In this document: piece by piece, positions 1-58,192 of the stretch | How the letters are laid out: the number at the start of each line of letters is the position of its first letter | How positions within the stretch are numbered: the first letter of the stretch is position 1 | From: Myxococcales bacterium | Lineage (GTDB): Bacteria > Myxococcota_A > Polyangia > Polyangiales > JAFGIB01 | Direction of reading: 5' to 3' | NCBI GenBank assembly: GCA_028817905.1 | Contig: JAPPOR010000171.1 | Coordinates: 1 to 58,192, forward strand | DNA length: 58,192 bases | Notes under the pieces: model-generated | What the model was told of the DNA's origin: nothing | Seen by the model: only the letters and a program-made list of their open reading frames with translations | The model's database searches: none | Program-made: the position numbers and the translations under genes

Positions 1-108
1 TCGACCCCGCAGCTCTTTCGCATCAGTCGAAAATACGGCGAGTATTCCCTCCTTTGCCGAAAGCCCTGCGAAGCCGATCACTTGCGTGAGCATCACGGGC
101 TTCGTCGT
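1..108 (-). repeat. Fold-back dispersed repeat, copy 1 (cut by window edge)
   Basis: Read on the minus strand, this stretch contains the core found again near 31,800 and 49,030: GAGGGAATAC, a five-base loop, GTATTTTCGACTGA, then GCGAAAG. About 44 of 50 core bases match the copy at 49,031-49,081. AATAC/GTATT can pair, and the arm CTTCGCAGGGCTTTCG is the inverse of the CGAAAGCCCTGCGGAG arm seen in the copy after recA. The outer end near 100-108 (GCAC...AAGCCCGTGATGCTC) is a degenerate form of the family's left terminus. The right terminus lies beyond base 1. The element begins about 15 bases after the exbD stop, in the same orientation as exbD. Confidence 0.7.
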
Positions 109-122
109 GCGGGGCGGTGGTG

Positions 123-560
123 TCAGGGGGCGCCGCCCGCCGGCGTGTCTTCGTCCGCGGCGACTGTCGCGATTGCCATCTTGGTCAGGCCGTGCCTCTG
201 GGCCAGGTCCATGACCTGGATCACCCGCCCGTGGGGTACGGCGCGGTCGCCACGGATCATGACCTCGCGGGTCGGGTCGTTTGCAGCGGCCCGCCCGAAC
301 AAGTCCGTCAGTTCGTCCCAGGAAACCGGCGTTTCTCCATGGGCGACTGTCCCGTCCGCCGCAATCGTGATCGCCAGCAGCTCCGTTGGTGCTTCGGTTT
401 CCTTTTCGATTCTGGCTTCTGGCAGGTCCACCTGCATCGATCGTTCGTGGATGAAACTGGTGGTCAGAAGAAAGAAGATCAGCAGCTGGAAGACCACGTC
501 GATGAGCGGCGTGAGCTCGATCCGGACATCGGCTTCCGGTCGTGCCGTGCGGAAGTTCAT
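123..560 (-). CDS. exbD: ExbD/TolR-family biopolymer transport protein
   Basis: This 145-residue protein has the ExbD/TolR plan: a short cytoplasmic N-terminus, one membrane helix at about residues 21-37, and a periplasmic domain. The essential Asp sits in the LTPLIDVVFQLLIFF stretch at residue 21. With ExbB it forms a proton-driven motor that energises TonB-dependent uptake or a Tol-like envelope function. No tonB or tolA is visible here, so the partner is unknown. The start overlaps the exbB stop by four bases (ATGA), which indicates translational coupling. It is the last gene of the trmH-PBP1A-exbB-exbD run. The longer open frame upstream of this ATG is the out-of-frame shadow of exbB. Confidence 0.9.
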   Translation of the reverse strand: MNFRTARPEADVRIELTPLIDVVFQLLIFFLLTTSFIHERSMQVDLPEARIEKETEAPTELLAITIAADGTVAHGETPVSWDELTDLFGRAAANDPTREVMIRGDRAVPHGRVIQVMDLAQRHGLTKMAIATVAADEDTPAGGAP

Positions 561-1207
561 CTGGCTCCCCCGCTGGGATAGGGCTGATATTGAAGCTGGC
601 GTGGATCGGGTCCGGCGATCATGTCGAGCACCAACAGCGCGTGGGCCTCGAGCTCCTGCATGCGGTCGTCGACCTTTGCCATCAGATACCGCCAGCCAAG
701 ATAGGCAGGGATGCCTGTTGTCAAGCCTGCGGCAGTGGTAATCAATGCGCTCCAGATGCCGGAAGCAAGTGCTGCCGGGTCGCCCACGCCACCTCCCACC
801 ACGCCCTGAAACACGCCGATCATGCCCGTTACGGTGCCGAGCAGGCCGAGCAGGGGCTCGATCGTGGCCACCACGCCGACCACGCTGACGTAGCGCGAGA
901 GTTCCGCGTACTCCCGGCGTCCCACTTCTTCCATGCGTTCCTTGATGTCGACTCGGGGGGCGCCCGCGTGGTGCAGCCCCGTCGCCAGGATCCGCTCGAG
1001 GCTGCTTTGCCCCATGGTGCATTCCGCTGCGGCTTCGGGTGCGCGGTACTGCGCGACCAGGGCCCGCACACTGTCGAACGCCTGACGGGGCACCACCCGA
1101 TCTCGCCGGAGCGTCCACAGGCGCGCGACGAACACGGCGAAGCCCGCGATGGAAGCCAGGATGATGGGGATCATCACCGGGCCCCCGCGACTGACCAGCT
1201 CGTACAT
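557..1207 (-). CDS. exbB: MotA/TolQ/ExbB-family proton channel protein
   Basis: This 216-residue inner-membrane protein has the family's three-helix pattern: a helix near the N-terminus (about residues 9-30) and two near residues 110-135 and 150-180 (GVVATIEPLLGLLGTVTGMI and ALITTAAGLTTGIPAYLGWRYL). The LLGLLGTVTGMI segment with its small residues is the TolQ/ExbB signature. It pairs with ExbD to form the proton-conducting stator unit. A good ribosome site (AGGAGG) lies seven bases before the ATG at 1207. The gap to the upstream penicillin-binding protein gene is only 48 bases, so it is probably co-transcribed with cell-wall synthesis. TolQ is the alternative name; absence of other tol genes leaves this open. 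Confidence 0.88.
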   Translation of the reverse strand: MYELVSRGGPVMIPIILASIAGFAVFVARLWTLRRDRVVPRQAFDSVRALVAQYRAPEAAAECTMGQSSLERILATGLHHAGAPRVDIKERMEEVGRREYAELSRYVSVVGVVATIEPLLGLLGTVTGMIGVFQGVVGGGVGDPAALASGIWSALITTAAGLTTGIPAYLGWRYLMAKVDDRMQELEAHALLVLDMIAGPDPRQLQYQPYPSGGAR

Positions 1208-1255
1208 GGAATTCCTCCTAACTCTCGGCCGCTCTCGAGCGTGACCCTTCGGTCT

Positions 1256-3637
1256 CTAGAGTTGCTGCATGATGTAGGCCCGCTCGTCCACGACGTCTGG
1301 GGGAGGTGCGCTCTCCGTCGGCTCGGTGCCCGCCAGGAACACTTCCTCCAGGGCATCTTCCTGGCCTTCATAGGCGAGTTTGCCGGACTTGGGATCGATT
1401 TGGACCCGCACGACGCCGCTTGGCACCGGGAAGTCCACCGGGGGACGGTCTCCAACAGCCGCTTTGACCACGTCCAACCAGATTGGCAGTGCGGTCTTGG
1501 CGCCACTCTCGCCGCGACCCAGTGGCCGGTGGTCGTCGTAGCCGATCCACACGCCAACGACGATCTCTGGCGTGAACCCGACAAACCATGCGTCGCGAGC
1601 CTTGTTGCTCGTTCCGGTCTTACCCGCGGCTGGACGCTTCAGTTTGCGGGCAGCGCGCGCGGTCCCCTCCTGCACCACGCTTTGCAGCATACTCGTCAGC
1701 AGGTAGGCTGCCGCTGGCTGCATGACATCCCGGGGCGGCTCCTGCTCGGGCATGGCGATACGCTCGCCGTCGCCGCGCACGATGGAGCGCACCAGGCGCT
1801 CTCGCTGGTAGCGGCCGCCGGAGGCGAAGGTGGCATAGGCGTTGACCAGCTCGATCGGCCGGACACCACTGGCACCGAGCGAAAGGGCCAGGTCCTCCTC
1901 GAGCTTGGTCTCGATGCCCAAGTCTCGCGCGAACTCCGCGACGCTGGCGGGTGTCAGGTCTGCCGTCACGCGAACCGCTACCAGATTGATCGACTTGGCC
2001 AGACCCTGGCGCAGTCGCACGGCGCCCGCGTAGTTGCGAGTCTCGTAGTTGTCCGGCTTCCACTCGTCGTACACCTCGGGCGCGTCCAGGACGAGGCTCG
2101 CCGGGGTGTACTTTCCGCTATCGAGCGCGAGCCCGTAGGCGATCGGCTTGAACGTGCTACCCGGCTGTCGTACGGCCTGGGTGGCCCGATTGAATCCGTA
2201 GGTTGCCCGATCGCCACCGACCAGGGCCAGCACCTCTCGGCTGCGTGGATCGATGACGACCACTGCCCCCTGGGGGCCGATCTCCAACTTGGCAGGGACT
2301 GGCCCTTTGGTGGGCAGTCGCAGCACAGACGCCCTCACGCGCGCCCCTTTGGGGGCGAACTTGGAGGCGGGCAGCTGCTCTGGGTTGAAGCGCTTGCTGG
2401 CCGAAAGGGACGCCTCGGCCCCGTGTCCTGCCAGGGACAGGCGGATGGTGCCGGTGGCATCGTCCGTGCCCGTTACCACCGCATCGTAGGCCCGCCCTAC
2501 GCGCAACTTGGCGACCTGCTTGGGCCTCTTTGTGCGTTTGCCCGGCTTGCGCAGCGGTCCCACCAGCTCCCTGCGCGCGTCTAATCGCTCCAGACCGCGT
2601 CTCAAGGCGGCGCGTACCTTCGCCTGCAGTGCGAGATCGATCGTGGTCTTGACGGTATACCCGCCGCGTTTGGCAGCTTGTTCTCCGACCGCTTCCAGGA
2701 GAACGCGCTTCGCCTGGCCCACCACTTCGGGCGCACCGCCCTCGACGTTTGCGTCGGCTACCACTTTGACCTTCTCGGTGCGGGCGCCGTCGATCTGCGC
2801 TTCCGTGAGGTCCGGCCAGTACTGAAGGCGCTTTGCCGAGAGCTGGGTCAGAACGTATTGCTGGCGCTGTTTGGCTGCCTGAGGGTGCTTCGCGGGAGAC
2901 AGGCGCGCTGGTGCCTGGGGGATGCCTGCCATCAGACTTGCCTCTGCCAGCGACAACTCGCTGACGTCCTTGCCAAAGTAGTACAAGCTGGCTTCCTGCA
3001 CCCCATAGCGTCCGTGCCCAAAGTAGATGTGGTTGAGGTACAGTCCGAGAATATCGTCCTTGCTCAGCTCCTGCTCCAAGCGGCGCGCCAGGATCAGCTC
3101 GCGCACCTTGCGCTCGATGGTGCGCTCCGGGGTTAGCAGGACGTTCTTGACGATCTGCTGGGTGATCGTGCTCGCGCCCTGCATTGCCCTGCCGCTGATC
3201 GCATCCCGCAATAGGGCCCGCACGATGCCCGCGTAGTCCAGCCCGCGATGACGGTAGAAGTCCGCGTCCTCGGCTGCCAACACAGACAGCACCAGCACCC
3301 GCGGGATGCGTTCCATGGGCACGACGGTCCGGCGTTCCTCGAAGACCTCGTTGAGCACCGCACCGCGCCGGTCCACGATGCGGGTGACCTGCGCCGGTTC
3401 GTAGTCCCGCAGGGCCGCCACCGTGGGCAGGTCGCGGCTGTAGTACGCGAAGACCCCCACCATGGTCAGCAGTCCGGCGGCACCGAGAAAGACCAGGGCC
3501 GTGAGCGTCAGGACCAGCCGCTGGCGGCCGGAGCGCGCTTTCTTGCGTCCGCGTCCGCGTTTGCTGGCTCGCTTGGTTGCCCGGCCTGCCTTGCCGGGAG
3601 GGCGCCGCGAGGGCGTCTTCTTGCGCGCGGTCGTCAT
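1256..3637 (-). CDS. mrcA: Class A penicillin-binding protein (PBP1A type)
   Basis: This 793-residue bifunctional peptidoglycan synthase polymerises glycan strands and cross-links peptides at the outer face of the inner membrane. A Lys/Arg-rich cytoplasmic tail (residues 1-40) precedes one membrane helix (about 41-66). The glycosyltransferase 51 domain carries the catalytic Glu in AAEDADFYRHRG (Glu123) and GASTITQQIVKN (154-165). The transpeptidase domain shows all three penicillin-binding motifs: STFK at 494-497, SIN at 549-551 and KTGT at 673-676. An inserted Lys-rich segment (about 360-450) lies between the two domains, as in PBP1A. Its ATG overlaps the trmH stop by four bases. The length is normal for the family. 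Confidence 0.93.
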   Translation of the reverse strand: MTTARKKTPSRRPPGKAGRATKRASKRGRGRKKARSGRQRLVLTLTALVFLGAAGLLTMVGVFAYYSRDLPTVAALRDYEPAQVTRIVDRRGAVLNEVFEERRTVVPMERIPRVLVLSVLAAEDADFYRHRGLDYAGIVRALLRDAISGRAMQGASTITQQIVKNVLLTPERTIERKVRELILARRLEQELSKDDILGLYLNHIYFGHGRYGVQEASLYYFGKDVSELSLAEASLMAGIPQAPARLSPAKHPQAAKQRQQYVLTQLSAKRLQYWPDLTEAQIDGARTEKVKVVADANVEGGAPEVVGQAKRVLLEAVGEQAAKRGGYTVKTTIDLALQAKVRAALRRGLERLDARRELVGPLRKPGKRTKRPKQVAKLRVGRAYDAVVTGTDDATGTIRLSLAGHGAEASLSASKRFNPEQLPASKFAPKGARVRASVLRLPTKGPVPAKLEIGPQGAVVVIDPRSREVLALVGGDRATYGFNRATQAVRQPGSTFKPIAYGLALDSGKYTPASLVLDAPEVYDEWKPDNYETRNYAGAVRLRQGLAKSINLVAVRVTADLTPASVAEFARDLGIETKLEEDLALSLGASGVRPIELVNAYATFASGGRYQRERLVRSIVRGDGERIAMPEQEPPRDVMQPAAAYLLTSMLQSVVQEGTARAARKLKRPAAGKTGTSNKARDAWFVGFTPEIVVGVWIGYDDHRPLGRGESGAKTALPIWLDVVKAAVGDRPPVDFPVPSGVVRVQIDPKSGKLAYEGQEDALEEVFLAGTEPTESAPPPDVVDERAYIMQQL

Positions 3638-4332
3638 GATCTGCGGCGAAGATACTCGGCAATTATCTCGTCAGCACGGTCCACGGACAACATCATAAAC
3701 CGAGCACGCAGCTCCTGCTGCTCCAGCAGGCTCAGATCTCCGGCTCGATGCTGCGTCGCATGCTGGAGCGTGATCGCGCTCGCCACGGAAACATTGAGGC
3801 TTTCCACGAATCCGCGCATTGGAATCCCATAGCGACCGTCCGCGATTTCGGTGAGTTGGGGGCTCACGCCGGCGTGCTCGTTGCCGAACACCACGGCCAC
3901 CTTGCCCAAATCGGGCAGTTGCGCGGGGGTGACCTCGGCCTCCATCTGGGCGACCAGCAGGCGGTAGCCGGACGCTCGCAGATGCCGGGCGCATGCCTGC
4001 GCGTCCGCGTGCCGCACCAGGTCGAGCCATTGCTCGGTCCCCTGCGCCACGCGGTGGCTGGCCACGAAGGCTTCCGTTCCTTGGATCACGTGGACGTCCT
4101 GGATGCCGAACGCATCGGCCGACCGCAGCACGGCCGCCACGTTGTGGGGATCGATCAGCCCATCCAGGACCGGAACCACCGAGCGCGTGCGCTGGGCGAC
4201 CACCGCATCGATGCGCGCAAGTCGGGCGGGTGTCAGCAGCGGTGACAAGGCATCGATGACCGTTGCGGCCGGGACTGATAGCGCGGGGGGCCCCGATGGG
4301 GCCACGACATCATTCGGATCGTACTTCAGCAC
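3634..4332 (-). CDS. trmH: SpoU/TrmH-family tRNA 2'-O-methyltransferase
   Basis: This 232-residue protein carries the SPOUT methyltransferase signature. Motif 1 is around DPHNVAAVLRSADAFG (residues 62-77), motif 2 is VVFGNEHAGVS, and motif 3 is PMRGFVESLNVSVASAITL, which forms the knotted SAM-binding site. The whole layout, including a short C-terminal helix after the knot, matches TrmH, which methylates the 2'-OH of G18 in tRNA. The start is GTG at 4332 with a weak AGGA-like site. It is the first gene of the operon leading into the penicillin-binding protein. An rRNA substrate (RlmB-like) is possible, but the N-terminal extension typical of RlmB is absent. Confidence 0.87.
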   Translation of the reverse strand: MLKYDPNDVVAPSGPPALSVPAATVIDALSPLLTPARLARIDAVVAQRTRSVVPVLDGLIDPHNVAAVLRSADAFGIQDVHVIQGTEAFVASHRVAQGTEQWLDLVRHADAQACARHLRASGYRLLVAQMEAEVTPAQLPDLGKVAVVFGNEHAGVSPQLTEIADGRYGIPMRGFVESLNVSVASAITLQHATQHRAGDLSLLEQQELRARFMMLSVDRADEIIAEYLRRRS

Positions 4333-4839
4333 GCGGGTTCCTGAGCAGCTTTCGAAAGACCTTCTATCCTCGGTCCGTGGGCAACGAGATGCAACCTGCG
4401 TGGCAGTGTGCGCGCCCCGCCCACGGGTGGTCTGCAGGTGCGTGTCATCGCCAAGCGGGATGCCGGCGGCGAAGCTTGGATGCCCGGGGGTCGGGATGGG
4501 AAGGGGCCCTGCGAAGCCAGGGTGCTCGTGCGTGCCTGCGCGTGGCGGGTCACGCCCCTGAACTGGCCTCCACGGCCCCGCCCGACCCCTGGCTGCCTAC
4601 GGCGGTCGCGTGCGTCGGGGCCGTCGCCGTCCTACGGGCCGGGGCCGAAATCCCCAGGAATGCAGCTGTGGATTCCGAGGGGCCGCCGCTGGCCGGTTTT
4701 GCCAACGGGGCGTCTGCGGAGCGGCGGCTCCGGGCACGGCCCCCCGTTCGGTCTTCGCCGGATCCGGTACCTCTGGATCTGATCGCGGGTAGCGGCTAGT
4801 GTGCACCGGTTGGTGTGGCGCGAACCAGGACGTGGGGCA
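4333..4839. other. Intergenic region between trmH and the GPH transporter
   Basis: This stretch of about 500 bases separates two divergently transcribed genes, so it should hold both promoters. Several frames are open across it, but they are rich in Pro, Arg and Gly, lack ribosome sites and look like open frames of GC-rich non-coding DNA. I found no tRNA-like cloverleaf and no convincing -35/-10 pair. Confidence 0.6.
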
Positions 4840-6339
4840 ATGGCGAGTAACGGCGAACGACGACTAACGATCTTGACGAAGGTGGCATTCGGTATTGGCC
4901 AGATGGCAGAGGGCATCAAGAACGTCGCCTTCTCCATGTTCGTGGTGTTCTACTACAATCAGGTGCTGGGACTGGATCCGGCCCTGGCCGGCCTGGCGGC
5001 CGCCCTGGCTCTCTTTTTTGATGCGATCACAGACCCGCTGGCGGGCGCCCTTTCCGACTCATTCCGCTCCCGTTGGGGGCGGCGCCATCCGTTCATGGTG
5101 GTTTCGTCCGTTCCCTTGGCGGTTACCTTCTTCTTTCTGTTCGCGCCGCCACCGGGCCTTGAAGGGGGCGCCCTGTTCGCTTGGCTGCTGGTCATGGCGA
5201 TTCTCGTGCGCGGGGCGATGACCTTCTATCACGTGCCCCACTTGGCATTGGGTGCAGAGCTCGCCCCCGACTACCGCGATCGGACCACGATCTTCACCTA
5301 CAGCACGATGTTTGGGTTCCTGGGAGGCCTCGGCATGCGCAGCGCAGCCCTTCCGCTGTTCTTTCCAAGCTCCCAAAACGGTTTGCAGAACGCTGAGGCC
5401 TATCCGCGGTTTGCCATGTCGATGGCGATTATCATGATGGTCAGTATTCTCGTGTGTGCGTGGGGAACGCGGAGTGAGATCCCCCACCTGCCACAGGCGA
5501 GCGGGCGACAGCGTTTCTCTTTTAGCCAGATGATTGGGGCTCTATGGGGCCTGCTCGGGTACAAGTCGTTCCGAAGCATCTTCTTGGGGATGGCGACCAC
5601 CACGCTGATCTTCGGCATCGAGATCTTCATGTACACCTACATGGGGAAGTTCTTTTGGGAACTTACCGAAGAGCAGCTCGGGCTTCTGGGCCTGGCCACC
5701 GTCGTCGGCCTTCCTGCTGCCTTCTTCGTGGTTCCCTGGATGACGCGCAGGCTGGACAAGCGCAACGCCCTGGTCTCGGTCGTGGTCATCCTGATCCTGG
5801 CCAGCAACATTCCGATCATCTCGCGGCTTGTCGGGGTCTTTCCGGAAAACGGCTCGCCGATATTGCTTCCCCTGTTGATCGCGTTCCGGCTCGTATTCTC
5901 CGTACTGTCGCCCGCCCTGTACATCCTGCCGCAGTCGATGTTCGCGGACATCGGCGATGAGGTCGCCCTAGCTACGGGCAAACGCCTCGAAGGCGTGATC
6001 TTCTCGGCCCGCTCCCTGATCGGCAAGGGTGTCATCGCCATCGGCACTGCGCTGGGTGGGGTGGCGCTCAAGGTGATCGAATTTCCGGCCAAGGCGGTGC
6101 CCGGCGAGGTCGATCCCAGCGTCGTGTTCAACCTGGGGGTCGTGGAGGGGCCGGCCACGTCAGTGTTTACACTGCTGGGCCTGACCTTCTATATGGCCTA
6201 CCCACTCAATGCGGCGCGCCATGCCGAAATCCAGGCAGCCCTCGAGAAGAAGAAAGCGCACGCTCAGACGTCCGCGGACGCAGAGGGCGAACCGACCATG
6301 ACTGCGCGTACTGAGGTTGCCGCTCTCGACAACGCCTAG
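4840..6339 (+). CDS. GPH-family (MelB-like) cation:sugar symporter
   Basis: This 499-residue MFS-fold transporter has about 12 hydrophobic segments. The N-terminal half holds the GPH/MelB signature: FGIGQMAEGIKNVAFSMF, then ALFFDAITDPLAGALSDS with the acidic pair at the cation site, and SRWGRRHPFM in the cytoplasmic loop 2-3. Members move glycosides, pentosides, hexuronides or related solutes with H+ or Na+ across the inner membrane. The ATG at 4840 follows a GGGG-containing site; a GTG 39 bases upstream is in frame but leaves an untypical N-terminus. It is followed by a convergent acyl-CoA synthetase gene with no sugar-catabolic neighbours, so the substrate cannot be named. Confidence 0.85.
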   Translation: MASNGERRLTILTKVAFGIGQMAEGIKNVAFSMFVVFYYNQVLGLDPALAGLAAALALFFDAITDPLAGALSDSFRSRWGRRHPFMVVSSVPLAVTFFFLFAPPPGLEGGALFAWLLVMAILVRGAMTFYHVPHLALGAELAPDYRDRTTIFTYSTMFGFLGGLGMRSAALPLFFPSSQNGLQNAEAYPRFAMSMAIIMMVSILVCAWGTRSEIPHLPQASGRQRFSFSQMIGALWGLLGYKSFRSIFLGMATTTLIFGIEIFMYTYMGKFFWELTEEQLGLLGLATVVGLPAAFFVVPWMTRRLDKRNALVSVVVILILASNIPIISRLVGVFPENGSPILLPLLIAFRLVFSVLSPALYILPQSMFADIGDEVALATGKRLEGVIFSARSLIGKGVIAIGTALGGVALKVIEFPAKAVPGEVDPSVVFNLGVVEGPATSVFTLLGLTFYMAYPLNAARHAEIQAALEKKKAHAQTSADAEGEPTMTARTEVAALDNA

Positions 6340-6361
6340 CAGGATCCACCACTTCAGGCGT

Positions 6362-8134
6362 TCAAGTCGCCCTGCCGCGCAGCCCAAGCCGATCGACGGC
6401 TGCTTCGCGCAGGGCGCGCTTGTCTAGCTTGGTAGAGGCCAAGCGCGGCAGTTCGTGCCGCTGCAGCCACAGGTGCGCCGGGACCTTGAAGAGCGCTAGC
6501 CGAGAGGCTACGTGGGCACGTAGGTCGTCGGGTGACACCTCGGTTTCCGGCTTGAGCCGCACGCTGGCGGCCAGCGCCTCACCGAGCCGCGCGTCCGGTA
6601 CGCCGTAGACGCCCGCTTCGAGCACCGCCGGATGCTCGTAGAGCGCGTGCTCGACCTCCGGACAGCTGATGTTCTCGCCGCCGCGAATGACGATGTCTTT
6701 GGCACGGCCCGTGATGAACAGGAAGCCCTCGGCGTCGATTCTTCCGAGGTCACCCGTGTACACCCAGCCATTCCGCAGGGTCTCTCCACTCTCGTCGGGG
6801 CGGTTCCAATAGGCCCGCATGTTGGTCACGCTCTTGATGCAGATCTGGCCTTCTTGGTCGGTCGTTAGCGTCCTGTCTTCGTCGTCTACGATCTTCAGAT
6901 CTACCAACGGCCTGGTCGCCTGGCCCACGCTGGCGGGACGCATGACGTACTCCTCCCCCCCGATCGCCGCGCCCACGCTGTTCGTTTCCGTCATCCCGTA
7001 GCCCGTGCTCGGTAAGGCGTTCTTGGCCCGCTTGCGCAACTGCTTGACGTGCTCCGGTGGGCGCGAAGCGCCCCCTGCGCTCAAGCTCATCAAGCTGCTG
7101 GTGTCGCGCTTTTCGAAGTCGGGCGAGTTCACCAACTCCCAGCTCATCGTCGGTACACCATTGAAGTCCGTGACTCGCTCCCGCTCGATAAGCTCCAATG
7201 CTCGCTCGGGGTTCCACTTGTGCATCATCACCAGCTTGCGCCCGCTGCGAAACGCGGGAAGAAACTGGACGTTGCAGCCCGTGACGTGGAACAGGGGAAC
7301 CGTGATGAGCATGGAGCGCTGGGGGAGCTGCAGGGGCCGGCTCTGAAGCGCCTCGGGGCCCTTCTTGAGCCACGCGAGCACCAGCTCGATCAGCTGGGGC
7401 GGCGCTTCGGGCATCGTCAGCAGACGAGAGAACAGCATGAACTCCCAGGCCATCAGCGCACTCACCACCGCTCGGTGGGTGGAGACGACGCCCTTCGGGC
7501 TGCCTGTGGATCCGGAGGTGTACATGATGGTGGCATCGTCGTCGGGGGCCACCTCGCACACAGGGGCCGCATGGGTGCCCTGCAATAGCGACTCGAGCCG
7601 CAACACCCCCTTGGGGGGCTCGCCCTCGGCTCGGGCCACGACTACCTGTAGTGGCAGACCGGTCAGTTCCGTGGACACGCGGTCGAGGCGCTCGGGATCG
7701 ACGACCAGCACCTTGGCGCCGCTGTCGTCTAGTCCGTAGCGTAGTTCGGGGCCTGTCCACCACGCGTTGAGCGGGACGATGACTGCGCCGACCATGGTCG
7801 CGGCCATGTACGTGAAACACCACTCGGGGTAGTTGCGCATCGCGAGGGCCACACGATCGCCTTTCTTGATTCCGAGATCGTGTACGAGGTGGTGGGCCAG
7901 GTTGTGCGCGCGCTGGCGCACCTCCGAGACGTCGTAGCGCTCGTCCTCATAGACGAGCAGCGTCTTTCCGTCGTGCATGGTGCTAAGCGCATAGACCTGC
8001 CCGAGGTTGGTCAATGCGTGTTTGAAGACCCGATACTCGGTTCCGCGGATGGTCTCGGTCGTCAGCGCGTATGGTGAGCTGTCTGTGGACAGCGCGGCGA
8101 CGGCTTGGTCCGGAGTGAAGGTCTGGCCTGTCAT
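6362..8134 (-). CDS. Acyl-CoA synthetase / AMP-dependent ligase
   Basis: This 590-residue ANL-superfamily enzyme activates a carboxylic acid with ATP to an acyl-adenylate and then to the CoA thioester. The P-loop-like motif is TIMYTSGSTGSPKG (about residues 206-219). The adenine motif is STGYGMTETNSVG, and YTGDLGRIDAEGFLFITGR with DIVIRGGENISCPEVE forms the hinge and A8 region. The catalytic Lys is in LASTKLDKRALRE near the C-terminus. The length fits medium- to long-chain fatty acyl-CoA ligases. I chose the ATG at 8134; an in-frame GTG at 8152 is an alternative. Neither start has a strong ribosome site. It is a single gene, and the substrate is unknown. Confidence 0.87.
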   Translation of the reverse strand: MTGQTFTPDQAVAALSTDSSPYALTTETIRGTEYRVFKHALTNLGQVYALSTMHDGKTLLVYEDERYDVSEVRQRAHNLAHHLVHDLGIKKGDRVALAMRNYPEWCFTYMAATMVGAVIVPLNAWWTGPELRYGLDDSGAKVLVVDPERLDRVSTELTGLPLQVVVARAEGEPPKGVLRLESLLQGTHAAPVCEVAPDDDATIMYTSGSTGSPKGVVSTHRAVVSALMAWEFMLFSRLLTMPEAPPQLIELVLAWLKKGPEALQSRPLQLPQRSMLITVPLFHVTGCNVQFLPAFRSGRKLVMMHKWNPERALELIERERVTDFNGVPTMSWELVNSPDFEKRDTSSLMSLSAGGASRPPEHVKQLRKRAKNALPSTGYGMTETNSVGAAIGGEEYVMRPASVGQATRPLVDLKIVDDEDRTLTTDQEGQICIKSVTNMRAYWNRPDESGETLRNGWVYTGDLGRIDAEGFLFITGRAKDIVIRGGENISCPEVEHALYEHPAVLEAGVYGVPDARLGEALAASVRLKPETEVSPDDLRAHVASRLALFKVPAHLWLQRHELPRLASTKLDKRALREAAVDRLGLRGRAT

Positions 8135-8602
8135 AGCCGTACCGAATACCACGGCATGTAGGTTGGAAGAATGCTGACCCGAACATTTCGCCTACCCGCA
8201 TGCATCACGCAGGCCGTCAGGCTCTTGCGGGGTGCTGGGGAAGGATCGGAAAAGTCGTCGGTTTCTCGCAGGAGACGACTACGACCGCGGGGTCGGACGA
8301 TCGAAGTACGCGCGTCGGTGCCAAGAATCTGCCAATGCGTGCCAACAGATGCGCCCGAGATGGGCGATGATTGTCGAGCAGAGGGTTAACGCCGCGACTC
8401 GGTTGCGCAGCCACTTGCTCACTTGCGAGCTCGGACGAGTTCATCGCAGACGGGCCAAGATGCGGGCCAAGATGCGGGCCAAGATGCGGGCCAAGATGCG
8501 GGCCAAGATGCGGGCCAAGATGCGGGCCAAGATGCGGGCCAAGATGCGGGCCAAGATGGGTCCTGGGGGCTGGCATCCTGGCCCATACGTAGCGCCGCGG
8601 CC
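8135..8602. other. Intergenic region holding a minisatellite
   Basis: About 470 bases lie between the acyl-CoA synthetase start and the end of the ECF-operon protein gene; both flanking genes are on the minus strand. The only organised structure is the 12-base tandem array described separately. Because the unit length is a multiple of three, long frames stay open through it on both strands, coding for HLGP, GQDA or MRAK repeats. None has a plausible start, ribosome site or non-repeat domain. Confidence 0.6.
8452..8558. repeat. 12-bp tandem repeat, nine copies
   Basis: The unit GGGCCAAGATGC is repeated nine times head to tail with no mismatches; only the last unit lacks its final C. Starts fall every 12 bases from 8452 to 8548. 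Such perfection implies recent slippage or expansion. It lies about 45 bases after the stop codon of the minus-strand secreted-protein gene, in its 3' region, and upstream of the acyl-CoA synthetase coding direction only in the antisense sense. Confidence 0.97.
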
Positions 8603-9148
8603 CTACTTCCCCTTGGCCTTGTTCCCTACGCGAATCCCGATGACCAGGGTGCCACCCTCGTGTTTCTGGCCGGCCACGAAGAACGGCTCGCCGGCGGAGG
8701 CCGCGACAACCATCCCGGGAAGGTAGTCCTTTGTGCTGGGCTTGTTGATGGAGACGCGAACCTTGTAGCGGCCATCTTCGGCTACGGACAGCATCTCGAT
8801 CTGCATACGGCGCCCGTTCGGCAGACCGACTGTCACGGGTTTGGCCGCGGACAGCGAAAGCTGCTGCTTGCCCAGAACTCTCATCGACTTGAAGCCACTG
8901 AACGGGGGCTTCTGCAGCGCCTCCATTTTCTTCAGTTCTGGATCGGTCTTGCCGGCCTTCTCATGGGCCAGGATGATGATGACCTGGCCCGAGAGCGCCT
9001 TCGCCGCTGCCTTCGGGACTGCATTCGAAGGTTTCTGCGCCTGCGCTCGCCCGTGACCTTCCCAAACGGTTGCGTCGATCATGCTCAGCATTGCGCCGAG
9101 GATGAGAGCCGAAACACTGGCTCGGGCGATGCGCTTCGGGAGCCCCAT
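8603..9148 (-). CDS. Secreted protein of an ECF sigma operon, unknown function
   Basis: This 181-residue protein has a basic N-terminus and a hydrophobic stretch (about residues 4-28, KRIARASVSALILGAMLSMI) ending near AQAQ, consistent with a signal peptide. The mature part (SGQVIIILAHEKAGKTDPELKKMEALQKPPFSGFKSMRVLGKQ...) is mostly beta-rich and has no motif I can name. The ATG at 9148 has a good site (AAGGTGG, five bases before) and lies just after the anti-sigma stop at 9159. An ATG at 9169 is in frame but overlaps that gene. It is the third gene of the sigma/anti-sigma operon, so it may be a periplasmic part of the same signalling system or a target. Confidence 0.75.
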   Translation of the reverse strand: MGLPKRIARASVSALILGAMLSMIDATVWEGHGRAQAQKPSNAVPKAAAKALSGQVIIILAHEKAGKTDPELKKMEALQKPPFSGFKSMRVLGKQQLSLSAAKPVTVGLPNGRRMQIEMLSVAEDGRYKVRVSINKPSTKDYLPGMVVAASAGEPFFVAGQKHEGGTLVIGIRVGNKAKGK

Positions 9149-9158
9149 GTTTGCCACC

Positions 9159-9872
9159 TTATTCTCCATCGTTGATCCAAATCACCGCAGTCGAGTTGCC
9201 GTCCGACAGGGCCACATCGAAGACCGTGCCCGCGTGGTTCCCGAAGTCGACCTGCACCACTTCAGAGCTGGCGGGCTTGCTAAGCGCCGCGGCTTCGGCC
9301 CCATTTTCGAGCGGTCGGCTGGCCTGCTCCTGCTCCTGCTCCTGCCTCTGCCCCTGTTCCTGCCCCTGTTCCTGCCCCTGTTCCTGCGAGGCGCTGGGCG
9401 CATCGGCGCTCGTTCGCCGCGCCGTTGACGGTGTTGGTTCGGGCTCCGAAGGAACGAGTGCTTCCGGGGTTACCGGTCGGTACACGGTCAGCAGCACGAC
9501 CGTCGTTGTGACCGCCAGCGCGCCGATGGTGGGTATCCAGTGCCGATCTCCAAAGAGCAGGTGCCACAGCCAGTTGCCGGCGATGGCGCGATCGCGCGTC
9601 CCCTCGGAGCCGGGCGCGTCGGCGGTGGATTCGTCCTGCTGCTGGGTGAGCTTGGCCTCGATGCGTGAGAACATGGCGTCCGGGTCCGCCTGGGACCGCC
9701 ATGTGCTTCCGGCAGTTCGCATGAGTCGTCCGAGCTTGTCGATCTCGCGCAGGGCCTTTTGCGCGTCCGGATCGGACTCGATGGCACTACGCACACGCGC
9801 CTCCTCCTGCGCGTCCAGGTCTCCGTCCGCGAAGCGATGTAGCAGGTCGTCGTGCAGCTTGGTGTCTGTCAC
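9159..9872 (-). CDS. Membrane anti-sigma factor (no zinc ligands)
   Basis: This 237-residue protein is encoded just after the ECF sigma gene. Its N-terminal 55 residues (HDDLLHRFADGDLDAQEEARVRSAIESDP) fit an anti-sigma domain fold, but the His-x3-Cys-x2-Cys zinc ligands of the common ZAS type are missing. A membrane helix follows at about residues 114-132 (TIGALAVTTTVVLLTVY). The periplasmic part has a Gln/Glu/Gly repeat (about 165-185) and a C-terminal segment VVQVDFGNHAGTVFDVALSDGNSTAVIWIND, a form often seen at the end of Myxococcota anti-sigma proteins. It should hold the sigma factor inactive at the membrane until an envelope signal arrives. The gap to the sigma gene is 18 bases. Confidence 0.78.
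   Translation of the reverse strand: MTDTKLHDDLLHRFADGDLDAQEEARVRSAIESDPDAQKALREIDKLGRLMRTAGSTWRSQADPDAMFSRIEAKLTQQQDESTADAPGSEGTRDRAIAGNWLWHLLFGDRHWIPTIGALAVTTTVVLLTVYRPVTPEALVPSEPEPTPSTARRTSADAPSASQEQGQEQGQEQGQRQEQEQEQASRPLENGAEAAALSKPASSEVVQVDFGNHAGTVFDVALSDGNSTAVIWINDGE
9323..9386 (-). repeat. Gln/Glu-coding short tandem repeat inside the anti-sigma gene
   Basis: On the plus strand three units of CCCCTGTTCCTG follow several CTCCTG/CCTGCT hexamers. In the gene they code for a run of EQGQ units and then QEQ units in the periplasmic linker. The 6/12-base period keeps the frame, so copy-number change would lengthen or shorten the linker without breaking the protein. Confidence 0.9.
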
Positions 9873-9890
9873 TGGTCTCTACTCAGGGTG

Positions 9891-10574
9891 CTAGTCCTCG
9901 ATGTCGAAGTCGCCGTCGATGTATCCAGACAGCATCTCCTGCATCTTCTTGCGGGCATGAAAGAGGCGGCTCATGATGGTGCCCTTGGGCACTTCCAGCA
10001 CCTCCGCCATTTCTTCGTAGCTGAGGCCGTCGATTTCGCGCAGTACGATTACGGCGCGATGGTACTCCGGCAGTTGTTCGAGTGCTTGCTGTATATGGTC
10101 GGTCAGCTCCCTGCGCTGAACGTTCCTGCCGGGGCTGGCGTCGGCGATTTTCGGCATCAGCGCCCCGTCCCCGGCCGCGTCGTCGCGGGCGATGCCGTCA
10201 TCGAAATCGGTGGTCTTGCGCCGCTTGCGCAGATGGTCGATCGCCAGGTTCATTACGATTCGATACAGCCAAGTGTAGAAGCTCGAGTTGCCTTGGAAGT
10301 TGCCGATGTGCTTGTGGACCTTGATAAAGGCATCCTGCACCACATCACCCGCATCCTCGGGGTTCTTGAGCACGCCGAAGGCCACCGCGAAGGCTCTCCG
10401 ATTGTAGCGGTCGAACAGCGCCCGGTAGGCGCTCTGGTCCCCGTTTTGCAGGCGCTTGACCAGGTTCCTTTCCTCATGGGCGCGATCCACCTCCTCGGCA
10501 GATTTCGACGCGGCAACAGCGGGTCCATTCACGCCGCCGTTCTGGGAGGTCGCCTCCTGGGGCGCGGTCTTCAT
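9891..10574 (-). CDS. ECF (sigma-70 family) RNA polymerase sigma factor
   Basis: This 227-residue sigma factor has region 2 at about residues 40-110 (NGDQSAYRALFDRYNRRAFAVAFGVLKNPEDAGDVVQDAFIKV... FYTWLYRIVMNLAIDHLRKRR) and region 4 at about 160-215 (LEQLPEYHRAVIVLREIDGLSYEEMAEVLEVPKGTIMSRLFHARKKM), with no region 3. The linker is acidic and somewhat long. A 35-residue N-terminal extension precedes region 2. It directs polymerase to the regulon controlled by the adjacent anti-sigma factor and is most likely autoregulated. A perfect palindrome lies just before its ATG, where a normal ribosome site is not obvious. The class resembles RpoE-like ECF sigmas. Confidence 0.92.
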   Translation of the reverse strand: MKTAPQEATSQNGGVNGPAVAASKSAEEVDRAHEERNLVKRLQNGDQSAYRALFDRYNRRAFAVAFGVLKNPEDAGDVVQDAFIKVHKHIGNFQGNSSFYTWLYRIVMNLAIDHLRKRRKTTDFDDGIARDDAAGDGALMPKIADASPGRNVQRRELTDHIQQALEQLPEYHRAVIVLREIDGLSYEEMAEVLEVPKGTIMSRLFHARKKMQEMLSGYIDGDFDIED

Positions 10575-10578
10575 GGGG

Positions 10579-10593
10579 CCTATGTAGCATAGG
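10579..10593. promoter_or_regulatory. Palindrome in front of the ECF sigma gene
   Basis: CCTATG-TAG-CATAGG is a 6-3-6 perfect inverted repeat ending five bases before the sigma ATG at 10574. It occupies the place of the ribosome site, so a bound protein or an RNA hairpin there could control sigma synthesis. It may be chance. Confidence 0.35.
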
Positions 10594-10824
10594 TGTCAGC
10601 GTTTTTGCCCGACTCCGCCCTGCCCGGGCGGGGGCGGCATCCCCGTGGCGATCGCCTCGCGAGCCTTGCGGGCGGCGCGGCGGGCTTCGCGACAGGCCCA
10701 ACAGAGGGTAAAAAGCCCTGCGAAGTCGGGAATCCCTTGCCGTCGACGGGCCTCCGGATGTGGGGGGCGCCGCGTCGTTGGTTGGCTATCCGGGCTGCAC
10801 CCGATACACGTTGGAGGCAACACC

Positions 10825-13077
10825 ATGACCACCGATCCCGGGCTCAACCCGCGTCAGGCACAAGCGGCTCACCACGTTGAGGGGCCCCTGGTGGTATTCG
10901 CCGGTGCGGGCAGTGGCAAGACGCGGGTGATCACCCACCGGGTGGCGCATCTGGTAGGTACTTGTGGGGTCAAGCCCTGGCGAATCCTGGCGGTCACCTT
11001 CACGAACAAGGCCGCAGCGGAGATGCGCGAGCGGCTAAGCGCTCTTGTCCCGGGGGCAGCGGCTGATCTCTGGGTGGGTACCTTTCACGCGACCTGCGCT
11101 CGTTTGCTGCGCCGGTACCACGAGGAAGCCGGCGTGCGCCGCGATTTTGTCATCTACGACGATACCGACCAGAAGGCGATGGTCACCCGTCTGATGCGCG
11201 AACTGAAACTCGACGAACGGCGATTTCCGCCCAAGCAGGTTGCGGCCCGCATCAACCGTGCAAAGCAGGAGGGGCTCGGCCCCACTGAGGTGGAAGGAGA
11301 CGACCCGTTGAGCCGGGTCAGTCGGGATGTCTACGGGCACTACCAGGTGAAGATGGACGCGTGTGGGGCGCTCGACTTTGGCGACCTGATCTACCGCGTC
11401 GTTCGCGGCATGCGGGACAATCCCGAGCTGCAGCGGGCTCTTCAGGAGCGTTTCGAGTTCGTGCTTGTAGACGAGTTTCAAGATACCAACCACGTCCAGT
11501 TTGAGCTGGTGGCACGCGTTTGCGCCCGTCACCACAACCTTTGTGTCGTTGGCGATGACGACCAGAGCATCTATCGATGGCGCGGGGCCGATCGCCGCAA
11601 CATTCTCGACTTTCGTCATCACTTCTCCGATGCGACGATCGTCAAGCTCGAGCAGAATTATCGCTCGACGCAGCGCATCCTTTCGGTCGCGAACGCGGTC
11701 GTCCAGCGCAATGTGGATCGCGAGCCCAAGCGCCTGTGGACGGACAACGAAGAGGGTACGCCCGTGACGATCGTCAGCTGCAGTGACGAGCGTGACGAGG
11801 CCCAGGTGTTGGTCAAGGCCATGGGGATGATGCTGGAGGCTGGCTACGCTCGCAACGACGTCGCGTTGCTCTATCGGATTCACGCACAGTCGCGTGTCTT
11901 TGAAGAGGCGTTGCGTTTTGCCAACCTTCCGTACCGGGTCGTCGGGGGCCTGCGCTTCTACGACCGGGCAGAGATCAAGGACCTGCTTGCCTATCTGCGG
12001 CTGCTCCAGAACCCCGACGATGATGTGAGCTTGCTCAGGGTCATCAACACCCCCCCGCGCGGGATCGGCAAGACCACGGCTACTCGTCTTTTGGAGGCTG
12101 CCGCGAGGGCGGGGACCAGCGTGTGGTCGGCGCTCGCCGTAGCCGCTGACGATCCTTCCCACGGCCCTGCCGCGCGCAAGAAGCTCGGGTTGTTTCGAGA
12201 GCTGGTCGCGGGCTTCATGGCGGAGCTTGAGGGGGGCGCCGGCCCAGCCACCCTGGCCCAGACCGTCCTCAGTGAGACGGGATATCTGGAGGTGCTACAG
12301 GAGGAGGACAGTGTCGAGGCAGATGCCCGCTTGGAGAATCTCAAGGAGGCGGTCGGCTCGATGATCGAATTCGAGCGGGACTCAGAGGAGGGGACCCTGT
12401 CGGCGTTTCTGGAGTTGGTCACCCTGCAGACCGATGCCGACCGGGTGGACGACGACGACGCTATCACCCTGATGACCATCCACGCGGCCAAGGGGCTGGA
12501 GTTTCCGGTCGTGATGGTTGCCGGGCTCGAAGAGCAGATGTTTCCCCGTCGGGGCGTGGCGGAGGATGACGACCCGGAAGAACTCGAGGAGGAACGCCGT
12601 TTGGCCTACGTCGCGTTTACACGTGCCCAGGAGCGGCTCCTGCTTAGCCATGCCCAGGTCCGGCGCGTCTATGGCGAGCTGCGTTTCCAAACCCGGTCTC
12701 GCTTCATCGACGAGATCCCGTCGGATGAGGCCCACTTTGTGGGCCAGCCCAGTACGGCGCCGGCGACCGGCAGCTACCGTGCTCGGCAGGGCCCGCCGAC
12801 CTATACCGATCGCGGTGCTGACCCCGCGGGCCGCGATGCAAACCGCTTCGGAGGCCACCGCGGGGGCTCGGTCGCCGGGGATTCCTACGTGGACCGCTCA
12901 GAAGCGGCCGACCACCCGGAGGGAGAGGAGATCTATCAGGGCATGCGGGTCCGCCACCGGAAGTTCGGTGTGGGGAGTGTGCAGTCGGTCAGCGAGGGCC
13001 TTCCCCCTCGGGTCACCGTGCTATTTCCTGGGGTCGGCAACAAGCAGATCCTTAGCCGCTTCCTGGAGCCCGCGTGA
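10825..13077 (+). CDS. uvrD: UvrD/PcrA superfamily 1 DNA helicase
   Basis: This 750-residue ATP-dependent 3'-5' helicase functions in nucleotide-excision and mismatch repair and in clearing protein-DNA complexes. Walker A is AGAGSGKT (about residues 26-33). Later motifs include FTNKAAAEMRERL (Ia), VDEFQDTNHVQFEL (II), VVGDDDQSIYRWRGA (III), QNYRSTQRIL (IV), VMTIHAAKGLEFPVV (V region) and VAFTRAQERLLL (VI). A C-terminal segment after a disordered linker (MRVRHRKFGVGSVQSV...VLFPGVGNKQIL) is the Tudor-like domain that binds RNA polymerase in PcrA/UvrD. The ATG at 10825 has GGAGG eight bases upstream; open sequence before it has no coding character. It stands alone apart from the small gene that follows. 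Confidence 0.94.
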   Translation: MTTDPGLNPRQAQAAHHVEGPLVVFAGAGSGKTRVITHRVAHLVGTCGVKPWRILAVTFTNKAAAEMRERLSALVPGAAADLWVGTFHATCARLLRRYHEEAGVRRDFVIYDDTDQKAMVTRLMRELKLDERRFPPKQVAARINRAKQEGLGPTEVEGDDPLSRVSRDVYGHYQVKMDACGALDFGDLIYRVVRGMRDNPELQRALQERFEFVLVDEFQDTNHVQFELVARVCARHHNLCVVGDDDQSIYRWRGADRRNILDFRHHFSDATIVKLEQNYRSTQRILSVANAVVQRNVDREPKRLWTDNEEGTPVTIVSCSDERDEAQVLVKAMGMMLEAGYARNDVALLYRIHAQSRVFEEALRFANLPYRVVGGLRFYDRAEIKDLLAYLRLLQNPDDDVSLLRVINTPPRGIGKTTATRLLEAAARAGTSVWSALAVAADDPSHGPAARKKLGLFRELVAGFMAELEGGAGPATLAQTVLSETGYLEVLQEEDSVEADARLENLKEAVGSMIEFERDSEEGTLSAFLELVTLQTDADRVDDDDAITLMTIHAAKGLEFPVVMVAGLEEQMFPRRGVAEDDDPEELEEERRLAYVAFTRAQERLLLSHAQVRRVYGELRFQTRSRFIDEIPSDEAHFVGQPSTAPATGSYRARQGPPTYTDRGADPAGRDANRFGGHRGGSVAGDSYVDRSEAADHPEGEEIYQGMRVRHRKFGVGSVQSVSEGLPPRVTVLFPGVGNKQILSRFLEPA

Positions 13078-13088
13078 GAGGAGCGCCT

Positions 13089-13286
13089 GTGGTCGAGTAC
13101 AAATTTGTGGAATTATCCCACGTTACGGACACCGATTTGGAGCAGGTAGTGAATCGGTGGGTCCAGGCTGGATGGCAGTTCGACGACATCCGGTTCGTCA
13201 TGACCGCCCACTCCAAGCGCCCCGCGATGGCCTTCGTGAGCTTCACGCGAGCACTGGGTCCCGAAGAGAATCCCACCTCCGACTAG
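13089..13286 (+). CDS. Small DUF4177-like protein
   Basis: This 65-residue protein, MVEYKFVELSHVTDTDLEQVVNRWVQAGWQFDDIRF..., has the pattern of DUF4177-like proteins (a short strand, a helix, GW near the middle, two strands). Its function is unknown. The GTG at 13089 has AGGAG five bases upstream; an earlier GTG at 13074 overlaps the uvrD stop and has no site. It lies 11 bases after uvrD and is probably co-transcribed with it. The name rests on overall pattern only. Confidence 0.65.
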   Translation: MVEYKFVELSHVTDTDLEQVVNRWVQAGWQFDDIRFVMTAHSKRPAMAFVSFTRALGPEENPTSD

Positions 13287-13366
13287 CTAGCCCCAATCAT
13301 TCACGGCTTTAGCGTCGAATCCCAGCGCGATCCGATGCCGAAGTCGCGAGTGATCCCGGCCGTTTT
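13287..13366 (-). repeat. Degenerate remnant of the fold-back repeat after fmdB
   Basis: Read on the minus strand from the zinc-ribbon gene's stop, this 80-base gap has GATTCGACGCTAAAGCC (like the TTCGAC...AAAGCC core) and ends GTGAATGATTGGGGCTAG. That end matches 16 of 18 bases of GTGAATGATCCGGGCTAG, the right end of the copy after recA. The orientation is again sense to the preceding gene. Confidence 0.45.
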
Positions 13367-13630
13367 CTATTCCGCGCTGGAGCTGGCGCTGTCGGAGCTT
13401 GACGAGCTATCGGAGCTCGACGAGCTCTCCGTCGAGCTGCCGCTGCTGCTATTTCCATAGCCATCCGCGTACCAGCCACCACCCTTTAGGATGAAATTCC
13501 CGTTGGTGATCATGCGGCGGGCCTTATTCTTCCCACATTTCAGGCATTTCTTGATCGGATCCTCAGTGATCCGTTGCTCCCTGTCGAAGCTCTTCCCGCA
13601 GGCGTCACAGGCGTAGGAATAGGTCGGCAT
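13367..13630 (-). CDS. FmdB-family zinc-ribbon protein
   Basis: This 87-residue protein begins MPTYSYACDACGKSFDREQRI and continues CLKCGKNKARRMIT, giving the two CxxC pairs (residues 8/11 and 29/32) of the FmdB putative regulatory zinc ribbon. The family is widespread and often lies near transport or stress genes; its exact role is unknown. The C-terminal 30 residues are almost all Ser with a few Asp, Gly and Glu, a low-complexity tail common in this family. It is the last of the GNAT-YbjN-PspA-FmdB group on the minus strand, with its own possible promoter in the 61-base gap upstream. Confidence 0.88.
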   Translation of the reverse strand: MPTYSYACDACGKSFDREQRITEDPIKKCLKCGKNKARRMITNGNFILKGGGWYADGYGNSSSGSSTESSSSSDSSSSSDSASSSAE

Positions 13631-13651
13631 GGCTGCTCCCAGCTTTGGAGC

Positions 13652-13679
13652 AAACTAAGGCTTGGGGGCGCCAAGTCAA
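13652..13679 (-). promoter_or_regulatory. Possible sigma-70 promoter of the fmdB-like gene
   Basis: On the minus strand TTGACT (13674-13679) and TAGTTT (13652-13657) are separated by 16 bases, about 20 bases before the ATG. The -35 matches 5 of 6 consensus bases and the -10 only 3 of 6. Confidence 0.3.
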
Positions 13680-13691
13680 GGGTGCGCGGTG

Positions 13692-14486
13692 CTACAACTT
13701 CCCCTCGCGAACTTTCAGATCTTCCAGGGCAGCCTCGAGTTCCGCCATTTCCCCGGTCTCCGCTTCATCGGCTGCCTCTACGCGGGTGGCAACCGCGGCG
13801 GTTGGCTCCGGCGCGGAAAGCCCCATCTTGCGCTTGAGTTCGGCCAGCGCCTCGTCGGCACCGGCGTCACCTTCCAAGGCCTCGAACTTCTGCTTCAGCA
13901 TGTCGCCCTGGAACTCTTGGTTCATCTCGGTGGCAGCGTCGGCTTCGGCTTCCGCCTGGGTGATCTTTTGTTCCATGCGGTCGAACGCTTCAAAGGCGCT
14001 CTGATCGTTCAGACCACTCATCGTGTTCTGAATGGACTTCATTGCCTCCGCTCGCCGCTTGCGCGCGATCAGGACCCCCTTCTTTCGGCCGGCTTCTTCG
14101 ATCTTGTTGTTGAGCGCGCGCAGCGCATCTTTGAGCTGGGCTACCGAGTGGGCCTGACGCTGCCATTGTTCCTTGCTCTGTTCGGCAAGCCCCGCGATCT
14201 CTTTCTGTCGTCGCAGGGCTTCCTTGGCTAGGTTGTCGTCGCCCGCGCGTACCGCCAGCATCGCTTTCTTTTCCCAGCTTTGGGCTTCGTCCGCCGTGGA
14301 CTTGTGCTGTCGTTCGAGCTTCTTTTCGTCGGCGATCGCAACCGCCAGCTGTTTCTTTGCCTCGATCAGCTGCTCACGCATCTCGACCAGGATTTGATCG
14401 AGCATCTTCTCCGGGTCCTCGGCGCTGCTGATCAGGTCGTTGAGGTTGCTCTTGATGACTGTGGCCAGGCGGCTAAAGAAGCCCAT
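13692..14486 (-). CDS. pspA: PspA/IM30-family membrane-stress protein
   Basis: This 264-residue, almost wholly alpha-helical protein starts with the family's amphipathic helix and signature, MGFFSRLATVIKSNLNDLISSAEDPEKMLDQIL. Long coiled-coil stretches follow (about residues 30-145 and 155-215). PspA proteins form ESCRT-III-like oligomers on the inner face of the cytoplasmic membrane and repair or stabilise it under stress. The acidic C-terminal 45 residues (ETGEMAELEAALEDLK) form a further predicted helix. No pspF, pspB or pspC is seen. The neighbours are a YbjN-like and a GNAT-like gene upstream and an FmdB-like gene downstream, all on the same strand. Confidence 0.93.
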   Translation of the reverse strand: MGFFSRLATVIKSNLNDLISSAEDPEKMLDQILVEMREQLIEAKKQLAVAIADEKKLERQHKSTADEAQSWEKKAMLAVRAGDDNLAKEALRRQKEIAGLAEQSKEQWQRQAHSVAQLKDALRALNNKIEEAGRKKGVLIARKRRAEAMKSIQNTMSGLNDQSAFEAFDRMEQKITQAEAEADAATEMNQEFQGDMLKQKFEALEGDAGADEALAELKRKMGLSAPEPTAAVATRVEAADEAETGEMAELEAALEDLKVREGKL

Positions 14487-14564
14487 TGTATCGTTTCTCC
14501 TCTGGGCGGCGGCGGTCAGGCTTGCACGGGTTCTCGTGTGGGGTCCGGGACCGATGCGGCCCTG

Positions 14565-14951
14565 CTACGCGCAGTAACCCTTGAGTGTCGCCCGGTGGTT
14601 CTGGACCGCCAGGACGAAGTCGTCGATGGTGCTCCGAAGCTCCTCGGCATCGAGGGTGTCTAGGCGGGCTACGGCAGTGATCACCACGTCGCCATTGACG
14701 AGTGCGTAGGCGCCGTGGGCGATATCCGCACCATTGAGTTGCAGCAAGCGCTTGTGCAGGCCTGGAGCGTCCTTGATCTGACTCGCCGAAAGGACCTTCA
14801 GCCGGTACACGATGAGGTCATCTTCTGCGCGTACGACGATCGTATCTTCCGGCTGCGATGGGTCGCGGACCAGCCAGGTGCCGTCGGCGACTTCTTCGCT
14901 GGCATACGGCGAGTCGAAGAGGTACTTCTCCAGATCCTGTTGGGTGCGCAT
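14565..14951 (-). CDS. YbjN-like (type III chaperone-like fold) protein
   Basis: This 128-residue protein begins MRTQQDLEKYLFDSPYASEEVADGTWLVRDP. The alternation of helix, strands (TIVVRAEDDLIVYRLKVLS), helix (LHKRLLQLNG), strands (AHGAYALVNGDVVITAVARLDTLD) and C-terminal helix is that of the YbjN/CesT-like fold. In cyanobacteria and proteobacteria such proteins have chaperone-like or stress roles. The ATG at 14951 follows the GNAT-like gene's stop (14977) by 25 bases, and the gene precedes pspA by 78 bases, so the three are probably one operon. The assignment is by fold pattern, not strict motifs. Confidence 0.65.
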   Translation of the reverse strand: MRTQQDLEKYLFDSPYASEEVADGTWLVRDPSQPEDTIVVRAEDDLIVYRLKVLSASQIKDAPGLHKRLLQLNGADIAHGAYALVNGDVVITAVARLDTLDAEELRSTIDDFVLAVQNHRATLKGYCA

Positions 14952-14976
14952 GCCGGGCAGTCTACAGAGGCTGCTG

Positions 14977-15891
14977 CTACTCGTCCATGTCGTCGTCCAT
15001 GTCCGCGCCGCCGCTCGGATCGGCAAGCTTGCGCGTCCACAGGATCGCGTCGGTTCGCTCTCCGTTGCATAGGGCTCCACGCGCGAGCAGGCCCGTCTTG
15101 CGATACCCGGCCGCGACGAAGGCGGTGGATAGCTCGACGTTGTCGAAGGGTGCAAAGGAGAAGGCAGACACGATTTCGCGCGCTTTCAGGTCCTCGTTGA
15201 GTGCCCGTAGGCCCGCGACGACCGGAAGGACCTCCTTCTCATCCTTGGGTGCCTTCAGGATCTCGATCAAAGAGTGGCCGAAGCAGTCCTGGAACTCGGC
15301 AGACAGGTAGGCTGGCTTGCCCTTCTTTGGAGTCGCCTCGACGTACAGGCGGGCGGCGTCGCGGCCGAAGGCATCGAACGATCCGAGCGTGTGATCGCCC
15401 TTCTTCCATACCGCATCGCGTGCTGTCTCGGCCGCGGATTGGGTGACCGTCTTGGCCCCTACGCCTTTCAGGCTTTCGGGGTAGTCCTTGGCTTTCTTTT
15501 TGGCGGCATTGATGGTCCGATCGACCGCCTTCTGGACCGCGTCCGTCACCTCGATGCTCGCCGTCTTGTCGCCAATCACGCAGCCGACAAGATGACCATC
15601 GCTGCGCTTGTAGAAGCCCGGCACCGTACCTTCGCGGACAAATCCGACGCGTGTCCACGAGGAGACCTCGTCCTTTTCGACGAGAATGATGACCTTCTCG
15701 ACACCCTCGCGTTGCGCGACGGACTGGATGAACAGGCGTTTGGCTGGCAGCGCGCCGGCCCTGAAATCAATAACCCGAATCTGCTTGGTTCGGCGATTGA
15801 GCAGCAAGCACAGGAACGCGTTGTCGCTGCGAAAATGCAGCTCCTCAACGATGGGCGGTTGTGCTTGTGCTGCGGCGCGAGCCTTGACCAT
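14977..15891 (-). CDS. GNAT-like protein, AblB-related pattern, unknown substrate
   Basis: This 304-residue protein has an N-terminal part (VEELHFRSDNAFLCLLLNRRTKQIRVIDFRA... KVIILVEKDEVSSWTRVGFVREGTVPGFYKRSDGHLVGCVIGDK) and a C-terminal part (EVLPVVAGLRALNEDLKAREIVSAFSFAPFDNVELSTAFVAAGYRKTGLLARGALCNGERTDAILWTRKL) that both look like the last strands of a GNAT acetyltransferase. The GF-x-REG-x-VPGFY phrase resembles beta-lysine acetyltransferase AblB. A clear acetyl-CoA P-loop (Q/R-x-x-G-x-G/A) is not obvious, so activity is uncertain. The ATG at 15891 has GGAG nine bases upstream; the earlier GTG at 15900 is too close to that site. It is the first gene of the PspA group. Confidence 0.6.
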   Translation of the reverse strand: MVKARAAAQAQPPIVEELHFRSDNAFLCLLLNRRTKQIRVIDFRAGALPAKRLFIQSVAQREGVEKVIILVEKDEVSSWTRVGFVREGTVPGFYKRSDGHLVGCVIGDKTASIEVTDAVQKAVDRTINAAKKKAKDYPESLKGVGAKTVTQSAAETARDAVWKKGDHTLGSFDAFGRDAARLYVEATPKKGKPAYLSAEFQDCFGHSLIEILKAPKDEKEVLPVVAGLRALNEDLKAREIVSAFSFAPFDNVELSTAFVAAGYRKTGLLARGALCNGERTDAILWTRKLADPSGGADMDDDMDE

Positions 15892-16132
15892 GCGCGTCAC
15901 TCCACTGTCGTCTGTCGGTTTGTCTTATCTACGCCTCGGCCCAGCGAGCGGCCGAATCGGCGGAATGTACGGTGTACCTTGCGGGGTGTCAAAGGGCAGG
16001 CGAGCGCGGCCTCCTTCAGATGTCGGCACGGGCCTACCCCGGCACACATCTCTAGCTGGGGACAACCCCCACCCGACCGCGGACTGGTGACCACGGAGTG
16101 AAGAAGAAGCGCCGCACCACGCCTGGCAGGTT

Positions 16133-16159
16133 GGGAGCGGGGACTGTGCCCCCGCTCCC
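16133..16159 (-). terminator. Hairpin terminator after the triple DsbA gene
   Basis: GGGAGCGGGG and CCCCGCTCCC form a perfect 10-base stem with a 7-base loop, 11 bases after the stop at 16171. There is no U-rich run on the minus strand, so it may end transcription only partly or protect the 3' end. Confidence 0.5.
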
Positions 16160-16170
16160 TTGGCTTTGGC

Positions 16171-18180
16171 CTACTTCCCTTCTGTGAGTGCCTTGTCGAT
16201 CGCGGTCTTGAAGGCCGGGAAGGGCTGGGCGCCCTGCAAGAGCTTGCCGTTGATGAAGAACGATGGCGTGCCGATGCGCGCGCCGGCCTTCTGGACGGCG
16301 TCCATGTCCGCCTTGACGGCTTCCTTGTGTTTCTCCTCGTCCAGCGCAGCCTTGAATTTGCCCATGTCAATGCCGCCCACCTCGCCTGCGTACTTCTCCA
16401 GGTCTGCGCGGCTCAGGGCCCGTTGGTTCTTGAACAGGATGTCGTGAAATGCCCAGAACTTCTCCGACCCACCCTGTTCGAATACCTCTTGCGCAGCCTG
16501 GGCGGCCGGGCCGGCATCCTTGTGGAAGGGTAGCGGGTAGTTGCGCCAAACGATCTTCACCTTGTCACCATACTCATCCATGACCTGCTTGATCGTGGGG
16601 TTGACGCGATTGCAGAACGGGCACTGGAAGTCCGAGAACTCCTGGATCACGACCTTCGCCTTGGCGTTCCCCTTGAACGGGGCGTTCTTCGCTTCGGCGA
16701 TCTTGTACACCTTGTTTGCGTCTGGCCGCGCGGGCGCATCCTTGCCTCCTTCGGCCTCGATGAACTGAGGCGTGGTGGAGCCCTTTGCGGTCACCGCCGC
16801 GTAGATATCTTTCTTGGCCGTGCCCTTGTCTACAAGCGCCTTGGCCTTCTTGAGCTCCTCGTCGATCACAGCCTTGAAAGCCGGCAGGGGCTGGGCGCCA
16901 CGCAGGTTGCGACCATTGATGAAGAACGCGGGGGTGCCGCTCGCGCCCAGCGAGCGGGCCAGTTTCTGATCGGCTTCGGCTTCCGCCTTGTGCTTCTCGT
17001 CCTTCAAGGCCGTCTTGAGCTTCGCCACGTTCATGCCGACATCCTTGGCGTACTTCTCGAGGTCGGCGGGTTTGAGGGCCTTCTGGTTTTCAAAAAGCTT
17101 GTCGTGGTACTCCCAAAACTTGCCCTGGTCGCGGGCTTCGAGGGCGGCCTGGGCTGCTGGCATCGCGTCTTTGTGGAAGGGCAGCGGATTGTGCTTGAAA
17201 ATGACGCGTACGTCCTTGCCGTATTCCTTGACGATGTCGGCCATTGTCGGGTTCACGCGGCTGCAGAATGGGCATTGGAAGTCGCTGAACTCGATGATCG
17301 TGATCAACGCATCGTCTGAGCCCTTTTGCGCGCTCTTGCCAACCGGAACCTTGTAGACCGCTTTGGGGTCCGGACGGCGGCGGGCTTGTTGCTTCTTGGC
17401 TTCAGGCGCCTTGGCGGCGGTGAGCCCGTTCTTGGTCAGAGCTGCGTAGAGCTTGCTCTTCTTCACACCGGACTTGATCAACTTCTCGGCGCGCTTGAGC
17501 TCGTCGTCGATCACTTCCTTGAAGCGCGGAAGCGGCTGGGCGCCCGATAGGAAACGTCCGTTGATGAAGAAGGCCGGCGTACCACGCGCGCCAAGTCGGC
17601 TGGCAACCTTCTGGTCCTCTTTGATCTTGGCCCCGTGCTTGGCTTTGTCGATCGCCTCGGCCGCCTTGGCTTCGTCGAGGCCGAGCTCCTTGGCGTACTG
17701 CTTGAGGTTGTCGGGTTTGAGGGCCTTCTGGTTCGCAAACAGCTTCTCGTGCATCGCCCAGAATTTCTTGTCGCCGCCCTGTTCGAAGGCCTCCATTGCC
17801 AGGTTGTGGGCGGGCCCGGCGTCCTTGTGAAATGGCAGTGGATTGTTGCGCCAGACGATCCGGACCTTGTCGCCGTACTCCTTCTGGATCGCCTTCAGGG
17901 TCGGCTCTACACGGCTGCAGAATGGGCACTGAAAGTCGCTGACCTCGACGATCGTGACCAATGCATCCGCGGGCCCCTTGGACGGTTGGGCCGCGGTGAC
18001 CGGCACCTTGTACCGGTCCGGGCCGTCCTTTTCTTCGACTGCCTTGACGTCTTCTTCGCCGCTATCGGCTGCCGCTGCGACCTCGGCCTCCTGCCCGCCT
18101 TTGTTGCCGGTGATGTTTCCGAGGATCAATCCGGCAAAGAATGAAAACAGAATCGCTACTAATGCTGAACCTTTACTCAT
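16171..18180 (-). CDS. Exported protein with three DsbA-like thioredoxin domains
   Basis: This 669-residue protein has an N-terminal membrane or signal segment (about residues 6-24). It is followed by three homologous DsbA/DSBA-like oxidoreductase domains of about 215 residues. Active sites are CPFC at 85-88, 303-306 and 520-523, each in SDFQCPFC, with a shared NPLPFHKDA or YPLPFHKDA segment and the cis-proline loop GTPAFFING or GTPSFFING at about 200, 415 and 638. Single-domain relatives (DsbA family, thioredoxin_4) make or isomerise disulfides in the periplasm. Start ATG at 18180 is preferred to 18204 because it gives a proper N-terminus (MSKGSALVAIL). Lys/Pro-rich linkers separate the domains. 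No DsbB-like partner is nearby. Confidence 0.9.
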   Translation of the reverse strand: MSKGSALVAILFSFFAGLILGNITGNKGGQEAEVAAAADSGEEDVKAVEEKDGPDRYKVPVTAAQPSKGPADALVTIVEVSDFQCPFCSRVEPTLKAIQKEYGDKVRIVWRNNPLPFHKDAGPAHNLAMEAFEQGGDKKFWAMHEKLFANQKALKPDNLKQYAKELGLDEAKAAEAIDKAKHGAKIKEDQKVASRLGARGTPAFFINGRFLSGAQPLPRFKEVIDDELKRAEKLIKSGVKKSKLYAALTKNGLTAAKAPEAKKQQARRRPDPKAVYKVPVGKSAQKGSDDALITIIEFSDFQCPFCSRVNPTMADIVKEYGKDVRVIFKHNPLPFHKDAMPAAQAALEARDQGKFWEYHDKLFENQKALKPADLEKYAKDVGMNVAKLKTALKDEKHKAEAEADQKLARSLGASGTPAFFINGRNLRGAQPLPAFKAVIDEELKKAKALVDKGTAKKDIYAAVTAKGSTTPQFIEAEGGKDAPARPDANKVYKIAEAKNAPFKGNAKAKVVIQEFSDFQCPFCNRVNPTIKQVMDEYGDKVKIVWRNYPLPFHKDAGPAAQAAQEVFEQGGSEKFWAFHDILFKNQRALSRADLEKYAGEVGGIDMGKFKAALDEEKHKEAVKADMDAVQKAGARIGTPSFFINGKLLQGAQPFPAFKTAIDKALTEGK

Positions 18181-18295
18181 GAACGCTGCTCCCTGCGCAC
18201 GCACGCCTGCCTGCGCGGTTGACTACACGGTTGTTTGGAAATCGGGGTTTTGGCGGTGGGTGGAGCGGCGCAGCACCGGGCTGGCGGGCTGTTCG

Positions 18296-18943
18296 TCAGT
18301 GGCCCGGTTGTCCAGCCGAGGGCGCTACAGCGCCCCACCAGCTGGCACGTGGCGGACGCTCCAAGCGCTGCTTGAACCCGTCCAATGGACCGCCGAAGCC
18401 AGCACGTAGCGGCCTGGCTGCGATTCGTCTTGCTAGCGGAGCCACCGGCTGGTTTGCATCCATGAAGGCCCCGGCACTCCGGGTAGGAACTTCGGGCCCC
18501 TGCGGCGCGCCATCTCGAGGGGCGCACTGTGGATCGTCCGGACTTGCGCACCACAGCGCCGGGGCGCGCCTACCGGGAGCTGGACGCGATGCCAGCGGTG
18601 CACTGCTTGCGGCTGCGGTCTTGATAGCAGGCCGCGCCGAGGGACCGGACCTGCATCCACCGCGGGTGCTGCTCCGGCAAGCAGTGGGCATGGCCAGTCT
18701 GTCGGTGAAGGAGGGTACCCCGGCGGGCTCTTGGTCGGGAGTGTGCGCGCCAGGCGAAGGTAGGGGGGCGGTGATCGCTGGCTCGTTCAGCTTCGGTTCG
18801 CTGGCGACTGGGGAACCGCGCTCATAGCTTCCGGCGGAGAATAGCAAGCCCGGCTCGGTGCACATCTCGCTTTCTGCCTGCACCACCGCGGTGCGCGCGA
18901 CAAGCACGGCGAGGTACAGCGCGAAACGCACCGACTGTGGCAT
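18296..18943 (-). CDS. Predicted secreted Pro/Ala-rich protein, unknown
   Basis: This 215-residue open frame starts MPQSVRFALYLAVLVARTAVVQAESEMC, a credible signal peptide with cleavage near VQA-ES. The rest is rich in Pro, Ala, Ser and Arg with five further scattered Cys (for example LWCASPDDPQCAP) and no recognised domain. The start is the internal ATG at 18943, chosen for the signal peptide; frame before it is unlikely to be coding. No clear ribosome site is visible. It fills the gap between jag and the DsbA-like gene and is on their strand. It could be a spurious open frame in GC-rich DNA. Confidence 0.45.
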   Translation of the reverse strand: MPQSVRFALYLAVLVARTAVVQAESEMCTEPGLLFSAGSYERGSPVASEPKLNEPAITAPLPSPGAHTPDQEPAGVPSFTDRLAMPTACRSSTRGGCRSGPSARPAIKTAAASSAPLASRPAPGRRAPALWCASPDDPQCAPRDGAPQGPEVPTRSAGAFMDANQPVAPLARRIAARPLRAGFGGPLDGFKQRLERPPRASWWGAVAPSAGQPGH

Positions 18944-19228
18944 GACGGCAGGCAGTCTACATGGTGGGACTGCGGGGGCAAAGTTGTCACTGCTGGCTAT
19001 CCCTGAGCAGCGGTTCCGGGCCGGCGCGCGCCCACACGGGCCGGGAGCAGGTTCCTTACCGGGCCTATGCTGTGGAACCACAGGACCCTACACACTGTCT
19101 CGGGACACGCCTGACCATTGCAGCCTTCTCCACGGGGCGCACTGTGCAACCTCGGTGGCTCAAGGTCTATTCCCACGGCGCCCGGCCGAGGACGCCTTGA
19201 CCAGGGCCCCTACGGCGACTACTCACCC

Positions 19229-19801
19229 TCACCCCCTACGTGCGGGGCGGCTGTCTCGCTGACGGGCAGGGATGATGCGTACGCGTCGGTCAGCTCCCTG
19301 GCCATCCGATCGGGTACTGACGCCCGGGAACTTCGCCAGGGACAGGTGAATGACACGCCTGTCGCGAGGGGACATGGGCTTGAGCGTGATGATCCGGCTT
19401 TGCTGCACAGCCCGCTTCGCTTCGCGCCTGGCCAGGGAGGCGAGGCCACTTTCCCGTCGCTCCCGGTAGTCTCCAGAGTCGAGTACGATGTGGCGCCTTC
19501 CCTCGGGGAACCGGTTGACGATCTTGTTGATGAGAAACTGCAGCGCATCCAAGGTCTGGCCCTTTTTGCCGATCACCCGTCCGGCGTCTTCCCCGGACAG
19601 ATCGAGCACAACCTCCTCGTCATCCTGGCGAATCGTGATGTCCAGCTCGAGATCCATGCGGCGAATGATTTCCTGGACCATCTCGAGGGCGAGCTCCGCT
19701 TTGCCATCTTCCTGCGGGTCAACCGCGGGACGAGCGCTGCCGCCCTCCTCTTCGTCGATGATCAGGGCTCCATCCATTTCTGGATTGTTTTTATTTTCCA
19801 C
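19229..19801 (-). CDS. jag: Jag/KhpB RNA-binding protein (KH + R3H)
   Basis: This 190-residue protein has an acidic N-terminal 25 residues and then a KH domain with GRVIGKKGQTLDALQFLINKIVNR (GxxG loop GKKG). It ends with an R3H domain (PMSPRDRRVIHLSLAKFPGVSTRSDGQGADRRVRIIP). Jag/KhpB binds small and messenger RNAs and is tied to cell elongation in some bacteria. The GTG start at 19801 has GGAGGT seven bases upstream and overlaps the end of yidC by 11 bases. The Jag N-terminal domain of Firmicutes is missing, as is usual in proteobacteria. It is the last gene of the rpmH-rnpA-yidD-yidC-jag cluster. Confidence 0.93.
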   Translation of the reverse strand: MENKNNPEMDGALIIDEEEGGSARPAVDPQEDGKAELALEMVQEIIRRMDLELDITIRQDDEEVVLDLSGEDAGRVIGKKGQTLDALQFLINKIVNRFPEGRRHIVLDSGDYRERRESGLASLARREAKRAVQQSRIITLKPMSPRDRRVIHLSLAKFPGVSTRSDGQGADRRVRIIPARQRDSRPARRG

Positions 19802-21587
19802 GGCGCGACCTCCGTTCGGCTTTGCTGGGTCGAGAAGTCTTGAAGCGTTTTGCCGGCGTCCCTGGACCGTCGGTCTCGTCGTCGCTGTCGGTGCTGGTGG
19901 ATATCTCGGGGGCGTCCGCTTTGGGTCCATGGCCGGCGGTGGCCAGTTGACGCTCGATTAGGCGCTGCTGACCGATGCTGAGTGCAGAGTTAGTAAACAT
20001 GTATAGGCACAAGCCGGCGGGCAAGAAAAGCATGAAGCTCGTGATCATCGTCGGCATCATGTAGAGCATCATTTTCTGCTGCATCGGGTCCGCAGCGGTG
20101 GCTGGCGTCATCTTCTGCTGCACGAACATCAGGGCGCCCAGGGCCAGGGGCAGGGCGAAATATGGGTCCGGGGCAGACAGATCGGTCCACCAGAGGGCAA
20201 ACGGGGCCCGAAACAGCTCTACATTCGTGGAAAGGGAGGTGTAGAGGGAAAACCAGATCGGCAGCTGAACCAACATTGGGAAGCACCCCGCCATGGGGTT
20301 GATTCCGCGTTTGCGGTACAGCTCCATCATCGCGGCGCCCTTTTTTTCGCGGTCGTCGGCGTACAGCTCATTGATCCGGTCCATCTCCGGTTTGAGCTCC
20401 TTCATGCGCGCCATCGACTTCATCTGCTTTGCTGTCAGCGGATAGAGCAGGGTCTTGACGATGAACGTCAGCAGGATAATCGCGACGCCCCAGTTGCCGA
20501 TGAAGTCGTAGATTAGGCGCAGCATGAATGTGAGGAACTTCGCCAGTACGCTGAACCAACCGGTGTCGATGGCGTTTTCTAGCGAGTGGCCAGCCGCGGC
20601 CAGTTCACGCGGGGTCTTGGGACCAAGGTAGGCTAGGGTGCGCATGGTCGCGCTCTTGCCCGCCTCCACGGTCGTCGGTGTTCGAGAAACGCTGATCTCG
20701 AACAGCGTACCCAGGGGCTCGCCGTCGGCATCGCGCCCGCGCTGGGTTGCCCACATCGTACAGCTTTCGAAGGTGCCGCTGTCAGGTGCCAGTGCCTGCA
20801 TGAAGTAGATGTTTGCGGCCGCCGCGAACTTCGCTTGCTTGAAGGTCTTGGGCTTCTCTTCCTTGACTAGGCTGTCGCCCTCCTCCCGCTCAACCTCTTC
20901 GCCGTGTTGGCAGACAGCGCTGCTACGGCTCGGTGACTGGACTGGCAGGAAGGGTATCGGGCTCTTTTCCGAAGCTTTGGCGACGTAGTGGAACGTATGG
21001 GTCGACAGCCGAAGCTCCCGCGGGGCGTTGCTGCGGTTTTCCACGGTGGTGGTGATCCACAGTTGGTACGGGCCGTCGCCAGCTTCGAACCGACGGGTCA
21101 GTCGGAGCCCATTGCCCTCCCATGTGAATGCCACTCGATCCTTGTCCAGTTGCTCGGCTTCCCAGATCGGCGATGCACCGAAGTCGACGCCATCCAGCGT
21201 GAACGACAGGGGCAGGTAGCGTTCCTTGTCGGTCGTTACAAGGTTGAGCGGTTTGCCCTCGACCGTGTAGCGGTCGGCTGTGAGCTCGAGCTTGGTCAGT
21301 CCGGTGTTGAGGTTGGAGATGCTCGCCGAGAAGCTATCGGTCGACAGCGTATACAGTTGCTGCTTGGCCTTGCGGGACTGGGTGTCCTGTTGACTCGCTC
21401 CTCCGTGGCCGGCTGTGATTCGGGTTGATGGCTTCCGCTTGGCCGCGGGTTCGGGCGTCCGGTTCGCCTGCGCGCCAGCCTGATCGGTTTCGTTGTCGGC
21501 CTCGATCTCTGGGACCAGGAAATACGGGACCGCGATCGCGACGGCTAGCAAGACCCCGTAGTAGAGCAGTTTGCCTTTGTGACTCAT
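19791..21587 (-). CDS. yidC: Membrane protein insertase YidC
   Basis: This 598-residue inner-membrane insertase is of the Gram-negative type. The N-terminal helix (about 6-24) is followed by a large periplasmic beta-sandwich domain (about 75-345). Five membrane segments follow, including FIGNWGVAIILLTFIVKTLLYPLTAKQMKSMARM, the coiled cytoplasmic hairpin KELKPEMDRINELYADDREKKGAAMMELYRKRGINPMAGCFPMLVQLPIW, and YMMPTMITSFMLFLPAGLCLYMFTNSALSIGQQRLI. A Lys (IVKTLLYPL) sits where E. coli has the groove Arg. It inserts membrane proteins with or without SecYEG. The C-terminal tail is basic, as in ribosome-binding YidC proteins. It lies 12 bases after yidD. Confidence 0.96.
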   Translation of the reverse strand: MSHKGKLLYYGVLLAVAIAVPYFLVPEIEADNETDQAGAQANRTPEPAAKRKPSTRITAGHGGASQQDTQSRKAKQQLYTLSTDSFSASISNLNTGLTKLELTADRYTVEGKPLNLVTTDKERYLPLSFTLDGVDFGASPIWEAEQLDKDRVAFTWEGNGLRLTRRFEAGDGPYQLWITTTVENRSNAPRELRLSTHTFHYVAKASEKSPIPFLPVQSPSRSSAVCQHGEEVEREEGDSLVKEEKPKTFKQAKFAAAANIYFMQALAPDSGTFESCTMWATQRGRDADGEPLGTLFEISVSRTPTTVEAGKSATMRTLAYLGPKTPRELAAAGHSLENAIDTGWFSVLAKFLTFMLRLIYDFIGNWGVAIILLTFIVKTLLYPLTAKQMKSMARMKELKPEMDRINELYADDREKKGAAMMELYRKRGINPMAGCFPMLVQLPIWFSLYTSLSTNVELFRAPFALWWTDLSAPDPYFALPLALGALMFVQQKMTPATAADPMQQKMMLYMMPTMITSFMLFLPAGLCLYMFTNSALSIGQQRLIERQLATAGHGPKADAPEISTSTDSDDETDGPGTPAKRFKTSRPSKAERRSRRGK

Positions 21588-21599
21588 TCCGATGGCTCG

Positions 21600-21839
21600 T
21601 CAGGGGCCCTTGGGGGCGATGTCGACAGGGGTTGGGGGGGGATCATGCCCACCGGGATGGAAGGGATGACAACGAGCAATGCGCCGCACCCCGAGCCAGC
21701 TACCCCGCACGGGTCCGAAACGGGTGATACATGCCGCGGCATACTCCGAGCAACTGGGAGCGAAGCGGCAGCGGGGTCCCAGCAGGGGCGATAGCAGCCG
21801 CTGATAGGCGCGAATCAGCGCGACGAGCACCGCCTTCAT
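21600..21839 (-). CDS. yidD: Membrane protein insertion efficiency factor YidD
   Basis: This 79-residue protein has the family signature [58 protein letters not shown], including the conserved Cys residues. YidD is a small membrane-associated helper of YidC-dependent insertion. Its ATG overlaps the rnpA stop by four bases, and yidC follows 12 bases later, so the three are translated in series. Confidence 0.95.
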
Positions 21840-22264
21840 GGTTCCGCCGCCTGCCCCCGCCGGCTTCGGGGCCCGCGCGTCGTCCGTGGCCCGGGCCCAG
21901 CCGCCGCATGAAGGGCCTGCTTTGCGTCCCGCAGCTCGCTCAAGACCTCATGATAGTTGAGCTTATCGGCCCCACGGCGTGCGACGAATACGACCGTGCA
22001 GCCACGTGGAAAGCTGCATCTGTTGCGCCGGAAGACCTCGCGTGCCAGCCGTTTGATGCGATTTCGGCCCACGGCGCCCGCCACGCGGCGCGTGACCGTC
22101 ACGCCTAGGCGCGGGGCGGCGTCCGGTTGAACCACGAGGATGAAGTGCGGTGTATGCACGCGGCGGCCTTGGCGCTGGACCCTTAGGTAGTCGCGCCGTT
22201 GGCGCAGTCGATGCGCCCTTGGCAGGGATTCGGGCTGGGCTGTCGCGCTGACCGGTGTCGCCAT
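21836..22264 (-). CDS. rnpA: Ribonuclease P protein component
   Basis: This 142-residue basic protein is the protein cofactor of RNase P, which trims the 5' leader of pre-tRNA. The start of the fold is [30 protein letters not shown], and the RNA-binding RNR motif is in [24 protein letters not shown] (about residues 62-85). Extensions of about 12 residues at the N-terminus and 25 at the C-terminus are rich in Arg, Pro and Gly. It lies 82 bases after rpmH and overlaps yidD by four bases. Confidence 0.95.
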
Positions 22265-22346
22265 GGCAAACCCCGAACCGCCTGGCTGCGCCCGGCCGCG
22301 TCGGCAGGCACCGCCTTGTCGCCACGTGGCGGCGACCTCGAAGCGA

Positions 22347-22496
22347 CTACTTTTGGTAGACCGAAACGGCCAGTTGTCGGCGCCCCTTGCGGCGTCGGTT
22401 GTTCAACACCTTCCGACCGTTAGCAGTCTTCATGCGCGCGCGGAACCCATGTGTCCGAAGACGCCGGGTGCGATGGGGCTGGTAAGTGCGCTTCAT
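22347..22496 (-). CDS. rpmH: 50S ribosomal protein L34
   Basis: This is the standard very basic 49-residue L34, [22 protein letters not shown], continuing [23 protein letters not shown]. The start at 22496 is fixed by the conserved N-terminus; an open frame extends further upstream but is not L34. It heads the rpmH-rnpA-yidD-yidC-jag operon. In many bacteria dnaA lies upstream, but here radC does. Confidence 0.96.
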
Positions 22497-22645
22497 GATG
22501 TCCGACTCCCTAGGCTTGCCCGATCGGGGATGAGCCCGGCACAGCCATCGCCGTGCCCTGAAATCGGGGTGGCGCCCTGTTGGCCCACCCGCTAGACAGC
22601 AACCGGAGCTCCGCCTGACGCGGAACCCGGAAAAACCGGACGCGA

Positions 22646-22674
22646 ACCAAAGCACGCTGGCCCTATCCTGTCAA
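22646..22674 (-). promoter_or_regulatory. Possible rpmH operon promoter
   Basis: On the minus strand a perfect TTGACA (22669-22674) is followed after 17 bases by TTTGGT, a poor -10 with 3 of 6 matches. It lies about 150 bases upstream of rpmH, a usual leader length for L34. The support is the -35 only. Confidence 0.35.
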
Positions 22675-22702
22675 GCCGACATCTCGGCAGCCCCTCGGGG
22701 CC

Positions 22703-22868
22703 TAACCCGCATCCATCACCAAATCACGCGAGCGGGCTGGTGTCGAATGACACGATTCCGGGGTTCGCCCGAAGGTGACCCGCGGGTATTGGTCCCCACC
22801 ATAGAAAGCCATGCAAAGTCAAGTGTTTGTAGTGCTCATCGAGCTCCTTGAGGATGAATGCGGGCGAG
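22703..22868 (-). repeat. Fold-back dispersed repeat, diverged copy 4, overlapping radC 3' end
   Basis: One end on the plus strand is CCCGCATCCATCACCAA (22706-22722), identical over 17 bases to 31,735-31,751. The other end (22848-22868) is TTGAGGATGAATGCGGGC then GAG, about 17 of 21 bases like the inverted partner. On the minus strand it starts inside the last radC codons and runs past the stop. The middle keeps only weak likeness to the core (AATACCCGCGGGT, TTCGGGCGAA). The orientation is sense to radC. Confidence 0.6.
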
Positions 22869-23561
22869 CAGGCCCTGGTCGAGAAAGCTGTAGCTTTCCT
22901 CGGCGCCGATAATGACGTGGTCGAGGATGGGCACGCCCAGCAATTCGCCGGCACGCGAAAGGCGCACGGTAACCTGGATGTCTTCCTCGCTGGGCTGGGG
23001 CTCTCCGCTTGGATGATTGTGGACGAAAATCACCCCGTGGGCCGGGAGTGAGAGGATCGGTCGAAAGACGCTGGCCGGGCTGAGCTCGCACGCGGAAAGG
23101 CCCCCAATTGCGACCGTGATTTCGGCGAGGGGCCGATTGCGCACGTCCACGGGGATCGCAACGAAATGTTCGCGTGTCTCGCGTCGTAGACGCGGGCGCA
23201 GCGCGCGGTCGACGTCTTGGCTGCTGCGGATGGGCCGACCCCGGTGCAGTGGCACACTTGCTGCCCGCATACCCAGCTCGATTGCGGCCCACAGGCGACT
23301 GGCCTTGCCCCGTCCGACGCCCACGAAGCCGGCGAGGTCCGCTTCGCCCAGCTGGGACAGTTGGTGAAGCCCTCCGGCCGTCGCCAGAATGCGCTCAGCC
23401 AGAACCTGCACCGGCTCGCCGGTCGTGCCGGTCCCCAGCAGAACGGCCAAGAGATCCGCATCGCTCAGCCGCTCCGGTCCATAGAGCCAGAGTCGCTCTC
23501 GCGGGCCGCATTGGGCAGCTAGGCTTGGTCGATCAAGGTGATGTGTCTCGCGTGTAGCCAT
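22836..23561 (-). CDS. radC: RadC-family JAMM-fold protein
   Basis: This 241-residue protein has an N-terminal helix-hairpin-helix-like part (SDADLLAVLLGTGTTGEPVQ... LAGFVGVGRGKASRLWAAIELG) and a JAB1/MPN-like domain with the metal motif VIFVHNHPSGEPQPSEEDIQ (His-x-His plus Asp). RadC is widespread; its molecular role is uncertain, despite the old name for DNA repair. The ATG at 23561 (MATRETHH) is chosen, with 23582 as an in-frame alternative; neither has a strong ribosome site. The usual C-terminus, SFLDQGLL, is followed by nine extra residues, ARIHPQGAR, encoded by the end of the fold-back repeat. Confidence 0.9.
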   Translation of the reverse strand: MATRETHHLDRPSLAAQCGPRERLWLYGPERLSDADLLAVLLGTGTTGEPVQVLAERILATAGGLHQLSQLGEADLAGFVGVGRGKASRLWAAIELGMRAASVPLHRGRPIRSSQDVDRALRPRLRRETREHFVAIPVDVRNRPLAEITVAIGGLSACELSPASVFRPILSLPAHGVIFVHNHPSGEPQPSEEDIQVTVRLSRAGELLGVPILDHVIIGAEESYSFLDQGLLARIHPQGAR

Positions 23562-23705
23562 CCTGACCACAGCCCGTTGCATGCGGCGTGCCTGGGTTCG
23601 GCGCCTGCCAATCCGCGAGCTTGCTGGTGGTGTGCCGGCGGGTTCTGGCGGCTCGCCTGGCGGTCCGCCCGCTATCGAGTCGCTGCCATCACCGGGTTCA
23701 ATCGG

Positions 23706-25295
23706 CTACTTCTTGCCGAACAGCTTGCCCAGCAGCCCCTTTGGCTCTTCTTTCTTTCTGCGCCCCTTGGCCTTGCCAGCTTGGGGCCGCAGGCTTTGGC
23801 CGCGCATGTGCGCGATGCGGACTTCGCGCGCGGCATCCAAGTTGTTGGGGTTGATGCGCACCACTTCGCGGAAGTGATCCAACGCCTCCTTTGTCCGCCC
23901 CATGCGCCTGAGGATCTGGGCCTTGTAGAGGTGGGCCTTCTCGTGGTTAGCGTGCAGCTCCAGAGCCGTCTCGCAGGCGGCGAGCATCTCGTCGTAGGGC
24001 GCCCGCACGCCCGGCTTGGTCGGGTACTTTTGCATTAGCAACCACCCGTACATGGCGTGGTAGTCAGGCTCGTCCTTCGTGACATCCAGGATGCGTTTGA
24101 GCGCTTCGAGGGCCGCCTCGTACTGGTGTTTGCGAGTCATGACCAGGACACGCTCGTACTCCATTGCGCTGTCGAGGATCCGCTGCATCAGCCGGTCGGT
24201 CGCCGGTGTGCCCCCGCCTTCGCGCACCGTTTGGATGTACTGCAGACGCTGCTTTTCGTCGCTCAGACAACTGTATGCTTCGTTCATGTACCCGAAGATT
24301 GTCTGGACGTAGGGCCGCAAGGCTGACATCTCTGCAGGCAGACGGTCGGGATGCCATTCTTTGGCGAGCTTCGGGAACTGCGCTTTTGCGTCGCCCACCT
24401 TGGCGCTCTTCGGGAGCCCAAGCATCTCGAAGTAGTTCTCATTGTCGATCAGCTTGCCCTTGGTGACGATCCCAAGCCACCGTTTTCGCAGCTCTTCGTC
24501 CAGGTTCGCGGGTGGTGGCGGGATGTCGCTGAAACCGCTCTCGCCGCGACCGCCTTCCTCGGGGGGATCGCTTTCCGGAAGCACGGCCGGATGGGCCGCA
24601 GGCACGCTGTCGGGAACGACAGCGGGGTGCTTCTGCACGGGCTCGGGTTCGGCTGTCTGTCGATTGGCGGCCTGTTGGGGGGAAGGTGGCGGTGGTGGGG
24701 GTTGAGCCGTCATCGGGGTTACCGACTTGCTGATGACCAGCAAGTAGATAGTGCGCAGTGCGCTCATCTGTTCAAGCGAACTGCCTGCCACCAACGATTC
24801 GAGCGTCTGGGGGCCAGCGCCGAGCAGATCGAACAGCGCACGCTCTTCCGGGGTGAAGCCAAAACGCTCGGGATCGACGTTTGGCTGCAGCGCCAGCGAG
24901 TTGTTCGCGATGCGCCCAAGCACCTCCGCCACGACGTCGTCACGGGCTTCGTGGTTTCGTAGGGCTTCGGCGATCAAGGCCAGGGGGTCAATGCGCCCCG
25001 ACAGACGCCCTTCGGCATCTCCCAACAAGTTGCCCTCGTAGAACGCATAGGGGGCTGTTCTGCGCGCGAAGATCCGCAGCAGTGCGCTGTGAAGGTCGCG
25101 GGCCGGTTCGACGACTCGCGCGCCCACAGGCCGGCCCTTGAACAGCAGAATGCGGTCCTGGCGCTTGTCGCCTTCCGCTGCAGCGTCCGGCCACACCGCT
25201 AGGGTGCCCGATAGCCCGCGTTGTTCGAGATACATGAGCAGGTGCGGGAAGGGCGTCTTCTGCAGACTGCCGGATGCCAAGGGTTCTTGCGTCAT
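23706..25295 (-). CDS. DUF4388-like / DnaJ-domain / TPR protein
   Basis: This 529-residue cytoplasmic protein starts with a region of about 150 residues of DUF4388/PATAN-like pattern (SLQKTPFPHLLMYLEQRGLSGTLAVWP... ILLFKGRPVGARV). A helical segment and a Pro-rich linker (about 195-265) follow. A J domain comes next (ENYFEMLGLPKSAKVGDAKAQFPKLAKEWHPDRLP) with the HPD motif that stimulates DnaK ATPase. The C-terminal third holds tetratricopeptide-like helices (YEAALEALKRILDVTKDEPDYHAMYGWLLMQK, EKAHLYKAQILRRMGRTKEALDHFREVVRINPNNLDAAREVR). The basic tail ends in KGLLGKLFGKK. Such proteins are common in Myxococcota, and some relatives act with gliding or signalling systems. The start is the ATG at 25295. 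Confidence 0.8.
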   Translation of the reverse strand: MTQEPLASGSLQKTPFPHLLMYLEQRGLSGTLAVWPDAAAEGDKRQDRILLFKGRPVGARVVEPARDLHSALLRIFARRTAPYAFYEGNLLGDAEGRLSGRIDPLALIAEALRNHEARDDVVAEVLGRIANNSLALQPNVDPERFGFTPEERALFDLLGAGPQTLESLVAGSSLEQMSALRTIYLLVISKSVTPMTAQPPPPPPSPQQAANRQTAEPEPVQKHPAVVPDSVPAAHPAVLPESDPPEEGGRGESGFSDIPPPPANLDEELRKRWLGIVTKGKLIDNENYFEMLGLPKSAKVGDAKAQFPKLAKEWHPDRLPAEMSALRPYVQTIFGYMNEAYSCLSDEKQRLQYIQTVREGGGTPATDRLMQRILDSAMEYERVLVMTRKHQYEAALEALKRILDVTKDEPDYHAMYGWLLMQKYPTKPGVRAPYDEMLAACETALELHANHEKAHLYKAQILRRMGRTKEALDHFREVVRINPNNLDAAREVRIAHMRGQSLRPQAGKAKGRRKKEEPKGLLGKLFGKK

Positions 25296-25526
25296 TCGAG
25301 GCGGGCTAGGGCGAGGTCGTCGCGCAGAGGCTCCGCGGGGTGCGCGGAAGCAGCGGGAATGCTTAGGATATCCCGGCGCGCACGAGGTGGTCCATGACAA
25401 ATGCGCGTGGCTTACATCGCGACGGGTGGCAGTGCCCATGTGCGCCCAGGTACGCACGCCCGTGTTTGCTCAGGTTTTGCGCCTGGCGTCGGAGCCCGTG
25501 TACATGGACGTAGGTTGCGGATAGAG

Positions 25527-26480
25527 ATGGCGTCTGTGGCGGACGACAGAGCCAGGATGGAGCGCGACCTGCTGCGGTCGGCAGGTCGTTGCATTGCGGA
25601 CTACTCTTTGATCGAGCCGGGCGATCGCATCATGGTGTGCCTGAGCGGCGGCAAGGACAGCTACACGATGCTGCAGCTGTTGGGGCGCTTGCAGCGGCGG
25701 GCCCCCGTCTCTTTCGAGTTGCTGGCTGTGCACCTCGATCAAGGTCAACCGGGCTATGATGGCGCTCCGCTTGAGGCGTGGTTGGCCTCCGAGGGATACG
25801 CGTACCGAATCCTGCGCGAGGACACCTACAGTGTGGTGCTGCGCAACGTACCCGAGGGGCGCACCTATTGTAGCGTGTGCTCTCGGTTGCGCCGTGGCGT
25901 CCTATACAACGCTGCCGAAGCCCTTGGCTGCACGAAGATCGCGCTGGGGCACCACCGAGACGACGCGATTGAGACCCTCATGCTCAACCTCATGTACACA
26001 GGCACCCTAGCGGCGATGCCACCCAAACTGGTGAGTGACGACCGCCGCAACGTGGTGATCCGACCCCTGCTGCTATGCGCGGAGGAGGCCATTGCACGAT
26101 ACGCGGCTGCTTGCGCGTTCCCGGTTCTGCCCTGCAACCTTTGCTCGAGCCAAGACAACCTCAAACGCAAGCAAGTCAAGCGCGTGCTGTCAGAGCTGGA
26201 GGCGCTGTCGCCCCGCTTACGCCAGAGCATGCTGGCCGCGATCACGCGCGTGCGCCCCTCGCAGCTGGGGGACGTGGACCTGTGGCGGGCACTGTCATTG
26301 CCGGTGTCCGGTCTTGGGGACGGCCAAGCGGGCGGCCTTGGGGGCGATCAAGGGCGCGCCCGGGTGGCTCCCTCGGGGGCCGCCGTCGGTCCGGAAGAGG
26401 ACGAATTGGCCGCTGCATCGGAGGGCACCGCCTTTTCGTTGTCCTATCGGCGCAAGCGGTTACCCTTGCTCGCGGAATGA
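25527..26480 (+). CDS. ttcA: tRNA 2-thiocytidine synthetase TtcA
   Basis: This 317-residue enzyme of the PP-loop family thiolates cytidine 32 of certain tRNAs using an Fe-S cluster. The ATP-binding PP-loop is LSGGKDSYTML (residues 39-49). The three cluster cysteines fit C115 and C118 (TYCSVCSRLRRG) and C203 (LPCNLCSSQ). GHHRDDAIETLMLNLMYTG is the family's second motif. A Gly/Ala-rich C-terminal extension of about 50 residues follows. The ATG at 25527 is chosen; frame upstream to 25401 lacks family likeness. The stop overlaps the start of the next gene by four bases (ATGA). Confidence 0.9.
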   Translation: MASVADDRARMERDLLRSAGRCIADYSLIEPGDRIMVCLSGGKDSYTMLQLLGRLQRRAPVSFELLAVHLDQGQPGYDGAPLEAWLASEGYAYRILREDTYSVVLRNVPEGRTYCSVCSRLRRGVLYNAAEALGCTKIALGHHRDDAIETLMLNLMYTGTLAAMPPKLVSDDRRNVVIRPLLLCAEEAIARYAAACAFPVLPCNLCSSQDNLKRKQVKRVLSELEALSPRLRQSMLAAITRVRPSQLGDVDLWRALSLPVSGLGDGQAGGLGGDQGRARVAPSGAAVGPEEDELAAASEGTAFSLSYRRKRLPLLAE

Positions 26481-27637
26481 CCGACTTGCGTTCTTGGGCG
26501 GCTCGGCGGCCTCGGTGGACCGCATTCGCATGCTTGACTGCCTCGCTGCTCGCTTCGCTGCTTGCTGGCGGCCCAGCCGCGGGACAGCCACGGCCGATGT
26601 CCGTGAGCCGCCAGTTCGCGCCTGCGCTCGACGATGCGGGATTCGTCGGGATGCAGGGTACGCCGACACCGGGCCACCTGCGCTACACCGGCGTGTTGGG
26701 ATTCGACTACTCCGTCGACGAGGCGCAGCGCACCGGGCCTGATGGACGCCCGCTACGCATCGATCGGCGCCTGCGTACGGACGTCTCCGTGCAGTTGGGT
26801 ATCGGTGCCCGTCTTGCCGTTGCAGCAACGATACCGGTGGTTCTCCATCAGGCCAGTCAAGAGCCAGTCGTGCTCGCCGTGCCCCCGAGTACCCGCAGTC
26901 TTGCATCGACCGGTCTGGGCGACGTGCGACTGCAGAGCCGCTACCGTCTGCTCGGAACAGTGGCGGATCGCACGGGGGTGAAGGCTGACGGGCCGGGGCT
27001 CGGGGTGCTCTTCGCACTCGACGTTCCGACCGGCGATCCGAAGGACCACACTGGTGAGCATGGTGCGCGCACCGAGGTCGCGGCGCTGGCAGATTTCCAG
27101 GTTTTGGGAGCCGGGGCAGGGGTCAAGGTGGGTTGGCTGCATCGGGCGGTGCCCAACCACGTTGCCGGCTTCGAGCTCGCCGATCGCCTAGTCTATGGCG
27201 CGGCGGTACGCATGCCGATGCCGTTCTTTCCTCCCTTGAGCGCGCTGGTCGAGCTGCGTGGCGAGGCGGATTTCATATCTAGCGAGGGTTCCCCTGTCGA
27301 GCTCCTGCTGGGGGGAAGGCTGCGAGCTGGTGATTGGACGCTGGGACTTTCGGGCGGGCTTGGCCTAGCGACCCCGTTGGGGCAGCCAGGCGGCCGTGTG
27401 ATGGTGTACGTCCGTATGTCGCCGCCTGACCCGGACACCGACGGTGACGGCGTGCCGGATGGCTCCGATGGCTGTCCCTTCCTACCCGAGGATTTGGACG
27501 GATTCGAGGACGGCGACGGGTGCGAGGACCCGGATAACGACAATGACATGGTTCCCGACGTGGATGACTTGTGTCCGAACGAAGAGGCGCTTGTCGATCG
27601 TGATGACAATGAAGATGGGTGTACGGATCCTGAATGA
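26477..27637 (+). CDS. Outer-membrane beta-barrel protein with thrombospondin type 3 repeats
   Basis: This 386-residue protein has a signal peptide (about residues 1-37, ending AAGQP). A beta-rich region of about 270 residues follows, with alternating hydrophobic strands typical of an outer-membrane barrel (GLGDVRLQSRYRLLG, GAGAGVKVGWLHRAV). The C-terminus is made of calcium-binding Asp-rich repeats: DPDTDGDGVPDGSDGCP, then DLDGFEDGDGCEDPDNDNDMVPDVDDLCP and DNEDGCTDPE. In Myxococcota such repeats usually link a barrel to an OmpA peptidoglycan-binding domain, which is absent here. Its start overlaps ttcA by four bases and its end overlaps the next lipoprotein gene by 23 bases in another frame. 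Confidence 0.75.
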   Translation: MTDLRSWAARRPRWTAFACLTASLLASLLAGGPAAGQPRPMSVSRQFAPALDDAGFVGMQGTPTPGHLRYTGVLGFDYSVDEAQRTGPDGRPLRIDRRLRTDVSVQLGIGARLAVAATIPVVLHQASQEPVVLAVPPSTRSLASTGLGDVRLQSRYRLLGTVADRTGVKADGPGLGVLFALDVPTGDPKDHTGEHGARTEVAALADFQVLGAGAGVKVGWLHRAVPNHVAGFELADRLVYGAAVRMPMPFFPPLSALVELRGEADFISSEGSPVELLLGGRLRAGDWTLGLSGGLGLATPLGQPGGRVMVYVRMSPPDPDTDGDGVPDGSDGCPFLPEDLDGFEDGDGCEDPDNDNDMVPDVDDLCPNEEALVDRDDNEDGCTDPE

Positions 27638-28262
27638 GACGCTCCTGACGCTTGGCTTGGTCCTCGTGGCCGGATTGAGCGCGTGTACTCCGCAGGGCGA
27701 CCCCGCGCTTTCGCCGGAAGGCTACTCCGACGACTTCGAACGCGAAAAGCTGGGTTCCGATTGGCACGTCACCGGTGGACGCTACGCGATCAAGCGCGGA
27801 ATGTTGAATGTGAGCCGCGCGCGCAACAGACCAATGTGGTTGCGGCGCACCTTGCCTCACGACGTGCGCATCGAGGTCGACGTGCGTAGCGAGTCGAAAG
27901 AGGGTGACATCAAACTCGAGCTATTTGGCGATGGCGTTTCGAAGGCTACCAGTACGAGCTACACCGCGACCGGCTACGTTGTGATCTTCGGGGGTTGGAA
28001 AAACACACTCAACGTACTGGCTCGCATGGACGAGCACGGGGATGACCGTGTGGTGGGTCCACCTCACAAGGTCGTACCCGGGAAGACCTACCACATGAAA
28101 ATTGAGCGCCGGGGAGGTACCATTACAGCGTGGGTCGATGATCATGAGCTGGTTCGCATGGAAGATCCCAAGCCGCTATACGGGCCCGGACATGATCATT
28201 TCGGCTTCAACAACTGGCAGAGCGAGCTCTGGTTCGACAACCTTAGGATACAACCCCTGTAG
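27615..28262 (+). CDS. Lipoprotein with concanavalin-like (jellyroll) domain
   Basis: This 215-residue protein begins MGVRILNETLLTLGLVLVAGLSACTPQG, a lipoprotein signal with lipobox LSAC. The mature part (YSDDFEREKLGSDWHVTGGRYAIKRGMLNVSRARNRPMWLRRTLPHDVRIEVDVRSES...) resembles DUF1080/laminin-G-like jellyroll domains that bind or cleave sugars. The ending FGFNNWQSELWFDNLRIQPL is typical of the fold's last strands. The start is ambiguous: ATGs at 27603, 27609 and 27615 all lie inside the end of the preceding gene; I chose the last. It probably shares an operon with the outer-membrane protein. Confidence 0.75.
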   Translation: MGVRILNETLLTLGLVLVAGLSACTPQGDPALSPEGYSDDFEREKLGSDWHVTGGRYAIKRGMLNVSRARNRPMWLRRTLPHDVRIEVDVRSESKEGDIKLELFGDGVSKATSTSYTATGYVVIFGGWKNTLNVLARMDEHGDDRVVGPPHKVVPGKTYHMKIERRGGTITAWVDDHELVRMEDPKPLYGPGHDHFGFNNWQSELWFDNLRIQPL

Positions 28263-28268
28263 ACGCTG

Positions 28269-29336
28269 ATGGACGCAAAGCAGCTTGACGCACAGATCGC
28301 GGATGCCGAGATCCGTTTGAAGCGTCTTCGTGTGCTGTACGATCAGTGGTTCACGGGAATTGAACGCATCGAGCCGCAGCAGCAACGCGACCAGTTCGAG
28401 CGTCTTCTCAAGCAGCTGCAGCGCGAGCCTACCGCCAACACCGCTGTTCGTTTTCGACTGCAGCAGCTGCAGCAGCGCTATACGAGCTACAGCACCTATT
28501 GGAAGCGAGTATCACGTCAGATAGAGGAGGGGACCTATCGTCGCGACGTGCAAAAGGCCAAGCGGCAGCGCGCACGGCGCCGTGAAATCGAAAACGAAAA
28601 TCATGAGAGCACGCGTGATGCTTTCGAGCTCGATCTCGACATCGAAGTCGATATGGACAGCGCACTCGATGACGCGCTGGCCTCCGTGATGACAAAAAGC
28701 GCCGTTCCGCCAGCTCAGGGGGCGCTCCAGGCGGCGCCCCCAGTGGCGGCCGTGCCGGCGGGGGCGGTCGCCGGTGAATCACCACGGACGGTTGCGGTCG
28801 CTGCTGCCAGCGTCGCGCAGGGCGCGGCGCGCGCCCCCGCAACCGGGGCTTCCTTGACGGGTGGCCCCGCAGGGACGAGTGCCTCGCGGGCCAGCTCGAG
28901 CCGGCGTTTTCCGCGCCCATCGACGGCCGGTGCGCCGGCCTCGGGGCCCCCGCCCAAGGGAAAGGGAGCCGGTGCTTCGGCTTCTTCGCCGTCCGCCCCG
29001 GTCTCCGCCGGAGTGAGCATGCGCGTTCCGCCACCTGCCGCGGCCCCATCACGTCGGCCTCTACCGGACTCCGCGGGCCAGCCCGACAGGCCCGACCGGC
29101 GCGCATCGAGGCAGCAGCCTGGGGTGAGCGACCAGGAGATCCGGGCGATCTACGATCGCTACATCGCCGCGCGCAAGCGCAATTCTGAACGCACGGACAA
29201 CGTACGTATCGAGACCGTTGCAAAAAGCGTCCGTGGCATGATGCCCAAGTTGACGCAGAAGCATGCGGGCAAGCAGATCGATTTCGAGATCGTGGTGCGC
29301 GGTGGCAAGGTGGCCCTGAAACCCGTCCCCAAGTAG
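28269..29336 (+). CDS. MXAN_5187-like protein with disordered middle
   Basis: This 355-residue protein has a helical N-terminal domain of about 105 residues (DAQIADAEIRLKRLRVLYDQWFTGIERIEP... RYTSYSTYWKRVSRQIEEGTYRRDVQKAKRQRARR). A disordered Ala/Pro/Ser-rich linker runs from about 140 to 275. The C-terminal domain is conserved-looking (VSDQEIRAIYDRYIAARKRNSERTDNVRIETVAKSVRGMMPKLTQKHAGKQIDFEIVVRGGKVALKPVPK). This two-part layout resembles the Myxococcus MXAN_5187 family, whose function I do not know. No signal peptide is visible. It starts six bases after the lipoprotein gene. The name is from memory of the pattern and needs a profile search. Confidence 0.6.
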   Translation: MDAKQLDAQIADAEIRLKRLRVLYDQWFTGIERIEPQQQRDQFERLLKQLQREPTANTAVRFRLQQLQQRYTSYSTYWKRVSRQIEEGTYRRDVQKAKRQRARRREIENENHESTRDAFELDLDIEVDMDSALDDALASVMTKSAVPPAQGALQAAPPVAAVPAGAVAGESPRTVAVAAASVAQGAARAPATGASLTGGPAGTSASRASSSRRFPRPSTAGAPASGPPPKGKGAGASASSPSAPVSAGVSMRVPPPAAAPSRRPLPDSAGQPDRPDRRASRQQPGVSDQEIRAIYDRYIAARKRNSERTDNVRIETVAKSVRGMMPKLTQKHAGKQIDFEIVVRGGKVALKPVPK

Positions 29337-29345
29337 ACTCGGCCC

Positions 29346-30284
29346 GTGTCAGGCCCCAAGCTTCATCCTCAGGCTCAAGCCGTCCTGGACGCCCACCGTG
29401 CGGCCGGTGAAACACCGCTGACCCTCGACGCCTTCCGTCGCGAAGCGGCCAAGCGCCCCCCGCTGCCCGGTCCCGACCTGCGCTCCGCGGACTACGAGGT
29501 GCACGGTGCTGGTGGGGGGAAGTTTGCGGTCCGGGTCTACTGGCCCGATGGAACCGGCCCCTTCCCCGCCTTGGTCTACCTGCATGGGGGGGGCTTCGTA
29601 GTGGGATCCGTTGAGACCCACGATGGATTCTGTCGCACGCTTGCCGCGGAGCTTGGTTGTGTGGTGGCGTCGATCGGCTATCGGCTGGCTCCGGAGCACA
29701 GGTTTCCCATCCCGGTCGCCGATGCCTATACGGGTCTGTCGTGGGTGCATGAGAGCGCAGACGAGATCAACGTCGATCATACCCGCCTGGCGGTGGGAGG
29801 TGACAGCGCCGGTGCTAACCTAGCGACGGTGACCGCGAGGCAGGCCAAAGAGCGCCGCGGCCCACCGCTTAATTTTCAGGTCTTGTACTACCCAGTGACC
29901 GACTTGCGGGCGCTGGACACTCCTTCCTACCGTGAGTTCGGCAAGCAAGGGTCCTTCTTGACTCGGGCAGAGATGTCGTGGCTACGCGATCAGTACTTGG
30001 CAGATGCAGCGCAGCGCAACGATCCGTCGGTGTCCCCCCTGGTGGCAACGAACCTGATCGGTTTGCCGCCTACCTACCTCGTCACGGCAGAATGCGATCC
30101 GCTGCGAGACGAGGGCGAAGCCTATGCGGCCGCCCTCTCCGCCTCCGGAGTGCAGACGACCGCAGAGCGCTTTGCCGGCCAGCTCCACGGTTTTGTGCGC
30201 ATGTACGATCGGATCGACGCGGGGCGAGCCGTGATCGCGCGCACCGCTGAGCTCATGCGCCCGGCGCTTGGCTTGGGCGCCTGA
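29346..30284 (+). CDS. HSL-family alpha/beta hydrolase (carboxylesterase)
   Basis: This 312-residue hydrolase of the hormone-sensitive-lipase family has the oxyanion motif YLHGGGFVVGS (about residues 78-88) and nucleophile elbow GGDSAGANLA (Ser about 155). Its likely acid is in TAECDPLRDEGEAYA and the catalytic His is in GQLHGFVRM. It should cleave short-chain esters, or possibly amides. The GTG start at 29346 is nine bases after the previous stop; no ATG lies nearby. It has no signal peptide, so it is cytoplasmic. The sulfatase gene follows 18 bases later, and the two may act on related ester substrates. Confidence 0.88.
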   Translation: MSGPKLHPQAQAVLDAHRAAGETPLTLDAFRREAAKRPPLPGPDLRSADYEVHGAGGGKFAVRVYWPDGTGPFPALVYLHGGGFVVGSVETHDGFCRTLAAELGCVVASIGYRLAPEHRFPIPVADAYTGLSWVHESADEINVDHTRLAVGGDSAGANLATVTARQAKERRGPPLNFQVLYYPVTDLRALDTPSYREFGKQGSFLTRAEMSWLRDQYLADAAQRNDPSVSPLVATNLIGLPPTYLVTAECDPLRDEGEAYAAALSASGVQTTAERFAGQLHGFVRMYDRIDAGRAVIARTAELMRPALGLGA

Positions 30285-30302
30285 GAGGGGAACCGTCGGA
30301 AC

Positions 30303-31760
30303 ATGCGCGTCCTATACATCGACATCGATACGCTGCGCCCGGACCATCTGGGATGCTACGGCTACCATCGCAACACCAGCCCGAACATCGACAGGGTTGC
30401 GCGGAATGCGGTGCGATTCACCAACTGCTATGCATCCGATACCCCGTGCCTGCCGAGCAGGATGGCGCTCCTGACGGGTCGCTTCGGAATTCACAACGGC
30501 GTCGTTGGGCACGGTGGCTCCGCGGCCGAGCTCCGGCTGGAAGGGCCGAGCCGGGGATTTTCGTCTCGTGTGGCGCGTGAGAGCCTCTTCGCTCAGGTGA
30601 GGCGCGCGGGGCTTCATACGGTGACCCTGAGTGCGTTTGCCGAGCGGCACAGCGCGTTCGCCTGGTACGCTGGCTTTAACGAGCACGCCATGGTGCCCAA
30701 GCGAGGCCTGGAGGGGGCGGATGAAGTGTGTGCGCTTGCGAGTAACTGGCTCGCCCGTTGCGGAACACGCAGCGATTGGTTTCTACACTTGCATCTGTGG
30801 GACCCCCACACGCCCTATCGCGCGCCTGAGGCGTTTGGGGAGCCGTTCGCGCAAGAGCCCGTGCCCCATTGGTTGACCGAGGAGGTGCGGGCTTCACACT
30901 ATCGTGGCTACGGCCCACACAGCGCGCGGGAGGCGGTGGGTTTCTCGACCGATTACCCCTGGGGGAACTATCCGCGTCAGCCTCGGGAGCTCCCAGATAT
31001 GGACAGTGTGCGGAGCATGTTCGACGGCTACGACACGGGCATCCGGTTCGCGGACGAGCACCTGGGGCGGCTCTTCAACCAGATGGCCGACCAGAATATC
31101 CTCGATGACGCAGTGATCATCATCACGAGTGACCACGGGGAGAACCTGGGTGAGCTCAACGTGTACTGCGACCATCACACTGCCGACCAACACACCGCCA
31201 ACGTGCCGATGATCGTCCGCTTTCCCGGCCACGGCGCGCGGGTGGATTCGGGCTTGTACTATCAGATCGACATCGCCGCGACCTTGCTGCGGTTGCTGGG
31301 AGGCAATGTTCCTGAGGGGTGGGATGCCCGGGAAAGCGCGGGGGCTTTTGCGGCGGGCGCCTCCGCCGGAAGGGATCATCTCGTGCTGTCGCAGGCGGCT
31401 TGGACGTGCCAGCGTGCCGTCCGCTTCGAGGACTATCTGTGGCTTCGAACCTACCATGATGGCTACCATGGCTATCCCGAGTCGATGCTGTTCGATCTAG
31501 TGGTCGACCCCCACGAGCAGCAGAATCTCGCGCCCCAGCAGCCGGACACGGTTCGTCGCGCGCAATCGCTGCTGGACGCGTGGCGCGCCGACATGCTGCC
31601 CGAGGGTAGCGGGCTCGAGGACCCGCTCGACGTGGTGATGCGGGAGGGCGGGCCCTTCCACGTACGCGGGCAGCTGCCCGCGTATTTGGCTCGTCTGCGA
31701 GCGACCGGTCGCGCACAGGCGGCTGAGGCGCTGGCCCGCATCCATCACCAAGGCACGTGA
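30303..31760 (+). CDS. Type I sulfatase
   Basis: This 485-residue enzyme of the alkaline phosphatase superfamily has the metal-binding start LYIDIDTLRPDHLGCYG (Asp7, Asp9) and the formylglycine motif CLPSR (Cys49-Arg53) in DTPCLPSRMALLTGR. That Cys needs oxidation by a sulfatase-maturing enzyme, which is not in the window. IIITSDHGENLGE supplies further metal ligands. It lacks a signal peptide, so it may act in the cytoplasm. The last residues, LARIHHQGT, are encoded by the terminal repeat of the fold-back element; the RadC gene ends with a similar ARIHPQGAR. A good ribosome site (GAGGGG) lies before the ATG. Confidence 0.88.
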   Translation: MRVLYIDIDTLRPDHLGCYGYHRNTSPNIDRVARNAVRFTNCYASDTPCLPSRMALLTGRFGIHNGVVGHGGSAAELRLEGPSRGFSSRVARESLFAQVRRAGLHTVTLSAFAERHSAFAWYAGFNEHAMVPKRGLEGADEVCALASNWLARCGTRSDWFLHLHLWDPHTPYRAPEAFGEPFAQEPVPHWLTEEVRASHYRGYGPHSAREAVGFSTDYPWGNYPRQPRELPDMDSVRSMFDGYDTGIRFADEHLGRLFNQMADQNILDDAVIIITSDHGENLGELNVYCDHHTADQHTANVPMIVRFPGHGARVDSGLYYQIDIAATLLRLLGGNVPEGWDARESAGAFAAGASAGRDHLVLSQAAWTCQRAVRFEDYLWLRTYHDGYHGYPESMLFDLVVDPHEQQNLAPQQPDTVRRAQSLLDAWRADMLPEGSGLEDPLDVVMREGGPFHVRGQLPAYLARLRATGRAQAAEALARIHHQGT

Positions 31761-31870
31761 TGATCGTGCAAGTGATCGATTTCGCAGGGGTTTCGGTGAG
31801 GGAAGGGAATACTCGCCGTATTCTCGACCGAGGCGAAAGCGCGCGCGAGTTGGTGATGGATGCGCGCTAG
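31731..31870 (+). repeat. Fold-back dispersed repeat, copy 2 (complete)
   Basis: The 140-base element is bounded by imperfect 21-base inverted repeats (31,731-31,751 and 31,850-31,870; 19 of 21 match), with CGCATCCATCACCAA / TTGGTGATGGATGCG perfect over 15. Inside lies the core GGGAATACTCGCCGTATT, with AATAC/GTATT able to pair, followed by CTCGACCGAGGCGAAAGC. The left end overlaps the last ten sulfatase codons and the stop. It shares family members with 1-108, 22,703-22,868 and 48,968-49,124. Confidence 0.85.
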
Positions 31871-31895
31871 CCCGCATCCATGCGAGCCACCAAAC
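31866..31895 (-). repeat. Right end of a second fold-back element, minus orientation
   Basis: On the minus strand this reads TTTGGTG, six extra bases (GCTCGC), then ATGGATGCGGGCTAG, that is the family's right terminus with an insertion. It abuts the right end of copy 2 so that the two form a near-palindrome centred on GCTAGC. It lies 27 bases after the DUF849 stop, in sense orientation to that gene. The rest of this second element is missing. Confidence 0.55.
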
Positions 31896-31922
31896 TTGAA
31901 GGCCGAGAGCGGGCGGCTGGCA

Positions 31923-32834
31923 TCACACCTGTACCGCTCGATCGCCCGGTTGCCGCGTCGGAGCCCCGAGCGCGAGAATCTCGCGAGCCTCCGCAGGTGT
32001 CGCCGGCTCGCGACCAGTCTGTATCGCGATCCTGGACAGGGCTTCCACGAGCTGGCCGTTGTCGCGGGCCCGGTCTCCATTGGGAAGGTAGAATGTGTCC
32101 TCCAGGCCCGTGCGTAGATTGCCTCCTCGTTCGGCGGCGGTACGGTGCAGGGCCCAGATGTCTTGGTGCCCAGCTCCAGTGGCGATCACCTGCCAGCGGC
32201 TTTTCGGAGGCAGTTCGTCCAACAGGAACGGCAGCAGGTCCGTTCTTGCTGGCATGCCGGATTCGACTCCCATCACGAAGGACACGTTTGGCGTGCCTTC
32301 GAACATGCCGTTTGCGAGATACATCCCGACGCTTCGCACGATCCCCAGGTCGAAGCACTCAAACTCGGGTGCGACTTCGCACTCCCGCATCACGTCGAGG
32401 AATGCTTTGACCTTGCGGACGGGGTTGTCGAACAACATGGGTGGCCACGCCCATGCGCCGTTCTTGCGGATCTTCAGGTAGTTGAGCGAGCCCGCGTTGC
32501 AGGCGGCAAGCTCGGGGCGGAAGCGGCGCAGGCATTCGACGGGTCCCGAAATGTCTTTGCCGACGATGCCGGTGCTCATGCAGATGAGCATGTCCGGCAC
32601 GCGCTGACGAACCGCCGCCAAGATGGCGCCCACTTCCCCCGGGTCCCACGTGGGAAGGGCCCCCGACCCGGGCTGCTGGGAGCGAAAGTGCGTATGTAGC
32701 ACACTCGCCCCTTGGTCGCGGGCCTGTTGAGCCGCGTCGGCCATCTCCTGTGGCGTTACTGGCACGTTGAACCGCGCCGGGTCGGTGAGCACGCCGGTCA
32801 GGGCGCAGGTGATGACGACCTTGTCGCTGGTCAT
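31923..32834 (-). CDS. Beta-keto acid cleavage enzyme (BKACE, DUF849)
   Basis: This 303-residue TIM-barrel enzyme of the Kce/DUF849 family begins with TSDKVVITCALTGVLTDPARFNVPVTPQEMADAA. The zinc ligands HTHF (His47, His49) lie in GASVLHTHFRS. NAGSLNYLKI and SFVMGVESGMPA are family loops. Members condense a beta-keto acid with acetyl-CoA to give a CoA thioester and acetoacetate; the prototype acts on 3-keto-5-aminohexanoate in lysine fermentation. The substrate here is unknown. It is the third gene of the bicupin-ligase-BKACE operon under the TetR-type regulator. The start ATG at 32834 is fixed by the family N-terminus. Confidence 0.9.
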   Translation of the reverse strand: MTSDKVVITCALTGVLTDPARFNVPVTPQEMADAAQQARDQGASVLHTHFRSQQPGSGALPTWDPGEVGAILAAVRQRVPDMLICMSTGIVGKDISGPVECLRRFRPELAACNAGSLNYLKIRKNGAWAWPPMLFDNPVRKVKAFLDVMRECEVAPEFECFDLGIVRSVGMYLANGMFEGTPNVSFVMGVESGMPARTDLLPFLLDELPPKSRWQVIATGAGHQDIWALHRTAAERGGNLRTGLEDTFYLPNGDRARDNGQLVEALSRIAIQTGREPATPAEAREILALGAPTRQPGDRAVQV

Positions 32835-32878
32835 GGCTTGTCTCCTCGCTGGCCGCTCAGGTTGCTGCGGACCTGCGG

Positions 32879-34408
32879 CTACGTGTGCTCGACATCCTGG
32901 AACCGCCTTCTCAAGAGCGCCTTGAGCACTTTGCCGGTCTCGTTCTTCGGGATCTCGGCTACCGTCTCGACCCGTCGGGGGATCTTGTAGCCCGCGATCT
33001 TGTTGCGGCAGAACTCTCTGAGATCGGCAGTGGATACCCGATTGCCGTCCACGGACACCACGACTGCGGCGACCGCCTCGCCCCATTCGCGATCCGGCAA
33101 ACCGATCACAGCCACCTCGCGAACCGCCGGATGTTCATTCAGCAGCACTTCCACCTCGAGGGGGTATACGTTCTCACCGCCAGTCTTGATCAGGTCCTTC
33201 TTGCGGCCCTCGAAGTACAGGTACCCCTGCTCATCCAGCCGTCCGAGGTCGCCCGTGTGCAGCCATTTCCCTGTATACAGCGCATCGTTGGCCTCGGCGT
33301 TGTTCCAGTAGTGGGCAGTCATCTCCGACCGCACCATGATCTCGCCGACCTCGTCCTGTGAAAGGACCTGCTTGGCGTCGTCCCATATCTGAAGATCAAT
33401 GCCTGGCATGGCTCGACCGCAGGTGAGCGGATTGCTGAACGCGTCCACGTGGTGGACGACGGTCACTGGGCCGGTGCACTCCGTCTGCCCCCAGATTCCC
33501 ATGAAGTCGCATCCGAGGCGGTCGCAGAACCGTTTGAGTCCTGCCATGCTCCTCGGCCCCGTCCCCCCTCCGCTGATGAGGAGGCGTAGGGGCGTGAAGT
33601 CGGCGCCCTTGTCCATCGCTTTGCCAAGGGCTCGGACCTGCTTCGCGGAGACCAACATCGTCACGGTGACGCGTTCGCGGACCATCAGGTCCGCGACGGC
33701 GTCCATGTCGAGCTCTCCAGGAACCACATTGGTTCCACCCCGAAGCATGATCGCGCGCGAGCGGATCATCCCTGCCTGATGAAAGTAGGGCATGATCGCC
33801 ATGTAGACGTCGTTCTCGGTAGCTCTCAGAGCCCCGGCGGTCAGGCGATCGATGGTGGTCGAGCCCCGTTGGGTCTGCAGGCATCCCTTCGGCGTGCCAG
33901 TCGTGCCGCTGGTGTAAATCAGCATTACGGGGTCTTCGGGCGCGATGTCAGAGCGAATGCGAGGGTTGCGACCACCAGCCACAAGCGTCGCGGTGCTGTG
34001 GTCTGCGCAAGGCACGTCGCCCATGCCGATTACGGAGCGCAGGCTGGGGCATCCAGCGCGCAGTTCGGCTGCCGCGTAGGCATGGGTCTCGTCTACGATA
34101 AGCGCACTGCTGCCAGCGTCATTCATGGCCCAGAGCCACTCTCGCAAGACGTGCCGAGTATTCATCACGTGCAGGATGACTCCCGTCATTGAAGTTGCGA
34201 GGTGATACGTGAGGTAGTCAATGCGGTTGTTCGCGATCAGTGAGATTCGGTCACCCTTCCTCAGACCGAGCGACTCGAGTGCGCCCGCAAGGTGACCGAC
34301 GCGGGTGGCGAGGTCGTTGAACGAGAGCGCCTGCTGTCCATCGCGCACGGCGATTCGTTCTGCGAACAGGCTTGCTGTCTCGAAGAAGCTGTCGTGCAAC
34401 GTCGACAT
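32879..34408 (-). CDS. AMP-dependent CoA ligase of the BKACE operon
   Basis: This 509-residue ANL-family ligase carries PVMLIYTSGTTGTPKGCLQTQRG (about residues 162-184), GIWGQTECTGPV, TGDLGRLDEQGYLYFEGRKKDLIKTGGENVYPLEVE, and the catalytic Lys in NETGKVLKALLRR. It activates a carboxylate to its CoA ester at the cost of ATP. The ATG at 34408 has GGGAGG seven bases before it, better than the in-frame ATG at 34426, which would overlap the bicupin gene. It lies 14 bases after the bicupin gene and 44 before the DUF849 gene. Sequence alone does not tell whether the substrate is aromatic or aliphatic. Confidence 0.9.
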   Translation of the reverse strand: MSTLHDSFFETASLFAERIAVRDGQQALSFNDLATRVGHLAGALESLGLRKGDRISLIANNRIDYLTYHLATSMTGVILHVMNTRHVLREWLWAMNDAGSSALIVDETHAYAAAELRAGCPSLRSVIGMGDVPCADHSTATLVAGGRNPRIRSDIAPEDPVMLIYTSGTTGTPKGCLQTQRGSTTIDRLTAGALRATENDVYMAIMPYFHQAGMIRSRAIMLRGGTNVVPGELDMDAVADLMVRERVTVTMLVSAKQVRALGKAMDKGADFTPLRLLISGGGTGPRSMAGLKRFCDRLGCDFMGIWGQTECTGPVTVVHHVDAFSNPLTCGRAMPGIDLQIWDDAKQVLSQDEVGEIMVRSEMTAHYWNNAEANDALYTGKWLHTGDLGRLDEQGYLYFEGRKKDLIKTGGENVYPLEVEVLLNEHPAVREVAVIGLPDREWGEAVAAVVVSVDGNRVSTADLREFCRNKIAGYKIPRRVETVAEIPKNETGKVLKALLRRRFQDVEHT

Positions 34409-34422
34409 ACTCGTCCTCCCGT

Positions 34423-35133
34423 TCACGCAAGCGCGTTCTGCGACTCGCCCAGGGGCGGGGCATAGACTACCAGCAGCTTCAGGGCCTCCTTGAGCCCACC
34501 TCCCGTGCCGTGCGGGGCACGTCGCGGATAGTGGATGAGCAGCGGTTCGCGGGCCTCCAGTAGGTACAGGACCTGCTCGTTGTGCTCGTGGTAGTGCCGC
34601 TCCGCCCCACCACCGGCGTCAATGAACCCCTCGATGACCTCCAGCTCGTCATCGATATACAGGCAACGGTTGGTCGTCTTGGCGTGACCTGCAGGCTCGT
34701 AGGGCGGAACCTCCTCGGGGCGCACGCGTCGGAGTGGTGCGGGTTGGCGCTCATGCGTGGGGTGGGCTTGGCGGCCATCTGTACGCCGGGAGCCGGCCGC
34801 GATCTCGAGCAGCACGAGCTCTTCGGAGAGCACGGAGACCTGCGGTCCCCATGGGGTACCCGCCGGGACGACCAAGAGGTCGCCCGCGGACAGGGGGAGT
34901 TCCTCGCCCCGCTGCCGCAGCAGGCCCCGCCCCCGCAGAACGTACGCGAGGCGCACGCTCGGGGAAGGTTCGCGTTCATCGAGGTTTGCAGTCCGACCGA
35001 TCCTGGTTTGTCCGACTTCGAGCGCTTCGCTCCTCAGCAGCCGCTTGAAGTCCACGCCGGAGCGCGAGGACAGGGGCTGGTATTCGACCGAGTCGACAGC
35101 GATGTACTTGGCTTTTGGCTCCTTCTCACCCAC
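34423..35133 (-). CDS. Two-domain cupin protein
   Basis: This 236-residue protein carries two cupin-like halves. The first (about residues 55-115) has VRLAYVLRGRGLLRQRGEELPLSAGDLLVVPAGTPWGPQV. The second (about 155-230) has YIDDELEVIEGFIDAGGGAERHYHEHNEQVLYLLEARE, with possible metal ligands His-x-His and Glu in HYHEHNEQ. The first half lacks the usual His pair, so only the second is likely to bind metal. It could be a dioxygenase, an isomerase or a sensor of the pathway. The GTG at 35133 has GGAGG six bases upstream; another GTG 12 bases earlier is less well placed. It is the first gene of the operon and divergent from tetR. Confidence 0.78.
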   Translation of the reverse strand: MGEKEPKAKYIAVDSVEYQPLSSRSGVDFKRLLRSEALEVGQTRIGRTANLDEREPSPSVRLAYVLRGRGLLRQRGEELPLSAGDLLVVPAGTPWGPQVSVLSEELVLLEIAAGSRRTDGRQAHPTHERQPAPLRRVRPEEVPPYEPAGHAKTTNRCLYIDDELEVIEGFIDAGGGAERHYHEHNEQVLYLLEAREPLLIHYPRRAPHGTGGGLKEALKLLVVYAPPLGESQNALA

Positions 35134-35187
35134 TGCAACCTCCACAGAAGCGCCTCGTTCTTTGTGTACGGTCCCAACCGGTACCCA

Positions 35188-35218
35188 AGGCTATAGCCTC
35201 GTGTTGGACGGCATTCAA
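35188..35218 (-). promoter_or_regulatory. Predicted promoter of the bicupin operon with overlapping palindrome
   Basis: On the minus strand TTGAAT (35213-35218) and TATAGC (35190-35195) are 17 bases apart, each 4 of 6 to consensus. The -10 lies inside AGGCTATAGCCT (35188-35199), a perfect 12-base palindrome. This is where a TetR dimer would block polymerase, and the tetR-like gene starts about 90 bases away on the other strand. Confidence 0.45.
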
Positions 35219-35290
35219 GAGGAACCAGTGACGTGAACGCGGACGTGCCTTCGTGCAGTCCGCCATGCTATCCCATGATTTGGAGGGTCT

Positions 35291-35857
35291 GTGGCTCGGA
35301 CGAACCGGGAGCTGGATCGTGATCAGAAACGTGAGGAGATTCTGCGCGCTGCCCGAGAGTTGTTCCTCGAGCACGGCTACGAGGGGACCTCGATGCAGCG
35401 TTTGGCCGCAAGGGTCAAGGTCGCGCCCAATACGCTGTATTGGTACTTCGCCGACAAGGACGCGTTGCTCATCGGCGTGATGAAGCGCGTGGTGCAGGCC
35501 GGACTCGGGGAGTACGAGCGGCGTCGCGGGACCGCCCTGGATGCTCAGGTGCGCTGGATGCTGGGGCTGTTTTGGGAGACGCGTACGCTGATTGCTACGG
35601 TCCACAACCGCGCGCAGGTCTCATCTGAAGTGCGTGCCTGGCATGACACAGCCCACCGCATGATCGAGAAGGCCATCGAGGCCGAGCTGCGATCGCGTGG
35701 TCTAGCCAACGGTCACGAGGTGGCGGCCGCCCGCATCATGTCGTTTATCGCGGAAGGCGTCGTCGCTCACCAGTCGTCGAAAGCGGAACAGACCCGTATC
35801 GTCAGGTTGCTGATGCACCTGCTCCGTCTCGACGTGGACGATGGTGCGCTACGGTAG
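35291..35857 (+). CDS. TetR/AcrR-family transcriptional regulator
   Basis: This 188-residue regulator has the N-terminal TetR helix-turn-helix, REEILRAARELFLEHGYEGTSMQRLAARVKVAPNTLYWYFADKDALL (about residues 14-59). A helical ligand-binding domain follows and has no named subfamily. The GTG start at 35291 has GGAGGG six bases upstream. It is divergent from the bicupin-ligase-BKACE operon and most likely represses it until an acyl-CoA or acid ligand binds. Its 3' end overlaps that of the convergent golvesin/PQQ gene by nine bases. Confidence 0.9.
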   Translation: MARTNRELDRDQKREEILRAARELFLEHGYEGTSMQRLAARVKVAPNTLYWYFADKDALLIGVMKRVVQAGLGEYERRRGTALDAQVRWMLGLFWETRTLIATVHNRAQVSSEVRAWHDTAHRMIEKAIEAELRSRGLANGHEVAAARIMSFIAEGVVAHQSSKAEQTRIVRLLMHLLRLDVDDGALR

Positions 35858-38800
35858 ACCGTAGATGGTGATCCCGCCCTCGGAAGCGTCGCCCGGTCCG
35901 TCTTTGACGAACTGGAATTGGAATCCCTCGGTTACGATTAGGTAGCCGTCGATCACCGTCGGTGCGCTGCCGATGCGATAGGCGTCTGTGCCACTGTTGC
36001 CGGTGTTCCACAACTCTGTGCCATCGACGGCGTCAAAGGCGTAGACGCGTCCGACGCTAGTACCGGTGTAGACCACACCGCCGGCGTAGGTGACCGCGCC
36101 GACGCACGCGCTCGCGCGCGAGCGGGACCAAAGAAGATCGCCGGTAACCGCATCGCGGGCCTGCAAGTGGCAGGTATTGCTGGTTGAGTTCCAGTCCTGC
36201 CCAATCAGGGCGAAGAATGACCAGTCGTTGCCGGTGATGTAAAGGACTCCGTCGTGGTAAGCCGCCGTGGCCATCACGCCTCCGAGTGCCGAACCGCTCG
36301 AGATCGTCGCTTCCCACATTTGGGTTCCCGTCTCGCGGTCGAAAGCGCGGTAGATGCCCTCCTTGCTGCCTACGCCGACGAAGTCCTGGCAACCACGGGT
36401 ATACAAGTTCGGAGAGGCTCCGATGTCCCAATCAGGCTCTGACGACGCGTCCAAGCTGAAGGTGTCTCCCGCTTCGTACTGATCCGACCACAGGAGGTCG
36501 CCGTTGCTGTAGTCGAGCGCGAGCAGCGCATCGCTATGCGGCCCCGCGGGCGCGGCGTACGCGTTGCCCGTGCCAACGTACATCACGCCGCGGGCTTCAT
36601 CGATGGCGGGCGTGGACCAGATGCTGACGCCCGCGCCGTACTGCATTTCCTGCACCAGTGTCCGCCACAGCTCACCACCTGTGTTCCTGTCGAGCGCGAT
36701 GATCTCGCCGCGGAATGTCCGATCCGCGGCGTCCGGTGTGTCACCCGTTGCGACGAGCAAGCGGTTTCCAACCACGCGTGGCGAGGACCAGAGGAAGGCG
36801 CCGCCGTCAAAGGCGGGATTGACCACGTCGGTCGCCCACAGCGGGTCACCCGTATCGAGGGTCCATGCTGAGACCATCCCTCCGTGGTCCGTCACATAGA
36901 TGGTGTTGCCATCTACAGCGGGCGTCGAGGTCGCGCGGTCGGCGGTTCCGATCTGGCGCTGCCACACCATCGCGCCGTCGCTCAGTCGCTGCGCGCGTAG
37001 CATGGAGTTCCAGTCGATCCAGTACACAATGTCGCCGATCACGATAGGGTTGCTGACGGCGCTGACATCCTGGAAGGTCCACTTCGCCTCGAGTCCCGAT
37101 ACGGTTGCGGGGACCAGGGTCGTTTCGTCTGGATTGGCGAAGGTGTTGCTGAACCCCCGCCCGTAGGTTGGCCAGTCTGCGGACTCGCTTACCTCCGGCG
37201 CATCGATGCAGCACTGCGCGGCGTCGGGCACCGATCCGAGTGCACCGACACGCACGAAGCGCACGGCGTCAGCGATCGTGTACCCATCACCCGCCCCCCG
37301 GATCTCGACGTAGCCGTCCGTGCCTACTTCCAGGTCATAGGTCCCTAGCAAGTTCCACTGGCCGCCGTTCACCTGCTGATTCACGGAGGTGTTGTCCACG
37401 CAGCCGCCGGCAAACATCACCTTGACAGGTGCCGCCGAGGGACGGTTGCTGCTAGCTGCCCACCACATGGACACCTCATAGGCTCCGCTCTGCGGGATGT
37501 TCGGTGTGAACCGGGCTGCCTTCGACGAATCGCCGTTGCCACCGTGGGCGTAGTTGTTGTGAAAGTAACCGCTCGCCCAGGTCGAATTGGTCCAGCTTCC
37601 AGTGGTCGTGAAGCAGCAGTCGTAGGCGCTGCCACCATCGTTGTCGATGATGATTTCCGTCGCCGTCACGCAAAGCTCGTCCACGGCGTCATCGCAATCA
37701 TCATCCATGCCGTCACAGGTGCTGTCGTCCCCGTTCGGAGCGCCCGGCGTGCAGGTGTCCCCTTCGCTCCCATTTAGGCACACCGTCGAGCCACTACTGG
37801 AGCACACTCCGGTGCCACAGCTGGTTGGCGCGGCGCTATAGGCCTCATCAGTTGACCCGTCATTGTCGTCGTCAACACCGTCGCAGTTGTCGTCGGGGGG
37901 AAGTGGGACGCAGGCTTCATCGACGTTTCCATCGCAGTCGTCGTCGACGCTGTCGCAGCTGCTATCGTCGCCTATCGCGGGCCCGGGCGTGCAACTATCC
38001 TGTTCGCTTGCGTCTACGCACTGGGTTGATCCGGTGCTGGCGCACACGCCGACACCGCAGCTGGTAGACTGACCGCTGTAAGCCTCGTCGAACGCACCAT
38101 CGTTGTCATCGTCCACGCCGTCGCAGTTGTCGTCGGGCGGCGTGGGCGGCGGGCAGGTCGTAGACCAGCTTGCGCCGCTATCGGTGGAGCACAGGGTAAC
38201 GACGGCCGACCCACTGGTGCCGAGCGACTCATCCGAACCTACCGCATAGTAGTTGGTCCACCACAAGACGCTCTGTCCGTAGGCACGCCCCGCACCGACG
38301 TGCGCGCTGACCGAGGACGTCTCGCTCTGTACTGGGCAGGCAGCACCCTCATCTACCTGGCCGTCAAGATCGTTGTCGATGCCGTCGCACAGTTCAGGCT
38401 CAGACTGGGGGCAGCCATGGTTGCCGGCATCCGCCTCCCGCACGAAACGGACCGCATCCGCAACCGTGTAGCCGCTATCTGCGGCCGTGATGGTAACTTC
38501 GCTCGGGTTGTCAAACAGGACAGCGGGCCCGCCGAGGCGCACCCACTGTTCGCCGGAGCTGCGCTGGTCGACGGCTATCGTAGAGCTACAGCCACTGTCG
38601 AAGGTCACGGAGACAGGGGCCGCATCAGCACGATTGCTTGAGCCGGCGGGCCACCACATGAACACAGCATAGGCGCCACCGTCCAGCGCCGAAGGGGCCC
38701 AGGACACGAAGCGGCCTGGCGCCGCCGAGGTCCCGCTGTACCTGTAGGAGCCCTGCTGTGCCCCGGCCAAGCTGCGCGTCGTCCATCCACTGCTTGCCGT

Positions 38801-38971
38801 CGCGCCCCCATCCTCATCGTCGATGATCTGCTCGGTCAAGGCGCCACGCACGACGGAGACCTCGGTTGGGGCCTCGTGCCGTTGCGATTCGCAAGCGCCT
38901 ACCAGGAGCGTCATTGCGATCGCCCAAGCTGGCGGAACCCTTTTCTCGGAAAGACCAACGATTGCGTGCAT
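35849..38971 (-). CDS. Lipoprotein with golvesin-like, MopE-like and PQQ beta-propeller domains
   Basis: This 1040-residue protein has a lipoprotein signal with lipobox VGAC (Cys27). Domain 1 (about 48-178) and domain 3 (about 440-574) are golvesin/xanthan-lyase-like beta-sandwiches, both ending GYT-V/I-ADAVRFVR. Between them (about 194-436) lie five or more MopE-like metal-binding repeats, such as CDGIDNDLDGQVDEG and NCDGVDDDNDGAFDE, with paired Cys. From about 598 to the end there is a PQQ-type beta-propeller with repeated GxxLW and GTELW turns. It should sit on the outer surface, binding Ca2+ or Cu, and may oxidise an alcohol or sugar or only scaffold. PQQ-coordinating residues cannot be confirmed by eye. 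It is a single gene. Confidence 0.8.
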   Translation of the reverse strand: MHAIVGLSEKRVPPAWAIAMTLLVGACESQRHEAPTEVSVVRGALTEQIIDDEDGGATASSGWTTRSLAGAQQGSYRYSGTSAAPGRFVSWAPSALDGGAYAVFMWWPAGSSNRADAAPVSVTFDSGCSSTIAVDQRSSGEQWVRLGGPAVLFDNPSEVTITAADSGYTVADAVRFVREADAGNHGCPQSEPELCDGIDNDLDGQVDEGAACPVQSETSSVSAHVGAGRAYGQSVLWWTNYYAVGSDESLGTSGSAVVTLCSTDSGASWSTTCPPPTPPDDNCDGVDDDNDGAFDEAYSGQSTSCGVGVCASTGSTQCVDASEQDSCTPGPAIGDDSSCDSVDDDCDGNVDEACVPLPPDDNCDGVDDDNDGSTDEAYSAAPTSCGTGVCSSSGSTVCLNGSEGDTCTPGAPNGDDSTCDGMDDDCDDAVDELCVTATEIIIDNDGGSAYDCCFTTTGSWTNSTWASGYFHNNYAHGGNGDSSKAARFTPNIPQSGAYEVSMWWAASSNRPSAAPVKVMFAGGCVDNTSVNQQVNGGQWNLLGTYDLEVGTDGYVEIRGAGDGYTIADAVRFVRVGALGSVPDAAQCCIDAPEVSESADWPTYGRGFSNTFANPDETTLVPATVSGLEAKWTFQDVSAVSNPIVIGDIVYWIDWNSMLRAQRLSDGAMVWQRQIGTADRATSTPAVDGNTIYVTDHGGMVSAWTLDTGDPLWATDVVNPAFDGGAFLWSSPRVVGNRLLVATGDTPDAADRTFRGEIIALDRNTGGELWRTLVQEMQYGAGVSIWSTPAIDEARGVMYVGTGNAYAAPAGPHSDALLALDYSNGDLLWSDQYEAGDTFSLDASSEPDWDIGASPNLYTRGCQDFVGVGSKEGIYRAFDRETGTQMWEATISSGSALGGVMATAAYHDGVLYITGNDWSFFALIGQDWNSTSNTCHLQARDAVTGDLLWSRSRASACVGAVTYAGGVVYTGTSVGRVYAFDAVDGTELWNTGNSGTDAYRIGSAPTVIDGYLIVTEGFQFQFVKDGPGDASEGGITIYGLP

Positions 38972-39319
38972 GCCACCGACCTCTCACACTCGCGCCACAG
39001 CTGGCTTGGACCCCTTTGGAGCCGCGCCCTGTGCTGCGCGGCCCGAGGCACCCTACACGCTGGACCGCGGGGTGACCAGCCGGACCGTCGTGGCCACTCA
39101 AAGTGCTGTGCTCGGTTCGTGCGCGAAGCAACCGCCTGGTGAGCACTTCGGTTCTTCCGGAGAATGCCTAGTTTTTCGAGACGCTACCCCGGGCCAGCTC
39201 TTCTTGACGTGCGGACCCGCTTGCAGATCAGTCAAAGTTTCGGAAGCTCACCATTCTTTGTATGGGTTCCCAGCCGCATCCCCGGTGCTCCGGGCAGTAC
39301 CTCTCGCAGACTTGCCCCG

Positions 39320-39411
39320 CTAGTCCCCTTGACCGGGGTGACCGCGAGCATTTGAGTCAAGTTCCGTCGAGGTGGTTCTTGCTGCGATGCGTCGCGGGTC
39401 AAGGGGACTAG
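39320..39411. repeat. Widely spaced 15-bp inverted repeat
   Basis: CTAGTCCCCTTGACC at 39,320-39,334 is repeated inverted, without mismatch, as GGTCAAGGGGACTAG at 39,397-39,411. The 62-base spacer has no other structure. It could be a remnant of a mobile element or a two-site binding region. Confidence 0.85.
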
Positions 39412-39493
39412 AGTCGTACTGTAGTGCTCTCCGGGAAGTGATGGGCGGCCAGCTTTGCCTCACGCAGAGTCGTCGCGAGGTCGGCATCTGAAC

Positions 39494-39523
39494 CCCCGAG
39501 CCCATGCCTCGTTGGGCTTGGGG
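39494..39523. terminator. GC-rich hairpin, no U-tract
   Basis: CCCCGAGCCCA and TGGGCTTGGGG pair over 11 bases (one G-T pair) around an 8-base loop. It lies downstream of the receiver gene on the minus strand, about 90 bases after its stop. No run of T follows, so terminator function is uncertain. Confidence 0.35.
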
Positions 39524-39613
39524 CGGAGCCCCGCCGACATCTAGTTGCAGAAGACTCAAGTGAGCGCTCGCGCTTCGGCGAAGGATCCGGGCTAGAGCAG
39601 GGCTGAAGCCGGG

Positions 39614-40078
39614 CTAGCCCACCTTCTTCATGGCCTGGAGCTTGCCGAGGATCTGCCACCAGCGCACGACGGCATTCAGCGCCTCGTCGACGGCGTCCTC
39701 AAGCTCGGCTAGATCGTGCAATGGTTTGAGCACACAAGTGGCTGCGCCGTTGTTCATGCACCGGACGACGGTCGAGTACGCGACGTGGCCGGTCATGACG
39801 ATGACCGCGACCATTGGGTATCCGGCTCGCACTCGCTTGACCAGTTCTACCCCGTCCATGCGTGGCATGCGTATATCTGTCACGACTACATCCGGTCGAG
39901 CAGCCTCGATTCTGAGCAAGGCCTCTTCTCCGTCCATGGCGGTGTCGACGTCGCAGCCCTGATAGGCGAAACGACGTCGCAGCATGTCGCGCAGCTCCGG
40001 CTCGTCGTCCACGACGAGGATACGAGCCGCCCGGTGGCCGCTGCCGTCAGACGGAGACGGGATGCGCGTCACTCTCAC
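39614..40078 (-). CDS. Single-domain response regulator
   Basis: This 154-residue protein is a CheY-like receiver with a short C-terminal helix. The acidic pair is ILVVDDEPELRD (Asp24/Asp25), the phospho-acceptor is Asp68 in VVVTDIRMPRMDG, the Thr is in VIVMTGH and the Lys-Pro is in VLKPLHD. There is no output domain, so it must act through protein contacts or pass phosphate on. No histidine kinase is nearby. The start is GTG at 40078, with a second GTG six bases later; the ribosome site is poor. It lies 45 bases after the GT2 gene and may be co-transcribed. Confidence 0.87.
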   Translation of the reverse strand: MRVTRIPSPSDGSGHRAARILVVDDEPELRDMLRRRFAYQGCDVDTAMDGEEALLRIEAARPDVVVTDIRMPRMDGVELVKRVRAGYPMVAVIVMTGHVAYSTVVRCMNNGAATCVLKPLHDLAELEDAVDEALNAVVRWWQILGKLQAMKKVG

Positions 40079-40123
40079 TCATGCCCCCACGGTGTCGCCA
40101 GGCCCCCAGGGACTCGCGACCAT

Positions 40124-40972
40124 CTACATGTTCAATCGGACGGTTCCTGGAGAAGCTTGACCATCTCCTGATGGTTCCAACGCGCGGCTCAGGTTCTGCG
40201 ACTCGTCGGGCCGGGTCGCACCTGAACGTTTCTTGAGCCGTACCCAAGCGACCTTGCGCGTGCTCGCGAGCAGTCGGCGTGCAGCAATGCGCACGAGTAG
40301 GGCCGGGATGATGACGACCGCGTGTCGAAGTCGGACTCCGCTGCGCTCCTGGCCGTAGATGGGCGCGACGACCACGTCCTCCACCAACAGCTCGGCGAGC
40401 GACAGCCAGCCCAGCACATCATTCGGATAGCCGTAGCCTGGCCAGATCCGGGCCCAATCCAGCGTGTGGTAGGCATGTCGGGACAGGGCAGTAAAACCAC
40501 ATTGCGCGTCGTCGATCGATAGCCCGGTTGCCCAACGCGTCATGCGCGACAGGATTCGATTCCCCAGCAAGCGTAGTGGCGGCATGTCACGAGCGACCTG
40601 CGGGTGGCCCAGTCGGTTGCCTTTGGCGTACTCGGCGCGTCCAGTCAGCACTGGCGTCAAGACTGGCTCCAGGTCTTCCGGATCCATCTGCCCATCGCCC
40701 GCCATCACTCCCGCGACGGCTGCGCCCTGCTCGAACGCCAGCCGGTAACCGGTGGCGAGAGCCCCGCCTACGCCAGTGCAGCACGCATGGCACACCACGG
40801 TCACCCGAGGATCGGGATGGCTTGCGGCACGCGCGACCGTCGCATCCGTGCTTGCGTCATCCACCACGATGATGTGGTCGACATAGGTCGGCATGGTTCG
40901 AAGTACGCGTTGGATGTGTGCCTGCTCATTGCGGGCGGGCACGACCACCGCGATCGCTTGATCGCACAACAT
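40124..40972 (-). CDS. Family 2 glycosyltransferase
   Basis: This 282-residue GT-A fold enzyme starts AIAVVVPARNEQAHIQRVLRTMP... IIVVDDASTDATVARA. It has GVMAGDGQMDPEDLEPVLTPV, where the DGQ replaces the usual DxD-like motif, as in dolichyl-phosphate-mannose synthase-like enzymes (often DADLQ or DGDGQ). No membrane helices follow except a weakly hydrophobic stretch (HAVVIIPALLVRIAARRLL), so the enzyme is probably peripheral. The C-terminus is basic and low in structure. It lies 12 bases after glmS, which makes glucosamine-6-phosphate, a precursor of UDP-sugars. Donor and acceptor are unknown. Confidence 0.85.
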   Translation of the reverse strand: MLCDQAIAVVVPARNEQAHIQRVLRTMPTYVDHIIVVDDASTDATVARAASHPDPRVTVVCHACCTGVGGALATGYRLAFEQGAAVAGVMAGDGQMDPEDLEPVLTPVLTGRAEYAKGNRLGHPQVARDMPPLRLLGNRILSRMTRWATGLSIDDAQCGFTALSRHAYHTLDWARIWPGYGYPNDVLGWLSLAELLVEDVVVAPIYGQERSGVRLRHAVVIIPALLVRIAARRLLASTRKVAWVRLKKRSGATRPDESQNLSRALEPSGDGQASPGTVRLNM

Positions 40973-40984
40973 GTCCGGTGGGTC

Positions 40985-42820
40985 TTACTCTACTGTGACG
41001 GTCTTGGCGAGGTTGCGTGGCTGGTCGACATCGGTACCCTTCATGTCTGCCACGTAGTACGCGTACAGCTGTAGGGGCAGTACCGTCAGGAAGGGGGCTA
41101 GCAACTCGTTGACCACCGGCACTTCGACCACTTCGTCGGCAGTGGCGTGGGCGTCTTCGTCTCCCTCGCTCGCGACCACGATCATGCGCCCACCACGCGC
41201 TTTCGCTTCCTGCAGGTTGCCTAGGGACTTGTCGCGATAGCTGTCCTTTGGAAGCAGGACAACGACCGGCACGCTGGCATCGATCAGGGCGATCGGCCCA
41301 TGCTTCATCTCTCCCGCTGCATAGCCCTCAGCATGAACGTAGGAGATCTCCTTCAGTTTCAGAGCGCCTTCGAGGGCGATCGGGAAGTTCAGGCCGCGGC
41401 CCAAGAAGAGCACATCCTGCGCTTCCTTGTAGCGTCGTGCAATGTTGCTGACGAGTTGACGCGTACCCGTCAGAACATCCCGCATGTGCAGAGGCAGCCG
41501 TGCGAGTTCCTCGACCAGGTCGCGCGTCTGCTCGTCCGACAGGTGCTTATTCTGGCGGCCCACATAAATGGCGAGCATCAGGAGGGCCAGGAGCTGGGCC
41601 GTGAAACACTTGGTAGAGGCCACACCGATCTCGGGGCCTGCACGCGTATACAGCTGCCCATCTGCCATCCTCGGGATCGCGCTGTCGGTGACGTTTGCGA
41701 TGGCCAGGATGTGAGCTCCCTTGTCCTTGGCGATCTTTGCACCCATCAGCGTATCGAGAGTTTCCCCCGATTGGCTAATGGCCACCACCATGTCTCCATC
41801 GCCGATCAGCGGGTCGCGTGCACGGAACTCGCTTGCGAGCTCGACCACTGTCGGGATCCCCGCGAGCTGCTCGAAATAGTAGTGCCCAGTCATTGCCGCG
41901 TGGTGGCTGGTGCCGCAGGCGATCAGACAAACGCGCTTGATGCTGCGCGCAACCTCCGGGGTGAGGCCGATCTCGGCGCTGTTGATGTCCCCCAGTTCTC
42001 GTTCGAGCCTGCCCCTCAGAGTGTCCTCGATCGCACGGGGCTGCTCGAAAATCTCCTTGAGCATGAAGTGCTTGTAGCCGGCTTTCTCCGCCATCACCGG
42101 CGACCAGTCGACCCGCCGCTCGACCACCTCCACCGGGTCGCCGCTCAGCGTAAACAGTTCGATTCCATCGCGTCGGAGCACTGCCATTTGGCCGTCCTCC
42201 ATGATCACCATACGACGCGTGTGCTCGAGTAGCGCCGGGATGTCGCTGCCCGCGAAGTTTTCCCCGTCGCCCACTCCCAGCACGAGCGGAGACGCATTCT
42301 TCGCGACGACGAGACGGCTGGGATCCTTGCGGCTCACGACCGCAATTGCATAGGCCCCTTCCACCTCTTGGAGTGCGTCTCGGACCCCTTCAACCAGGTC
42401 CTTCCCGGCCCGGACGTGAGCATCCACCAAGTGGGCGACGATCTCCGTGTCGGTGTCGCTGGCGATGGCTGCGCCGTCGCCTTCAAGGCGCTTTCGCAGC
42501 GCGGAGTGGTTTTCGATGATCCCGTTGTGGATCAGCGCGATGTCGCCCGCGACATGGGGATGGGCGTTCTCCTCGGAGACGCCCCCGTGCGTCGCCCAGC
42601 GCGTGTGACCAATGCCGAGCGTGCCCTCGAGGGTGTTGCGCTCGCGCGTAGCTTCCTCGAGGGCGCGCAGTTTGCCGACTGCTCGCACGAGCTCGATGCC
42701 CTTGCCGTCATGGATGGCTAGACCTGCGGAATCGTATCCGCGGTACTCCAGTTTGCGCAGGCCATCGATTAGGATCGGCACACATTGCTGTGTGCCAATG
42801 TAGCCAACGATTCCGCACAC
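40985..42820 (-). CDS. glmS: Glutamine-fructose-6-phosphate aminotransferase
   Basis: This 611-residue enzyme makes glucosamine-6-phosphate from fructose-6-phosphate and glutamine, the first step to UDP-GlcNAc. The N-terminal Ntn amidohydrolase begins MCGIVGYIG with the catalytic Cys2; RGYDSAGLA, HTRWATHG and HNGIIENH follow. Two SIS sugar-isomerase domains carry CGTSHHAA, SQSGETLDTL, KEISYVHAEGYAAGEMKHGPIALID and the C-terminal PRNLAKTVTVE. The length and ends are standard. The upstream gap (52 bases after the M16 gene) holds a perfect hairpin. No glmS ribozyme is recognisable. Confidence 0.96.
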   Translation of the reverse strand: MCGIVGYIGTQQCVPILIDGLRKLEYRGYDSAGLAIHDGKGIELVRAVGKLRALEEATRERNTLEGTLGIGHTRWATHGGVSEENAHPHVAGDIALIHNGIIENHSALRKRLEGDGAAIASDTDTEIVAHLVDAHVRAGKDLVEGVRDALQEVEGAYAIAVVSRKDPSRLVVAKNASPLVLGVGDGENFAGSDIPALLEHTRRMVIMEDGQMAVLRRDGIELFTLSGDPVEVVERRVDWSPVMAEKAGYKHFMLKEIFEQPRAIEDTLRGRLERELGDINSAEIGLTPEVARSIKRVCLIACGTSHHAAMTGHYYFEQLAGIPTVVELASEFRARDPLIGDGDMVVAISQSGETLDTLMGAKIAKDKGAHILAIANVTDSAIPRMADGQLYTRAGPEIGVASTKCFTAQLLALLMLAIYVGRQNKHLSDEQTRDLVEELARLPLHMRDVLTGTRQLVSNIARRYKEAQDVLFLGRGLNFPIALEGALKLKEISYVHAEGYAAGEMKHGPIALIDASVPVVVLLPKDSYRDKSLGNLQEAKARGGRMIVVASEGDEDAHATADEVVEVPVVNELLAPFLTVLPLQLYAYYVADMKGTDVDQPRNLAKTVTVE

Positions 42821-42838
42821 GCGTCGTCCCTCCTTGCA

Positions 42839-42853
42839 ATCCCGGTCCGGGAT
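42839..42853. promoter_or_regulatory. Hairpin between the M16 gene and glmS
   Basis: ATCCCGG-T-CCGGGAT is a perfect 7-1-7 palindrome, extended by CAAT/ATTG outside with a short bulge. It lies about 20 bases before the glmS ATG, in the place of a leader. It could be an operator, an attenuator or a processing site. Confidence 0.4.
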
Positions 42854-42872
42854 CGATTGTGCCAGACTACCG

Positions 42873-44603
42873 CTACTTGAGTGTACCTGGGTTCGCTGCT
42901 GGTGCGGGCGCCGATTGGGCGGGCTGCGTCTTGGAAGCCGGTATCGGTTTCGAGGCTGGCGGTTTGGTGGCTTCCGGCTTCGCTGTCTTGTCGCCGGGAG
43001 TTGCGGCTTGCCCCGACTTGTCGGCCGGCGCCGACGCGGGCTTGGGCTTGGTGGCCTGGTCCGGCCCGGGCTTTGCCATGGCAGTCACAACCACAGGGTT
43101 CCCTTCCGCGTCGATCACCGTCACCGGCCCATACTTCGCCAGGGCTTCGCGTACGGCGGCGGCCTTGCCGACCACGACGACAAGCGCCTTGTCCGCCTGA
43201 ATATACTTCCTTGCTGCCGCCAAGGCCGTGCTCCCGTCTACCCCATTGATCTCGGACCGGTATTTGTCCCAGTAGTCGTCGGGCAGGTCGTAGACGCGCA
43301 GGTCGGACACCAGATTGGCGATCTTTGCGGGCGTATCGATGCGTAGCGGGAAGCGATCCGACAGGAACCGCTTGGCGTTGTCGAGCTCCGCTGGGGGGGC
43401 CGGCTCGCGTGCGATCCGAGAAAGGTGATCCATGAACGCAGCCATCGCCTGGGCGGTGACCTCGTTGCGAACCGCAGCTGCTGCTCTGAACGGAGCCTGC
43501 CCGACGCTTTGGTACACTTGGCTGTAGGCGCCGTAGGTGAGGCTTTGTCGCTCGCGCAGGTCCATAAAGAGACGGGAAGCAGCCGAGCCGCCAAGCACCT
43601 GGTTGGCGACCGTGAGCGGCATGTAGTCGGGGTGGTTGCGCGGGATCGCCAGGTTGCCAACGAAGATTACAGACTGGACTGATTCGGGCCGATCGACGAT
43701 GACGACCTCGCTGCGGGTGCGCACCGGTGGCGCAGGGTAGGCATCTTTGGGTACCTTGCGCTTGAACCAGCCCTTGAACGCCTTTTCGCTGGTCTTCTGA
43801 ACGCTGGCGGCGTCGACGTTGCCAACGACAACGAGAAACGCATTGTTCGGGGCAAAATGTTGGCGATGCCAGCGCTTGAGGTCCGTGTTCCGGACACGCT
43901 TGATGACCTTCTCGTCGGTGTCGATCTTGGCGTAGGGATGGTCGCCGTACAACCGCGCGTAGAACTCCCGGGCCACCAGGTAGTTGGGATTCTTGTTTTG
44001 CAGCGCTAACCGATCGAGTTCGCGCTTCTTCAGCTTTCCTAGCTCCGTGGCGCTGAAGCGCGGGCGGACGGCCAGGTCGGCCACCAGGGCTAGGGCCTCT
44101 TCCAAGTGCTCTGAAAGCGCGCGCATGTGGATCGTGGTCGTCTCCTCGTCGTTGTCGACCCAGAGCTTGGCGCCCAGATAGTCGACCTCTTCGGCGATCT
44201 GGGCGCTACTGCGCCGCAGCGTGCCTTCTTTGAGCATGGAGGACACGAGGTGGGCCATTCCCGTGAAGCGCGTCGGGTCGGCCGCACTACCGCTGCGGAT
44301 GACGAGCTTGACGTCCACGGTTGGCAGCTGGGTCATCGCAACCGTATTGATTTCCAGCCCGCCTTTGGTGGTCGACCGGGCGACCGGCGGGAACTTGAGA
44401 TCGCGCGCCGTACCCGAAGGGGGGGGCGCTTGCTTTGCGGTGGGCGCGGCTTGCGGTGGCGCAGGCTGTGCTCCGGGAGGCCCACCGGCCGTTTGGGGCG
44501 TGGTGGTTGGTGCGGGTTGCATGCTGGCGGCGCAGCCCGCGATCAAACCCAGCATGCTAGCGGTCAGCGATGGGATCAGAGCGTGGGTGTGTAGGCGGGT
44601 CAT
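42873..44603 (-). CDS. M16-family peptidase homologue, inactive subunit (lipoprotein)
   Basis: This 576-residue lipoprotein (lipobox IAGC, Cys24) has two M16 halves. At the place of the zinc motif HxxEH it has HLVSS (118-122) in TGMAHLVSSMLKEGT, so both Glu and the second His are lost. The second half holds SLTYGAYSQVYQS and RDLKFPP, the substrate-groove pattern of non-catalytic partners. Its ATG overlaps the stop of the active M16 gene by four bases. M16 enzymes often work as active/inactive pairs, as in mitochondrial processing peptidase. A Lys/Pro/Ala tail of about 70 residues follows. The substrate is unknown. Confidence 0.87.
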   Translation of the reverse strand: MTRLHTHALIPSLTASMLGLIAGCAASMQPAPTTTPQTAGGPPGAQPAPPQAAPTAKQAPPPSGTARDLKFPPVARSTTKGGLEINTVAMTQLPTVDVKLVIRSGSAADPTRFTGMAHLVSSMLKEGTLRRSSAQIAEEVDYLGAKLWVDNDEETTTIHMRALSEHLEEALALVADLAVRPRFSATELGKLKKRELDRLALQNKNPNYLVAREFYARLYGDHPYAKIDTDEKVIKRVRNTDLKRWHRQHFAPNNAFLVVVGNVDAASVQKTSEKAFKGWFKRKVPKDAYPAPPVRTRSEVVIVDRPESVQSVIFVGNLAIPRNHPDYMPLTVANQVLGGSAASRLFMDLRERQSLTYGAYSQVYQSVGQAPFRAAAAVRNEVTAQAMAAFMDHLSRIAREPAPPAELDNAKRFLSDRFPLRIDTPAKIANLVSDLRVYDLPDDYWDKYRSEINGVDGSTALAAARKYIQADKALVVVVGKAAAVREALAKYGPVTVIDAEGNPVVVTAMAKPGPDQATKPKPASAPADKSGQAATPGDKTAKPEATKPPASKPIPASKTQPAQSAPAPAANPGTLK

Positions 44604-46264
44604 CGCGCCACCTCCCTTTGGGCGATCTCGCTTGCTTCGCCGTGGTTGCCCCCGTACCCATCTCGTATGGAGGTCGGCTGCGTGGACGGCAGCGACTTAG
44701 GTGCCGGGACGACGTCTAGCACGGTGCGATTCGACGCGGCGAAGTATTGGCCTGCGACCCGCATGATGTCCTCATTGGTTACTTTCAGATAGCGCTCGGC
44801 CTCGCTGTTCAACAGTTTGGCGTCGCCCCAGTACATCTCGAATTCCGCGAGTCGTTGGGCCCGAGCCAGGTTGGTCTCCAGGCCGAACACGAAGGCGGAG
44901 CGCACGCGGTTCTTGGCCTTCTCCAACTCGCGAACCGTGACTCCCTTCTTCGCGATGTGCTCTACATTGCGATAGAACGCGCTGCGCGCCTCTTGAGCGC
45001 TCTGGCCGCTGGCGACGATGGCCCACACCGAAAACAGGTCGGGCCCGCGCCGACCATCTGTCGACACGTGGATCTCCTGAAGCACCTGACGTTGTTTAAC
45101 CAGCTCCTGGTACAGGCGCGACGAGTCGCCGTCCCCCAGAATGATCGCCATAAGCTCCAGAGGGTAGTGGTCCGAAGAGCGATCCGGCGGGATGTGATAG
45201 GCGATGTGAAACGCTGGCAGTTCGGCCAGCGGATCCTGCATCGTTTCGAAGCGTTCGGCCTGCGGTGGGTTGACTCGACCGGCCTCGAATCTCGGCGTTT
45301 GCCGGCTGGCGAGGCCGCCGAAATACTTCTCGACCAGCGCGATGGCTTCCTCGACCACGAAGTCACCAGCGATGCTGAGGACTGCGTTGTTGGGCGCGTA
45401 GTACGTATTGAAGAAGGCCTGGACGGCCGACAGGGGGGCCTGCCTCAGGTCCTCCATTTTGCCGATCGTGGAGTGCGCATAAGGGAAGTAATCTCCGTAG
45501 GCCAACTCGTTGATGCGGAGCATCGACTTGGCGTAGGGACGGTTGTCGTAGCTCTGGCGACGCTCCTCCATGACCGTTTGTCGCTGGTTTTCGAAGTTCT
45601 CCTGGGTGATCGCCAATGAGCGGGCACGGTCGGCCTCGAGCCACAGCCCCAGGGCCAGCTCCTGGCTTGGCAGGGTTTCGTAGTAGTTGGTGCGGTCGAC
45701 GCTTGTCGTGCCATTGACGGAACCGCCACGGTTCATGATCAGTTGGAAATGCTCGCCTTTGGCCACGTTGGCGGATCCCTGGAACATCATGTGCTCGAAC
45801 AGGTGGGCGAAGCCGGAGCGTCCGGGCTTTTCGTTACGCGATCCGACGTCGTAGTACATCGCGATCGCGACGGTTGGGACGGTTTGGTCGGGGCTCATGA
45901 CGACGCGCAGGCCGTTGCTTAGTGTGTGTTTGCGCACTCGCAGGCCCGACTCCTGTTCGGGCTCTTCCGTCGCTTGTGGCTGGGTTCCCCCGGTGGCTTT
46001 GGCGGGGCTGGCGTCTTCTGCCGGCTTCGTGGGCGTTGGCTCGGCGGGCGTCGCGGACGTGGTCGCTGCCGGCGCATGTGGTGGCTGCTTGGATGGAGCC
46101 TTCTGGGCTTCCCCCTGGGCTTCCGCTTGGGTACCAGCGTTCGGGGCTGGCTCCGTGGGCGTTTCTTTGGGGGTCTCCGCTCGGGTTTCGATCGAGGTCA
46201 GGAGGCAGGCTAGCACCACGCCCAACCTCGTGACCCATTCGCAAGTCACTGTGAAGTATCCCAT
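44600..46264 (-). CDS. M16-family zinc metallopeptidase, active subunit
   Basis: This 554-residue exported protein has a signal peptide (about residues 11-28, ending TRAE). A Pro/Ala/Thr-rich spacer of about 70 residues follows. The M16 domain has the active HLFEH at 154-158 (GFAHLFEHMMFQG) and the downstream Glu in RRQSYDNRPY-type helix (ENFENQRQTVMEERR). It cleaves peptides in a closed chamber in the periplasm. The start is the ATG at 46264; frame upstream to 46,471 lies across the cinA promoter and lacks a signal peptide. It is translationally coupled to the inactive homologue that follows. Confidence 0.88.
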   Translation of the reverse strand: MGYFTVTCEWVTRLGVVLACLLTSIETRAETPKETPTEPAPNAGTQAEAQGEAQKAPSKQPPHAPAATTSATPAEPTPTKPAEDASPAKATGGTQPQATEEPEQESGLRVRKHTLSNGLRVVMSPDQTVPTVAIAMYYDVGSRNEKPGRSGFAHLFEHMMFQGSANVAKGEHFQLIMNRGGSVNGTTSVDRTNYYETLPSQELALGLWLEADRARSLAITQENFENQRQTVMEERRQSYDNRPYAKSMLRINELAYGDYFPYAHSTIGKMEDLRQAPLSAVQAFFNTYYAPNNAVLSIAGDFVVEEAIALVEKYFGGLASRQTPRFEAGRVNPPQAERFETMQDPLAELPAFHIAYHIPPDRSSDHYPLELMAIILGDGDSSRLYQELVKQRQVLQEIHVSTDGRRGPDLFSVWAIVASGQSAQEARSAFYRNVEHIAKKGVTVRELEKAKNRVRSAFVFGLETNLARAQRLAEFEMYWGDAKLLNSEAERYLKVTNEDIMRVAGQYFAASNRTVLDVVPAPKSLPSTQPTSIRDGYGGNHGEASEIAQREVAR

Positions 46265-46447
46265 ACGGGCCGGAAGACTAGCACTACTGCCTCCGATTTG
46301 AGTGGTCAGATGCTTGGCGCGCGGGCCTCCCGATCCGCAGCGCAGGTTGGGATTGGAGTTTGTGTTTGGCGCGGTCGTGGGGGAGGCTTCCCGGCGCGCC
46401 CGAGGGCGACTCGGCCGACTGCGACCGCGTTCGAAACCCTCCTTTGC

Positions 46448-46476
46448 TTGACGTTCTCCCAAGCTGTACATATGCT
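46448..46476 (+). promoter_or_regulatory. Predicted cinA-recA promoter
   Basis: TTGACG (46448-46453) and TATGCT (46471-46476) are separated by exactly 17 bases. The -35 matches 5 of 6 and the -10 4 of 6. Transcription would begin near 46483, only about four bases before the cinA ATG at 46487, so the message may be almost leaderless. No LexA-like box is visible. Confidence 0.5.
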
Positions 46477-46486
46477 CAGTTCCCCC

Positions 46487-47761
46487 ATGGACGCTGCGAT
46501 CCTTGCCATCGGCACCGAGCTCACCCGCGGGGAGCTCTGCGACACCAACAGTTGCTGGTTGTCAGAGCGTCTCACCGAGCTCGGTGTCGACGTTATCGAG
46601 CACGCTACCGTGGACGACGACACAGCTCGGATCGCAGCGGCAATGATGCGGCTTGGCCAGCAGGTCGATTGGGTCGTGACCACTGGTGGGCTCGGGCCGA
46701 CCTCTGATGATCTTACGACTGCAGCGGCCACGGCCGCCCTCGGAGTTCCGCTGGAACGGGATCCTGGGTCGGTGGCGGCGCTGGAGGCGCGCTATCGGCG
46801 TCTCGGCCGTGTCATGCCCCCCGGCAATCTCGTGCAGGCCGACTTTCCGGCTGGGGCGCGGGTACTCGCGAACGATGCCGGGACCGCGCCGGGGTTCTCG
46901 TTTCGGCTGGGGCGCGCGAATTTCTATTGTGTGCCAGGGGTTCCGCGCGAGATGCGTCACATTGTTGAGCGGCACTTGGTGCCGGACGTAACGGCCCGTG
47001 TTCGCCGCACCACTCATCAAGTGCATTTCCGCTGTCACGGGCTGGCCGAGTCGGAGGTCGCGGAGCGGGTGGCTGATTTCGACGCGGGTGGAGCGTTGGC
47101 ACGCCCTGGCATCACGCTGGGATATCGGGCCACGATGGGCGAGATCGAGCTCAAGGTACTGGCGCGCGCGGAGAACGAGCCGGAGGCGCGACGCCTGGCC
47201 AATGACGTTGCAGGCCAAGTTCGCGAGCGGCTGGGCTGGCACGTGTTTGGTGGGCGCGGGGACACGCTGGCCAAGGTTGTCGGCGAGGAGTTGCGAGCGG
47301 TGGGCCTGACCCTCGCCCTGGCCGAATCCTGTACCGGTGGCCTGGTCGGCAAGCTCTTGACCGACAACCCCGGCAGTTCCGACTACCTGCTGCTGTCGGC
47401 CGTGACGTATGCGAATGGGGCTAAAACGCGTCTGCTCGGGGTCGAGGGAGATCTGCTTGAGCGTCATGGGGCGGTGAGTTCCGAGGTGGCCGCCGCGATG
47501 GCGGAAGGTGCTCTTCGGGTCTCTGGTGCCGACCTGTCGGTGGCGCTCACCGGGATCGCTGGGCCTGGAGGAGGATCGGAAGAAAAGCCCGTTGGAACCG
47601 TATGGTTCGGCCTTGCCCGCCCCGGCTTTCGTCCCCATACCGAGCGCCGTCAGTTGCCCGCTGATCGCGAGTTGGTGCGGCGCTTCGCCGCGTTGCACGC
47701 GCTCGGAATGATCCGCGCGACCCTTGCTGGTCGCTTGACCTTGGATCCATCCGAGCCCTAA
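46487..47761 (+). CDS. cinA: CinA-family protein (NMN amidohydrolase / ADP-ribose domain)
   Basis: This 424-residue two-domain protein has an N-terminal MoCF-like domain starting MDAAILAIGTELTRGELCDTNSCWLSERL and VTTGGLGPTSDDLTTAA. The C-terminal domain has LALAESCTGGLVGKLLTDNPGSS and ALTGIAGPGGGSEEKPVGTVWFGLA, the NMN deamidase (PncC) motif set with Ser/Thr/Lys catalytic residues. It recycles NMN formed by DNA ligase and possibly cleaves ADP-ribose. The ATG at 46487 is chosen over 46472 because the latter lies in the -10. It is followed by recA, as in many bacteria, 24 bases later. Confidence 0.93.
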   Translation: MDAAILAIGTELTRGELCDTNSCWLSERLTELGVDVIEHATVDDDTARIAAAMMRLGQQVDWVVTTGGLGPTSDDLTTAAATAALGVPLERDPGSVAALEARYRRLGRVMPPGNLVQADFPAGARVLANDAGTAPGFSFRLGRANFYCVPGVPREMRHIVERHLVPDVTARVRRTTHQVHFRCHGLAESEVAERVADFDAGGALARPGITLGYRATMGEIELKVLARAENEPEARRLANDVAGQVRERLGWHVFGGRGDTLAKVVGEELRAVGLTLALAESCTGGLVGKLLTDNPGSSDYLLLSAVTYANGAKTRLLGVEGDLLERHGAVSSEVAAAMAEGALRVSGADLSVALTGIAGPGGGSEEKPVGTVWFGLARPGFRPHTERRQLPADRELVRRFAALHALGMIRATLAGRLTLDPSEP

Positions 47762-47785
47762 ACCCGAAGGACCCTAGGAGACGAC

Positions 47786-48961
47786 ATGGCGACCGACAGC
47801 AACCGTGAAAAAGCCCTCGATTTGGCGCTTAGTGCGATTGAAAAGTCGTACGGGAAAGGTGCCATCATGCGGCTCGGCTCGCGTGAGGCAGCGTCGATTC
47901 CGGTCACGCCGAGCGGCGCGATTTCACTTGATCTGGCGCTCGGTATCGGTGGCTATCCAAGGGGCCGCATTGTCGAGATTTACGGTCCCGAGTCGAGTGG
48001 CAAGACGACACTGACGTTGCATGCGATTGCCGAGTGCCAGCGCGCAGGCGGCGTGGCGGCATTTATCGATGCTGAGCATGCCCTCGATCCGACCTATGCA
48101 CGCAAGCTTGGGGTCAACATCGATGAGTTGCTCGTGTCGCAACCGGATTTTGGTGAACAGGCTCTCGAGATTGCCGATACGCTGGTTCGATCCGGAGCGG
48201 TCGATCTGATCATCGTGGACTCGGTGGCTGCGCTCGTTCCCAAGGCCGAAATCGAAGGCGAGATGGGTGATAGTCACGTCGGTTTGCAGGCACGTCTGAT
48301 GAGCCAGGCGCTGCGCAAGCTTACGGCATCGGTTCACAAGTCCAATACCACTCTGTTTTTCATCAACCAGATCCGTATGAAGATCGGAGTGATGTTTGGA
48401 TCGCCAGAAACGACCACGGGTGGCAATGCGTTGAAGTTCTATTCGAGTGTGCGTCTAGATGTGCGCCGGATCGGCGCTATCAAGGTTGGCGATCAAGCGA
48501 TCGGCAACCGTACGCGAGTCAAGGTTGTAAAGAACAAGATGGCGCCTCCCTTTAAGAGTTGCGAGTTTGATATTTTGTTCGGAGAGGGCATAAGTCGCAC
48601 CGGGGATGTGCTCGATTTGGCAGTTGAGGCAAACGTCGTCGACAAGTCCGGTGCCTGGTATTCCTATGCAAGCGATCGCATCGGGCAAGGGCGTGAAAAT
48701 GCGCGAGCGTATCTGAAGGAAAACGCCTCGGTTCTCGCGAAGATCGAGGGCAAGGTGTTGGCGAAGCACGGTTTGGCACGCCGGGGCGACGATGAGCAGG
48801 AGCCTGCCCAGGCCGCGGACGCGACCAAGGTCTCGGCGGGGGCCGGCAAGGTGGCAGGCAGCGGCAGCAAGGCGGATGACAAGCGATCCGGTGGCAAGGC
48901 GGCGCCGAACGGCACGCAGCAGGCGGCAACCAAATCACGAGGCAGTCGCGCACGCGCGTGA
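47786..48961 (+). CDS. recA: Recombinase RecA
   Basis: This 391-residue RecA forms filaments on single-stranded DNA for strand exchange and SOS induction. Walker A is GPESSGKT (67-74). Other motifs are [40 protein letters not shown] (Walker B) and [37 protein letters not shown] (L2/MAW). After the core (about residue 335) there is a long low-complexity tail that ends basic (KSRGSRARA), unlike the acidic tail of E. coli RecA. AGGAG lies before the ATG. It is likely transcribed with cinA. Confidence 0.97.
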
Positions 48962-48967
48962 TGCCGC

Positions 48968-49124
48968 GCCGCCACTCATCAAAGCGCGTGATGCTCGAGG
49001 AGTGATCGGCTTTCCGGGAGTTCGATGAAGGAGGGAATACTTGCTGTATTTTCGACTGAAGCGAAAGCCCTGCGGAGTCGAACCGTTGTGTGAGGGCGCG
49101 GGTTGGTGAATGATCCGGGCTAGG
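48968..49124 (+). repeat. Fold-back dispersed repeat, copy 3, after recA
   Basis: The core is GAGGGAATACTTGCTGTATT, followed by TTCGACTGAAGCGAAAGC and CTGCGGAGTCG (49,031-49,080), close to copies 1 and 2. The left end is degenerate (CCACTCATCAAAGCGCGTGATGCTC). The right end is GGTTGGTGAATGATCCGGGCTAG, cited here only as a position (49,101-49,123). The right end contains the start codon of the next gene (49,110). The orientation is sense to recA, starting within 15 bases of its stop. Confidence 0.75.
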
Positions 49125-50060
49125 GCCACTGTTGCTCACGGCTCCAAGCTCGGCTCGTTCGTGCACCTCGCGATGATCCTGGCGGGCGCGTCTTGTGCGG
49201 GTGTCCCCCCAACCCGGGATGCCCGCGAGCCCCAGCCGATCGTGGACCTGGTTGGGGCACTACCAGCGGGGGCCGACACCGTTGTGGTTGTACGACCTGC
49301 CCGCTGGGTGGCGTACGAGAGCGGGCGTCAGCTTCTTAGCATCCTGGTTCCGGAGCGTGCTCAAGCGGATTTCGAGGCGCGCTTCGGGGCACCCCTCGCT
49401 CGCTTGGACGAGCTCGTAGTTGCAGACTATGGCCCCGACCGGATCACCATCGTTCGCGGGGTCGACGCTTCGCGTGTTCCCTCGCTGCAAACGGGGGCGC
49501 CCCCGGCGCCGCATCACCCGGCCGTGCTCGATCGCAGGACGGTACTGGTGCGGGCCGCAGGCTCGGCAGCCAGCATCGTTCGAGCGATGGGCGATGGTTT
49601 CGGCGATCCCGGGCTCCTGTCGCTGAGCGCGACGGAGGTCGGTCGTGACTTGACCGTGTACGTGCCCCACCCCTTGCCGCTCCCGCCGCGCTCGGGGATC
49701 GGCACCCTGCTATCGCAACAGACGGGTCTCGCTGCGAGTCTCGAACCGGGTGCCGCACCAGACGGCCTTGAGACCCTTCAGCTGACGGTCGAGCTGCACG
49801 GTCGGTTCCCGGCCAGCGCCGAACGCAATTTCCGCACGCTCATCGACTCCATTGCGGCTGATCCGCTTGGTGTCAGCCTGGGCCTCCCCGCAGCACGATC
49901 GAGCCTTGTGCTCTCCGCTACTGACCATAAGGTTCATATCTCATTGCAGATTCCGGCGGATGCGTTCGTAACTACGTTGGAGCGATTGCTCGCACCCGAC
50001 GTATGGCGCCCCATCGGGGCGCCTGGGAGGTCGTCCGGGGCCACCCATGAAAGTCATTAG
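49110..50060 (+). CDS. Predicted lipoprotein, unknown function
   Basis: This 316-residue protein begins MIRARATVAHGSKLGSFVHLAMILAGASC, a lipoprotein signal with lipobox AGASC (Cys29). The rest (VDLVGALPAGADTVVVVRPARWVAYESGRQLLSILVPERAQADFEARFGAPLARLDELVVADYGPDRITIVRGVDAS...) has an alternating strand/helix pattern but no named domain. The first codons lie in the right terminal repeat of the fold-back element, so the signal start may have been donated by it. No clear ribosome site is visible. It is followed by cdnL after 170 bases, with a likely separate promoter. Confidence 0.7.
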   Translation: MIRARATVAHGSKLGSFVHLAMILAGASCAGVPPTRDAREPQPIVDLVGALPAGADTVVVVRPARWVAYESGRQLLSILVPERAQADFEARFGAPLARLDELVVADYGPDRITIVRGVDASRVPSLQTGAPPAPHHPAVLDRRTVLVRAAGSAASIVRAMGDGFGDPGLLSLSATEVGRDLTVYVPHPLPLPPRSGIGTLLSQQTGLAASLEPGAAPDGLETLQLTVELHGRFPASAERNFRTLIDSIAADPLGVSLGLPAARSSLVLSATDHKVHISLQIPADAFVTTLERLLAPDVWRPIGAPGRSSGATHESH

Positions 50061-50085
50061 ATTTCAATGGCATAGACCGCCTCCG

Positions 50086-50114
50086 TTGCCATGCACGTCG
50101 GCAGCTGCTACTTT
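50086..50114 (+). promoter_or_regulatory. Possible cdnL promoter
   Basis: TTGCCA (50086-50091) and TACTTT (50109-50114) have a 17-base spacer. It lies about 120 bases upstream of the GTG. A small hairpin CCGGG-TCG-CCCGG (50,140-50,152) is in the leader. Confidence 0.35.
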
Positions 50115-50233
50115 GCATACATCTCGAAAGAATGTAGGACCGGGTCGCCCGGGAGGCGGGCCACACTTTCGCCCTTCAGCGGAATATTCGGGATGTATGC
50201 CGCGTTGGCTTCGGCGAGGCAGGAGGTCTATCT

Positions 50234-50722
50234 GTGAATTCTCAGTTTAAGGTCGGTGACAATGCGGTCTACCCAGCCCATGGCGTTGCCGAGATCACGG
50301 GGATCGAGAGCCGCGACATCGCTGGTCAGAAGAAAGAGTTCTACATACTCAAGATCCTCGATACCGAGATGAAACTGATGATTCCCACGGACGGTGCGGC
50401 TCGTGCCGGCCTCCGTGATGTGATCTCCAAGCGCGATGCAGCCAAGGTGATGCGGATCCTGAAGGATCCCGAGGTCGCTGTGACCGTGCAACCGTGGAAC
50501 AAGCGCTATCGCGAATACACCGAGATGCTTAGCAGCGGTTCCGCCTTCGAGGTCGCAAAGGTGTTGCGCGATCTGCACCGTGTGAAGGCGGAAAAGGAGC
50601 TGTCGTTCAGCGAACGCCGCCTGCTTGAGCAGGCACGCCAGCTTGTCGTCACCGAGCTGGCGCTTGCCAAGAAGGTAGATGTTCAAAAGGTTGAGCGGGA
50701 GTTGGACAACGTTCTCGGCTGA
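50234..50722 (+). CDS. cdnL: CdnL/CarD-family RNA polymerase-binding regulator
   Basis: This 162-residue protein starts MNSQFKVGDNAVYPAHGVAEITGIESRDIAGQKKEFYILKILDTEMKLMIP, the Tudor-like RNA polymerase-interaction domain. The helical C-terminal part with SKRDAAKVMRILKDPEV... WNKRYREYTEMLSSGSAFEVAKVLRDLHRVKAEKELSFSERRLLEQARQLVVTELALA contacts DNA at the promoter bubble. The length matches CdnL, the short essential form that stabilises open complexes at rRNA promoters, rather than CarD, which has an extra HMGA-like tail. The GTG start has AGGAGG seven bases upstream. It is followed by hisIE on the same strand. Confidence 0.93.
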   Translation: MNSQFKVGDNAVYPAHGVAEITGIESRDIAGQKKEFYILKILDTEMKLMIPTDGAARAGLRDVISKRDAAKVMRILKDPEVAVTVQPWNKRYREYTEMLSSGSAFEVAKVLRDLHRVKAEKELSFSERRLLEQARQLVVTELALAKKVDVQKVERELDNVLG

Positions 50723-50792
50723 GTGAACTCGCGGCTGATGCGCATGCGGTCGCTGCCGGCTGCGACGGCGTCGCCGTTGAAGGTGCGCGACT

Positions 50793-51467
50793 ATGGACGG
50801 CTTGGATAGCCTCAGATGGGACGACCACGGCCTCGTCACAGTGGTGGTCCAGGACCGCTTGACGGGCGAGGTACGCATGCTGGCGCACGCCAACCGAGCG
50901 GCGGTCGAAGCGACGCTCGCGAGCGGTCAGGCCCATTTCTACAGCCGCTCGCGGCGTTCATTGTGGCGCAAGGGAGAAACCAGCGGGAACACGATCGCGG
51001 TATCTTCGCTTTGGGCGGACTGCGATGGCGACGCGCTGATCTATCTATCCGAACCTGCCGGGCCCTCCTGCCATACCGGTCGCACGACGTGCTTCTTTCG
51101 GAGAGTTGCCGCCGATGGTCAGGCCGTCGATGAGGACCCAGGTCATGCGCGCGCGCTGTTCCCGCACCTGTGGAGTGAGTTGGTTGCCCGCAAGGCGGCC
51201 GAGCATACCCGCAGCTATACGCGCACGCTGCTGGACAGTGGCCCCGCACGCCTTGGCGACAAGGTCAGGGAGGAGGCGGGCGAGTTCGACCAGGCGATCC
51301 GGGCAGAGTCATCTGAACGGGTTGTGTCCGAAGCTGCCGACGTTATCTACCACTTGCTGGTCGGTCTGCTGAGCCGGGAAGTTGACCTGCGCGCGGTCCA
51401 GGGGGAGCTAGCCCGCCGCTTTGGCGTTTCCGGTCTCGTGGAAAAAGCTAGCCGCAAGCCAGTCTAG
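50793..51467 (+). CDS. hisI: Bifunctional phosphoribosyl-AMP cyclohydrolase / phosphoribosyl-ATP pyrophosphatase
   Basis: This 224-residue histidine-pathway enzyme fuses HisI and HisE. The HisI half (to about 115) has VVVQDRLTGEVRMLAHANRAAV, SRSRRSLWRKGETSGNT and WADCDGDALIY with the metal-binding Asp/Cys set, and CHTGRTTCFF. The HisE half (about 125-215) has the MazG-like helices RSYTRTLLDSGPARLGDKVREEAGEFDQAI and SEAADVIYHLLVGL with Glu/Asp metal ligands. The two catalyse steps 2 and 3 of histidine synthesis. No other his genes are near. Its stop TAG is directly followed by the stop of the convergent regulator (CTAGCTAG), leaving no gap. Confidence 0.95.
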   Translation: MDGLDSLRWDDHGLVTVVVQDRLTGEVRMLAHANRAAVEATLASGQAHFYSRSRRSLWRKGETSGNTIAVSSLWADCDGDALIYLSEPAGPSCHTGRTTCFFRRVAADGQAVDEDPGHARALFPHLWSELVARKAAEHTRSYTRTLLDSGPARLGDKVREEAGEFDQAIRAESSERVVSEAADVIYHLLVGLLSREVDLRAVQGELARRFGVSGLVEKASRKPV

Positions 51468-52040
51468 CTAGCGTACTGTGCCCATCAGGGCTTCGAGAGT
51501 GTCCACGAGGCGCTGTGGGTCGGGACGGCGGACAAACGCCGAGGCGCCTGCATCCAGGGCGCGCTGCGACGCGTGCTCCTGCTGCGAGTACACGACGATG
51601 CGAACGTGGCGTGTCGCTTCCATCGATTGAAGGCGCTCGATGCAGCTCATGCCGTCCAGCTTCTCCCCGGTCAGGTCGAGTACGACCACGTCTGGCGTAT
51701 CGCGGCCCACCGCGATCAGCGCATCCACTGGTTCGGAGAAACTGGTTACCTCGAAGCGATCGCCCAAGGCTCCTTCCAGCTCGGCAATGCCATCGCGGTT
51801 TTCGTCGATGAGATGCACCGAAGGTTTCCCCTGCCGCAACACCTCGGGCACCGGGTAGCCATACTTGCGCAGGAAGTCCAGAACATCTACGCGCCGAAAG
51901 CGAAGGTGACGACCGGGCGTGCGGAAATGCCGGATCTCGCCGCGGTCCGCCCAGTTGTGGATCGTCTTAAGATCCACCTGGCAGAAGCGCGCCACTTCCG
52001 AGGCGGTGAACAGTTCCTTCGCTTCTCCGCGTTTTGCCAT
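51468..52040 (-). CDS. Excisionase-type HTH fused to a receiver domain
   Basis: This 190-residue protein starts with a MerR/excisionase-like helix-turn-helix (residues 10-61, ELFTASEVARFCQVDLKTIHNWADRGEIRHFRTPGRHLRFRRVDVLDFLRKYG). A receiver-like domain follows (74-190) with the acidic pair Asp79/Glu80, the phospho-acceptor position Asp122 in DVVVLDLTGEKLDG, Ser152, and Arg172 where phosphorylated receivers have Lys. DNA binding before the receiver is the reverse of most response regulators. No kinase is nearby. It could respond to phosphate weakly or work without it. Its stop abuts that of hisIE. Confidence 0.82.
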   Translation of the reverse strand: MAKRGEAKELFTASEVARFCQVDLKTIHNWADRGEIRHFRTPGRHLRFRRVDVLDFLRKYGYPVPEVLRQGKPSVHLIDENRDGIAELEGALGDRFEVTSFSEPVDALIAVGRDTPDVVVLDLTGEKLDGMSCIERLQSMEATRHVRIVVYSQQEHASQRALDAGASAFVRRPDPQRLVDTLEALMGTVR

Positions 52041-52290
52041 GAATCCTAATTAGTATCGGACGCCATGTTCCACTGTCTAGGGAAAAATCCAGGTCAACCA
52101 GGAATGGTGGTTCTGGCAGGGCGCGCCACGCCGACCTCCTTACATAGTGTCCCAATTCGGTGTCGGAATGTCGACTTCCACGCGGGTCCAGGACGAGTCC
52201 TGCGCGTTCTGGGACCAAAATCGAGCTTCCTAGCTGGCGGGTTTCCCACGCTCGGTCTCGGCACCCGGGCCTCGAAGCCACCGTGCGTGG

Positions 52291-53118
52291 CTATTCGTCC
52301 GCAAGTACGCGCGTCGTGGGGACTCCGATCGCGTTGGCGAGCCGGGCCAGCGTCTCCAGCGAAGGGGTGTGACGACCCGCCTCTACGCGTGCGATGTTGG
52401 GTCGATGGATTCCAGTCCTCCGGGCCAGTTCCGCTTGTGTAAGGCCCGCCCCTAGACGCAACGCCCGCAGTCGTGCGCCTAGTTTGACGCCGTCGAACGT
52501 CCCATTGTCTCCGTTGAGACTGCCTGCTGGGGGTCGCTCCGACAGGCCTGCGGCTCGTAAGGAGATCTCTCCGCCGGTGCCCAAGCGCAGGATCGCGCTT
52601 TCGGCATTGTCCGAGAGCTCGATCGAAGTCACTTCGCTGCCGTCATCTGCGTCCGACAGGGGCCGGGCGATCAGCGTCGTCTGGCCGTCGCCGAGGATCG
52701 CGAGCAATTCACCTGGGCGCGGCGATACCGTTAGATATTCGAAGCGCCTGCTGCGATCCCCGTTACTGCGACGTGCGAGATTTTGCACGAAGGGATCTAC
52801 ACCCTGTCCGTTGTGAACGAGCATGCCCGGGCACAGGTCGGACAACAGGTCCTCGATGTTGGCGAAGCCCCCTCCCGTCGGCAGCACCACGGCAACTGCG
52901 GCGGATAGGGCCTTGGCAAGCCCCGCGGTTGCCAGCAACTCGTCCTCGTCGAAATACTCGCAAGCGCCATCGATTACGACTGCCCGCGCCGAGGAAATGA
53001 CCTGCCCAAGCGCCTCCGGATGGACCGTCCTGGGCGAAAGACCGGCCGACAAGAGTGCCGGGCGCCACGCCTCTTCAAACGCGGGGCGGTCCGTCACCAG
53101 CAGGGATGTGGCAGGCAT
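52291..53118 (-). CDS. XRE-family regulator with receiver-like N-terminus
   Basis: This 275-residue protein ends with a clear Cro/C1 helix-turn-helix (about residues 213-270, KLGARLRALRLGAGLTQAELARRTGIHRPNIARVEAGRHTPSLETLARLANAIG). The N-terminal 115 residues (SLLVTDRPAFEEAWRPALLSAG... SSARAVVIDGACEYFDEDEL) follow a Rossmann-like or receiver pattern, but no phosphorylation site is sure. The middle (about 125-205) is beta-rich and has no name. It lies 250 bases upstream of the HTH-receiver gene and may be functionally linked. The start ATG is at 53118. Confidence 0.75.
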   Translation of the reverse strand: MPATSLLVTDRPAFEEAWRPALLSAGLSPRTVHPEALGQVISSARAVVIDGACEYFDEDELLATAGLAKALSAAVAVVLPTGGGFANIEDLLSDLCPGMLVHNGQGVDPFVQNLARRSNGDRSRRFEYLTVSPRPGELLAILGDGQTTLIARPLSDADDGSEVTSIELSDNAESAILRLGTGGEISLRAAGLSERPPAGSLNGDNGTFDGVKLGARLRALRLGAGLTQAELARRTGIHRPNIARVEAGRHTPSLETLARLANAIGVPTTRVLADE

Positions 53119-53171
53119 GGCTGACTCCTACAGCGTGAGGTGCCCCTTATAAGCAGAACCGATCAGACGGC

Positions 53172-54434
53172 TCAAGCCCCCTGCCCAAGGTTTGTGACCC
53201 CCTTTGATAGTCCCGAACGGGTGCTCGTCGGTCTCCGTCCGGGGCGGGTTTCTCGATGACGTCCCCGCAGCCAGGCGACCACCAGCATGGCCGCCACCAG
53301 CGCTCCCAGAAGGATTGCCCAGCTCCGATAGGTCAGGGCTTTCCGGGCGGGAGTGCCCAGTGCCCCGAAGGTGAATTCCAGATGTATCCAATAGACCCAC
53401 AGGGAGCCCTGCCCAAGGCTGACGAGGGCCCGGGCCGGTCCCGGTCGACGGGACGCGGCAAACGCGAGCCCTGCGCTCGCGAGGCCCAGTCCGCATCGGT
53501 AGGCCACCCGTATTACGGTGGCGATGAGCGGAGTCCGGTCGATCCATCGCGCCACGTGAGGCCAGGTTTCGCTCGCGCCGCCAGCGATGGTCGCCCCAAT
53601 GGCGGCCCACAGGAACATCCGCCGCGTCCGCGCGGCGGGATCGACTCCGCCCTGCAGGTGGGTGCCGACGACCATGCCCACGCACGCGTAGGCGCTCCAG
53701 GGCGCGAGGGGGAACATCGCCCAGCCGCCTGGCGCCCCCGGGGCAAATGGTCCGAGTGCGGCCGCTGCGGCTGGCGGGATCACGCCCGGTAGCGTGCTTC
53801 GCAAAACGGGCGTCAGTCCCAGCACCACTGCCCCGAGGACTGCTGCCCGGGCAATCCGTGCTTGGGCGGACCGCGCTCCGTGGACGACCAGTGCAAGTAC
53901 CACTAGGGAAAGACCCAGACCCTGTAGCACGTCAAACCGCAGCAGCCGCTTCAGATCGGTCGGTGACACTGAGGCGACCCACGCGATGCCGGTCGCGATG
54001 GCCGTCGTCGGCCACAGCGTGTTTCCTGGGGCCCAGCGCGTCCCGGCGCGGTAGAGGCCCAGATAGCCCCCGCACAGCAACATGGCGGGCCCTAGCAGTC
54101 TGGGATCCAGCAGCGCCGGTACGTCGATCAACCACATCTGGACCCGCAGGAGGTAGCCGAGCACCAGCAGCGAAAGACCGCGGGCCACCTCGTGTCGGGT
54201 GCCGGCGCCCTCCGGGCCCTGCCAGCGAAGTCCCAGCGAGATCCCGGTGACCAGAAAGAACAGGGGCGCTGAAAGGCCTCCGATGGAGGTGATCCAGTAC
54301 CAGGCCGGTCCGGTCCGCAGTTCGGGTTGCACCCACCCGTGGGCAGAATGCAGAATCAGCATGGCAATCACCGCGAGACCTCGCATCGCGTCGATGATTT
54401 CCAGGCGGCGGGAAACCTGTGGTTTGGTTGACAC
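53172..54434 (-). CDS. HGSNAT/DUF1624-like membrane acyltransferase
   Basis: This 420-residue protein has about ten to twelve hydrophobic helices and begins [27 protein letters not shown]. This is the R-x-x-x-ID-x-x-RG-x-A pattern of acyltransferases of the heparan-alpha-glucosaminide acetyltransferase/DUF1624 group; His27 in ILHSAHGW is a likely catalytic residue. Later [20 protein letters not shown] is also typical. It probably transfers an acyl group across or at the inner membrane to a sugar. The C-terminal 30 residues are basic and disordered. The start is GTG at 54434. It is divergent from prs. Confidence 0.75.
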
Positions 54435-54524
54435 AGGGATGTCCGTTTGCTAGCGATCCGCGGCTCAAAAGCCAGGCGGCGCGAGGTTCGGTTTCACGCG
54501 GGACCGTTATCGAGGAGCTCGTCG

Positions 54525-55469
54525 ATGTTCAAGTCCATCAGTATTTTCACCGGGACCGCCAATCCGTCCCTGGGAGAATCGATCGCGAGATATCTCGACC
54601 TTCCGATCGGAAAGGCTGAAATCACGCGCTTTTCGGACGGGGAGATCTTCGCGCGCATCCAGGAAAACGTGCGCGGTGTGGACGTGTACGTCGTGCAGCC
54701 GACCTGTGCTCCCGTCAACGACAATCTGATGGAGCTGCTTGTGATGGTCGACGCGCTCAAGCGTGCGTCCGCCCAGTCGATCACTGCCGTCATGCCCTAC
54801 TACGGCTATGCCCGCCAAGACCGCAAGGTGGCGCCACGCACCCCGATTACAGCCAAACTCGTGGCTGACCTGGTTACCAGTGCCGGCGTGAGCCGGGTCG
54901 TTTCTGTCGATCTCCACGCGGGTCAGATTCAGGGCTTCTTCGACTGTCCATTCGACCATTTGTACGCCAATACGGTGATTCTCGACTACCTGCAGGAGCG
55001 CTTCGGCGGGGAGGAGGTGGTCTTCGTTTCGCCCGACGCAGGTGGAGTCGAGCGCACTCGTGCCTACGCCAAGCGCATGAACGCCGACCTTGCGATCATC
55101 GACAAGCGTCGCGAACGCGCCAACGTGAGCGAGGTGATGCATATCATCGGGGACGTGGACGGCCGCCAGTGCGTGATCCTCGATGACATGATCGATACGG
55201 CGGGCACGCTGTGCAACGCGGCCCTCGCGCTCTCGGAGCACGGGGCCAGCCGTGTGTATGCGGCGGCGACCCATGGCGTGCTGTCGGGCCCTGCGGTGGA
55301 TCGCATCGCCGACTCCGCTCTCGAGGAAGTCGTGATTACCGACACGATCCCCCTCGCAAACAGGGGCGAGCAGTGTCCAAAATTCAAAGTCTTGACGGTG
55401 GCCCGTTTGCTCGGCGAAGCCATCAAGAGGATTCATCATAGCGATTCGGTCAGCTCACTCTTCATCTGA
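54525..55469 (+). CDS. prs: Ribose-phosphate pyrophosphokinase
   Basis: This 314-residue enzyme makes PRPP from ribose-5-phosphate and ATP, feeding nucleotide, histidine and tryptophan synthesis. [49 protein letters not shown] is the N-terminal half. [27 protein letters not shown] holds the ATP/flexible-loop residues. [22 protein letters not shown] and [12 protein letters not shown] supply the PRPP-binding loop. The ATG at 54525 has GAGGAG upstream; frame before it is not part of the family. It begins the prs-rplY-pth-rpsF-rpsR-rplI series. Confidence 0.97.
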
Positions 55470-55495
55470 ATCGCCAGGGAACAAGGAATAACGTC

Positions 55496-56092
55496 ATGGA
55501 AGCTCAGACCCTCGCGACAGAAGCACGCACGCCCGCTGGCAAGGGCGGCGCCCGCCAGCTGCGCCAGCACGGCCGAGTGCCTGCTGTCCTGTATGGCGCC
55601 AAGGGTGAGGCGGTTTCGATTTCTGTCTCTCCCAAGGACCTAACCGCGGCCATCACGACGCCCTACCGGCGCAATCAACTGCTCAAGCTGAGGGTGGACG
55701 GGAAGGAGGAGCTGGCTGTGGTGCAGGACCTCCAGGTCGATCCCTTGACCCGAGCCCCGATGCATGTGGACTTCATGCGTGTCCAGGAAGAGCAGACGAT
55801 TCGCCGTCCTGTGCCACTGGTCACCAGCGGTCGCGCTGTGGGTGTGGTCGCCGGAGGCGATCTGCGCGTTCTCTACCGCAGCCTGCCGGTAGTGGCCTCG
55901 CCTGCTCGGATCCCCGATCAGATCCACATCGATGTCACGCCCATGCAGGTGGGGGATGTGATTCGGGTCAAAGATCTGAAGCTCGAAGAAGGTGTCCGCG
56001 TGCCGCTACCCGAGGAGCGCAACGTCGTTACAGTCACCCAGTCTCGCCGGCGCGCTGCCAAGGATGGCGAGGGTGAAGAGAAGGCGGAGTGA
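55496..56092 (+). CDS. rplY: 50S ribosomal protein L25 (general stress protein Ctc type)
   Basis: This 198-residue protein has the 5S rRNA-binding L25 domain (about 5-95, EARTPAGKGGARQLRQHGRVPAVLYGAKGE... VVQDLQVDPLTRAPMHVDFMRV). The C-terminal TL5/Ctc beta-domain ends in a charged tail (DGEGEEKAE). The long form is the usual one outside enterobacteria. It follows prs by 26 bases, with pth next, a very common order. Confidence 0.95.
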   Translation: MEAQTLATEARTPAGKGGARQLRQHGRVPAVLYGAKGEAVSISVSPKDLTAAITTPYRRNQLLKLRVDGKEELAVVQDLQVDPLTRAPMHVDFMRVQEEQTIRRPVPLVTSGRAVGVVAGGDLRVLYRSLPVVASPARIPDQIHIDVTPMQVGDVIRVKDLKLEEGVRVPLPEERNVVTVTQSRRRAAKDGEGEEKAE

Positions 56093-56186
56093 CCACGGGC
56101 GCCAGCAGCAAGCGCCCTGAACTTGGGAAACCGGGACCTGTTCCGCTCGAGGTGCGGCAGCGCGCGCTGGCGTGACTGGAAGCGGC

Positions 56187-56774
56187 ATGCAGGGTGAGGT
56201 GGATGAGTTGGGGTGCGAGTTGGTGGTTGGACTCGGAAATCCGGGCGCTCGGTACGCGGGCAATCGCCACAACGTCGGTTTCATGGTCGTTGACCGCTTG
56301 TGCGAGCGACACGGTGTCGGTGCCATGCGAAGCAAGTTCAAGGGGGAGTTCGCCAAGGGCACGGTGAGAGGCCGCGACCTCTTGCTGCTCAAGCCCCATA
56401 CGTTCATGAATCTCAGCGGCGAGGCTGTCCGGGCGGCGATGACGTTCTTCAAGCTCACCCCGACGCAGGTGCTGGTGGTACATGACGAGCTGGACCTGCC
56501 CTTCGGGTCCGTGCGCCTCAAGGTGGGCGGGGGCACGGCAGGGCACAATGGCCTGAAGTCCATCCAGTCCCATTGCGGCGGCCCGGGCTTCATGCGCCTG
56601 CGACTTGGTATCGGCCGTCCCAAGGGTGGGCCCGTTCAGCGGCACGTCCTGAGCGATTTTTCGTCTGCCGAGAGCACCGAGCTCGAAAACGTGCTACAAA
56701 GCGCGACCGCCGTACTCGAAGATGTCCTAGAGTTCGGTATTCAAGCCGCGATGAATCGGCACCACGGTTCCTAG
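56187..56774 (+). CDS. pth: Peptidyl-tRNA hydrolase
   Basis: This 195-residue enzyme frees tRNA from peptidyl-tRNA that has dropped off ribosomes. LVVGLGNPGARYAGNRHNVGFMVVDRL holds the catalytic His in NRHNVG. KPHTFMNLSGEAVRAAMTFF and VVHDELDLPFGSVRLKVGGGTAGHNGLKSI complete the active site. The ATG at 56187 is chosen with a GGAAG site five bases before; GTG at 56172 is in frame. Both leave a short extra N-terminus. Confidence 0.93.
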   Translation: MQGEVDELGCELVVGLGNPGARYAGNRHNVGFMVVDRLCERHGVGAMRSKFKGEFAKGTVRGRDLLLLKPHTFMNLSGEAVRAAMTFFKLTPTQVLVVHDELDLPFGSVRLKVGGGTAGHNGLKSIQSHCGGPGFMRLRLGIGRPKGGPVQRHVLSDFSSAESTELENVLQSATAVLEDVLEFGIQAAMNRHHGS

Positions 56775-56826
56775 CGGCCCTTTCCTCGCTCCAACGCGTT
56801 TGGGGCCATAGGTCCAGGAGGAAACC

Positions 56827-57378
56827 TTGACAGCTGCTGCCGCAACCCAAGAACGCCGTGCGCGCGAATACGAAACTATCTTCATTATGCGCGCGAACGC
56901 CGACACGAAGCAGGCGGAGAAGGTACTCGACCGCGTTCGTGACGTGATAGGCGGGCGCCAGGCAAAACTACTCGAGATCGACAACTGGGGTCGCCGCAAG
57001 CTGGCCTACGAAATCGAGAAGGCGTTGCGTGGCGTGTTCGTCTATGTCCGCTTTGCAGGTTACGAGGACCTGGTTCGCGAGCTAGAGCGCAACCTAGGGC
57101 TCATGGATGAGGTCTTGCGGTTCCAAACCGTCCTCATCTCCCCCCACGTGGATCTGTCGGCCTATGAGGTCGAAGACGATCGCCTGAAGTTTGGCGAACT
57201 GGAGCCGGCCGAAGACGATGAGGAGCCCGGTCTGGCCCAGCGCCTCGGCCTGGTTGACCGTCCCAAACCCGACTACTCGGCGGATGAAGGTAGCGGTGCC
57301 GAGGGGGACGAGGATGATGACAGCGTCGAGGATGACGCGGGCTTGCAGAAGCCGGACAGTGAGGAGGAAGCATCATGA
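56827..57378 (+). CDS. rpsF: 30S ribosomal protein S6 with acidic tail
   Basis: This 183-residue S6 starts with [29 protein letters not shown] and contains [26 protein letters not shown], the S6 core. The C-terminal 65 residues are an acidic extension ([12 protein letters not shown]), well beyond the usual length. The start is TTG at 56827 with AGGAGG seven bases before. Its stop overlaps the rpsR ATG by four bases. Confidence 0.94.
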
Positions 57379-57668
57379 GCACGTTTGGCCGCGACGAAGA
57401 GCAGGGTGGCCGCGGTGGCCTGCGCGACGCCGATCCGTTTGGGCTGCGGCGCCGTGGAGGGCGGCGCAAGGTCTGCAGGTTCTGCGCCGACAGCGAGCTC
57501 GCGATCGACTACAAAGATCCGAACCAGCTGCGCTACTTCATCAGTGACCGCGGCAAGCTCGTGCCGCGCCGGATCAGCGGCAATTGCGCGAAACATCAGC
57601 GTGCCGTGACGCTTGCCATCAAGCGCGCTCGCAACATCGCTCTGATGCCGTATACGTCCCAGGGCTAG
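57375..57668 (+). CDS. rpsR: 30S ribosomal protein S18
   Basis: This 97-residue S18 has a core [64 protein letters not shown]. The CxxC plus two later Cys/His (VCRFC... NCAKH) suggests a zinc-binding (C+) form. About 28 residues of Gly/Arg/Asp-rich N-terminus precede it. It is translationally coupled to rpsF; S6 and S18 bind as a pair. Confidence 0.96.
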
Positions 57669-57680
57669 TGGGGAGAGAAG

Positions 57681-58136
57681 ATGGCAAGTGCATTGCAGGT
57701 GATCCTGAAGCAGGACGTTGACAATCTGGGTCGCGCTGGCGAACTCGTGAGGGTCAAGCCCGGCTACGCGCGCAACTACCTGTTGCCGCGCAAGTTGGCG
57801 GTCGCCGCGACCCGCGGCAACCTGCGGGAAATCGAGCATGAGAAGCGGCTCGCGCAGGCCCAGTCGGCCCGGGAGCGGAGCATCGCCGAAGGGTACGCAG
57901 CGCAGATCGAGGGGCTCACCGTTGAGATCCCGATGCAGGCTGGTGATGGCGACAGATTGTTCGGGTCTGTCACTTCTCGCGATGTGGCGGACGCCCTCGC
58001 CAAGCGCGGGATCGAAGTGGACCGCAAGAAGTTGGTACTGAACGAAGCGATCAAGACGCTCGGTGAGCACGCGATCACAGTGAAGTTGGGCCACGAGGTA
58101 GCTGCTAGTTTCTCCGTGATCGTGAGCCGCGCCTAG
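57681..58136 (+). CDS. rplI: 50S ribosomal protein L9
   Basis: This 151-residue L9 has an N-terminal domain with QVILKQDVDNLGRAGELVRVKPGYARNYLLPRKLAVAAT. A long connecting helix follows (REIEHEKRLAQAQSARERSIAEGYAAQI), then the C-terminal domain with GDGDRLFGSVTSRDVADALAKRGIEVDRKKLVL. It starts 12 bases after rpsR with GGAGAG before the ATG. In many genomes dnaB follows. Confidence 0.96.
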   Translation: MASALQVILKQDVDNLGRAGELVRVKPGYARNYLLPRKLAVAATRGNLREIEHEKRLAQAQSARERSIAEGYAAQIEGLTVEIPMQAGDGDRLFGSVTSRDVADALAKRGIEVDRKKLVLNEAIKTLGEHAITVKLGHEVAASFSVIVSRA

Positions 58137-58145
58137 CGAGCGACC

Positions 58146-58192
58146 TTGAGTCAGCGTTTCGTGGGCGTTTGCGTCAAGTTTGATCGCGTTGC
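58146..58192 (+). CDS. Possible start of next gene (partial)
   Basis: A TTG at 58146 opens MSQRFVGVCVKFDRV, cut by the window end. The phrase GVCVKFDRV recalls the first strand of cold-shock-like domains (GxVKxF), but 15 residues are too few to decide. There is no good ribosome site. Confidence 0.2.
   Translation, partial: MSQRFVGVCVKFDRV

Follow-up and report, generated by a model that had tools for sequence, protein, structure and literature searches.

The formation of protein C-termini by MITEs is already known from other bacteria. In Coxiella burnetii, the elements QMITE1 and QMITE2 lie at gene 3' ends and supply either the STOP only, as for ubiB and kdgK in its Table 2, or a short tail and the STOP, as for pntAA (AQTHRRQLKGAR-STOP) (PMC5896051). 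In enterobacteria, RU-1, RU-2 and RU-3 have been described as small palindromic mobile repeats fused to the 3' ends of genes, where the old stop is removed and residues are added, for example in the ECA3499 amidase (PMC2759123). The radC and sulfatase genes described here correspond to this QMITE or RU-1 type of gene-end fusion, a likeness in mode of action that is drawn from the published descriptions. Differences are also evident. The QMITEs are a different element in a different host, and the accessible part of that source reports no CTAG border rebuilding TAG, no phase count and no scar analysis (PMC5896051), while the RU elements duplicate a TA target, not CTAG, and have long open frames that are read through (PMC2759123). 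In the open-access literature, no CTAG rule of this kind (a border rebuilding TAG), phase count or scars were found.

The window (the whole stretch of DNA analysed, 58,192 nucleotides) holds several copies of a short repeat, one of which ends radC and another a sulfatase gene. The explanation favoured here, with a probability of roughly 0.8 for all its parts taken jointly, is that this repeat is a non-autonomous transposable element (MITE) which inserts at CTAG. The features concerned are as follows.

1..123, minus strand: fourth MITE copy, cut by the contig start (92.6 bits)
13283..13290, plus strand: CTAGCTAG octamer holding the TAG stop of the ORF 13092-13286 (plus strand)
22347..22496, minus strand: rpmH, ribosomal protein L34, following radC downstream, a gene order conserved in many relatives
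22669..22674, minus strand: TTGACA of the putative rpmH promoter
22702..22868, minus strand: decayed full-length MITE copy between radC and rpmH, its A end running down from 22868
22836..22868, minus strand: RadC codons LARIHPQGAR and TGA stop, read from the element A end, phase 0
22836..23582, minus strand: radC, RadC-like JAB domain protein (PF04002, 2.2e-35; NF000642 above cut-off)
30303..31760, plus strand: sulfatase-family protein (PF00884, 9.4e-42)
31731..31760, plus strand: sulfatase codons LARIHHQGT and TGA stop, read from the element A end, phase 0
31731..31870, plus strand: internally shortened 140-bp MITE copy after the sulfatase (113.6-114.6 bits)
47786-48961: recA, its stop next to the third MITE copy
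48955..49123, plus strand: third MITE copy with a decayed left end, adjoining the recA stop codon (115.7 bits)
51464..51471, plus strand: CTAGCTAG octamer common to two convergent genes, with plus- and minus-strand TAG stops side by side; probable excision scar

A short palindromic repeat with CTAG borders

A full copy of the repeat is about 166 bp long and forms an imperfect palindrome with CTAG at both borders. The inverted ends of this 166-bp element are CTAGCCCGCATCCATCACCAA, the ends reading CTAGCCCG[C/G]AT..., and the two arms differ internally (A end ...CCAAGGCACGTGATG, B end ...CCAAATCACGCGCCC). This is the shape of a MITE, taken here as a repeat of less than about 600 bp with inverted terminal repeats and without a transposase gene. 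A unit of 166 bp with CTAG borders does not fit REP/BIME sequences, whose palindromic units are of 20-40 bp and mostly extragenic, and an Rfam search returned no match.

Several hundred copies occur in the genome to which the window belongs (G000; 11.1 Mb, 1110 contigs, 95.6% complete), a number in keeping with a MITE. The end pattern AGCCCGSATYMWTCACCAA, with up to two mismatches, has 792 matches there against one for the reversed control, and a profile search of a sample of 1.26 Mb (11% of the genome: the window together with L100-L219, partly chosen for holding copies) yielded 100 copies. In 56 relatives, end matches number 0-24 each, with 24 in G015, 17 in G004 (same family), 13 in G054 and 0-5 in the others. 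Within the window, the pattern GCCCGCATNCATNNNCAA, again with up to two mismatches, occurs five times against 0.58 expected. Where copies adjoin, they have one CTAG in common. The third copy has a decayed left border, and recA therefore ends in TGA at the element edge.

Other repeats have also been observed in the window. The sulfatase copy is directly followed by a further repeat end (CTAGCCCGCATCCATGCGAGCC..., 31867-31925), with a CTAG common to both, and a similar sequence follows a MITE copy in L115. At 16185-17846, three homologous stretches in tandem, spaced by about 650 bp and 70-75% alike, are probably tandem paralogous genes, and a 12-base tandem repeat, CGGGCCAAGATG, of about nine copies and with a period that is a multiple of three, lies at 8439-8570.

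The C-termini of RadC and of the sulfatase

RadC (PF04002) and the sulfatase (PF00884) are unrelated genes, and both end within copies matched by the profile. The sulfatase closes with AEALARIHHQGT, ending in ALARIHHQGT, where the last nine residues and the TGA are the A end of the 140-bp copy, detected by nhmmer at 31731-31870 (plus strand) with 113.6 bits, or 114.6 bits with the larger sample. The closest relatives have nearly the same length and a whole-protein identity of 60-61%; past a shared ...RATGRA, they end in RLLQRHGR (G004) and RLIARHGYEK (G001). This comparison, made at a protein identity of only about 60% even within the family, indicates that the sulfatase tail was replaced, not just added.

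The RadC ORF (minus strand) closes with SFLDQGLLARIHPQGAR, ending in LARIHPQGAR. A profile made from other copies of the genome matched the radC copy at 22702-22867 (minus strand) over model positions 2-166 (39.9 bits, E 1.8e-10); the larger-sample profile gave 39.6 bits. The global alignment score of this copy is 85, against a null of -8.4 +/- 10.6 with a maximum of 29 (392 other windows of the same sequence), while with the ends removed the interior reaches 23 against a null of -8.3 +/- 9.7 whose maximum is also 23. These values point to an old copy that spans the whole element.

Behind both tails, the DNA reads GCCCGCATYCATCMYCAAGG. As the first-pass annotation had proposed, both tails derive from the same (A) end of one fold-back element, in an identical phase (CTN GCC CGC AT...). 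Its suggestion that the element entered the last codons and supplied a new stop is likewise borne out: both tails and their stops are element DNA, relatives without the element end differently, and in alignments with such relatives no RadC or sulfatase ends in ARIHxQG, nor was an ARIHxQG-like RadC tail seen in any of the relatives read. The accompanying view that RadC normally ends at GLL proved too strong for this order, in which the residues after G[LM] vary freely among relatives (LNTDPGVL, LRPDTDLSAP, LAPTR, LGDEAPRTDEGARAMA...) and tails run to about 1-17 residues. Because of this variability, the nine extra residues are not unusual and the evidence lies in the DNA and not in the length; the RadC tail is element DNA, of a length normal for RadC in this order.

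The radC copy occupies the gap between this gene and the rpmH promoter. From the radC stop to CTTGAC the distance is 163 bases here and -2 to about 80 in many relatives; in some, it is 130-190 or more without any element. A TTGACT just past radC was considered as the rpmH promoter and dropped, since CTTGACAGG at 22669-22675 matches the relatives better. The exact empty site at radC is not readable in frame, the copy being old and small indels likely.

Two other accounts of these tails have been considered. The RadC tail could be an ordinary one in which GCCCGCAT encodes ARI, a common tripeptide, and resembles the repeat by chance, only the sulfatase tail being derived from the element; the relatives' tails are indeed variable, and LARI is also found inside unrelated genes here without any element. 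Nevertheless, the alignment covers all 166 bp, the interior as well as the correctly spaced ends, and the rpmH promoter is further away by about the length of one element, all of which makes a chance likeness very improbable. There is as little to recommend the idea that the genes took their stop from the element through deletion or truncation after losing their own 3' ends: the last residues of both proteins did change, but the sulfatase is as long as in its relatives and most phase-2 genes (see below) with known relatives differ from these by no more than a few residues in where they end.

Reading phase, CTAG occupancy and the stop codon

Using a home-made dicodon coding model trained on long ORFs, each complete element end was tested for an incoming coding frame. 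In the 1.26-Mb sample, such a frame enters 26 ends, of which 24 are in phase 2 (xxC TAG), two in phase 0 (CTA GCC) and none in phase 1, an excess of phase 2 with a binomial p of 5e-10 against one third. In phase 2, the gene stops at the TAG within the terminal CTAG and the protein is unchanged, while the tail-making phase 0 is represented among these 26 ends by radC and the sulfatase only. The earlier reading of the insertions as makers of new tails is thus right for these two genes and incomplete as a general account, tails being the minority and 24 of the 26 gene-facing ends adding no residue. In a separate gene call, 56 element edges have the end of a gene no more than 400 bp away on the same side, and for 25 of them the stop lies exactly at the element TAG. 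Translation of the consensus from its two ends in three phases explains both the phase-2 stop and the short tail: two readings stop immediately (TAG), phase 0 of the A end yields LARIHHQGT and a stop, and the remaining three run for about 50 codons. For related elements in relatives, seven of eight coding-entered ends are in phase 2 and one is in phase 0 (ending LTRIIHE, in G001).

Genes with a phase-2 end mostly keep the length of their relatives. One such protein ends in ...WKSYR in both G000 and G014, an acyl-CoA dehydrogenase with the element at its stop ends in ...ARTILG compared to ...ARSIVS and ...ARELLA in relatives, and the best-aligned genes end within 0-3 residues of theirs. For a few, among them ribonuclease HII, the difference is about ten residues; the region in question also varies from one relative to the next.

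The use of CTAG sites has been assessed from counts in the sample, where the sites outside elements comprise 157 at the stops of genes, 805 within genes and 401 in the remaining DNA. A loose degenerate element-end pattern gave many false intragenic ends, and its edge classes and Fisher test were discarded while the CTAG counts were kept. The occupied and free sites number 25/157 at stops, about 73/401 in intergenic DNA and 2/805 inside genes. Occupancy at stops is therefore like that of intergenic sites (25/182 vs about 73/474, p 0.63) and is depleted inside genes (p 2.5e-17), in keeping with insertion at any CTAG followed by selection against damage.

It may still be asked whether the element seeks stop codons or gene ends specifically, perhaps with a regulatory, terminator-like role. 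That 24 of 26 coding-entered ends lie at a stop would suit such targeting, as would the strong hairpin directly past the stop, the sulfatase copy folding to a long hairpin of -69.7 kcal/mol (z -5.7). The near-equal occupancy of stop and intergenic CTAG is, however, what CTAG targeting with purifying selection predicts, and a preference for stops as such is considered unlikely. Under CTAG targeting and selection, an insertion at an in-frame xxC-TAG stop would remake CTAG at each border and leave the protein unaltered, and since CTAG is rebuilt the stop codon would be a neutral site. Insertions elsewhere within genes would be purged, and radC and the sulfatase would represent the tolerated case of a short tail, having been struck a few codons ahead of their former stops.

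Possible target duplication, octamers and a candidate transposase

CTAG flanks both sides of most copies and, as it is palindromic, direct repeats are hidden. Borders other than CTAG include two identical pairs (TTAG/TTAG and CTCG/CTCG), but also TTAG/CTAA. The octamer CTAGCTAG occurs 447 times in G000, 22 times in G004 and 0-18 times in 55 other relatives, the reversed control being ordinary. In the sample it was found 55 times against 1.8 expected from CTAG frequency, the top ratio among the tetramers tested; its sub-words carry the same signal, so a maximal-order Markov test adds nothing. Pairs of CTAG with one to three extra bases between them are not enriched, and 30 of 47 separate CTAGCTAG runs hold a gene stop codon. 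Neither CTATAG (37 vs 41.8 expected) nor the 3-base versions are enriched, which would suit a 4-bp target duplication on insertion. These counts suggest that the octamers are probably excision scars, left when a copy is lost.

Outside recognised copies, CTAG stops account for 171 of the 856 stops here, compared with 31 of 383 in the fetched stretches of relatives (p 5e-8), and further CTAG-ended repeats, e.g. CTAGCGACCTTGAGTCA, are also present at stops. A second, unrelated CTAG-ended family (CTAGCGACCTTGAGTCAGCGTTTCGTGGACG...) has been seen to start exactly at TAG stops in L110, L125, L143, L160, L177 and L217, and at 58137-58153 of the window. A short palindromic repeat, CTAGGCTGAAACTTCCCTTCGGGAAGCT, also lies at CTAG sites, some of them at gene stops (L109, L133, L143, L196). 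A wider proposal, on which the balance is about even, is that several unrelated CTAG-ended MITE families use the TAG stop as a self-healing landing site, where insertion rebuilds the stop and excision leaves CTAGCTAG and keeps it, and that they may have shifted hundreds of genes to CTAG stops (20% here vs about 8% in relatives) with hairpins or scars right behind.

With regard to mobilisation, IS1380 has served as prokaryotic outgroup to the piggyBac elements, which duplicate four bases of target, mostly TTAA (PMC10813416); for IS1247, a DR of 5 bp is given (PMC3281130). IS1380 elements carry a transposase, whereas the MITE has none and its target here is CTAG. No IS1380 transposase (PF13701) was found in G000, at 95.6% completeness. 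In G077, a full IS1380-type transposase ORF (592-2010 in L280) lies between inverted CCCGGATAATTC repeats at about 446 and 2083, and its ends, CCCGGATAATTCAC, are alike to the MITE variant CCCGGATCATTCACCAA over about 14 bases. G015 has an IS1380-type gene with the end CTAA-CCCGGAAAATTCACG and an end CTAACCCGGAAAATTCACG. In the same genome, a related MITE family with its own CTAGCCCGCATCGGTCACCAA repeats and ends CTAGCCCGCATCGGTCACCA(A/G) has been observed (59 end matches), together with the IS1380-type transposase gene. The terminal repeats of the MITE are thus IS1380-like, though over about 14 bases only, and because the match is this short IS1380 is offered as a best guess and not as a finding; on this likeness, mobilisation by an IS1380-type transposase is likely. 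IS630 reportedly inserts at TA within CTAG, a target common to the MITE described here. It would, however, duplicate TA only, while in G000 CTATAG is not enriched and no IS630-type DDE_3 transposase (PF13358) was found.

Taken together, these observations would provide a countable rule for how an element can reach a copy number in the hundreds in a genome densely packed with genes: its target is rare inside genes, frequent at stop codons and re-made by insertion. The protein would be changed when the insertion falls in the CTA-G phase near a gene end, at the element end with an early TGA. The octamer CTAGCTAG is offered as a countable marker of past excision in any genome. For annotation, this indicates that C-termini of the LARIHxQG type followed by a stop are transposon-derived in this lineage and should not be taken as conserved motifs.

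Follow-up and report, generated by a model that had tools for sequence, protein, structure and literature searches.

The window analysed here is a stretch of 58,192 nucleotides, taken at its full length. An open reading frame (ORF) listing and profile matches place within it a minus-strand operon encoding a two-domain cupin, an acyl-CoA ligase and a beta-keto acid cleavage enzyme (BKACE), with a TetR-family gene divergent from it. The interval 34423-35218 holds the cupin gene and its promoter only, the ligase and BKACE genes lying outside it. The features are:

34423-35133, minus strand: two-domain cupin, 236 aa (PF07883, 43.2 bits; start GTG 35133)
32879-34408, minus strand: acyl-CoA ligase, ANL superfamily (PF00501/PF13193; start ATG 34408)
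31923-32834, minus strand: BKACE, 303 aa (PF05853, E 5.8e-80; start ATG 32834)
35291-35857, plus strand: divergent TetR-family regulator, 188 aa (PF00440, 64.2 bits)
35188-35199: perfect 12-bp palindrome AGGCTATAGCCT, candidate operator (exact, single occurrence in the window)
35188-35216, minus strand: weak promoter-like TTGAAT-17 nt-TATAGC (hand-read; overlaps the palindrome)

Operon layout and candidate operator

The gene identities of the original prediction were confirmed by the profile scores (BKACE 269 bits to PF05853, curated cut-off 24.8; AMP-binding 217.5; Cupin_2 43.2; TetR_N 64.2), and so was the layout with its divergent TetR gene, as ORFs, families and strands all agree. Gene starts were reassigned from ribosome-binding sites read directly. 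The cupin start at GTG 35133 has a GGAGG 5 nt upstream, and the GTG 35145 of the listed ORF (240 aa) precedes this GGAGG; the ligase ORF is listed from GTG 34426, and its ribosome-binding site favours ATG 34408. Such sites lie ahead of all three genes, which are separated by gaps of 14 nt (cupin-ligase) and 44 nt (ligase-BKACE), and no dehydrogenase, hydratase, transporter or carboxylase gene was found within the operon. Recent foreign DNA was considered and rejected, the operon having a GC content of 0.640 against 0.637 for the window and a GC3 resembling that of its neighbours.

Convergent with the operon, at 29346-31760 on the plus strand, lies a hormone-sensitive-lipase-type esterase gene (336.6 bits; LipP1 cut-off 350) beside a sulfatase gene. 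On the other side, at 35849-38971 on the minus strand, a 1040-aa protein with repeated DDNCDGVDDD-type Cys/Asp motifs is encoded, whose C-terminal half gives, from its sequence, the impression of a beta-propeller.

A palindrome had been placed on the -10 element of the operon, and indeed AGGCTATAGCCT is present exactly and overlaps the TATAGC of the hand-read promoter, a weak one that agrees with the consensus at 4/6 and 4/6 positions and that is missed, TTGAAT-17-TATAGC included, by a consensus promoter scan of 31700-36000 (0 sites). Allowing up to two mismatches, 0.86 matches to AGGCTATAGCCT are expected per window. When the 145-bp cupin-TetR intergenic stretch was shuffled 5000 times, 168 of the shuffled versions contained a perfect 12-bp palindrome, and 25 such palindromes are present across the window, so that AGGCTATAGCCT is only mildly unusual. 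The TetR protein reaches no NCBIfam equivalog cut-off; we infer that it binds the candidate operator and thereby regulates the operon.

BKACE residues and relationships

The window BKACE, present as a single copy in a search of the source genome, stays below the NCBIfam equivalog cut-offs for Kce (181.8 bits against 382), 3-oxoadipate (163.8 against 350) and 3,5-dioxohexanoate (155.5 against 430) cleavage enzymes. Residues H47, H49, E245, E159 and R241 are invariant in all 86 aligned rows, and H47, H49 and E245 are presumably the Zn ligands. In the alignment, Leu16 sits at the position of a Kce Glu, which we take to bind the amino group of the Kce substrate; the replacement therefore favours an uncharged side chain, and the substrate is probably a beta-keto acid that is uncharged, likely hydrophobic, and probably not ammonium-bearing. 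Kce, the 3-keto-5-aminohexanoate cleavage enzyme (2Y7D-2Y7G), is otherwise of the same fold family and has the Zn histidines, the Arg and the Glu in common with the window protein. The catalytic residues of BKACE15 from Paracoccus denitrificans (8RIO, 8RIP, 9HNF), given as Glu171 and Arg254 in an excerpt of PMC11961710, align with E159 and R241 (positions counted by hand); the two proteins are distant in sequence, however, and the window subgroup has a W128/W130 segment of its own, invariant in 75 of 75 close rows. Family profile and conserved catalytic residues make acetyl-CoA-dependent cleavage of a beta-keto acid the best reading of this enzyme. Acyl-CoA and acetoacetate are the expected products, not the simple condensation product of the original prediction.

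In a quick tree, which omits 15 rows whose aligned stretch contains in-frame stops, the window BKACE groups with the Desulfobacterales loci L059 and L060 (support 96) in a seven-row clade (support 99); because of this grouping, an old horizontal transfer of the BKACE gene is possible.

Ligase and cupin

The ligase carries the AMP-binding and C-terminal domains (PF00501 and PF13193) with the motifs YTSGTTGTPKG and TGK, presumably functional motifs of ANL acyl-CoA ligases. Its top NCBIfam model is a fatty-acid-type ligase (427 bits against a cut-off of 476), and no cut-off is reached among the 25 models listed.

The cupin matches no NCBIfam model. Its domain 2 has an intact HxH..E..H, a 3-His/1-Glu metal site, and its domain 1 lacks HxH and metal ligands. 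An AlphaFold2 model of the cupin alone was set aside (mean pLDDT 32). No homologue was found in the plasmids or viral contigs searched; a scan of genome contigs with short exact peptides returned none either and must be insensitive, as it also missed the homologue described below. Within the source phylum only weak matches appeared besides the source genome, in 15 of 282 genomes, with up to nine candidates scored per genome.

Besides the genome G428, treated below, 8 of 297 sampled genomes yielded single-domain relatives of domain 2. These proteins of 115-126 aa form a family in Thermodesulfobacteriota (L154-L161), part of which neighbour TRAP or TAXI-type transporters, ligases, an HMG-CoA-lyase-like gene or HpcH/HpaI-like genes (these last judged by eye); in L159 a TRAP transporter, such a cupin, a ligase and an acyl-CoA dehydrogenase form a run. 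Thermodesulfobacteriota are mostly anaerobic. Because domain 1 is devoid of metal ligands and domain 2 found its nearest relatives in this phylum, an O2-dependent reaction is less likely, which weakens an oxygen-dependent form of the ring cleavage that had been proposed. The cupin is probably an oxygen-independent metal enzyme or an accessory protein, and it could instead be a ligand-binding protein; its role in the operon is a guess.

Gene neighbourhoods in relatives

At least 546 BKACE relatives were confirmed in one scan, and the best 80 of these made up the neighbourhood set. Neighbours were counted by tblastn (E up to 1e-8) with seeds from the window, L125, L157, L143 and others; a clustering of neighbours by longest ORF was set aside as wrong-strand ORFs were mixed in. 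The expectation that the trio would recur in relatives was not borne out: none of the 80 loci has it, the cupin being found within 10 kb of BKACE in none of them, and in one of 70 genomes a cupin-ligase pair is accompanied by a BKACE gene about 12 kb away. Nine relatives from the same order, with BKACE identities of 53-60%, likewise showed no cupin or ligase nearby (two of the contigs are shorter than 9 kb). At the strict limit, a ligase homologue was detected in no other genome among 183 of the order (8 candidates per genome), nor among 249 of another phylum (6 candidates per genome, a search run without positive control).

What does surround BKACE is acyl-CoA carboxylase genes. Of the 60 loci that span 12 kb or more, 49 have a biotin carboxylase gene, 45 a carboxyltransferase, 39 an enoyl-CoA hydratase, 38 an acyl-CoA dehydrogenase and 16 an acyl-CoA ligase, suggesting that the subgroup of the window BKACE usually serves acyl-CoA-carboxylase clusters. 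In L125 (9998-10001) and L130 (9995-9998), the last 4 nt of the biotin-carboxylase ORF are shared with the BKACE ORF, which suggests that translation of BKACE is coupled to that of the carboxylase. We also considered that BKACE replaces HMG-CoA lyase in such clusters. No HMG-CoA-lyase gene was found near BKACE in the 80 loci with the one seed used, from L157; as a general rule the idea was rejected, since 41 of 50 genomes searched, the source genome included, keep a true HMG-CoA lyase above cut-off.

The cupin was searched genome-wide in 70 BKACE-bearing genomes (20 + 50), which left L093, L101, L105, L113, L117, L123, L129, L131, L132 and L138 of the 80 loci outside. One clear homologue emerged, besides two weak matches (E 7.6e-4 and 2.1e-4). 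It lies in G428, a metagenome-assembled genome labelled Thermodesulfobacteriota and drawn in the phylum sample of a Desulfobacterales genome. Cupin (47%) and ligase (59%) are adjacent there, in the order of the window and with a 27-nt gap, directly downstream of a chloride-channel gene and with no adjoining TetR gene. The metal site of domain 2 is kept, a shortened hairpin links the metal motifs in each of the two bicupins, and the YTSGTTGTPKG and TGK residues of the ligase are identical. The BKACE (61%) is encoded about 12 kb from this pair, on one contig and strand with it, in a cluster with two carboxyltransferases, a hydratase, a biotinyl protein, dehydrogenases and biotin carboxylase.

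The exact trio is thus rare: it occurs in no other genome searched, and a single distant bacterium has a partial equivalent. That G428 keeps the two modules apart suggests that they were joined in the window, whose operon, with this one genome as counterpart, appears to combine a cupin-ligase module with a BKACE of the carboxylase-cluster subgroup.

Proposed pathway and alternatives

We propose, with about even confidence, a TetR-regulated catabolic operon for a carboxylic acid in which ligase and cupin act early and BKACE late. The ligase would convert the acid to its CoA ester, the cupin acting alongside this step as a metal enzyme through domain 2 or as an accessory protein, its domain 1 being a non-metal domain. 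Acyl-CoA enzymes encoded elsewhere would then process this ester to a free beta-keto acid whose side chain is uncharged and probably hydrophobic; from that acid and acetyl-CoA, BKACE would form a shortened acyl-CoA and acetoacetate. This route to the beta-keto acid is assumed, because the operon has no dehydrogenase, hydratase or transporter; it could arise in trans, as carboxyltransferases and HMG-CoA lyase are encoded on other contigs of the source genome. The pairing in G428 and the company of BKACE with carboxylase genes make cupin and ligase look like an entry module, with BKACE acting separately at a late stage; together with the enzymes available in trans, this leads us to prefer the ligase-first order. 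Step order, substrate class and cupin chemistry are what we infer here.

The order originally predicted, with the cupin as a dioxygenase or isomerase making a keto acid that BKACE cleaves, and the ligase then activating the acid product, agrees with the cupin-ligase-BKACE gene order in one operon and with the HxH..E..H site of domain 2. It now seems unlikely, because G428 pairs cupin with ligase and has BKACE among acyl-CoA carboxylase genes, and the relatives of domain 2 belong to mostly anaerobic bacteria; moreover, BKACE itself releases a CoA ester, so that its product requires no ligase. A ligase that reactivates BKACE-derived acetoacetate to acetoacetyl-CoA, with the cupin as sensor or accessory, would be useful in that acetoacetate inhibits BKACE15 (PMC11961710, excerpt), so its removal would help, and acetoacetate activation is needed in the deoxyribonate pathway according to part of PMC6365646. 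We give this little credence, given that the fatty-acid type is the best model for the ligase, with none of the listed models reached, and that the ligases adjoining BKACE that were scanned in relatives are also of this type. Equally improbable, in our judgement, is that the cupin-ligase module and BKACE are chance neighbours with no shared pathway: the trio is absent from 80 of 80 BKACE loci and each part occurs without the others, but the gaps are operon-like and in G428, where alone the cupin was found again, BKACE lies on the same contig and strand.

The preferred ligase-first reading can be taken further, in a form that we regard as doubtful: the W128/W130 subgroup would serve carboxylase pathways, using a beta-keto acid freed from a branched acyl-CoA by an HMG-CoA-lyase-like step, and the oxygen-independent bicupin would ready the acid for the ligase, in a hitherto undescribed route for acids of branched or terpenoid-like type.

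Comparison with known systems

The L125 BKACE cluster is, we assume, comparable to acyl-CoA carboxylase clusters of the leucine or acyclic-terpene type. The window subgroup usually sits among such genes, whereas the window operon itself has no carboxylase, dehydrogenase or hydratase. No description of the cupin-ligase-BKACE trio was found in the open-licence literature, judged from listings, a scope that does not include Bastard et al. 2014, reportedly the main BKACE survey; within that scope, the statement that no three-gene pathway of this kind has been characterised stands. The deoxyribonate cluster of Pseudomonas simiae likewise places BKACE in a catabolic operon, where the enzyme is proposed to give acyl-CoA and acetoacetate, but it has an SDR dehydrogenase, a lactonase and MFS transporters, and no cupin or ligase is named in the portion of PMC6365646 consulted.

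The component enzymes are familiar, and their combination is new in the genomes searched. If our reading is right, it would provide a cellular context for a large BKACE subgroup (at least 546 relatives) for which no assigned role was found in the literature, and would link a cupin outside the NCBIfam models to a function for the first time, by way of acyl-CoA ligases.
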